Shown here one piece after another: positions 1 through 32,599 of a DNA stretch of 32,599 bases. Numbering within the stretch: the first letter of the stretch is position 1; the number at the start of each line of letters is the position of its first letter. Source of the DNA: a virus; IMG/VR virus record IMGVR_UViG_3300021197_000529, positions 1 to 32,599 of that record, one strand, 5' to 3'. A model generated the notes under the pieces. That model was not told the origin of the DNA. It did no database searches and worked only from the letters and a program-made list of their open reading frames with translations. A program made the translations under genes and the position numbers.

Positions 1-2
1 CC

Positions 3-1286
3 GGTACTGGTTATGTATATGATGGGTTGTGTTGTGATGGACAGGACTTAAGTTCATTTACAGGTGTAAGATTTAATTACACCATTATGCCTTGGAACAC
101 AGATTTAATAGACACAGGTGTAGGTAAGTTTTATACACAAGGTGATGAGACTTTCCAAAAGTATATGTGGGAAAACTTATCAGAGTATTACAACAGGAAC
201 ACAAGTAATACATTTGACCTGACAATATACCCAATGGGTAACATAGATGTAAACTATGAACAGGTACAAATAAATAACCACGCAGTAACAGTAGCAGTGG
301 TAGGAGATTTAAGTCAAGGTGAGTACGAACAATGGTTTTATAATCATCCGACAAGTGGAGCAATCTTTTGGAACAGTCAACAAGATGACCCAGTAGAGAT
401 AGCAAACGGAGAAAGCGTATGCAATGTAATACCAGACAGTCATATCAGTTGTTTATACTATCCACAAGTCTATGCTGACAATGTGTATAATCAACAATGT
501 GCATTGGACCCTCTGTATGATTACGGATGTGATGGTTGGGACGATGCTTACATAGAAGAATATGTTGAAGAAGATGTGCCAGAAGCTTGGGAAGATAATG
601 AAGAAGATATTGAAGCAGTATTTGTTTTGGAAGAGCCAGAGGTTTTCCAAATAATAGAGATAGAAGCATTAGATGATTACACTTTAATCTCTACTACATT
701 AGAAGAAGCAATACCAGAAATGGAAGTATTGTTTGAAGAGATGGCACAAGAAGAACTGATAGAAGAATTAGAGGCAGAGTTAGAAGAGTTTTTAGAACCT
801 GAACCAACTGAAGAGGAGCTTGATGAGCCTGAGCCAGAGCCAGAGAATGAATCGGTTGAGGATGATGAGCCAACAGAAGATGAGCCAGTTGAGGAACAGG
901 AAGAAAGTATTGAAGAGCCTGAGCCAGAAGAAACAAAAGTTGAAGTTGTAGAGCAACCCGTATTAAAGAAGGTAGCTAAGAAAGCAAGTAAGAAAGATAA
1001 GATGCGTGAGATTATTAGTGATAAGTTAAAGAATCTTGCAACAGAGATGGGAGAAGCTGCATCATTAGAAGAGCAGCAGAAACTACAAAGTTTAATACTT
1101 GCACTCTTAAACTTTAATGCTGGATTTAATAGCTACAATACACAACTACTTATTGATGGTGTATTTTATAAAGATAAAGGAATATATTTAGACAAAGACA
1201 TACCAGATAATCAAAGAGGTTTAAGGAATGGACTAGCTAATGAAATACTACATAACAAACTTATGGATTTACAATGGCAGAGATAG
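3..1286 (+). CDS. Tail-associated structural protein, 5' end cut by window
   Basis: The frame is open from base 3, so the gene starts before the window; a TTG at 27 is only an internal codon. At least 428 residues are visible. The first ~180 are rich in Tyr, Asn and Asp with scattered Cys, as in an extracellular structural domain. The next ~150 are very acidic (Glu with EPEPE-type runs), like a flexible spacer. The last ~100 are Lys-rich, then a compact helical end (NQRGLRNGLANEILHNK). I know this tail end from marine phage structural proteins without assigned function. It overlaps the next gene by 13 bases. A virion or tail role is inferred from position among tail genes. Confidence 0.7.
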   Translation, partial: GTGYVYDGLCCDGQDLSSFTGVRFNYTIMPWNTDLIDTGVGKFYTQGDETFQKYMWENLSEYYNRNTSNTFDLTIYPMGNIDVNYEQVQINNHAVTVAVVGDLSQGEYEQWFYNHPTSGAIFWNSQQDDPVEIANGESVCNVIPDSHISCLYYPQVYADNVYNQQCALDPLYDYGCDGWDDAYIEEYVEEDVPEAWEDNEEDIEAVFVLEEPEVFQIIEIEALDDYTLISTTLEEAIPEMEVLFEEMAQEELIEELEAELEEFLEPEPTEEELDEPEPEPENESVEDDEPTEDEPVEEQEESIEEPEPEETKVEVVEQPVLKKVAKKASKKDKMREIISDKLKNLATEMGEAASLEEQQKLQSLILALLNFNAGFNSYNTQLLIDGVFYKDKGIYLDKDIPDNQRGLRNGLANEILHNKLMDLQWQR

Positions 1287-1762
1287 AATATCAAGGAGTT
1301 AAAGTAGGTGGTAGTAAGTTGCTTCTTGTTATACCATTATTAAGTATGATTGGTGGCGGTGCTTGGGCAGGGTTTGAATTGTACAATGAGTTTAGAGTTC
1401 TTAAAGCTACTGTTATGGAGTACCAGCCACCCGACATTACTGGTATACAACAAGACATAGCTGTTATAGAAGAAACTTTAGTAAGTGTAAGTGAGTCAGT
1501 TGAACAAGCTAAAGATTACACTAGGTCTATAAAGAATGATTTAAAAGATGACTTAGCTAGGCAGGAAGCTTTAATGGAACGATTAGAAGACAAAGTTAAT
1601 AACTCACAAGATGAAATAGATGAAACTATTGATGTAGCTGGCGAGAGGTTTGATGCCAGAAGAGATGCTCTTTATTCTGATACAGATAGAAAGATTAAAG
1701 AGTTAGAAGAAAGGCTTGGTAGTAAGCTACAAAGAGCCTTAGATAACCCACTAGCAAACTAG
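1274..1762 (+). CDS. Membrane-anchored coiled-coil protein, unknown function
   Basis: 162 aa. A single hydrophobic segment at about residues 15-35 (LLLVIPLLSMIGGGAWAGFE) is followed by a long charged stretch with heptad-like spacing, from about residue 60 to the end, likely a coiled coil. The start ATG lies inside the end of the preceding gene (13-base overlap), which suggests translational coupling. It sits in a run of small membrane genes that includes the holin candidate, so a role in lysis or in the envelope is possible. I do not recognise the family. Confidence 0.75.
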   Translation: MAEIEYQGVKVGGSKLLLVIPLLSMIGGGAWAGFELYNEFRVLKATVMEYQPPDITGIQQDIAVIEETLVSVSESVEQAKDYTRSIKNDLKDDLARQEALMERLEDKVNNSQDEIDETIDVAGERFDARRDALYSDTDRKIKELEERLGSKLQRALDNPLAN

Positions 1763-1770
1763 GAGATTAT

Positions 1771-1869
1771 ATGCCATACGGAAAAGGAACATACGGAAGC
1801 AAAAGAGGTAGACCACCTATGAAAAAAACTGCTAAAAGAAAAGCACCAATGAGGAAAGGTAAGAAGTAA
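1771..1869 (+). CDS. 32-aa highly basic protein
   Basis: Tiny gene preceded by AGGAG at 1761-1765, five bases before its ATG. Its stop overlaps the next ATG as TAATG. The product starts MPYGKGTYGSKRGRPP and ends in a Lys/Arg-rich tail, with no acidic residue. Gly/Tyr/Lys-rich mini-proteins of this sort occur among the late genes of marine phages, but no function is known to me. Nucleic-acid binding or packing in the virion is a guess from charge alone. Good ribosome site and tight coupling on both sides support a real gene. Confidence 0.7.
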   Translation: MPYGKGTYGSKRGRPPMKKTAKRKAPMRKGKK

Positions 1870-2144
1870 TGGCTGATTCAAGGCTTAAAAAGGCAGGAGT
1901 ATCTGGGTATAACAAGCCTAAGCGTACTCCTAACCATAAAACTAAGAGTCATGTAGTAGTAGCTAAGTCAGGTGGAAAAATAAAAACTATTAGATATGGA
2001 CAGCAAGGCGTATCTGGAGCTGGTAGTAGTCCTAAAACAGCAGCACAGAAAGCTAGGCGTAAGTCTTTTAAAGCTAGACATGCTAAAAATATAGCCAAAG
2101 GTCCAATGAGTGCTGCTTACTGGGCAAATAAGAGTAAGTGGTAA
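1869..2144 (+). CDS. Small basic protein, conserved-looking, unknown function
   Basis: 91 aa, strongly basic, rich in Lys, Ser, Ala and Gly. It has a central GGKIKTIRYGQQGVSGAG stretch and an Arg/Lys-rich helix-like segment near residues 60-80, and ends with a Trp-containing YWANKSKW. No transmembrane segment or Cys motif is present. Both ends overlap neighbours by one base (TAATG), in a run of small late genes. The shape resembles small basic phage proteins of marine genomes; DNA binding is plausible but not shown. Confidence 0.75.
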   Translation: MADSRLKKAGVSGYNKPKRTPNHKTKSHVVVAKSGGKIKTIRYGQQGVSGAGSSPKTAAQKARRKSFKARHAKNIAKGPMSAAYWANKSKW

Positions 2145-2347
2145 TGGAAGATAAAAGAGTACAGCTACAATTAGACAAACATTCTTCACAGATAGCTAAA
2201 CTCTTTAGTAAGATTGATGACACTAATGCTAAGATACAAAAGATATTTAACATATTGAATCAAATTAGATACTTTATATATGGTGGATTTGCTTACTTTA
2301 TAGCTTCTGAGGTAGGGATGTTTAATTTATTGAGGTTAGTAGCATGA
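2144..2347 (+). CDS. Small coiled-coil plus transmembrane protein (lysis-type candidate)
   Basis: 67 aa from ATG 2144. A GTG at 2138 would add two residues, but the ATG that overlaps the previous stop (TAATG) fits the pattern used throughout. Residues 1-38 are polar and helical with a heptad feel (KHSSQIAKLFSKIDDTNAKI). Residues ~43-62 form one hydrophobic segment. The stop overlaps the next gene's start. This layout, and the position next to a 3-TM holin-like gene, suggests a lysis accessory or second holin. That is inference. Confidence 0.7.
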   Translation: MEDKRVQLQLDKHSSQIAKLFSKIDDTNAKIQKIFNILNQIRYFIYGGFAYFIASEVGMFNLLRLVA

Positions 2348-2781
2348 TAGGATTTTTAACTAATATAGCACCAATAGCTTTAGGCTTTGTTGCTAAGTTG
2401 TTTGCTTTAAAAAGCCAAGCAGCGCAAGAACAACAGAAGCTAATGATACAATCACTACAAGTCCGTAATGATTCTATTAATATGGCTAGAGATAGAGCAG
2501 ATAAAGAAAGTCCAGTAGCTGCTATGAATAGAAGAATTATTATTCTAGTTATACTAGCTTTAATAATCTTTACACAGATAGCTCCTGTGTTTTTTAATGT
2601 ACCTACAGTAATACCTACTGTAATTGAAGGAGCTAGTTTACTAGGTATACAGCTAACGCCTGATACAATAGACTATGTAACTGTACAAGCAGGTGCTGTA
2701 TTAAAGTTTGATGAAGTATTCCAATGGGCAACGATGATAATAGAGTTCTACTTCGGTGCGCAATTAGCTAAGGGGAAATAA
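2344..2781 (+). CDS. Putative holin, three-transmembrane gene-transfer-agent type
   Basis: 145 aa. Hydrophobic segments lie at about residues 3-22, 65-90 and 125-140, separated by a polar helix (SQAAQEQQKLM). The middle segment starts after an RR pair (NRRIIILVILALIIFTQIAP). The last ends in the pattern IIEFYFGAQLAKGK, which resembles the C-terminal FYFG signature of the three-TM holins of gene transfer agents and phages. Holins form the membrane hole that times lysis. No endolysin is visible nearby, so the partner must lie elsewhere or be unrecognised. It overlaps the upstream small membrane gene by four bases. Confidence 0.65.
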   Translation: MIGFLTNIAPIALGFVAKLFALKSQAAQEQQKLMIQSLQVRNDSINMARDRADKESPVAAMNRRIIILVILALIIFTQIAPVFFNVPTVIPTVIEGASLLGIQLTPDTIDYVTVQAGAVLKFDEVFQWATMIIEFYFGAQLAKGK

Positions 2782-3459
2782 ATGACATTTAGAGAAGTAA
2801 TAAACGAAGTACTAATAAGGTTAAGAGAAACTCCTATTACTTCTGATTGGAGTGGAGCTATTAATGATAGCACTACAGTATCTGATTACTATAAAGTTAT
2901 AGGTGCTTTAGTTAATGACTCTAAAAGAAGTATAGAGTCTTACCATGATTGGCAAATACTTAGAGAAACTGTGGATATATCTACAGTAGCTGGTACTAAA
3001 AACTATAACTTAAGTTCTGGACAAGAGTTTAAGATACTAGATGTAGTTAATAATGCTACAGGTAATGAGCTAGTACAAGTAAGCAGAGCTTACCTTAATA
3101 GAGAAAGATACCCTACAGCTTCTACAGGCGAGCCTCATTACTATGGCTTTAATGGAGCAGATAGCTCTAATAATCTTAAAGTAGATTTATCACCTACTCC
3201 TAGTAAAGCAGAAACTATTTCTTTTGATATGGTTAAGTATCAAGATGTTTTAACATTAGCTGCTACTACAGTAAAGATACCTACAAAGCCTTTAATACTA
3301 GGAGCTTATGCTAGAGCTTTATCAGAGCGTGGTGAAGATGGAGGAACACAATCATCTATAGCTGCTACAGAAGCAGGTAATGCTATTAGTCAAGCCATTA
3401 TGATGGATAGTGGTAATACTCAATTTGAGTCTGATTGGTTTATGGGGAATATGCACTAA
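2782..3459 (+). CDS. Putative head-tail adaptor (tail tubular protein A-like)
   Basis: 225 aa, starting directly after the previous stop. The N-terminal half is helical (FREVINEVLIRLRE, then DYYKVIGALVNDSKRSIES). A beta-rich middle (GTKNYNLSSGQEFKILDVVN) follows, with a helical end rich in Ala and Gly. This is the usual build of podovirus adaptor proteins that dock under the portal (T7 gp11 or P22 gp4 type). The following gene looks like the tail nozzle protein, which fits the standard A-then-B order. The assignment is by shape and order rather than by a sharp motif. Confidence 0.6.
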   Translation: MTFREVINEVLIRLRETPITSDWSGAINDSTTVSDYYKVIGALVNDSKRSIESYHDWQILRETVDISTVAGTKNYNLSSGQEFKILDVVNNATGNELVQVSRAYLNRERYPTASTGEPHYYGFNGADSSNNLKVDLSPTPSKAETISFDMVKYQDVLTLAATTVKIPTKPLILGAYARALSERGEDGGTQSSIAATEAGNAISQAIMMDSGNTQFESDWFMGNMH

Positions 3460-5057
3460 TGGCTAAACAACTAGCTTTTCAACCTTTAACTAACTTAGGT
3501 GTTAATGGGTTAAATACTCAATATAACGCAGCTACTTTAGACCCTTCTTTTCTTACATCTGCTGACAATGTAATGATTAGAGAATCTGGTAGAATATCTT
3601 TTAGAAAAGGTTTTAAACAAAAAGTAGTTCCTGCTGGCACAGCTATAGGTTCTATGGTGGAGCATAATGATTCTGGTACTAATAAAATATTTGCTAGTCA
3701 CGGTACTTCTATTTACACAGTTGACTTTTCATCTCCTGATGCTGCTTTTCCTAGTAGTGGTGCTGATGTTAAGCATACCGTTGCTAACAGTACAGGCAAT
3801 TGGCAATTTATAAACTTTAATGAAAGACTACATTGTTTTCATTCGGGTATAGTACCTCAAAGATATGATGGTGCTTTAAGTGCTGGCTCTAAATGGGCAG
3901 CTTTTAACAACAGTACTAAACCTTCAGGTGTAACTACATTTGACCCTAGTTGTGGTATGGGTTTTTATGGTAGAATGTTCGTAGGAGGAGTAACTGAAAA
4001 TAAAGCTGTTATGTATTACTCTGCTTTACTAGATGGAGATGATTATACAGGTACAGGTTCAGGTTTATTAGATTTAAAGAAAGTTTGGGACAATGATGAA
4101 ATAGTAAACATAGCTCCTTTCTTTGGACAGTTGGTTATATTTGGTAAAAACAATATAGCTATATATGATACTCCTGATGATGTAGCTAATATGTCATTAA
4201 ATGAAGTTATTAGTGGTGTAGGTTTAGTTAATAGAGATTCAGTACAAGCAGTAGGAGATGATTTAGTATTTTTATCAGCTACAGGATTGCGCTCTCTTAT
4301 GCGTACTACTGAAAAAGATAAAGTACCTTTAACTGACTATAGTATAAACATTAAAGACACTTTAATAAGGAACATAGGTGTTAGCTCTAATGTAAAGTCA
4401 GTTTATTTAGAAGGAGAAGGTGTTTATATCTTAAGTTTTGTAGACAGTAACATAACTTATGTGTTTGATTTTAAACAGTTTACACCTAATACAGCACCTC
4501 GAATAACAACTTGGTCGTTTACTGGTGATAGAGAACCTGCTAGTATGATTGATACTGAGTTGTATAGTGGTTTGTTAATAGGACAGAAAGATGGGAGCAT
4601 TGCAGGTTATGAAGGTTATTTTGATGTGGATTTGGCGTGGGTTAGTTCAGCAGCCAGCTATACTAATGCTGCTATTACTGCTGATGTGTCTTCTATATGG
4701 ATACCGTTAGGAGAAGGCGTAACTTCTGCTATTCTTAAAAGACTAAGAATGGTATTACAAGGTGGTTCTGGAGCAGTTTTAGGTGTAAAGTGGTATAAAG
4801 ATTATAGTATTAATCCTTCTGCTATAACTCAAATAAGTTTAAATCCTGTTACAACAGGTACTATAGCTTTATATGGAGCTGCTTCTTCTTTGTATGGAGC
4901 TGCAAAGTATACACCTATATATGGATTACAAGAATATCAGACTGCTTTAACAGGTAGTGCTAAACATCTTAAATTAAATTTAAGTATTGTAAGCAATGGC
5001 TATGATACTTCTATTCAAGATTTATCAATTATATCTTTACAAGGGAAAATACGATGA
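3459..5057 (+). CDS. Putative tail tubular protein B / tail nozzle protein
   Basis: 532 aa from ATG 3459. A TTG at 3435 would add eight residues but has no support, while ATG 3459 overlaps the previous stop as TAATG. The N-terminus (NLGVNGLNTQYNAATLDPSFLTSADNV) and the repeated short beta strands with Gly and aromatic residues are typical of podovirus nozzle proteins built on a beta-propeller. Near residue 240 the segment FFGQLVIFGKNNIAIYD has the blade style of this class. In the virion it would extend the tail below the adaptor encoded just upstream. Its end overlaps the next start by four bases (ATGA). Confidence 0.7.
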   Translation: MAKQLAFQPLTNLGVNGLNTQYNAATLDPSFLTSADNVMIRESGRISFRKGFKQKVVPAGTAIGSMVEHNDSGTNKIFASHGTSIYTVDFSSPDAAFPSSGADVKHTVANSTGNWQFINFNERLHCFHSGIVPQRYDGALSAGSKWAAFNNSTKPSGVTTFDPSCGMGFYGRMFVGGVTENKAVMYYSALLDGDDYTGTGSGLLDLKKVWDNDEIVNIAPFFGQLVIFGKNNIAIYDTPDDVANMSLNEVISGVGLVNRDSVQAVGDDLVFLSATGLRSLMRTTEKDKVPLTDYSINIKDTLIRNIGVSSNVKSVYLEGEGVYILSFVDSNITYVFDFKQFTPNTAPRITTWSFTGDREPASMIDTELYSGLLIGQKDGSIAGYEGYFDVDLAWVSSAASYTNAAITADVSSIWIPLGEGVTSAILKRLRMVLQGGSGAVLGVKWYKDYSINPSAITQISLNPVTTGTIALYGAASSLYGAAKYTPIYGLQEYQTALTGSAKHLKLNLSIVSNGYDTSIQDLSIISLQGKIR

Positions 5058-5518
5058 GTGATTATACATTAGCAGTAAATTGGAGCGGTAAGGATGCTTT
5101 GTCTGATAGTGATGCTGGCAAAGTAATATCTGGAGCTGACTTTAATACTGAATTTACAACAGTAAGAACAGCAGTTAATTCTAAACAAGATGTTAACGGA
5201 GATGCCGGAGAAGATTTTGCTATGAACAATGGTACAGTAGCAGGTACTTTAACTATTACTGGTGTTCCAACTGGACCTACACAATCAGCAGGTAACAGTA
5301 CTACTAGATTAGCTACTACAGCATTTGTACAAGGTGAGAAAGCAAGTCCAACATTTACTGGTACTCCTGCTGCACCAACAGCAGCTACTACTACAAATAC
5401 AACACAGATAGCTACAACAGCTTTTGTTCAAGCAAATACACCTGCTGCCTCACAAACAGTATTAGGTATGGCTAAGATTTGGACATCTGGTGGTGACTTA
5501 TATATAGCTACATCATAA
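5054..5518 (+). CDS. Tail-fibre-like protein with two TTRLATTAFVQ repeats
   Basis: 154 aa. Two copies of a tail-fibre repeat are visible: TQSAGNSTTRLATTAFVQ at about residues 75-92 and TTTNTTQIATTAFVQ at about 112-126. Each is followed by a linker with Pro and Thr (PTFTGTPAAPTAA). This repeat is common in phage tail fibres and collar proteins. The N-terminus (SDYTLAVNWSGKDALSDSDAGKVISGADFNTEF) is a typical fibre head. It is short for a full fibre and ends soon after the second repeat, so it may be a fibre base or trimeric linker to which another protein attaches. Confidence 0.75.
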   Translation: MSDYTLAVNWSGKDALSDSDAGKVISGADFNTEFTTVRTAVNSKQDVNGDAGEDFAMNNGTVAGTLTITGVPTGPTQSAGNSTTRLATTAFVQGEKASPTFTGTPAAPTAATTTNTTQIATTAFVQANTPAASQTVLGMAKIWTSGGDLYIATS

Positions 5519-5718
5519 TGACAACAGAACAAATATCTAGTTGTTATGAAGGATTGTGTAAAGTTGTTGACAACATTAACGCAGGTAAGCCAGATAATAT
5601 GGTACAAGCTAGTTGGGATATACACAAATCAATTAATATAGAATGGTTAAAAGGAATTGTAACTGCTGATTTTTGGACAGATGAAGATTTAACAGCAGCA
5701 AATAGTTTAATAGGATAA
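5518..5718 (+). CDS. Small hypothetical protein downstream of fibre gene
   Basis: 66 aa, start overlapping the fibre gene's stop (TAATG). Mildly acidic and predicted helical, with four Trp and two Cys (SSCYEGLC). There is no membrane segment. It lies between two fibre-type genes, which suggests a fibre chaperone or small virion part. I do not recognise a family. Confidence 0.65.
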   Translation: MTTEQISSCYEGLCKVVDNINAGKPDNMVQASWDIHKSINIEWLKGIVTADFWTDEDLTAANSLIG

Positions 5719-5720
5719 GT

Positions 5721-6215
5721 ATGGCAGGAGATATTTACTTTAATGGAAGTGTTTTAACAGGACAACACGATGTCAAGTTAAACGGTACTGATATGGATAA
5801 TGTGTATCTTAACGGTACTAAAATATGGACTAGACATCCCTATCCAATAGGAACAGATATATTTACTGTTAGTTTTGGAGCAGGTGGTAACTGTGATAGT
5901 TTTATTAGTTCTACCTATTCTACATATCCATTAGCTTTTGCTTCACAACCAGCTTATACATCTGGAAGTAGTGGTTCATTAGACAAAACTTGTGGATTTA
6001 CTCTAGCAGATGGATTTTATGTTTCATATTACAATCAAGATGAGTTGGGAACAGATTCAGATGGTGTAGGAGCAAGTAATACAGGTGGTGTTTATTCAAT
6101 ATACATTGGTGGAACAGTATCAGGTTTAACTAGAAGTTCTGGAGGTGGCTCATTAAGTGTAGCTGGTTCTGGAAATAACGGACACTCATTTAAAGTAACA
6201 TACTCAGGACAATAG
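5721..6215 (+). CDS. Beta-rich virion protein, probable fibre or spike component
   Basis: 164 aa, starting two bases after the previous stop. It begins with repeated short strands containing NG turns (YFNGSVLTGQ, VKLNGTDM, VYLNGTKIWTR), a pattern found in phage structural proteins. A Gly/Ser/Tyr-rich body follows, with no charged helices, and it ends GHSFKVTYSGQ. The two Cys at about residues 58 and 89 could pair. A spike or receptor-binding role is inferred from composition and from the adjoining fibre gene. Confidence 0.6.
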   Translation: MAGDIYFNGSVLTGQHDVKLNGTDMDNVYLNGTKIWTRHPYPIGTDIFTVSFGAGGNCDSFISSTYSTYPLAFASQPAYTSGSSGSLDKTCGFTLADGFYVSYYNQDELGTDSDGVGASNTGGVYSIYIGGTVSGLTRSSGGGSLSVAGSGNNGHSFKVTYSGQ

Positions 6216-6224
6216 GAGAAAGAA

Positions 6225-7064
6225 ATGTCAGCATTTAATTTAATCGCAGGAGCTATAAGCGCAGCTTTAGGAGCTAAAGGAGCCTCTAAGTCAGCAGCAG
6301 AAAATCAAGCAGGTCAAGAATCAGCAGCTAAATATGCAATAGAAGGCGCTTATCCTTACGATGTAGCCGGCTCTTTAGGAGGAGCTAAGTTTGACAAAGA
6401 TGGAAAAGTAATAGGCTTAGGTTTATCAGACCCTTTTGACAAACAACAAAAAGGTTTTCTAACTTCTGCTGAAGCTAATAGAGGTTACTTACAAGGTATA
6501 GAAGCTGACCCTTTAACAGCAGAAAATAGATACTATGACCAACAAATGGCTTTACTTGCTCCGGGGCAAGAAGCAGATAGAGAAGCTTTAGATGCTCAGC
6601 TAGTAGCTAGAGGAATGCTAGGCTCTACTGGTGGTATAGGACAAATGCAAGGATTAAGAGAATCACAAGGTACTACTAATCTACAAGTTAGGCAATCAGC
6701 TAGTGATAGAGTACAGGATATGATAGATAGATATAGAACTAGAGTATCAGAAGATGTGTCTTCAGCAGCTAATTTAGGGCAGTTACCTTTAGATTATGCT
6801 AAGCTAGGTATAGATACAGGTGGGATGTTAAGTAATGCAGCCATCATGGGTTCTAGGTATTTATCCGGAGCTGCTTTAACTAATGCTAATGCTACAGCAG
6901 GAAGATACGGTGGTTTTTCAAATGCTGTGAATCAATTTAAAAACTATGGTGGAGGCAGAGCTACTGGTTATAGCGATAGTGGGCAAAGAACATCGCAAGG
7001 TAGAGTAGTAAATAACTTTGAAGCCTCTGGCTCTATACTACGACCCGGTGGTCGCCACATTTAA
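6225..7064 (+). CDS. Putative internal virion / DNA ejection protein (small)
   Basis: 279 aa, preceded by AGGAGAAAGAA. The N-terminus is an Ala/Gly-rich helix (NLIAGAISAALGAKGASKSAA). The body is helical and Gln/Ala-rich with the region LDAQLVARGMLGSTGGIGQ, and the end is Gly/Arg-rich. Podoviruses keep three or four such proteins next to the tail genes. They leave the capsid first and form a channel through the cell envelope. Position before three further long proteins supports this role. The sequence itself carries no decisive motif. Confidence 0.6.
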   Translation: MSAFNLIAGAISAALGAKGASKSAAENQAGQESAAKYAIEGAYPYDVAGSLGGAKFDKDGKVIGLGLSDPFDKQQKGFLTSAEANRGYLQGIEADPLTAENRYYDQQMALLAPGQEADREALDAQLVARGMLGSTGGIGQMQGLRESQGTTNLQVRQSASDRVQDMIDRYRTRVSEDVSSAANLGQLPLDYAKLGIDTGGMLSNAAIMGSRYLSGAALTNANATAGRYGGFSNAVNQFKNYGGGRATGYSDSGQRTSQGRVVNNFEASGSILRPGGRHI

Positions 7065-7078
7065 AAGGAGAATAGATA

Positions 7079-8035
7079 ATGGGAATGTTTGATTTTAACC
7101 CTAACGATGTAAGTGTAGCTACTTCAGAAGGCTACACAAGTGCGCCTATGCAGTTAGCCTTTTCAAGTGCAGGAATGTTAACTAAGAGTGTAGGTAAGAT
7201 GATGGGTTTTAAAGACGAAGAGGATTTATTACAAGAAATATATGAGTCGTCTGACTTTACTACTGCTGAAGGAAGAAAAAAAGCTTTACAAAGAATAAGG
7301 GAAGTAGCTCCTGAAAAAGCAGCTGAGTTGCAAAAACAAATACTAGAAGCTGCCCAAACAGAAGCTAATATTGTACAAACAGAATTAGCTACAGAGAATG
7401 CTCAAGTAGAAGCTATGAAGAAACGCAAAGCTAGTATTTACATGAAAGACTTTCAAAGAGATGCTTCTAATGAAGGCTTGGCACTTAACATTCAATACTA
7501 TTTACAAAGACATAACTTTGAATTTGATGCTGATAATCCACCTACTACTTTAGCTAAAGCTAGAGAAATTATAGCTAAGGCTAGAAAGAAACAAAAAGAT
7601 GCTAAATCATTCCACAATGATTTAGATACATGGATTAGTACACAACAGGATTTATATGTAAACAAACGAGCTGCTCAAGATGCTGGTGTTATACAAACAC
7701 CTAGTGCAGAAACTGAATCTTTTGATACTCCTGTGGTTACAGGTACTTCTACAGAAACTGAGAGTAACAATCCCCCACCTCCTAAAGATGAAACACCTAA
7801 AGGTTTTAATCCTGTAACTTCTCCTGCTGGACCTGATTTTAAAGGCATGCATAATGGCAAGATGGGTACTTGGAAATATAATTACACAGTATCTGCTGGT
7901 GGGCAAGGTGGTTCAGGTGGTTGGAAACATACTCCAGAACAAGTAGAAGAACAGTATCAAGGTTCTACTATAACTGTAGATGGGCAACAAATTACATCTG
8001 GTAATTTACCATCTTATTTTAACAACTTTATGTAA
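7079..8035 (+). CDS. Putative internal virion protein (middle)
   Basis: 318 aa, preceded by AAAAGGAGAATAGATA. It has an acidic/basic helical N-terminal two-thirds, with a likely coiled coil at about residues 60-175. A Thr/Pro-rich linker (about 200-240) and a Gly-rich end with GGSGGWKHTPEQVEEQ follow. The stop directly abuts the start of the very long gene downstream. A place in the ejection complex is inferred from the neighbours, not from a recognised domain. Confidence 0.6.
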   Translation: MGMFDFNPNDVSVATSEGYTSAPMQLAFSSAGMLTKSVGKMMGFKDEEDLLQEIYESSDFTTAEGRKKALQRIREVAPEKAAELQKQILEAAQTEANIVQTELATENAQVEAMKKRKASIYMKDFQRDASNEGLALNIQYYLQRHNFEFDADNPPTTLAKAREIIAKARKKQKDAKSFHNDLDTWISTQQDLYVNKRAAQDAGVIQTPSAETESFDTPVVTGTSTETESNNPPPPKDETPKGFNPVTSPAGPDFKGMHNGKMGTWKYNYTVSAGGQGGSGGWKHTPEQVEEQYQGSTITVDGQQITSGNLPSYFNNFM

Positions 8036-11000
8036 ATGGCTTTACCTTTACAAACAATTGAAGAAAGAGAGGCGCAGGTAAGAGCAGAGCTTGCTATGTA
8101 CCCTCCTATGAACCAGAAGTATAGTTACAACTCTGGATTTATAGGCGGACATCAAAGTATAGGCTCTTGGTTTACTTCAGGTTTAACTGGTTTATTGTTA
8201 AGTAAAGGAGCTAGTGATAACGAGCAAAGAAAATGGTATGTACAAAGAAATGGTATACAGTTTGGTAAGCAAGCTCTTGAAGACAGTATATTGGCTTATG
8301 AAGAATTAAGTAAATATAGAAAACTTACTGAAGAAGAACTTAAAGATTTAAAAGAAAGAAAAAGAAGAGATGCTTTAATGCAGAGAGACTTAGAGCATGT
8401 TTTTAATAAAGAAAGGGGAGATTTAGATGCTCCTATGGATTCTAAAAATCAAAGTTTTAATGACAGATGGGGAGTAAATACAGAAGATGAAGGTGAAATA
8501 CTAAAACTTTTAAAGACATTAGCTAATAACCCAGCTTATGCCGGAGGTGTATTTACTGCCGAGATATTAAAAGACTTACCTTTAAGTGTACTTGCGTGGT
8601 TAGGACTTACAGCTAAAGGAGCTGCTGGAGCTAACTCTATATCTCAAGCGCTTAATAAATTAAACAATATACAGCCTGCTGCTCTTAGAGGATTAGCTAA
8701 GATGGGTACAGGTGTAGGAACAGGTGGCGCAGCAGGAGCTGGTTATGAGGCTTTATATACAAAACTAGACCAAGGAGATGTAAAAGGTAAGAATGTCAAA
8801 GCAGGAGCTGCCTTTGGCTCTGCATTTGGTGTATTAGCAGGACTAGGTGTAATGGCTAGGACTAGTAAAGGCTCGCCTAAAGCTAAAGAAAATACATCTA
8901 CAGATAAAGCAGAGTTAAAAGAGTTACAGAAACAAGTAATACCTCCTAGGGCAGCAGGCACTATAAAGAAAAATGTACAAGAGTTAAAAGATAATCCTGA
9001 TAGAGTTTTTCCTGACATAAGAGAAGGTAGAGATTACAGAAGTGTAGATATTAGTCGTGCGCCGGGAAGAAAAATAGCTGATGATAATGGTTGGGGAGTT
9101 AAAGGAGGAGCATTAGCAGGGTTTAGAGGTATTCAAACTATAGATGCTACAGATGGAGGATTACCTTGGCTTGTAAAAGATGAAGTACAGCTAGCAGAAA
9201 CTTTTAGAACAATAGATGGAGATGTAAACTATAAAGATATATCTCCTATGGAAAGCTGGTACTTACAAGACTTTAATAGCTGGCAAGTATTTATGCTAGC
9301 TAGAGAAAAAGGTAAGATTAAAGTAGCTAAAACGCAAACAGAGTTTCCAGATGCACAGACAAGAGATGCTTTCTTAAGTGATGAAGCTACTGCTGAAGTT
9401 CGTAACAGCATGATTATCAAAGAAAGAGAAAAGATGTCTAACAGTGATGTTGATGTGGAAAAAGTAAAAGCAGAAATAGCAGCCAACACACAAGCACCTG
9501 AAGAAATAGATATAAACACTACACCTAGTTACGCAGAAAGAGTAACAGGATTCTTTGATAGAAAGCCTAACATGTTACCTGTAGCAGCAGGAGGAGCAGC
9601 TATAGCAGGTTATGCGTTAGGAGATAAAGAAGAAGGAGAACCTTTTCAACAAGCACTAGCAGCAGGATTAGCAGTAGGACTAGGACCTAAAGCATATAAA
9701 GCATTAAAAGGTAAGTCTTTAAATGTAATAAGTATGCGTATTAAAAAGCAAGTGTCAGAGAATTTAGAAATATCTAGTGAGGTAGCTAAAGCTTGGGAAG
9801 CCGAAGCTCAGCGTATTTTAGATAATGCTAAAGATTTAACTGAGTTGCAATTTGGTGATATTGTAGACGCTATAGAAAGCAATCGTAAAGTTGGAGATGA
9901 TGCTTTAGATAAAATAAAAGATGACATACAAAAGCTTTTAACAATTATAGGTAAAGAGGCAGAAAGAGCAGGCATAATTAAAAATGCTGACGAAGTAACT
10001 AAGTTAAACATAAAAGGGATGTACAAAACAGGCGAGATAGGTCCATTTCTAAACAATTACTTTCCTCATTTGTTTGAAAGAGTAGGACAATTAACACCTG
10101 ATGACTTAGTTAAGATATACGGAAAGCTTAGAGATAGGTCAGACATAGACAGAAGTATTAGAGGCACTCGTCAAGAAATACTTAAAATGCAGAAAGAAAC
10201 AGATGCTAATGGTAAGCCTTTAATTGACCCTAGTTTAAGATTACTAGACCCTAAAGATACTTTAAGTGTTTACATACAAGCTATGTCTAGAACTATTATA
10301 GGTAAGAATGCTCTTAATAGTATGCGAGGATTAAGTTTAGGAATACCTGAAGGTGGTAAAGGTATGTCAATGCCTGCTTTATTAACTTTAGATGAACTAG
10401 AGGCTTTAAAGAAAGATAAAACATTTAGTAAGCAAGAAGGGTTACATTACTTAGAGTTTGAACATCCTGCTTTAAAAGGTTACGCAGCACATACTAATAT
10501 ACATCATGTACTAAATGATTTCTTTGCAATATCACATAGAGGAAATGTAGGAGATATGGCAGAAAAAGTACTTAGGCTTAACAATGGACTTAAGCGTGTA
10601 TTTGTATTTGGTTCTTTGTTTCACGCTCAAGCTTTGTTTATGTCCGGTGTTTATTCTTTAGGTATAAGCGGTGCTGTTAAGGGAATGTTTGGTAAAGGAG
10701 CCTTAAATAAAAACATTGGCTGGGAGCAGATGCAATTAGGCAGTACAGATTTTGCTGATTTAGCACAGGAGGCTTTACTTGATGGACTTCAGATTGTTAA
10801 TATTAAAAAACAAGAGCTAACTAATCCCGGTCAAGAGTTTCTTAGACCTAAAGTAAAGTATATGGCTGATAGAGCTGGACCTGCTGGTAAGTATATGATA
10901 GGTGCTTTTGATAAAATAGATACTATTACATGGGAATATTTACATGATAGATTTAAGCTAGCTGTTTACTTAAAGCAGAAACAAAAGCTTATTGATGCTG

Positions 11001-11836
11001 GTGTTAATCCTAAGTACTCAGGTACAAGAGCTGCTGAATTTGCTAACGATGCCTTTGGTTCTTTAGATTGGAATAATTTTACTACTAGACTATATGATTA
11101 CGCAGCTAAGAATCCTGATAAAATAAGAGGTAAGATAGCTAACAGAGCAGCACAGTTAATACCTATTAACAAAAGAAGGTGGTTAAACTTAGGACTTTTT
11201 GCACCTGACTGGACTATATCTAACATTAGAATTGTAGCTAAAACCTTTACTGGATTACCTAAGGTTACTGATGCTATGGTTAAAAGATTCCATAAAGGTA
11301 ATTGGGAAGGTATGAAAGAGTCGCAAGACTTTGTTAAAGCATGGAACATGTATGCTGCTTATTCAGCTAGAGCTGGATTGTATACTTCAGCTTTATGGTG
11401 GGCAATGACTGAAGCTTTCTCTAGTGAAGACCCAAGTTATGAAGGCTTATGGGATTTTTGGACTGGAGAAAATAGTGGTAAGCTAGACTTAGGAGATGGT
11501 GAAAGTATGGTTATCTCTAAGCAGATTGCTGAGCCTATACATTGGCTTCAACATCCTACACATACTTTTATGAACAAGACAAGTGTCGTACCAAAAACAG
11601 CTTTAGAAGCTATGTTTAATAAACAATGGTTTTCACTTAAGAAAGGTATGCCACTTGGTCCTAGACTAGTAGAAGAAGATGGCACACAGCATTATGCTAA
11701 ATGGATACTAGGTAAAACAATACCTATTGTAGGTAAGTCTGTACTAGATGAAGATTTAACTTGGACAGAAAGATTTGAAAGAACATTCACGGGTTTCTTT
11801 GGATTCCCTCAATATGGCGACCCAGAAGATTTATAA
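8036..11836 (+). CDS. Large internal virion protein (DNA ejection, gp16-like)
   Basis: 1266 aa, the longest gene here, starting right after the previous stop. Hydrophobic Ala/Gly-rich segments occur at about residues 160-250 (LAWLGLTAKGAAGANS) and 505-560 (GGAAIAGYALG), separated by long charged helices. The C-terminal ~400 residues contain many Trp, Tyr and Phe (WWAMTEAF, LWDFWTG), with a final ERFERTFTGFFGFP. Length, membrane-active stretches and position match the large ejection proteins of podoviruses (T7 gp16 class). The C-terminus may resemble a large polyvalent-protein-associated domain. No lytic transglycosylase motif was spotted at the N-terminus, where T7 gp16 has one. Confidence 0.7.
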   Translation: MALPLQTIEEREAQVRAELAMYPPMNQKYSYNSGFIGGHQSIGSWFTSGLTGLLLSKGASDNEQRKWYVQRNGIQFGKQALEDSILAYEELSKYRKLTEEELKDLKERKRRDALMQRDLEHVFNKERGDLDAPMDSKNQSFNDRWGVNTEDEGEILKLLKTLANNPAYAGGVFTAEILKDLPLSVLAWLGLTAKGAAGANSISQALNKLNNIQPAALRGLAKMGTGVGTGGAAGAGYEALYTKLDQGDVKGKNVKAGAAFGSAFGVLAGLGVMARTSKGSPKAKENTSTDKAELKELQKQVIPPRAAGTIKKNVQELKDNPDRVFPDIREGRDYRSVDISRAPGRKIADDNGWGVKGGALAGFRGIQTIDATDGGLPWLVKDEVQLAETFRTIDGDVNYKDISPMESWYLQDFNSWQVFMLAREKGKIKVAKTQTEFPDAQTRDAFLSDEATAEVRNSMIIKEREKMSNSDVDVEKVKAEIAANTQAPEEIDINTTPSYAERVTGFFDRKPNMLPVAAGGAAIAGYALGDKEEGEPFQQALAAGLAVGLGPKAYKALKGKSLNVISMRIKKQVSENLEISSEVAKAWEAEAQRILDNAKDLTELQFGDIVDAIESNRKVGDDALDKIKDDIQKLLTIIGKEAERAGIIKNADEVTKLNIKGMYKTGEIGPFLNNYFPHLFERVGQLTPDDLVKIYGKLRDRSDIDRSIRGTRQEILKMQKETDANGKPLIDPSLRLLDPKDTLSVYIQAMSRTIIGKNALNSMRGLSLGIPEGGKGMSMPALLTLDELEALKKDKTFSKQEGLHYLEFEHPALKGYAAHTNIHHVLNDFFAISHRGNVGDMAEKVLRLNNGLKRVFVFGSLFHAQALFMSGVYSLGISGAVKGMFGKGALNKNIGWEQMQLGSTDFADLAQEALLDGLQIVNIKKQELTNPGQEFLRPKVKYMADRAGPAGKYMIGAFDKIDTITWEYLHDRFKLAVYLKQKQKLIDAGVNPKYSGTRAAEFANDAFGSLDWNNFTTRLYDYAAKNPDKIRGKIANRAAQLIPINKRRWLNLGLFAPDWTISNIRIVAKTFTGLPKVTDAMVKRFHKGNWEGMKESQDFVKAWNMYAAYSARAGLYTSALWWAMTEAFSSEDPSYEGLWDFWTGENSGKLDLGDGESMVISKQIAEPIHWLQHPTHTFMNKTSVVPKTALEAMFNKQWFSLKKGMPLGPRLVEEDGTQHYAKWILGKTIPIVGKSVLDEDLTWTERFERTFTGFFGFPQYGDPEDL

Positions 11837-11848
11837 CAGGAGAAAAAC

Positions 11849-13372
11849 ATGGCAGTAAGAATACCATCACAATCAGAAATTGAACAGTTTATGTATAACA
11901 TAGACGAGTTAGAAGGCTACAGTTATGCTGAATGGCTTGACTATATGGAGGAAGCATATCCTGAAGTAGATGCTCCTGAATTGTATAATAGCCAAGGAGA
12001 GAATATAGTTACAGGATACAGAGACATTCGAGGTAAATTTATAGCAGGTGAAAAACCTGTTATAGATGACGATGTAATGGCTATGATACAAGATTCAGTA
12101 AATAATCGCTCTAGTGAATTAGATATAATGAATGCTAATATAGCAGCTTCAGCAGCGGAGTTAGATGCTTTACCTTTAACTCAAGCTGAAAAATCAGCAG
12201 CCTTTATGGAAAGACTTAGAGAGCAAAAACTAGCTGAAGATTTACAAGAAGAAGAATCACTTAGCAGAAGAGTATCAGAAGGTATGGGAGATAGCCTAGC
12301 TGAACTTGTAGCTAAAGGTCAACAGATTTCAAAAGACTACGCTTACGAACCTCTTCCTGCTACTGGTAGAGTAGTAGATAATCGTATGGCTAAAAGTAAT
12401 TTAGGTGAGCAAGGTATGCTGCTTAATTTAACTGATGAAGAACAAGAGATTTATGACGCAGACTTACCTTTAAGACAAGAATTAATTCCCGGTGATACTA
12501 TTATTGAAGACATGGTTGCTTCAGCAGCAGAGTCTATGGACTTACCACCTTGGGCAATGGCTGTAGCAGGAGCAGTAGCTACAAAAGGAAAGTCATTAAC
12601 TAAAAAGAAATCTACAGTTAAAGAAAAGAAACAAGATGATTTGTTTAAACAAGATGGTATGGTTACTAAAACTAAACCTGCTGTTAAAGCTAAAACAGCT
12701 AGTACTGTAGCTAAAAAGTCAGAACCTGGACCTAATACTGTAGAAGGTATGATAGCAGCACAAACAGCTAAAAATGCTGCAAAAGCAGGAAACTCTAAGA
12801 AAGTTGAAACAGTTATAGCTAGAGGTAATAAACCTGAAGGTAAAGGATTTAAAAGAATAGACGCTGAAGATGTAGCTAAAGTAAAAGCTGCTACAGGCGC
12901 TGCTGCTGTTACTGCACCTAGTGCTTATGTAGCTAATAGAATGCTAGGTGGTGATAGAGCTTCTGATGGTAGTTTAAAAACATCATCTGTACAATTAGAT
13001 AGTACAAAAGGAACAGGTGGTGTAGAACCTATAGAGACTTCACCTTCTGCTAAAGTAGCTACAGATTCTGCTGAAGTAGCTACAGAGTCTTTTTATAAAG
13101 ATATGCCTCCTGCTGAAAAAGCTTTAGATAATAGAACTTTAGATAAAGGTGCTGTTGTTAATTTAAAACCGGGATGGAAGCAAGCTGAAAATGGTAATTA
13201 CTTTAGTGCTGATTTTGAAGATGAACATTGGAATACAGCTTCTGGGGTTAGAGAAGCTATAGGTATATGGGGTAGACCAATAGGAACTAGGTCTTCAGGT
13301 CCAACTACTGCTTCATTTGGTAAACAAAGTCCAGCACAAGCTAGACAACAATTAGCTAAATGGGGTGCGTAG
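11849..13372 (+). CDS. Putative internal virion protein, last gene of the plus block
   Basis: 507 aa, preceded by CAGGAGAAAAAC. The acidic N-terminus (residues ~5-70) has YSYAEWLDYMEEAYPE. The middle is helical with one Ala-rich hydrophobic stretch (PPWAMAVAGAVATKG, ~230-245). A Lys/Ala/Thr-rich low-complexity segment (~250-350) follows, and the C-terminus has Trp and the motif IGIWGRPIGTRSSGP. It is probably part of the ejection set, or a virion protein that needs cleavage. I do not recognise the family. It ends head-on against the minus-strand block, with no clear terminator for the plus strand. Confidence 0.6.
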   Translation: MAVRIPSQSEIEQFMYNIDELEGYSYAEWLDYMEEAYPEVDAPELYNSQGENIVTGYRDIRGKFIAGEKPVIDDDVMAMIQDSVNNRSSELDIMNANIAASAAELDALPLTQAEKSAAFMERLREQKLAEDLQEEESLSRRVSEGMGDSLAELVAKGQQISKDYAYEPLPATGRVVDNRMAKSNLGEQGMLLNLTDEEQEIYDADLPLRQELIPGDTIIEDMVASAAESMDLPPWAMAVAGAVATKGKSLTKKKSTVKEKKQDDLFKQDGMVTKTKPAVKAKTASTVAKKSEPGPNTVEGMIAAQTAKNAAKAGNSKKVETVIARGNKPEGKGFKRIDAEDVAKVKAATGAAAVTAPSAYVANRMLGGDRASDGSLKTSSVQLDSTKGTGGVEPIETSPSAKVATDSAEVATESFYKDMPPAEKALDNRTLDKGAVVNLKPGWKQAENGNYFSADFEDEHWNTASGVREAIGIWGRPIGTRSSGPTTASFGKQSPAQARQQLAKWGA

Positions 13373-13427
13373 TAAACGGTGACATTGGTGGGCGAGGTGG
13401 ATGTCTTTCTTCTTCCTTGTCCTTCAT
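13356..13427 (-). CDS. Tentative 23-aa protein at the end of the minus block
   Basis: The ATG at 13427 overlaps the stop of the upstream minus gene as ATGA, the coupling used repeatedly in this block. The peptide begins MKDKEEERHPPRPPMS: charged, then Pro-rich. It runs 17 bases into the 3' end of the plus-strand gene on the opposite strand. It could be real or a chance frame; the coupling is the only support. Confidence 0.3.
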   Translation of the reverse strand: MKDKEEERHPPRPPMSPFTTHPI

Positions 13428-13687
13428 AGTTTACACACTCCATCTTCACAATCATCTGGACCTGTAGTTATTATGTATTCATCTGACCTACCTGCTGTAG
13501 TAGTGGTAGGTAATCTTCCTAAGTTAGCACATGTGAATTGATGAAGCAGGTTATCATCATCTCGTAGTTCACATCTTTTAGCATATATATTGTAGGCATC
13601 TTCAAACTTTAAACTTAATACTTTCGCTCTCTCTGCGTAATCTTCTGCTAATCTTCTTATAATCTCTTGCCTACCTGCTTGTGTCAT
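13424..13687 (-). CDS. Small hypothetical protein downstream of the RusA-like gene
   Basis: 87 aa, coupled to the upstream gene by an ATGA overlap. The N-terminal half is a charged helix (QEIIRRLAEDYAERAKVL). The second half is acidic and ends in DDCEDGVCKL, giving four Cys in total (CELRDDD, CANLG, DDCEDGVC). A metal site is possible but the spacing is not a standard zinc motif. The neighbour suggests a link to recombination, but no function can be read from the sequence. Confidence 0.65.
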   Translation of the reverse strand: MTQAGRQEIIRRLAEDYAERAKVLSLKFEDAYNIYAKRCELRDDDNLLHQFTCANLGRLPTTTTAGRSDEYIITTGPDDCEDGVCKL

Positions 13688-14085
13688 AACTCATCTCCAT
13701 TTAATTCGATAACTACATAGCTATCTTCCATATCATCATCACCAAAACTCGTGGTGAATCCTCTAACATAGTCATAACTATCATCGGCTATCACTTCATG
13801 CTCTACCAGCGCGTCCATTAGGAACTTGTGTACAGGAAATGTATAGTTATCTATGTCTTTCTTTCTTTTTCCTTTAAAGAATAGAATGTACTTAGGTGTG
13901 AGGTTCTTAAACTTAGGTAGAACCTTTACCCACTCTTCTACTTCTTTGTGATAATCTTGCTTTACCTTATTCAGACTAAGGTAGTGCATGTTTCTATAGA
14001 TGTTCATACTAAAGAGATTAGTACGCTTCTTTTCTCCCCTGCCTTTACTATAGGTTGGCAGCTTTATGATGGCTTTATATACCAT
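13684..14085 (-). CDS. RusA-like Holliday junction resolvase
   Basis: 133 aa, close to the usual RusA length of about 120. The signature KRKKDIDNYTFPVHKFLMDAL lies at residues 73-93, with Asp77, Asp79, Asn80, Lys87 and Asp91, followed by Asp101-Asp102. These match the Asp cluster that binds metal in RusA-type resolvases. Such enzymes cut four-way junctions during phage recombination and clear DNA branches before packaging. The gene is separated from the replication genes by a terminator-like hairpin at 14145-14171, so it may have its own promoter. GAGGGAAGG precedes the ATG. Confidence 0.85.
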   Translation of the reverse strand: MVYKAIIKLPTYSKGRGEKKRTNLFSMNIYRNMHYLSLNKVKQDYHKEVEEWVKVLPKFKNLTPKYILFFKGKRKKDIDNYTFPVHKFLMDALVEHEVIADDSYDYVRGFTTSFGDDDMEDSYVVIELNGDEL

Positions 14086-14102
14086 ACCTTCCCTCGCTAT
14101 TA

Positions 14103-14126
14103 GTTACAGTTAAAGTACGCTGTAAC
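14103..14126. promoter_or_regulatory. Inverted repeat upstream of the RusA-like gene
   Basis: GTTACAG at 14103-14109 and CTGTAAC at 14120-14126 are perfect inverted copies separated by ten bases. They lie between the terminator-like hairpin and the ribosome site of the RusA-like gene. It could be an operator or an mRNA hairpin controlling translation. The same GTTAC/GTAAC half-sites recur at other gene boundaries here. Confidence 0.4.
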
Positions 14127-14144
14127 CCCCTCTCATGCTCCTGT

Positions 14145-14171
14145 AAAAGGGGTTCTCATGAAAAGAACCCC
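14145..14171 (-). terminator. Rho-independent terminator, minus strand
   Basis: Read on the minus strand: GGGGTTCT, a seven-base loop, AGAACCCC, then TTTT. The eight-pair stem is perfect (14149-14156 with 14164-14171). The T run lies only on the minus side, so it should stop transcripts coming from the replication genes before the RusA-like gene. Confidence 0.75.
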
Positions 14172-14183
14172 AGACTTATCTCA

Positions 14184-14279
14184 CTAACCTACCCAACCAA
14201 GCACTAAGGCTACGATTACTATACCTAAAAATACTGTAAGTGATTTGTTAGCCAGTACTTGCTCTATCATTTCTTTCAT
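14184..14279 (-). CDS. 31-aa single-span membrane peptide
   Basis: Begins MKEMIEQVLANKSLTVF and continues with one hydrophobic span rich in Ile, Val, Leu and Gly, ending LGWVG. AAGGAG lies seven bases before the ATG, a strong ribosome site. It starts three bases after the exonuclease gene's stop and is followed by a terminator, so it is the last gene of that transcript. Small phage membrane peptides often act as lysis aids, superinfection exclusion factors or inhibitors of host envelope systems. Which of these applies cannot be told. Confidence 0.75.
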   Translation of the reverse strand: MKEMIEQVLANKSLTVFLGIVIVALVLGWVG

Positions 14280-14281
14280 AT

Positions 14282-15130
14282 CTACTCCTTGTCAAAGTAA
14301 TTATAAACTTCAGCTACCTTCGGGTAATTAACTACATCGACTAAGAACCTAGGTCCAGTTGAATAAGCAAACACCTTCATGTTAGGAAAACAATGTTGTT
14401 TAAACACACAGTAGCTGCACTCCATAGCAAGCTTTGTGTTGCCTGACTTACCATCAGGTACTAACTCATAGCATTGCTCTGGTCTTTCCTCTCTCTCCAC
14501 TACTTCTTTGAGATGTTCTATCTGTACTTCAATAGGTTCATCATGCTCAAAGTTTTCAAAGTGGGTACACAAGTGACCGTTGGTTTTATCTATTACTAAC
14601 CAACCTCCATCTTGTACACCGAGAGAAGCAGCATAACCACGCAGTTGGTCTATGTAACCAAACGGGTCATCCCATCGTAAGCCTCCTTCTTTGAATTTCT
14701 TAAAGCCGAAGGGTGCTGCTGTTTTAACATCAATTAGTTTACCATCAATAACACAGTCCATGCTACCTTTTATTCCAGAAACTTCTGCTTCGGCTTGTTG
14801 GTGTGTGACTTCATGTCCAGCTAGTTTAACAAGAGCTAGTACTAACTCTTCTGTAGCGTGTCCATATAGAAACTTCATAAGAGTACTAGGTTTCATCTGC
14901 TCTTGAGACATACCTTTGTGTACATACCATAGGAATCTTTCCTTCCTACCTATGTTAGACATCCGTAAGGTACGCTTGTCTTTTCTTACCTTGAGTACAT
15001 TATCTCTAAGCAGCGACTTCATAGATTCTCCGAAGTCTTCTATTACTTTATCTACATCTACATGACTATCTGCTTTACTAGAAGACAGTACTCCATACAC
15101 ATCTTCTACTAGTGTGTTTATATTCTTCAT
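14282..15130 (-). CDS. PD-(D/E)XK exonuclease, RecB/Cas4-like
   Basis: 282 aa. Nuclease motifs appear in order: GHATEE (90-95), GSMDCVIDG (122-130, Asp125), LIDVKTA (132-138, Asp134 and Lys136) and DQLRGY (161-166). This is the RecB-type nuclease core. Four Cys follow at 220, 238, 241 and 247 (CSYC, then x5, then C), like the iron-sulphur or zinc cluster of Cas4/AddB relatives. The N-terminal Cys of classic Cas4 is missing; the equivalent SNIGRKER stretch has Arg. It likely degrades host DNA or processes ends in recombination, as T7 gp6 does in position. It is coupled to the upstream gene by ATGA, with GGAGGAG inside that gene. Confidence 0.85.
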   Translation of the reverse strand: MKNINTLVEDVYGVLSSSKADSHVDVDKVIEDFGESMKSLLRDNVLKVRKDKRTLRMSNIGRKERFLWYVHKGMSQEQMKPSTLMKFLYGHATEELVLALVKLAGHEVTHQQAEAEVSGIKGSMDCVIDGKLIDVKTAAPFGFKKFKEGGLRWDDPFGYIDQLRGYAASLGVQDGGWLVIDKTNGHLCTHFENFEHDEPIEVQIEHLKEVVEREERPEQCYELVPDGKSGNTKLAMECSYCVFKQHCFPNMKVFAYSTGPRFLVDVVNYPKVAEVYNYFDKE

Positions 15131-15345
15131 TGGTTCTCCTCCAAGAGTGGCATATCCATTTGTAGCTCTATTAGTTTATCTATATACCAACGAGCCTTCC
15201 TCAAATCTTGTATCCCTGACTTATCTTTATACCTACATGTATATTTAATAATGTTGCCTTCTATAAAACTAAGCTTCTGGTCTTCGATGAAATCAGTAAC
15301 TTGTATTTTACCCTTGTTGTAGTACTTAGGATTAATATTATTCAT
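15127..15345 (-). CDS. DUF3310 family protein
   Basis: 72 aa from ATG 15345. An in-frame ATG at 15363 exists. The 15345 start is preferred because it overlaps the polymerase stop (TGATG) and has GGAGGGAA nine bases upstream. The core QVTDFIEDQKLSFIEGN, then IIKYTCRYKDK and DLRKARWYIDKLIEL, is a clear DUF3310 pattern. This family is common in phages next to DNA replication genes, and its biochemical role is not firmly known. It sits between the DNA polymerase and the exonuclease, overlapping both. Confidence 0.9.
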   Translation of the reverse strand: MNNINPKYYNKGKIQVTDFIEDQKLSFIEGNIIKYTCRYKDKSGIQDLRKARWYIDKLIELQMDMPLLEENQ

Positions 15346-17102
15346 CAGTGTGTTTCCCTCCATGTTGTTCCAATCTTGTAGTCACCATCCAAAGGACAGT
15401 TTAGTTTAAAGTCTTTACCTGCTCTGCGTACACAATTAACTGCCAAGTCACCGAAGAAAGCTGCTTGTTTCTCTGCTACTTCTACTTGTATCTCGTCATG
15501 TATCTGCCCTACTATCTTGTAATCTATCTTGTATACCTGACTAAAATGGTCAAGTAATACAACAGCGCGCTTCATAACGATAGCACCTGCTGATTGGAGG
15601 AGGGTATTCAATGCTGCGTGTAAGCTTCGCACATGTAATACCCGACCATCCAAACCTATAAGCGACCCACTATTAGCAGACGCAGTAATTCTAGTTCGTA
15701 GTTTCTTAAGAGCTGGTGTATTTTTAAGGAAGTCCGCCTTAAGTCGTTTACCATCCTTAGCTGTTCCTCCGACAACGCTCCCGATTTTGCTATCACCTGC
15801 TCCGTATAAGAACGCATAGATGAATGTCTTTGCTTTATCTCTAGTGTCAAGATTTGCAGCTCTTTGATTTGCTGTGTGTATGTCTCCATTAATCACCTCG
15901 TTGGTGTAGTCTTCATCGTTCATGTAGTGCGCAAGCATCCTGAGTTCTAAGCCTGACGCATCCATACCTACCAGCTTGTAGCCTTCTGATACTGTAAACA
16001 ATTCTCTACAGTCTTCACCATAAGGTGAGTGACTAGCAGGTACTTGTGCTAGGTTAGGACTTGAGTGTGTCATCCTGCCTGTCACAGCACCACAGGTATT
16101 TACCTTACCGTGTATTCTACCCGTGTCATCTACTGCATCTATCCATGCGCTGACTAATCCTAGTCGCTTCTGTAACATTAGGTACTTAGCTATGAGTTTA
16201 CCTTCAGGTATTTCTATAGCATCGAGTATAGTTTCTGATACGATAGCTGTGCCTAGTTCTGTAAACTCTTTAGGTGTCCAACCAAAGTGCTGTAGGTATC
16301 TAGCTATCTGTTGTCTACTGCCTAGGTTAAACTCAGGGTATGAGAAGTATCCCCAAGCATTGTGTTCTACATTATCTACTAACCCATCTAATTCATGATA
16401 ATAGTGTGCGCCTTTTTCTAGCTGTGCTTGCGCACGCTTAGATATACTGCCATCTTTGTTGAACCATTTATCACCGGGATGGTTAAGTTCTATCCATACA
16501 GGTAGTGGTTTAAATACCTTGCGTACTTCATCTTCTGCTATGAACATCTCTTCTTTAATAGAAGCTAGAAGATGAGTAGCTTTGCGTAAGTCAAACTTCC
16601 AGCCATTCTGTGTTTGCTTATGAGTTATCTGTGCTACTTTATGTTCCATCTCTAGTGCTGGCTTAGACATCTGTTTGCTTGTGAGTAGCCTGTGTAATTT
16701 AACAAGGACATTAACATCCTGCTTACAGTACTCACCCATCTCATCTGTATAGGTAGACCAGTCATTGTAATCACCTTTGGGAAAGTTTAATCTAGTACCC
16801 CACGCAGCCAAGGAATGCCCTCCTTCCCTACTTGGGTTGTCCAGACGACTCATCACTAAGGTATCTTCTACATCACCCCACCATTCAAAGCCTAGGAGTT
16901 TATCTAGAACAGGTAAGTCATAGCCTATAATGTTATGACCTACTAATACTTCAGCATTAATCTCTACTAACCAAGCAGGGAAATACTTAACTCTATCAGG
17001 TGTCCAGAACTCAGACACATCTTGTCCAATTACTTTAGCAGCAATACAATGTATAAGCGTAGGGTCTAAGCCATTAGCTTCTATGTCAAATGCTACTTTC
17101 AT
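15345..17102 (-). CDS. polA: DNA polymerase, family A, T7-like with 3'-5' exonuclease
   Basis: 585 aa. Exonuclease domain: Exo I Asp6-Ile-Glu8, Exo II Asn57...Asp62 (GHNIIGYD), Exo III Tyr125...Asp129 (YCKQD). Polymerase domain: TGRMTHSSPNLAQVP (341-355), motif A DASGLELR (381-388), motif B RDKAKTFIYAFLYGAG (421-436), motif C HDE (535-537). All catalytic residues are present. It is the phage replicase. It is shorter than the 704-aa T7 gp5, and no extra DnaJ-like insert is seen. Tyr429 is at the T7 Tyr526 / E. coli Phe762 position. It starts by ATGA overlap with a 37-aa basic gene and ends overlapping DUF3310. Confidence 0.97.
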   Translation of the reverse strand: MKVAFDIEANGLDPTLIHCIAAKVIGQDVSEFWTPDRVKYFPAWLVEINAEVLVGHNIIGYDLPVLDKLLGFEWWGDVEDTLVMSRLDNPSREGGHSLAAWGTRLNFPKGDYNDWSTYTDEMGEYCKQDVNVLVKLHRLLTSKQMSKPALEMEHKVAQITHKQTQNGWKFDLRKATHLLASIKEEMFIAEDEVRKVFKPLPVWIELNHPGDKWFNKDGSISKRAQAQLEKGAHYYHELDGLVDNVEHNAWGYFSYPEFNLGSRQQIARYLQHFGWTPKEFTELGTAIVSETILDAIEIPEGKLIAKYLMLQKRLGLVSAWIDAVDDTGRIHGKVNTCGAVTGRMTHSSPNLAQVPASHSPYGEDCRELFTVSEGYKLVGMDASGLELRMLAHYMNDEDYTNEVINGDIHTANQRAANLDTRDKAKTFIYAFLYGAGDSKIGSVVGGTAKDGKRLKADFLKNTPALKKLRTRITASANSGSLIGLDGRVLHVRSLHAALNTLLQSAGAIVMKRAVVLLDHFSQVYKIDYKIVGQIHDEIQVEVAEKQAAFFGDLAVNCVRRAGKDFKLNCPLDGDYKIGTTWRETH

Positions 17103-17212
17103 TTCTTTTTCTTGGCAGCTCTTTCTGCTTTTCTTCTTGCTTGTCTAGTGGATAGGTGTAGCTTACGCTTGGCTCCTCTCCTTCTCTGTGTAATTGCCTG
17201 TGATTTCCTCAT
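17099..17212 (-). CDS. 37-aa highly basic protein between primase-helicase and polymerase
   Basis: Begins MRKSQAITQRRRGAKRK and ends with KKKK; about half the residues are Lys or Arg and only one is Glu. It is locked in place by four-base ATGA overlaps at both ends, with the helicase stop and the polymerase start, which strongly argues for real translation. Its ribosome site would lie within the helicase end. It may bind DNA or help couple helicase and polymerase, or it may serve to bring ribosomes to the polymerase start. Function unknown. Confidence 0.75.
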   Translation of the reverse strand: MRKSQAITQRRRGAKRKLHLSTRQARRKAERAAKKKK

Positions 17213-18855
17213 GACAGTAACTCCTCTAAGTCTACAACTACTTCAGTTATTCTACCTGTTTCGTTGTCATAATGTAGGTGTCCAGTTTCTCCTGTTTCAC
17301 CTGTGTATCTGTTCTTAAGTACACGCAGCTTAGTTACATTACGCATCCAGTCATCCTCGTGCTGTTGGTTACGCTCTAGTGCTATGACTATATTAGATAG
17401 TTGTGCGATACCTTGACTACCACGCAAGTGTGTAAGTGATATCTCACCACCTTCTTCATGGGTAACACCTTGCTGTCTACTTAGATGAGAGATAACAAAC
17501 AAACCTATGTTGGTTTCTACTACTACCTCACGGAGCTGTGTCATTAGCTGGTCTATACTTCTACGCTCATCTATCTTGGTATCACCTGACATGACTAGGT
17601 TTAGATGGTCCAGGATTATCCACTTGATGTTCTGTGCTTTAGCCATAAGCCTGATACGACTGACTATCTTTTCTACTGACAGCTCCTTGCCTTCATACAA
17701 TGACAAAGCTTCTTCACCATCTTCTCGTTTGAATAGCTTATCAAATGCTGCGGTAGCTTCATGCTCTGGAAAGTTCTGCCTGACTTCATCTAGGTGATAA
17801 GGTGTAGACAATTCAATACCTACTAAGCCATCGATAGTACGCTCGGTAGTTTCTTCTAGATGTATGATGCCTACCTTGTCTTGTGTAGTACTAAGTAGGT
17901 GATGTTCTAACTCTCTGATAACAGATGACTTACCCATACCTGTACCTGATGTGATTGTAACTAACTCACCTTGTCTAAAGCCTTTGGTCTTTTGATTAAG
18001 ACATACCCAAGGATAAGGTACTGACTGTACACTTGGTCTACTTATCCAGCTATCTTTTATTTCTGTTGCGCCTACTATATCACTAGGCATATAAGTCTTG
18101 GCTCGCCACCAACAGTTCTCTAAGTCTTTGACTAATCCTGCTTGTAGCATGTCGCTGACATCTTTGTAACCATCTGGATAAGACATTATCTTTATCTTAT
18201 CTGGACTGAATATCTCTAGTGCTTTATCAATAGCTTCTTTACCTGCTTCATCTGCATCGAAAGCAAGTACTATCTTCTCAAAGGAATCAACAAACTCGAA
18301 TGAATCTTTGAGTGACTTTACTACACTTTGCGCACCATTGCGTAGACTAACTGTCGCCCACTTGCCATTGAACACCTCGGCTAGTGACATACAATCTATC
18401 TCACCTTCTGTAATAGTTAGGTACTTACCTCCTGCATCCCATAAGCATTCACCAAACAAACCTACATCTTTAAAGCTGCCTGTTATATGAAAGCCTTTAG
18501 TAGCTACATCTCTTGTCTTCCAAGCTGCAATCCTACATGACTTATCTGTGAATGGGTAGTGGTGTTTGATTACCTGACCGTTAGTTCCGTACTCTACCTT
18601 GACTTTGTACTTGGTAGCTATTTCTTTGGATATCTTCCTGTCGGTTATAGCTGCGTGTACACCTTCGCTGACTGCTTCTGCGTTCTTCTTGAACCTTGGT
18701 TTGTAGCTGGGTGTGCTTTGGTTGTTGTCTGGAAATACATGGTGTGAACAGGCGTAGCAGTGTGCTGCTCCATCTTGGTATACTACTAGGTTGTCACCTT
18801 TAGTATCACCACCTGCTTCTCTGCATTTTGGACAAGCTTCTCTATGGTCTTCCAT
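17209..18855 (-). CDS. DNA primase-helicase, T7 gp4-like
   Basis: 548 aa. The zinc finger at the N-terminus has Cys8, Cys11, Cys33 and Cys36. The TOPRIM primase has ITEGEID (148-154, Glu150) and AFDADEAG (198-205, Asp200 and Asp202). The DnaB-type helicase has Walker A GTGMGKSS (304-311), HLEETTER (332-339), Walker B IILDH (413-417), the VISHLSRQQG stretch (454-463) and a KNRYTGETG (514-522) region near the end. It both primes lagging strands and unwinds DNA ahead of the polymerase encoded next door. A strong GGAGGAGG precedes its ATG. Confidence 0.96.
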   Translation of the reverse strand: MEDHREACPKCREAGGDTKGDNLVVYQDGAAHCYACSHHVFPDNNQSTPSYKPRFKKNAEAVSEGVHAAITDRKISKEIATKYKVKVEYGTNGQVIKHHYPFTDKSCRIAAWKTRDVATKGFHITGSFKDVGLFGECLWDAGGKYLTITEGEIDCMSLAEVFNGKWATVSLRNGAQSVVKSLKDSFEFVDSFEKIVLAFDADEAGKEAIDKALEIFSPDKIKIMSYPDGYKDVSDMLQAGLVKDLENCWWRAKTYMPSDIVGATEIKDSWISRPSVQSVPYPWVCLNQKTKGFRQGELVTITSGTGMGKSSVIRELEHHLLSTTQDKVGIIHLEETTERTIDGLVGIELSTPYHLDEVRQNFPEHEATAAFDKLFKREDGEEALSLYEGKELSVEKIVSRIRLMAKAQNIKWIILDHLNLVMSGDTKIDERRSIDQLMTQLREVVVETNIGLFVISHLSRQQGVTHEEGGEISLTHLRGSQGIAQLSNIVIALERNQQHEDDWMRNVTKLRVLKNRYTGETGETGHLHYDNETGRITEVVVDLEELLS

Positions 18856-18879
18856 TATCCTCCTCCGATAATTATAAGT

Positions 18880-18896
18880 GGTTACTTAGGGTAACC
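18880..18896. promoter_or_regulatory. GGTTAC/GTAACC inverted repeat before the primase-helicase
   Basis: GGTTAC at 18880-18885 and GTAACC at 18891-18896, perfect inverted copies around TTAGG. It lies about 25-40 bases before the primase-helicase start, on the leader side. It may be an operator or a translation-control hairpin. The TAA of the tentative 15-aa frame falls inside it. Confidence 0.45.
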
Positions 18897-18933
18897 AATC
18901 CCACATACTTTGAGGAGGAGGGAGGCTGGGCAT
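18886..18933 (-). CDS. Tentative 15-aa leader peptide before the primase-helicase
   Basis: ATG at 18933 opens MPSLPPPQSMWDWLP and stops at TAA 18888-18886, within the inverted repeat 18880-18896. AAGGAG stands about 18 bases upstream, which is far. Pro-rich and Trp-rich short frames that end in a hairpin can act as leader peptides controlling the next gene. Length makes a chance frame likely. Confidence 0.25.
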   Translation of the reverse strand: MPSLPPPQSMWDWLP

Positions 18934-18960
18934 GTGAGCCAGCTACCTCTTCTCCTTTAG

Positions 18961-19356
18961 TTATACTGGACTTGTATCAAAGAACTGGTCATCAGCTTCT
19001 TTCTGTCCTTCGTATCCTTGACCCATTTCTAATAGCAACACACGCTTAGCATATGGAACCATGCCTGCTGTTGGATGCTCTTTAGTTGTGAACTCTACTC
19101 TAACTGTAGAGCCACTAGGTATTTCATCATGCCAACGCTCGTTCTTACCTGTAAAAACAGGTATGTCATAACGACTAGTGAACTTTCTGATTGGCTCTCC
19201 CTCGTACTCCTTTACTTTGACTCCAGCTTTATCAAGCATGTCTGCGTTGAATGTATCCAGAGTTATCTGTAAAGAATACTTATCAGTTGACTGCCCTTGA
19301 TAGGTATCAAACTGAGTAAGTGATGTGTTAAAAATAGTGGTTCCTTGTACTAACAT
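18961..19356 (-). CDS. Putative single-stranded DNA-binding protein
   Basis: 131 aa. It is beta-rich with charged and aromatic residues (TDKYSLQITLDTFNAD, RYDIPVFTGKN, GSTVRVEFTTKE), consistent with one OB fold. The acidic, Phe-containing tail (KEADDQFFDTSPV) has the layout of phage SSBs, whose acidic tails contact polymerase and helicase. It lies one short gap upstream of the primase-helicase, as in other T7-like replication clusters. AGGAGATAAT precedes the ATG. The call rests on fold impression, tail and position rather than on a unique motif. Confidence 0.6.
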   Translation of the reverse strand: MLVQGTTIFNTSLTQFDTYQGQSTDKYSLQITLDTFNADMLDKAGVKVKEYEGEPIRKFTSRYDIPVFTGKNERWHDEIPSGSTVRVEFTTKEHPTAGMVPYAKRVLLLEMGQGYEGQKEADDQFFDTSPV

Positions 19357-19371
19357 ATTATCTCCTATGTC

Positions 19372-19587
19372 TTATTGGTAATTAAACTGCCATTCTAGAT
19401 TGGCTACACAATCAGCGTAACCAATCAGGTATATCTCTTTGTTAGCAGCTTCTGCTTTATTATGTAAGGTAAACTTTCTTATGGGTCTATCGTGTTTACA
19501 GTCAAGCCAGCCTTGCTTATAATACTTAGGCTTGTCACTTAAATACTCAGACTCATCCTCCATGTTTACCATACCATAATCTGTCAT
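19372..19587 (-). CDS. Small hypothetical protein
   Basis: 71 aa, acidic at the start (MEDESEYLSDK) and then mixed, with Trp, Tyr and two Cys (WLDCKHD, GYADCVANLEW). The second half looks helical (LHNKAEAANKEIYLIGYADC). Its start overlaps the previous stop as TAATG. No family recognised. It lies in the run of small early genes upstream of the SSB candidate. Confidence 0.65.
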   Translation of the reverse strand: MTDYGMVNMEDESEYLSDKPKYYKQGWLDCKHDRPIRKFTLHNKAEAANKEIYLIGYADCVANLEWQFNYQ

Positions 19588-19799
19588 TAGTTTATTGTAT
19601 GCTTACTATCAAACACTCCATCTACAAAGTTCATACCACCTTTTATTTCACTAAAGGGTAGCTGTTCTAAAGCTATAGACAGTAATCGTTCTGTTGAAAA
19701 ACCTTCTACTTTATCGTAAGCATCCTCAACTGTCTTACTAGGTACACTTAATATAATATCCATGTTGACTATTACATCGTGCATCTTTTTTCTTTCCAT
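19587..19799 (-). CDS. Small hypothetical protein
   Basis: 70 aa, preceded by TAGGAGTGTTAA. An ATG five codons in is possible, but the first ATG has the better spacing. The opening (HDVIVNMDIILSVPSKTVEDAYDKVEG) looks like a beta strand followed by a helix with a conserved-looking VEDAYDKV pattern, as in small phage proteins of a ferredoxin-like fold. Function unknown. Confidence 0.65.
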   Translation of the reverse strand: MERKKMHDVIVNMDIILSVPSKTVEDAYDKVEGFSTERLLSIALEQLPFSEIKGGMNFVDGVFDSKHTIN

Positions 19800-19837
19800 T
19801 TAACACTCCTATTTTAACATAGTATTTAACTATTAAA

Positions 19838-20110
19838 CTACCACTTACCAAACAAAAGTTTAAATAACTTAGGAGGCATGTCGCCATAAGTTTCTTCAAA
19901 GGCAGTTTTAACTGGTACTCTTGGTTTAGTATTGCCAGTTCTCATGCTTGGTTTAGATAGTTTCTTGTAGTCTCTAGTTTTCTTCAGACGTATCCATAAA
20001 GTTTTAGGGGATAAGCCAGTTAGTTCTGCTAGTTCTTTTAGTGTTACTATTCTACCATCATCAAGAGTGTAGTATTTTCTTTTATTATTCCAGTCATGTG
20101 TCTTTGACAT
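19838..20110 (-). CDS. Helix-turn-helix DNA-binding protein
   Basis: 90 aa. Residues ~15-45 read DDGRIVTLKELAELTGLSPKTLWIRLKKT, a clear helix-turn-helix with LKELAELTGLS as first helix and turn and PKTLWIRL as recognition helix. A basic linker follows (KPSMRTGNTKPRVPVK), with a C-terminal hydrophobic patch (PPKLFKLLFGKW). It could be a phage transcription regulator or a replication accessory. The gene upstream overlaps it by 17 bases. Confidence 0.75.
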   Translation of the reverse strand: MSKTHDWNNKRKYYTLDDGRIVTLKELAELTGLSPKTLWIRLKKTRDYKKLSKPSMRTGNTKPRVPVKTAFEETYGDMPPKLFKLLFGKW

Positions 20111-20264
20111 CGTCCTTCCTTATGGTTTCCCTTGGTTCCCTAGGTTTAGGAATCATGTCAGGATTTTCTTTATGGTATCTTGCTACATCTTTAGCACGCA
20201 TTGGCGCATCTAAAGGTATACCATTTTCCATACACCACAATACATATTCACCCATGTAACTCAT
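20094..20264 (-). CDS. 56-aa hypothetical protein
   Basis: Begins MSYMGEYVLWCMENG and ends in a charged, Pro-rich tail (KPREPRETIRKDDVKDT). AGGAGATTAGT sits right before the ATG, a leader shared word for word with two other genes of this block. It starts one base after the upstream stop and overlaps the HTH gene by 17 bases. Ribosome site and packing support it. No function seen. Confidence 0.75.
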   Translation of the reverse strand: MSYMGEYVLWCMENGIPLDAPMRAKDVARYHKENPDMIPKPREPRETIRKDDVKDT

Positions 20265-20265
20265 A

Positions 20266-20517
20266 CTAATCTCCTTTTAATTGTACATACAAATGAGGGT
20301 TAAGCTGCTCTGTTTCTTTTACTATGTTTGCTGCTACTTGTCTATCGAACAGATACTCAGACTCATCAGCTAAAGCACAAGCTTCTTCCCATAATTCAGG
20401 TGTCATTCTTCCATCACCGTTCACAGCTTCTGAGTCACACCAACCAATCATTAGATTGTCAGTTGGTTTATACCACTTCTCATTTTGTAGCTGTTTAATT
20501 ACATCTTTGACTAACAT
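20266..20517 (-). CDS. Small hypothetical protein
   Basis: 83 aa, acidic. It starts with a helix (VKDVIKQLQNEKW), then a polar stretch with DNLMIGWCDSEAVNG, then helices (PELWEEACALADESEYLFDRQ). It shares the leader AGGAGATTAGTATG with the genes starting at 20264 and 22385. The ending supplies the ribosome site of the next gene. No family recognised. Confidence 0.65.
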   Translation of the reverse strand: MLVKDVIKQLQNEKWYKPTDNLMIGWCDSEAVNGDGRMTPELWEEACALADESEYLFDRQVAANIVKETEQLNPHLYVQLKGD

Positions 20518-20526
20518 ACTAATCTC

Positions 20527-20826
20527 CTATGGTTCGTGAATAACCATATCTTTCTCATAGAAATTATCTACTAGTTTGAAAGATACTTCATCATCTATGC
20601 TACTATGTTTATGTTCACATAAAGGACATACATGAAACTCTTCTTGCTCTTCAGCATCGTAAGATTCATCTACAATTTCAGCACACATTCGTTCTTCTTT
20701 TTGATAGTCGCCTCGCCACTCTCTTGCTTTTGCTATTGCTTCAGCATCAGCTTCATCCTTAGCTTCTATCTCATCGTCAAACTCGAATGTCTTTTCTACT
20801 TTTATCTTTACATAGTAGGTATTCAT
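20527..20826 (-). CDS. Small acidic protein with a CPLC motif (DpnD/PcfM-like start)
   Basis: 99 aa. The N-terminus (YYVKIKVEKTFEFDDEIEAKDEADAEAIAKA) has the strand-helix layout of DpnD/PcfM-like and similar small proteins, in which a strand is followed by an AKDEADAEAIA helix. The middle is acidic, with CPLCEHKH near residue 68 that could bind a metal together with Cys48. It overlaps the DUF932 gene by ATGA. Role unknown; the family impression is moderate. Confidence 0.6.
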   Translation of the reverse strand: MNTYYVKIKVEKTFEFDDEIEAKDEADAEAIAKAREWRGDYQKEERMCAEIVDESYDAEEQEEFHVCPLCEHKHSSIDDEVSFKLVDNFYEKDMVIHEP

Positions 20827-21758
20827 GCTGCTAACCTTATGTTCTCTAGCATTGGTAATACTTTCCTTACCTTCTGCTCTCTAGTAATGATAGTAGCTGC
20901 TTGATTAGCTTTGTTTCTAAACTCAGCGTGACTACTCCAGTCAGTCAATGTATTGTACAACGCCCACAAGTTAGCACCCATGTCATCTTGGTACTTAGCA
21001 TAGATGTTATGTAGGTATTCACCTAGCACCTTGCTCTCGCCAGCTAAGTTAATGAACACATTATTAACCTGCAACTCATTGACTGGTATATTAGGATACT
21101 GCTTCCAGTACTCTGCGTTCTCTGTGTAAGTACCTAAGCTCATCCTAAGTTTGTTGACTGCAACCTCTGGTTCTAGACTCTTGGTATGCTTACCATAGAA
21201 ACTAGAAAAGAAATTACCTATCACTTGTCCATTTAAACAAGCAAGTCTAAGCGCACCTACTAGTGACATAAACTTCCAACTGCCATCGTAACTATTAAGA
21301 ACAGAAATCTTTAGGTCCATTGGGTCATCCTTTCTAACTTCTATTCTATGAGCAGGGAAAGTATAGGTAACTACAGTTCGCGCACCTCCGTGTGACTGTT
21401 GTATATCTCTTGTCATCCCAGTCGTATCTAATCCACTAAGGTATATCGCACGCTCGTAGTCAGGGATTATGTCTGCGTTCTGTATGACATTGTATCCTCT
21501 ACCTACAATAGAAAGTATATTACCTTCATCATCTACTACAGCTTTGTGTGTATGTATCTGCTGCTCGTACTCATGCTCTGTTATACGGTTAGTATTTATG
21601 TCATATGATTCCCAATCTATATCTTTAGTCTTGACATACAATGGTTCTGTATGTACTTTGATAAAGTCTTCTGCTGTTAATGCTCTGCCTTGTACATCTG
21701 TTAATGTATTAGCTACTTGTAATTGAGTAGCATAATCATCTGCTATTACTTCTAACAT
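20823..21758 (-). CDS. DUF932 family protein
   Basis: 311 aa. Recognisable pieces are VGRGYNVIQNADIIPDYERAI, GARTVVTYTFPAH, DLKISVLNSYDGSWKFM and ALRLACLNGQVIGNF, in the order seen in DUF932 (phage/plasmid-like protein). The family is common in large and marine phages and in plasmids, among early genes; its biochemical role is unknown to me. TAGGAGATAGAT precedes the ATG. The length is normal for the family. Confidence 0.85.
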   Translation of the reverse strand: MLEVIADDYATQLQVANTLTDVQGRALTAEDFIKVHTEPLYVKTKDIDWESYDINTNRITEHEYEQQIHTHKAVVDDEGNILSIVGRGYNVIQNADIIPDYERAIYLSGLDTTGMTRDIQQSHGGARTVVTYTFPAHRIEVRKDDPMDLKISVLNSYDGSWKFMSLVGALRLACLNGQVIGNFFSSFYGKHTKSLEPEVAVNKLRMSLGTYTENAEYWKQYPNIPVNELQVNNVFINLAGESKVLGEYLHNIYAKYQDDMGANLWALYNTLTDWSSHAEFRNKANQAATIITREQKVRKVLPMLENIRLAA

Positions 21759-21775
21759 ATCTATCTCCTATATTA

Positions 21776-21991
21776 TTATTGTTTAGTGCCACCCACTCTA
21801 CTTTCTAGGATGACATTCTCTACTACTGGGCATTCATCTATATAGTTTTCTACAGAGCAATGCCTAGTTACTTCACCGTGAGGTTCGCGTACTAACTTCT
21901 TGTAGTCACAATATTCACAGTCGTATCCTTCATCAAACACAGTATCGTATAGCTCTACAATCTGCGCTACTACTTGTTTACTCAGACTCAT
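21776..21991 (-). CDS. Small acidic Cys-containing protein
   Basis: 71 aa, helical start (SLSKQVVAQIVELYDTVFDEG), then DCEYCDYKKLV, RHCSVENYIDECPVV. This gives four Cys spaced CxxC-x16-C-x8-C, plus His, which suggests a small zinc-binding fold. It overlaps the upstream gene by 14 bases and lies 17 bases before DUF932. No family recognised. Confidence 0.65.
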   Translation of the reverse strand: MSLSKQVVAQIVELYDTVFDEGYDCEYCDYKKLVREPHGEVTRHCSVENYIDECPVVENVILESRVGGTKQ

Positions 21992-22385
21992 CTTTTAACC
22001 CCACTCGTTTAGATATCATCTCTACCATTTCATTTAAAGTCTTGATACACACAACAGTACTATCTATCTTATCGGATAAAGATAATAGCTTTACATCATG
22101 CTTGTTAGTAACAGTTACTAGTTCTAATATAGTTGCACGCAAGCCTTCAATGTCAGCTCTTTCTTGATTGTTCATATTAATCTCTTTATCTTTTTTTAAT
22201 TGTATAACATCTTGGCGATGTCTTTTTACTAAGCTTTTTAATTCAGAATATACTTCATTTAATTCAAGAATATCTTTACGAATAGAACCTTCTTCACACC
22301 AATCACTACCAGTATAAGCACTAGATACTACTCTTTTTGCTACATCTTCAGCATCTGAATCATCATATAAATTTACTAATCCCAT
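21978..22385 (-). CDS. Coiled-coil protein with SAYTGSD motif
   Basis: 135 aa. An acidic N-terminus is followed by SSAYTGSDWCEEGSIRK at about residues 21-37, then long helices with heptad spacing (LNEVYSELKSLVKRHRQDV, LEGLRATILELVTV-like) to the end. The SAYTGSD block and the helical segment after it are shared with the gene at 23124-23573, so the two look like diverged relatives. It shares the AGGAGATTAGTATG leader with two other genes. Function unknown. Confidence 0.7.
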   Translation of the reverse strand: MGLVNLYDDSDAEDVAKRVVSSAYTGSDWCEEGSIRKDILELNEVYSELKSLVKRHRQDVIQLKKDKEINMNNQERADIEGLRATILELVTVTNKHDVKLLSLSDKIDSTVVCIKTLNEMVEMISKRVGLKDESE

Positions 22386-22577
22386 ACTAATCTCCTCTAT
22401 TAAAATAAGTGAGCAGTTTCTTTATACAATCACATACTCAGGTGACCTGTTGTAGCGCCTCGTAGTCTTGTTCCATTTCCCAAGGCAGTTACATGTATTG
22501 GCAGGTTCATTAACTACAAACTTCCCCTGCTATCCTCATCATAGATTATGTAAACTCATGGATGGTAGTTGGATATA
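22386..22577. other. Non-coding gap with leader repeat and palindrome
   Basis: Holds CAGGTGACCTG (a perfect palindrome around one base) at about 22440-22450, and the words CATACTCAGG (22433-22442) and TAAGTGAG (22406-22413). Both words recur in the same order in the gap upstream of the gene at 22918. It is probably a leader or promoter region for the 135-aa gene. Only very short frames are present. Confidence 0.4.
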
Positions 22578-22724
22578 CTATATATACATGTGCCACAAGT
22601 AAGGTATATAACCTACGACAAAACCCCAGAAGAATCCATTGAATCTTTCTTTGTACTTAGGGTTAGTGTAATGTTCTATTTCATTGATAAAGACTTTATC
22701 TTTATCTCTTATGTTATATTTCAT
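22578..22724 (-). CDS. 48-aa protein with one membrane span
   Basis: Begins MKYNIRDKDKVFINEIEHYT (polar). It then has NPKYKERFNG and a hydrophobic aromatic segment (FFWGFVVGYIPYLWHMYI) to the end. ATG overlaps the stop of the 65-aa gene as ATGA, and AGGAGCTAAG lies a few bases before. N-in, single-span layout is likely. It could act at the inner membrane, for example in superinfection exclusion, but nothing in the sequence decides this. Confidence 0.75.
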   Translation of the reverse strand: MKYNIRDKDKVFINEIEHYTNPKYKERFNGFFWGFVVGYIPYLWHMYI

Positions 22725-22918
22725 AAGCTTAGCTCCTTGAAGTCATTGTCTTGTTGCTTTGCCCAGTCAACAGGTACAATAGCACCATTTAATTTATACA
22801 TATTTTCATCTATCTGCTCTGTATATAAGAACACATTGTCTTCATCATATACTCTGCAAACTAATTCACCCCACTCATTACGATGTACTTCGTTAGGTGG
22901 TATTGTTAATACTGACAT
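22721..22918 (-). CDS. Small hypothetical protein
   Basis: 65 aa, acidic, with alternating strands (SVLTIPPNEVHRNEWGELVCRVYDED, then VFLYTEQIDENMYKLNGAIVPVDW), a beta-sheet-like pattern. AGGAGATTATT precedes the ATG, one base different from the leader at 22385, 20517 and 20264. It is the first gene after the terminator at 23082-23114, so it likely opens a new transcript. No family recognised. Confidence 0.65.
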   Translation of the reverse strand: MSVLTIPPNEVHRNEWGELVCRVYDEDNVFLYTEQIDENMYKLNGAIVPVDWAKQQDNDFKELSL

Positions 22919-23018
22919 AATAATCTCCTCTAAGTAAGTGAGTAGTTTAAGGAGAACACAGCTCTTGTTGAGGGTGTACGCATAGTCATACTCAGGACTA
23001 TTGTTAAAATCCCAGACG

Positions 23019-23081
23019 AATCTCTTCTATTACAAGTTGCGAAAGCATTGTAAGTAAAAGAGAGATTGTTTTACGAACAAT
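23019..23081. other. Two hairpins beside the terminator, one with a GAAA loop
   Basis: AATCTCT (23019-23025) pairs with AGAGATT (23061-23067). Inside it TTACAA (23030-23035) pairs with TTGTAA (23048-23053) and TGC-GAAA-GCA (23038-23047) forms the tip. The GNRA-type GAAA loop exists only on the plus strand. A second hairpin, ATTGTT/AACAAT (23065-23070, 23076-23081), partly competes with the first. It may be a small RNA, a leader or a second barrier to transcription. Confidence 0.4.
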
Positions 23082-23114
23082 AAAAAAAGACAGACAGAAG
23101 TTAATCTGCCTGCC
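23082..23114 (-). terminator. Rho-independent terminator, minus strand
   Basis: On the minus strand GGCAGGCAGA (23114-23105) pairs with TCTGTCTGTC (23098-23089) in ten pairs, two of them G-U, around a six-base loop. Seven T follow directly (23088-23082). It lies nine bases past the stop of the 149-aa gene and would isolate the first three early genes from the rest. Confidence 0.85.
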
Positions 23115-23123
23115 TTGATTGAG

Positions 23124-23573
23124 TTACTTAGTAACACTCATGTTTTCTAACAGAGCCTTAGCCTGTAACATTGCAGATGATGAATTAATATCTGCTGTTG
23201 CTGACTTCTTAACAGGTACTGTATACTCAACAGAGAATTGTTCTTTATGAATAGAGTAGAGTACAGTTCTTAAAGACTCCATTTCATTTTGAGATACTTG
23301 TAAGTTCTCAATGAAATCAACCTTGCGTTGTATTCTATCTTCTTGAACATCGCTACCTGTATAAGCAGATTCACTCATATCTCTTAACTCACTTACTTGT
23401 TTAGAGATATATTCTGCTTGAGATTTACATCTATTTTGAACAGACCAGCATAGAGTTTTAACAACAGCACCTAGAGATGAGTATTCCTCATTCTTCATGC
23501 CTTCTCTATCAGTCACGACATTATCTTTAGTGAAGTATTTATCAGTTAAGATTTTAGTTAGTTCCTTTTTCAT
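23124..23573 (-). CDS. SAYTGSD-motif early protein
   Basis: 149 aa from ATG 23573, which overlaps the stop of the 57-aa gene (TAATG) and follows CAAGGAGCAAGA. A farther ATG at 23615 would add 14 residues and overlap that gene; it is less likely. Helical and polar, with ESAYTGSDVQEDRIQRKVDF at about residues 70-90 and a Ser/Ala-rich end. Related to the 135-aa gene at 21978-22385 through the SAYTGSD block. As third gene of the first early transcript it may act soon after entry. Function unknown. Confidence 0.7.
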   Translation of the reverse strand: MKKELTKILTDKYFTKDNVVTDREGMKNEEYSSLGAVVKTLCWSVQNRCKSQAEYISKQVSELRDMSESAYTGSDVQEDRIQRKVDFIENLQVSQNEMESLRTVLYSIHKEQFSVEYTVPVKKSATADINSSSAMLQAKALLENMSVTK

Positions 23574-23746
23574 TATCTTGCTCCTTGGTTTATTGTTATA
23601 AAAGTTTCTAGACATTTGTTATACAGACTATCTAACTCCTGCCTGCGTGCAGGCTTTGTTATAACCCTGCGTAATCTATCAATTGTCTTCATCTCTCTAG
23701 CTATAGAGATATTAATTGCTTTAAGTGTTATATCGTTATACTCCAT
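23573..23746 (-). CDS. 57-aa basic helical protein
   Basis: Begins MEYNDITLKAINISIARE and continues with a charged helix (MKTIDRLRRVITKPARRQELDSLYNKC). Both ends overlap neighbours by TAATG, and AGGAG lies just upstream of the ATG. It is probably helical and basic, between the RHH-like regulator and the 149-aa protein in one transcript. It might bind DNA or a host protein; no family recognised. Confidence 0.75.
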   Translation of the reverse strand: MEYNDITLKAINISIAREMKTIDRLRRVITKPARRQELDSLYNKCLETFITINQGAR

Positions 23747-23970
23747 TATGCGCTCCTATATTTATGTTCTAGTTTTTCTACTTCATCTAAAAGCAAAGCT
23801 TGAAATACAGAAGACATATTAACATTCTTATGTCCTCTTTCTTCCAAGTCATGATTTAGAAATTTCATGACATACTCAAGTCTATTGTACAAATGACTTG
23901 TACATCTAAATGTAACTGTTCTACTTTTCCTATCATTATTTATATATTTATTTAAGATTTTATCTTTCAT
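23746..23970 (-). CDS. Ribbon-helix-helix-like regulator, first early gene
   Basis: 74 aa. A basic start (LNKYINNDRKSR) is followed by a short strand (TVTFRC) and two helices (SHLYNRLEYVMKFLNHDLEE and VNMSSVFQALLLDEVEKLE). This strand-helix-turn-helix layout is that of Arc/MetJ-type DNA-binding proteins, though the linker between helices is longer than usual. It is the first gene leftward from the large intergenic region, a fitting place for a regulator of the divergent blocks. GGAGTAAAT precedes the ATG. The fold call is by eye. Confidence 0.6.
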   Translation of the reverse strand: MKDKILNKYINNDRKSRTVTFRCTSHLYNRLEYVMKFLNHDLEERGHKNVNMSSVFQALLLDEVEKLEHKYRSA

Positions 23971-24006
23971 TATTTACTCCATTATTATTAAAGAAGTCCA
24001 TCGTAA

Positions 24007-24178
24007 CTACTACGCTGAACAGGCTCTTTATTGCATAGGCTTGGAACAAGTGACGCTTGTCAAGGACTTTCGTGCTGTTCTAAAGTCCAAGCTCTTGACA
24101 AGGGCGTCATAGGATTGTCTTGAGCCATTCAAGCAATCCGTTACCTATGCGATAATAGGACAGTTCAGAGAGTAGTAG
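24007..24178 (+). ncRNA. Domain 1: three-way junction, best-supported RNA fold
   Basis: Outer helix: CTACTAC/GTAGTAG (24007-24013, 24172-24178) plus CTGAAC/GTTCAG (24015-24020, 24163-24168). P1: TTATTGCATAGG/CCTATGCGATAA (24028-24039, 24144-24155), twelve pairs with one U-G. P2: GTGACG/CGTCAT (24050-24055, 24105-24110, one G-U), CTTGTCAAG/CTTGACAAG (24056-24064, 24094-24102), GACTTT/AAAGTC (24065-24070, 24082-24087). P3: GGATTG-t-CTTGA / TCAAGCAATCC (24112-24123, 24129-24139). P1, P2 and P3 meet in one junction. About two thirds of all bases are paired. Both non-Watson-Crick pairs are G-U only when read on the plus strand. Confidence 0.75.
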
Positions 24179-24520
24179 TATTAGGGAACAATCAGCACCT
24201 CACCGATAGTAGCAAACAACAAAGGTTTACTTAAAGTAACAACTGCCCTAAGCAGTTTTATTCTAGGGTTACTTCTGAGTAACACTAGAACCTTATCCAG
24301 CGCATTACGATAAACTATATACAACATCTATACAGCAACAATGTGAACGCATTAAATCTATGTGAGCCTAATACCTTGGTGTTTAGATTTATACAAGGAA
24401 CATTGTTGCGCTTCTTGCGCTGGTTAGGCTTTATCCTTTGTGGCTTGCGTTGATAACATCAGAGTAATTACAATCTAACTATAGAGAGAGGCTTGTTATG
24501 AATTATTTATTGTATACACA

Positions 24521-24539
24521 TGTTATAGTCACTATCACA
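24521..24539. promoter_or_regulatory. 19-bp dyad, operator-like
   Basis: TGTTATAGTCACTATCACA reads TGTnATAGTnACTATnACA, symmetric around 24530. The loop would be one base, so it is not an RNA hairpin; a dimeric DNA-binding protein site fits better. The RHH-like or HTH protein encoded in the minus block are candidate binders (inference). It lies within an otherwise open part of domain 3. Confidence 0.4.
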
Positions 24540-24737
24540 CTCTCTTTTACATCAACTTCAGAGGATAACAGTTAAACTTGGGTACAACATCAGTTTACTA
24601 CAGTTCTCTAAACACCCGTAGGGGGAGCCTAACAGTAATGTCAGTCTAATAAATAAACAATCACCTCTAGATGAGAGTCGATTTCGGCATCATAAGTAAT
24701 ACTTATTAATACTATAGAAAATAGAAGTAATTATTAG

Positions 24738-24766
24738 TTTACAAAGCAGTAAAAGTATGCTAAACT
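24738..24766 (+). promoter_or_regulatory. Sigma-70-like promoter toward packaging genes
   Basis: TTTACA (24738-24743), 17-base spacer, TAAACT (24761-24766) with TG one base before the -10 (TGCTAAACT). It points rightward to the terminase genes and lies just past the structured region, in an AT-rich stretch. Confidence 0.6.
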
Positions 24767-24879
24767 CTTACAAGTTTGTTACTTAAGTTACATACGCGAG
24801 CCTAGTACAATCTAAAACAAGCAGCAGGTAGTTATTCAGATTCTTTTACTTAAATACTAACATGCGTGTAACCTAAGTA

Positions 24880-24888
24880 TGCTATACT
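24880..24888 (+). promoter_or_regulatory. Extended -10 promoter before the small terminase candidate
   Basis: TGCTATACT at 24880-24888, about 27 bases before the ATG at 24915. ACATG and ACCTAA stand upstream in the same order as at the portal promoter (27019-27027). No good -35 is seen, so it may need the extended -10 or a phage activator. Confidence 0.55.
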
Positions 24889-24914
24889 TCAGTTTTTCCT
24901 TAATGTATTAGGTT

Positions 24915-25313
24915 ATGACTGAACACGACAAAAGAAGAAACAATAAAGGTAATCCTGCTTTGTATAAAGGTATGGCTCCTTTAAATCCTCAAGGCAGACC
25001 TAAGGGTAGTATGAACAAGTATACTATCTTGTCCAGAGAGCTGCTTACCGAGCGGGGACCTGAGATAGTCCAAGTAATCATAGATAGAGCTTTAAAAGGT
25101 GACGTGCATTGTCTTAAGATGTGTATGGATAGAATTGTACCTACTACTAAAGCTGTAGAGATAAACCATAGGAAGCATGATGGTGGTGTTGTAATTAATG
25201 TAGGCACTACAGAACAAATCGAGGAGCAAGCCAAGAAAATCAAACCAAAGCAGGTAAGAAGTAAATCTGAGGATACTGTAGTAGCTGAGGTATTAGATGA
25301 GCTTTCAGACTGA
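24915..25313 (+). CDS. Putative small terminase subunit / DUF5681-like protein
   Basis: 132 aa. The N-terminal part has NPQGRPKGSMNKYT (about residues 24-37), the start pattern of DUF5681-type proteins and also AT-hook-like (GRPKG). Helices follow (SRELLTERGPEIVQVIIDRALKGDVHCLKMCMDRIVP), then an acidic end. The gene is first in the packaging transcript, with the large terminase two genes on, so a DNA-recognition role in packaging is likely. A promoter-like TGCTATACT lies just upstream. The ribosome site is weak (TTAGG). It overlaps the next gene by 17 bases. Confidence 0.6.
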   Translation: MTEHDKRRNNKGNPALYKGMAPLNPQGRPKGSMNKYTILSRELLTERGPEIVQVIIDRALKGDVHCLKMCMDRIVPTTKAVEINHRKHDGGVVINVGTTEQIEEQAKKIKPKQVRSKSEDTVVAEVLDELSD

Positions 25314-25743
25314 TTTAAACTTTGGTGAACAAGGTGAGCTGTTTGTATTAGAAAAGCTACACTATAAATATCCTAAAGCATACAAAGTACAAGGCTACTA
25401 TAAAGAGTGGGATTTGTTTATACCTGAAAAAGATTTAGGTATAGAAGTTAAAAGTGATAGAGCTACCCATAAAACTGGTAATGTAGTTATAGAGAATAAA
25501 TATGGGGATGCGCCTTCAGGCATTGAAACAACTAAAGCTGCTTGGTGGGCATATATTACTAGGGATAATTTATATTGGATAACACCTGATAAAATTAAAG
25601 AATGTATAAAAGATAATAATCTAGAAGCTAGAGAATTTCCTCCTGTAAAAGGTGACTTTAAAAAGAAATCTTTATACTTAATAAAAGAAACCTTGTTTAA
25701 AAAATACGTAAAGCGTTCAGAGAAAATAAATGGCAGAAATTAA
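25297..25743 (+). CDS. PD-(D/E)XK-type nuclease between the terminase genes
   Basis: 148 aa. GEQGELFVLEKL (10-21, Glu14) is followed by YYKEWDLFI (34-42, Asp39) and LGIEVKSD (47-54, Glu50-Val-Lys52), the Glu...Asp...ExK order of restriction-type and resolvase-type nucleases. A Trp-rich stretch follows (AAWWAYITRDNLYWITP). It might cut branched or unpackaged DNA during packaging, or be a diverged endonuclease of the host-takeover set. It overlaps the genes on both sides (17 and 14 bases). The call is motif-based; the exact family is not recognised. Confidence 0.7.
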   Translation: MSFQTDLNFGEQGELFVLEKLHYKYPKAYKVQGYYKEWDLFIPEKDLGIEVKSDRATHKTGNVVIENKYGDAPSGIETTKAAWWAYITRDNLYWITPDKIKECIKDNNLEAREFPPVKGDFKKKSLYLIKETLFKKYVKRSEKINGRN

Positions 25744-26980
25744 TGTAGAGTTGCACCCTGCGCAACTAGAGATATTTAACTCAAATAAAAGATTTAAGAT
25801 AGTAGCTGCTGGTAGAAGGTTTGGTAAGTCTAGATTAGCTGCTTGGATTCTTTTAATCAAAGCTCTACAATCAGAAAGTAAAGATGTGTTCTATGTAGGT
25901 CCTACTTTTCAGCAAGCTAAGGATATTATGTGGGGGATGCTAAAAGAATTAGGTGCTGATGTCATCAAAGATGCCTACGAGAATACAGCTAGGCTAACAT
26001 TAATTAACGATAGAAAGATATATCTTAAGGGAAGTGACCGACCAGATACTCTAAGAGGCGTGGGACTTGCTTATGTCGTGCTTGACGAATATGCTTCTAT
26101 GAAGCCTATTGTATGGGAGCAGATATTAAGACCAACTCTAGCGGATGTACGAGGAGAAGCACTCTTTATTGGTACACCTGCTGGTAAAAACCATTTCTAT
26201 GACCTATATACAGAGGCACAAAAGGAAGAAGACTGGGAAGCTTTTCAATTTAACTCTACAGATAACCCTTATATAGCAGCAGATGAGATTGAAGCAGCAA
26301 AACGCTCAATGTCTTCTATGGCATTTAGGCAAGAATTTGAAGCAAGCTTTGAAACTTTCTCTGGTGGTATATTTAAAGAGGAATGGTTTCATACATCTAA
26401 AGAACCTGAAGAAGGAAACTATGTAATAGCTGTAGACCCTGCTGGATTTGAAGCTGTAGAAAAAGAAAGAGGGTTAAAAGGCTCTAAACTAGACGAAACA
26501 TCTATAGCTATTGTAAAAATAGATAGAGATAAGTGGTGGGTTAAAGATATTCTACATGGAAGATGGGGTATTAAAGAAACTGCTAAGAAGATACTTAAAG
26601 CTGCGGATGTAAATGAAGCTACTACTGTAGGTATAGAAACAGGTTCTTTAAAGAATGCTATTATGCCTTACCTAGAAGATGAAATGCGTACAGAGAATAG
26701 GTTTGTACATATAGATGAGCTACGACATGGTGGTAAAAAGAAAACTGAGCGTATTACATGGTCTTTACAAGGTAGACTAGAACACGGTCAGATAAGCTTT
26801 AATGAAGATAGAGACTGGAAAGTCTTTATGTCACAGATGTTAGACTTTCCTAATCACCTAAGTCATGACGATTTACTGGATAGCCTAGCCTATATAGACC
26901 AAGTGTCTATAGCAGACTTCGCATACTCTATAGATATGGACGATGACTGGGAACCATACGATGAAATAGCAGGATATTAG
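25730..26980 (+). CDS. terL: Terminase large subunit
   Basis: 416 aa. Walker A is GRRFGKS (28-34), Walker B VVLDE (116-120), the coupling motif GTPAGKNHF (148-156). The RNase H-like nuclease domain has VDPAG (235-239, Asp236), GIETG (301-305) and HDDLLDSLAY (379-388, Asp381 and Asp384). Both ATPase and nuclease parts are complete. It pumps DNA through the portal into the capsid and cuts it. The start overlaps the preceding nuclease gene by 14 bases. Confidence 0.95.
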   Translation: MAEINVELHPAQLEIFNSNKRFKIVAAGRRFGKSRLAAWILLIKALQSESKDVFYVGPTFQQAKDIMWGMLKELGADVIKDAYENTARLTLINDRKIYLKGSDRPDTLRGVGLAYVVLDEYASMKPIVWEQILRPTLADVRGEALFIGTPAGKNHFYDLYTEAQKEEDWEAFQFNSTDNPYIAADEIEAAKRSMSSMAFRQEFEASFETFSGGIFKEEWFHTSKEPEEGNYVIAVDPAGFEAVEKERGLKGSKLDETSIAIVKIDRDKWWVKDILHGRWGIKETAKKILKAADVNEATTVGIETGSLKNAIMPYLEDEMRTENRFVHIDELRHGGKKKTERITWSLQGRLEHGQISFNEDRDWKVFMSQMLDFPNHLSHDDLLDSLAYIDQVSIADFAYSIDMDDDWEPYDEIAGY

Positions 26981-27018
26981 ATAATTTAACAGAAACCTCT
27001 ACATGACTACCTAAAATG

Positions 27019-27027
27019 TGCTATACT
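27019..27027 (+). promoter_or_regulatory. Extended -10 promoter before the portal gene
   Basis: TGCTATACT in the 85-base gap between terminase and portal. ACATG (27001-27005 region) and ACCTAA lie upstream, as at 24880-24888. GGAG at 27050-27053 serves the portal ATG 27066. Confidence 0.55.
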
Positions 27028-27065
27028 CCACAGAATTACCTGCGTTAATGGAGATATTTCTATAA

Positions 27066-29024
27066 ATGTTTGAAAATAAAGAAACAAAGTACCAAGCTTT
27101 AGCTGGATGGCTTAATCATAGGCTAGAAAGCTGGCGTACCCATAGAGATACTAACTATGTACAGAAGTGGGATGAGTATTACCGCCTATGGCGTGGTATC
27201 TGGCTACAAGAAGACAGAACACGCACCTCTGAAAAGTCTAGAATCATAGCTCCTGCGATGCAGCAAGCTATTGAGTCTGCTGTTGCGGAGTTAGAGGAAG
27301 CAACTTTTGGCAGGGGGAAGTGGTTCGACATACAAGATGACATGCTTGATGAAAATCCACAGGATGCGGAGTATGTAAGGAATTTATTACAAGAAGATTT
27401 AGAAAAGACTGGCTGTAAAGATGCTATATGTGAGGTATTTCTCAATAGTGCTATCTACGGTACTGGTATTGGAAAGATAATTGTAGAACAGTCTATTGAA
27501 AGAACACCTGCTGAAGTACCTGTAGAAGGTACGACCACTACTACTCGTCAGTTAGTAGAGTATCCCTCAATAGATGTTAGGGTAGAACCTATATCTCCTA
27601 AAGAGTTTCTCATGGACCCATCAGCTAACACTATTAATGAAGCATTAGGTGTAGCACATGAGGTAATCAAACCTCGTTATCATGTAGTTGAAGGTATTCT
27701 ATCAGGCATATACAGAGATGTACCTCTTGATGGTAGTTACGATACAGTATCATTTGGTTATGACCCTGAGATGAAGCAAGCTGATGAGTCTGACTCAGTA
27801 AAGATTACAGAATACTGGGGTAAAGTACCTAAGAGGTTCCTTAAGCCTAGTAAAGATAAAGATGACTTTGAGTATTCAAAGAAAGACGAGCTAGTAGAAG
27901 CAGTTGTTACTATATGTAATGATGAGCATATACTTAGAGTAGAGCAAAACTTATTTATCATGGAGGATAGACCTTTTATATCCTACCAACATGACTTAGT
28001 ACCAAACAAATTCTGGGGTAGAGGTGTTTCAGAGAAAGCATATAACGCACAAAAAGCATTAGATGCTGAGATGAGAGCTAGGATTGATTCACTAGCACTA
28101 ACAACTACACCTATGATGGCTGCGGATGCCACACGCCTACCTAGAGGTGTTAAGTTTGAAGTCAGACCGGGTAAGACAGTACTGACTAATGGTAATCCTA
28201 GAGATGCTATTATGCCATTAGATATGGGAACAACAGACCCAAGTACATTTGACCAAGTATCTAGTTTACAGGCTATGATTCAAATGGGTACAGGCACATC
28301 TGATGGTGTAGCAGGTGATAGAGCTACAGCTAGTGGTATGTCTATGCAACAAAGTGCTGCTATTAAAAGACAAAAGCGCACTTTAATGAATTTCCAAAAC
28401 ACATTCCTTGTACCTTTAATCCAAAAATCAATGTGGAGAAAGATACAGTTTGATGTAGATAGATACCCAGTTAATGATTACAAGTTTATACCTTATTCAA
28501 CTATGGGTATAATGGCTAAAGAATTAGAGATGACTCAGATGGTACAGATGTTACAATCTATACCTAAAGATTCTCCTGCTTTTGATGTAATCTTATTAGC
28601 TATGATGCAAAACTCTAGTATTCATAATCGTGACCAGATTGTACAAGCACTACAACAAGGTAGTCAACCTGATGGTGGACAGCAAGAGTTAGAAAATATA
28701 GGTAACGAGTTACAGATACAACAATTACAAGCTAATATTCAAAAGACACTAGCTGAAGCTGAAGAAGAAAAAGGTAAAGCTATACTACATCAAGCACAAG
28801 CAGCTATGTCTATGCCTAATGAAATAGACTTAGAAGAAAAGATTATTAAACTTCAAAAAGATGCTTTAGATTTAGATAAACTACAAGCTGATATAAGAAA
28901 TCAACAATCTGAAACAGAAAGAAACATTCCAGAAATGGAACATCTTAAATCAGAAACTATATTAAATCTAGCTAAGGCTAGAGAAGCAGGTTCTAAAGCA
29001 GCAGTTAGTACACGAGTACAATGA
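27066..29024 (+). CDS. Portal protein (head-tail connector)
   Basis: 652 aa. Helical N-terminus (WLNHRLESWRTHRDTNYVQKW), then RTSEKSRIIAPAMQQAIES. The central region has NKFWGRGVSEKAYNAQKALDAEM, GTSDGVAGDRATASGMSMQQSAA and the LMNFQNTFLVPLIQK helix, which are typical of podovirus portal proteins. The C-terminal ~130 residues are Gln/Glu-rich helices (QANIQKTLAEAEEEKGKA) that may form the barrel inside the head. Position between terminase and scaffold agrees. It has its own promoter-like site upstream. Confidence 0.88.
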   Translation: MFENKETKYQALAGWLNHRLESWRTHRDTNYVQKWDEYYRLWRGIWLQEDRTRTSEKSRIIAPAMQQAIESAVAELEEATFGRGKWFDIQDDMLDENPQDAEYVRNLLQEDLEKTGCKDAICEVFLNSAIYGTGIGKIIVEQSIERTPAEVPVEGTTTTTRQLVEYPSIDVRVEPISPKEFLMDPSANTINEALGVAHEVIKPRYHVVEGILSGIYRDVPLDGSYDTVSFGYDPEMKQADESDSVKITEYWGKVPKRFLKPSKDKDDFEYSKKDELVEAVVTICNDEHILRVEQNLFIMEDRPFISYQHDLVPNKFWGRGVSEKAYNAQKALDAEMRARIDSLALTTTPMMAADATRLPRGVKFEVRPGKTVLTNGNPRDAIMPLDMGTTDPSTFDQVSSLQAMIQMGTGTSDGVAGDRATASGMSMQQSAAIKRQKRTLMNFQNTFLVPLIQKSMWRKIQFDVDRYPVNDYKFIPYSTMGIMAKELEMTQMVQMLQSIPKDSPAFDVILLAMMQNSSIHNRDQIVQALQQGSQPDGGQQELENIGNELQIQQLQANIQKTLAEAEEEKGKAILHQAQAAMSMPNEIDLEEKIIKLQKDALDLDKLQADIRNQQSETERNIPEMEHLKSETILNLAKAREAGSKAAVSTRVQ

Positions 29025-29248
29025 AATCTGACGAACAGTTTTTAAAAGATAGATTAGCTATGTTTGAAACCGAAGGGTGGAAAGACTTAATGGCTGACAT
29101 GAAAAGCACCGAAGAGAATGTAGTTGATATACGCACTCTTGAAAGTGAAAAAGACCTTTGGCATGCTAAGGGTCAGTTGCAAATTCTAAGACAATTGCAA
29201 AGTCTAGAAGATGCAACAAAACTAGCGGTAGAGCAATCCTCTTCATAA
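29021..29248 (+). CDS. Small helical protein between portal and scaffold
   Basis: 75 aa, coupled to the portal by an ATGA overlap. Almost wholly helical and charged (DEQFLKDRLAMFETEGWKDLMADM; AKGQLQILRQLQSLEDATKLA). Small genes in this place are common in marine podoviruses and may be minor head or assembly factors. No family recognised. Confidence 0.7.
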   Translation: MKSDEQFLKDRLAMFETEGWKDLMADMKSTEENVVDIRTLESEKDLWHAKGQLQILRQLQSLEDATKLAVEQSSS

Positions 29249-29296
29249 GGATTCTACCTTAATATAACTTCATAACCCAAATGGGCGGAGACCAAA

Positions 29297-30118
29297 ATGA
29301 GTATAGTAGTAGATGAAACACCTTTAACAGATGTACAGGTAACAGAAAATCAAGAAGTAGAAGCGGTAGAAACTCAACAGGATTACGATATCCAAGAAGA
29401 AACACAAGTTGAGGTAACAGAACCAGAATCTACAATTCCTGAGAAGTATGCTGGAAAATCACTTGAAGAAGTTATTGAGATGCACCAAAATGCTGAAAGA
29501 ATATTAGGCAAACAAGGTATGGAAGTTGGACATCAACGGAAATTAATTGATAGTTTAATGTCAACTCAACAACAAGTTACAGAAACTGCTACACCTACAG
29601 AAGAACCAGTACCCTTCGAGGACCAGTTCTATGCTGACCCTGCAAACGCAGTTAACTCAGCTATAGAAAAACATCCCGATGTAGTTAAGGCTAAAGAAAC
29701 TAGAGCCATGCAAAATCAAGCGTTGAATCAAGCACAATTAGAATCTACGCACCCTGATTTTATGGAGATAGTGGAAAACCAAGACTTTCGTAACTGGGTT
29801 GGAGCAAGCAAGATACGACAAGAGTTATTCCGTACTGCTGATTCTTATGACTTTGAGTCTGCTAACGAGTTGTTTACAACATGGAAGCAAATTAACATGG
29901 CAAGTAAAACTGCTGATGTTAGAAAGAAAGAAAAAGTTAAAAGAGAAAAGGCATTACAAAAGACTAGTTCAGAAACACGCTCTTCAGGAGATGCTGTCGG
30001 TGGAAAAAAGATTTACCGTAGAGCTGATTTAATCAATCTACAGGTAACTGACCCTAACAGACATGCTGCACTAGCTGATGAAATTCAACTAGCGTATGCG
30101 GAAGGTAGGGTTAAATAA
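29297..30118 (+). CDS. Capsid assembly scaffolding protein
   Basis: 273 aa, very acidic N-terminal half (ENQEVEAVETQQDYDIQEE), then PEKYAGKSLEEVIEMHQNAERILGKQGMEVG, a pattern I know from scaffolding proteins of T7-like and marine phages. The C-terminal end is basic and helical (KKEKVKREKALQK, RRADLINLQ), the part that usually binds the coat protein. It is directly upstream of the capsid gene. A GGGCGGAG ribosome site precedes the ATG. Confidence 0.82.
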   Translation: MSIVVDETPLTDVQVTENQEVEAVETQQDYDIQEETQVEVTEPESTIPEKYAGKSLEEVIEMHQNAERILGKQGMEVGHQRKLIDSLMSTQQQVTETATPTEEPVPFEDQFYADPANAVNSAIEKHPDVVKAKETRAMQNQALNQAQLESTHPDFMEIVENQDFRNWVGASKIRQELFRTADSYDFESANELFTTWKQINMASKTADVRKKEKVKREKALQKTSSETRSSGDAVGGKKIYRRADLINLQVTDPNRHAALADEIQLAYAEGRVK

Positions 30119-30141
30119 TTTACTTATAATAGGAGAAGAAA

Positions 30142-31071
30142 ATGGCGTTAGGTACTAACCAAGTCACGACTAGTGTCGCCAATAACTTCATTCCTGAACT
30201 ATGGTCAGATGAAGTTATAGGTGCGTACAAGTCAAATCTAGTGGTTGCTAACTTAGTCACTAAACTTTCTCATAAAGGCAAAAAAGGAGACACTATATAT
30301 ATTCCTGTGCCGGCAAGAGGAAGTGCAAGTGCTAAAGCAGCAAACACTCAAGTAACATTATCAGCAGCTACTAATACGAAAGTAACAGTTAGCATTGATA
30401 AACATTACGAGTATTCAAAGTTAATTGAAGATATTGCAGAAGTTCAAGCACTAGCTTCAATGAGAAAGTTCTACACCGATGATGCTGGCTACGCGCTCGC
30501 GAAGCAAGTCGATACTGACCTTTTTGCTTTATCTGAGGGTCTACAAGGTGGAACAGTAGGTGGAACTGGAGCAGCTTCTTACGAGAACGCTGTAAAAGGT
30601 TCTGATGGAACAACTGCTTACACAGGTAACTCATCTAACGCAGCAGACATTACAGATGCAGGTATTCGTAGAATGCTTCTAACTCTTGATGATGCTGATG
30701 TACCGATGGATAATCGTGTAATGGTAATCCCACCAATCTGTGCTAATGACATGCTTGGAATCAACAGATTCACAGAGCAGCAGTTCATTGGTTCTGGTGA
30801 AGCTATTAAAACTGGTAAGATTGGACAGATTTATGGTGTAGATATCTTTATCTCATCTAATTGTCCTTCAGCTTCAGGTAACTCTGGTGCTGATAGAGTA
30901 GGTGTATTGATGCACAAAGATGCTCTAGTTCTTGCTGAGCAAGTTGGAGTTCGTTCACAAACACAATATAAACAAGAGTACCTTGGCGACTTGTTCACCT
31001 CTGATACTATTTATGGAGTTGCAGAACTTCGTAATGATGCTGGTGTTGCGTTTGTTGTACCGGGAACCTAG
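30142..31071 (+). CDS. Major capsid protein
   Basis: 309 aa, preceded by AGGAGAAGAAA, a strong ribosome site. N-terminus (TTSVANNFIPELWSDEVIGAYKSNLVVANLV) and internal DTIYIPVPARG, YEYSKLIEDIAEVQA and LLTLDDADVP(MD)NRVMVIPP are typical for phage coat proteins of HK97-like fold. The end VAELRNDAGVAFVVPGT is a common capsid terminus. It follows scaffold and is followed by a hairpin, as expected for the most highly expressed gene. Confidence 0.93.
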   Translation: MALGTNQVTTSVANNFIPELWSDEVIGAYKSNLVVANLVTKLSHKGKKGDTIYIPVPARGSASAKAANTQVTLSAATNTKVTVSIDKHYEYSKLIEDIAEVQALASMRKFYTDDAGYALAKQVDTDLFALSEGLQGGTVGGTGAASYENAVKGSDGTTAYTGNSSNAADITDAGIRRMLLTLDDADVPMDNRVMVIPPICANDMLGINRFTEQQFIGSGEAIKTGKIGQIYGVDIFISSNCPSASGNSGADRVGVLMHKDALVLAEQVGVRSQTQYKQEYLGDLFTSDTIYGVAELRNDAGVAFVVPGT

Positions 31072-31086
31072 TAGTTAGTTAGGCGT

Positions 31087-31108
31087 AACCCTTTCTTAGG
31101 AGAGGGTT
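31087..31108 (+). terminator. Hairpin after the capsid gene, possible weak terminator
   Basis: AACCCTTTC (31087-31095) pairs with GAGAGGGTT (31100-31108) in nine pairs with one U-G, around the loop TTAG. The tail after it is only ATTA, not a T run, so it may slow, process or stabilise the capsid mRNA end rather than fully stop transcription. Confidence 0.5.
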
Positions 31109-31122
31109 ATTACAAACTAATT

Positions 31123-31386
31123 ATGTCATCAACTAAATTAAGAAACGCTAAAAAAGAAAAAGCTATTAAGTATTTAGGTGGCTGTTGTTGGAAATGTGAA
31201 GGTGTATTTCATAGAGATGTTTACGATATACATCATATAGTTCCTTCTACTAAAACTTATGAATGGGATAAATTAAAAAAAAGAAAGTGGGAAACCATTA
31301 AAAAAGAATTAGATATATGTGTTTTACTTTGTTCTAATTGTCACAGATTAGCGCATAAAGAGATGAGGGAACATGCCATTTTATGA
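31123..31386 (+). CDS. HNH endonuclease
   Basis: 87 aa with a complete HNH core: CWKC (22-25), DIHHIVP (35-41, catalytic His37/His38 region), then CSNCHRLAHKE (70-80) with Asn72, His74 and His78. The two CxxC pairs form the structural zinc site. It is a free-standing small HNH gene directly after the capsid gene. Such enzymes may be homing nucleases, or help DNA packaging when near terminase. Place after the capsid favours a mobile gene, but this is inference. Confidence 0.85.
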   Translation: MSSTKLRNAKKEKAIKYLGGCCWKCEGVFHRDVYDIHHIVPSTKTYEWDKLKKRKWETIKKELDICVLLCSNCHRLAHKEMREHAIL

Positions 31387-31594
31387 ATACGAATGTAATA
31401 ACGAACATGTTTTTGATGAAATGTGTTCTATTAAAGACAGATTAGAAAAGAAAGAATGTCCTAAGTGTGGACAAAAAGGAAACTTTAGAATAAGCGTTAG
31501 AGGCACACAGCCTCACTTTGGTAATGCTGATACTAAATTTAATATGAGAGAGCGTAAAAGAACTAGACAAAAGGATTTTAATGGACATATTTGA
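31373..31594 (+). CDS. FmdB-like zinc-ribbon protein
   Basis: 73 aa. MPFYEYECNNEH at the start and CPKCG (29-33) match the FmdB regulatory zinc-ribbon pattern. The usual second Cys of the first pair (CxxC) is Glu11 here, so one zinc ligand is replaced; His12 could substitute. The C-terminus is basic (MRERKRTRQKDF). It overlaps the HNH gene by 14 bases. Such proteins are frequent in marine phages near capsid genes; their phage role is unknown. Confidence 0.8.
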   Translation: MPFYEYECNNEHVFDEMCSIKDRLEKKECPKCGQKGNFRISVRGTQPHFGNADTKFNMRERKRTRQKDFNGHI

Positions 31595-32141
31595 AGATAC
31601 TTGCGACCATGACTCTGTTGAAAACTTAGAGTTAGAACGCTTTAAAGTTAGATTAAGAGAAATCTGGTCAAGGTTTCTTGATGAATGCTATGATAAATAT
31701 CCAGATGCAGATATGGATTTAGAACATTACAAAGAACATAATGCTCTAAAGTTTGCTGATGAACCTGAACAAGAAAGTGAATTAGATAACTTATTAGCAA
31801 TGTTAGACGAGCTAATGGATTCTGGAGAAGAGCTAGAAGAGGTTAAGTCAGAAGGTAAAGCACCTACATATGGAAGTAGCTCACTTAAATCAAATAAAGA
31901 ACAAGGTAAAAAAGAAGCAGGCGTATATGAATTTAAACACACAACTACAAAAACTCCGGGAGATAGTCGTTCTGGAGGTAAGGGTGGCTCGTATGAGGGT
32001 ACGCCATCAGGTTCAATTTCTAAAAGAAAAGATTCAAGAGTTATTAGAAGCTTTTCACCAATGGCTCAAAGCCTTAAAGAAGAGTTAATAGCTTTATCTG
32101 AAAGACAAGCTATAGGTAAGCGTAGGCAGTTGTTTAGATAA
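31581..32141 (+). CDS. Hypothetical virion-region protein
   Basis: 186 aa. Residues ~1-95 are acidic and helical (LELERFKVRLREIWSRFLDECYDKYPDADMDL; ELDNLLAMLDELMDSGEELEE). A Gly/Ser/Lys-rich linker (SRSGGKGGSYEGTPSGS) and a basic end (ERQAIGKRRQLFR) follow. It overlaps the zinc-ribbon gene by 14 bases and the next gene by TAATG. I do not recognise it. Confidence 0.65.
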   Translation: MDIFEDTCDHDSVENLELERFKVRLREIWSRFLDECYDKYPDADMDLEHYKEHNALKFADEPEQESELDNLLAMLDELMDSGEELEEVKSEGKAPTYGSSSLKSNKEQGKKEAGVYEFKHTTTKTPGDSRSGGKGGSYEGTPSGSISKRKDSRVIRSFSPMAQSLKEELIALSERQAIGKRRQLFR

Positions 32142-32332
32142 TGAAAAAAGTCCATTGGAAAAAACAAAAATCTATTGGGATGTACCTTAATAGAAGACAA
32201 TGGGAAAGAGAGTTTGACCCAACACAGTCAACACCTAGAGAAATAGAAATAGAACAGGGTGGGTATTTTATTACAACTGAATCTTCTAATCCTGCTACAC
32301 CTAATTATATTATTACGGAGAATATAAGCTAA
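32141..32332 (+). CDS. Small hypothetical protein before the fibre gene
   Basis: 63 aa, basic at the start (KKVHWKKQKSIGMYLNRRQWERE), then acidic and Thr/Ser/Asn-rich (NPATPNYIITENIS). Both ends overlap by TAATG. The last part contains ACGGAG, which can serve as ribosome site for the fibre gene. It could be a virion adaptor for the fibre; unrecognised. Confidence 0.65.
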   Translation: MKKVHWKKQKSIGMYLNRRQWEREFDPTQSTPREIEIEQGGYFITTESSNPATPNYIITENIS

Positions 32333-32599
32333 TGGCAACAACTAAAATATCAGCTTTAGCAGCTTTAACAACTACAGATGGTGCTGAAGAACTACTCATT
32401 AATGATGGAGGCACATCTAAAAAAGTAACCATTGATAATGTACTTCACGATAATTCAATAAGAGCAGAACACTATGTAGATGGAAGTATTGCTACTGCTC
32501 ACATTGCAGACAATGCTATTACTTCAGCCAAGCTAGGAGTAGATGTTATTGTTGCAGAAGATATTGCAAACAATGCTATTACCGTAGCTGAACTTGCAG
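32332..32599 (+). CDS. Tail-fibre-like protein, 3' end cut by window
   Basis: The first 89 codons are present from ATG 32332 (TAATG overlap with the previous stop). They read MATTKISALAALTTTDGAEEL, then NDGGTSKKVTIDNVL, HYVDGSIATAHIADNAITSAK and a second related unit (EDIANNAITVAELA). These DGSI...HIADNAIT repeats are typical of marine phage tail fibres. The gene runs off the window. Confidence 0.8.
   Translation, partial: MATTKISALAALTTTDGAEELLINDGGTSKKVTIDNVLHDNSIRAEHYVDGSIATAHIADNAITSAKLGVDVIVAEDIANNAITVAELA

Follow-up and report, generated by a model that had tools for sequence, protein, structure and literature searches.

A self-complementary cassette of changing sequence between the diverging early and packaging genes of metagenomic phages

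GOLLD and ROOL are known from phages. The locus described here resembles these two and OLE (PMC12286853) in extending over hundreds of nucleotides and folding into multiple hairpins, but it has no covariance-model match and no conserved motif, and its stems are swapped wholesale between close relatives. It also resembles quasi-palindromes, imperfect inverted repeats in which mutations extending arm identity are known and are attributed to template switching, the arms thereby mutating towards likeness (PMC3820800). Unlike these, the inverted repeats considered here reach up to 1.2 kb, lie at one syntenic place clade-wide and can combine one coding with one non-coding arm. A structured nucleic acid at the phage terminase region is represented by the cabRNA of staphylococcal phages, which is transcribed from the terminase genes themselves (PMC10686824), whereas the present element lies upstream of them and is known as DNA sequence. 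Obelisks and viroid-like rods (PMC11922315) are rod-like folds of about 1 kb that contain a protein gene, as do the relatives with gene-sized palindromes, but they are circular RNA replicons; the present element belongs to the genome of a DNA phage, and no gene-sized rod is present in the window. No precedent for such a locus was found in open-access papers.

The early/packaging gap of the window and its folding

The window, an IMG/VR virus record of 32,599 bases, contains a gap of 944 nt (23971-24914) that separates a diverging leftward block (PolA, a DnaB/Toprim primase-helicase, a DUF932 protein and small ORFs) from a rightward block (TerS-like protein, TerL, portal and major head protein). 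The gap is bounded by a small first leftward ORF of 74 aa (23746-23970, minus strand) and by the TerS-like protein (DUF5681; 24915-25313, plus strand). An early protein of 163 aa with a predicted helical hairpin (23124-23615, minus strand) is the counterpart of the gene that is mirrored in relatives (see below). The absence of a convincing gene, as given in an initial annotation of this DNA, was confirmed, with no ORF of at least 60 aa within the 944 nt, and no tRNA or tmRNA was detected in the gap. Among isolate phages, neither the window at the nucleotide level nor its TerS had a relative, and a host search in bacterial genome records yielded no more than a distant TerL relative (62%) from a Methylophaga MAG whose upstream arrangement differs from that of the window. 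The phages are presumably marine, which is the usual reading of these collections.

Elsewhere in the window, a RusA-like Holliday junction resolvase (13684-14085, minus strand), which could act on cruciforms, lies near the end of the early block, and a Cas4-domain exonuclease-like protein is found at 14282-15130 (minus strand; PHROG 1990, E 2e-40). The protein encoded between TerS and TerL (25297-25743, plus strand) has by eye the look of a PDDEXK-type nuclease (GEQGE..WDLFIPEKDLGIEVK); its positional counterpart in the relative L230 matches PDDEXK_15, and the two proteins gave no significant match to each other by BLASTP.

The initial annotation had described the gap as filled with long complementary segments, and long inverted repeats are indeed present. 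Positions 24000-24640 fold at -180.3 kcal/mol, compared with -147.8 +/- 6.0 for shuffles (z -5.45), and the whole gap gives z scores of -3.5 and -4.4 on the plus and minus strands, respectively. The structured portion corresponds to 24014-24478 (z -4.4 on either strand), while 24480-24914 is not unusually structured (z +1.6 and -1.4 on the plus and minus strands, respectively). The gap itself, its non-coding nature and its strong self-complementarity are confirmed.

Three domains had been claimed, of which domains 1 and 2 (24007-24448) hold. The window's own family comprises only four to seven members, and searches with exact DNA patterns and the 163-aa protein found few more; among L007, L015 and L026 the flanks of the domain 1 and 2 hairpins are retained and the stems differ yet pair. 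Domain 1 is a long stem (about 24007-24179) whose outer part, CTACTACG..CTGAAC with GTTCAG..AGTAGTAG, closes two branch hairpins; the outer stem is common to L015, L024, L052 and L129, in which the interior is different. Branch a (24051-24109; TGACGC..TTGTCAA..GGACTTT with AAAGTCC..TTGACAA..GCGTCA) changes from GTGACGC/GCGTCAT to GTAACGC/GCGTTAT in L015. In branch b (24112-24139; GGATTGTCTTGA[GCCAT]TCAAGCAATCC) the stem GGATTGTCTTGA/TCAAGCAATCC becomes GGATTGTCATCA/TGATGCAATCC in the comparison of L007, L015 and L026, and CTTGA/TCAAG becomes CATCA/TGATG by two double changes in L026. The outer stem of domain 2 (24212-24448; GCAAACAACAAAGG with CCTTTGTGGCTTGC) encloses several hairpins. The first, AACTGC[CCTAA]GCAGTT (24241-24257), is weakly terminator-like and is replaced by AACTGT/ACAGTT in L015 and AATCC/GGATT in L026; the hairpin TCTAGGGTTACT/AGTAACACTAGA (24262-24289) has another self-complementary sequence in its interior in both of these. 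An inner stem, AACCTTATCCAGCGCA with TGCGCTGGTTAGGCTT (24289-24431), contains an apical hairpin (24335-24344 with 24400-24409), and its CAGCGCT/AGCGCTG is kept in L007 and L026, in which the apical hairpins are unrelated.

The third domain was not upheld: its 3' half ACATCAACT (from 24551) is conserved in L007, L129 and L015, which are without the 5' half GTTGATAACATCAGAG, and the region from 24480 has the ordinary folding noted above. The annotated internal pseudoknot was not confirmed: the sole perfect long candidate found (24378-24387 with 24607-24616) has its 3' half in L002, L105 and L129, all without the 5' half, about 0.4 such 10-nt matches are expected by chance, and this candidate was rejected. 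The right flank (24476-24914, plus strand) is conserved, and in it the block 24523-24612 is retained across hairpin types, as is the ATAAACAATCACCTCTAGATGAGAG block (24640-24690); a second AAGTATGCTATACT element is located at 24875-24888 (plus strand), 122 nt after AAGTATGCTAAACT.

The same locus in relatives

Relatives were gathered as 80 TerL relatives from IMG/VR, followed by more from other centres; the contigs are metagenomic, and the hairpin representatives share ancestry. Gaps, mostly of about 0.7-1.4 kb, recur in them, and 27 of 28 show strong folding (z -3 to -16) in the 300 nt that adjoin the first leftward gene; in L035, the one exception, ORF choice shortened the gap. In closer relatives, among 260-nt folds in the 3 kb upstream of TerL the hairpin is usually the most stable, and a long hairpin occupies the same place in nearly all of them. 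Distant relatives (for example, L079 and L175) are mostly without such hairpins or without the divergent arrangement.

The hairpins themselves fall into many families that lack sequence similarity, even at a TerL identity of 97-99%, and sequence-unrelated cassettes replace each other between close relatives. The clearest example is the relative L129, which over 22379-24020 and 24476-26499 matches the window at 91-93% identity, but the intervening stretch of the window (24021-24475), the extent of the exchangeable cassette, is absent from it, and an unrelated cassette of 219 nt (z -6.9) stands in its place. The commonest 5-mer of the left arms, GTCAA (20 of 27), is barely in excess once families are collapsed (9/15 versus 8/15 for others).

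In about ten relatives there are gene-sized palindromes of 787-1236 nt, which take in the first early gene entirely or for the most part. In type A (L003, L006, L011, L016, L017, L018, L023 and L127) the palindrome is imperfect (77-81% identity), is about 1.1-1.24 kb long and has the hairpin at its centre; within it lies the complete first early gene together with its leader and its terminator-like hairpin. Similar palindromes of 787-1207 nt (69-72%) are present in L043, L045, L051/L062 and L048. In some relatives an entire early gene makes up one arm and a non-coding mirror of it the other. The mirrored gene is under purifying selection (omega 0.22-0.56), and the mirror copy contains frameshifts and in-frame stops. 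The first genes of L041, L048 and L051 bear little resemblance to the type A ones, and both kinds are mirrored. Gene-mirror types are without the small first leftward ORF beside the gap; the window has no gene mirror, and its 74-aa ORF lies outside the hairpins. Stops in the mirror copy (46 versus 24 expected, for single-change codons) were considered as a design feature, which was rejected since their excess is partly explained by an excess of changes to T (N-to-T, 153 of 351 changes).

Both ends of the L013 contig (G001; 37,065 nt) lie close to the palindrome's right edge, and a physical genome end in the gap was considered; it was not adopted because other contigs cross this point and an assembly break in L013 is as likely. 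The L009 and L012 contigs, from two samples, start at the identical base, 101 nt before TerS. The L083 contig (G002) carries an exact direct repeat of 98 bases at both ends, which suggests that the genome is complete at about 35.6 kb.

Concerted change between arms and strand signals

Compensatory changes had been predicted for related gaps, and they are abundant: of two hairpin alignments of relatives, A4 has changes on both sides in 22 of 41 pairs and A5 in 32 of 109; no shuffle out of 500 came to these numbers, and slid controls stayed far below them. Together with the covariation of several distinct hairpins in domains 1 and 2 (from few sequences), this favours the structure proposed in the initial annotation, a large structured non-coding RNA. 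Such an RNA, probably from the plus strand and with stems evolving fast under pairing selection, might during infection serve as decoy, scaffold or regulator. Covariation does not prove RNA, since copying from arm to arm yields the same signal.

In type A, the left and right arms of the same lineage are 0.78-0.87 identical. Between lineages, identity is mostly 0.57-0.72 for right arms, with a maximum of 0.89 among the closest pairs, and 0.65-0.91 for left arms, and in most lineage pairs own arms are more alike than orthologous arms; arm copying was assessed in relatives, with seven lineages of type A and a small number of others covered. The right arm mirrors about half of the differences that separate the genes of two lineages (67/112 for L011/L017 and 70/142 for L018/L127). 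Mirrored and unmirrored changes are clustered along the gene in four of six lineage pairs (P < 0.01), which regional constraint could also bring about, and mirroring shows no preference for transitions over transversions (P 0.80). The clustering and the absent transition excess fit tract copying between arms. Several bulges and mismatches common to lineages with differing paired bases speak, on the other hand, against pure copying, since copying of whole arms would remove them, and are in keeping with a structured RNA. With one arm coding and the mirroring patchy, copying at the DNA level is at least as likely as RNA in these relatives.

Patchy copying would also be expected if the hairpins were a functionless by-product, that is, if fold-back synthesis repeatedly made inverted copies of its neighbours, which decay and are then re-made. 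The non-coding mirror copy with its N-to-T drift, and the mirroring of very different first genes, point the same way. We nevertheless consider this unlikely, as a self-complementary gap of about 0.7-1.4 kb persists clade-wide in a compact phage and the shared bulges argue for a maintained shape.

The plus-strand assignment was not confirmed. The three G-U wobbles on which the initial annotation had based it (24032/24151, 24050/24110 and 24438/24561) are present at those positions, but so is an A.C mismatch (24216/24444), and the two strands fold about equally. Most hairpin families have no strand bias; type C has a clear plus-strand excess of G.U, its one-sided changes being mostly G.U, which favours RNA there. 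A non-redundant count gave GU:AC of 20:9 (P 0.06), and the same count gave 6:4 on real structured RNAs (E. coli 16S, 23S and RNase P RNA), so wobble counting is without power to decide the strand, and strand assignment by this means was rejected after the control.

Promoter-like sites occur in and around the cassette. A rightward site in the window, TTTACA-17-TAAACT with TG before the -10 (24738-24766, plus strand), is kept in the close relatives aligned, some with TACAAT as -10, so the packaging genes need not be transcribed through the cassette. In type A, TTTACT/TTGACA-17-TATAGT, made by a small right-arm bulge, points right just after the apex, which fits a structured RNA. Divergent apex promoters were rejected as a general rule, being strong only in type A, L020, L037 and L103 and missing in most families, and no promoter arrangement is common to all hairpin families. 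In type C, the left arm carries a leftward TTTACA-17-TATAAA close to its base, and an early mRNA from this site would not have to include the hairpin. This site bears on a leader switch, in which a leftward transcript from the right of the cassette would fold and hide the start of the first early gene. The hairpin does directly precede the first leftward gene's ribosome-binding site, and in type A it covers the whole gene; a leader switch is still highly improbable, given a type C mRNA that would lack the hairpin, a first gene outside the palindrome in the window and the failure to find a conserved leftward promoter to the right of the cassette.

Against RNA, no match in Rfam was obtained for the gap at gathering thresholds (including GOLLD, ROOL, OLE and IMES), in agreement with the annotated lack of a GOLLD or ROOL signature, and relaxed thresholds gave only chance-level matches to unrelated families. 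Equal folding on both strands, together with patchy mirroring without transition preference, means that DNA copying explains the covariation at least as well. For the structured RNA as annotated, the covariation stands; neither an overall strand preference nor a conserved RNA-like motif was found. The feature is real and unusual, and its covariation was correctly predicted.

Possible use of the folded cassette

The reading we prefer, with a probability of roughly two in five, is a fold-back DNA cassette that is kept because some task at the early/late junction depends on the hairpin; a structured RNA is possible and ranks next, ahead of the functionless by-product. Positions 24007-24448 of the window would then be one allele of a hypervariable cassette located where the early and packaging blocks diverge, in which self-complementarity, not sequence, would be the preserved property. 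The arms would be kept alike mainly by tract-wise copying, the polymerase switching template at the hairpin, and whole cassettes would be exchanged by recombination. The ability to form a hairpin may be retained for use of the folded strand or of a cruciform at the junction; that the pairing is used at all we infer from its clade-wide retention. Its use would most plausibly lie in starting or organising replication or early/late transcription, and for a replication origin it is the position and gene content that are suggestive. More doubtful than the fold-back cassette as such is the narrower proposal that nothing but self-complementarity is selected, so that unrelated hairpin cassettes, or a gene mirror kept in step, would be interchangeable and act via the folded strand.

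As a general warning, covariation alone is no proof of RNA, because it also arises when the arms of a palindrome are copied from one another. A locus that keeps its pairing but loses its sequence is invisible to homology searches and to alignment-based covariance models. If the cassette is functional, syntenic self-complementarity instead of conservation would be the rule by which to search for others, and why a phage should keep a non-coding mirror of its own gene would become a testable question.
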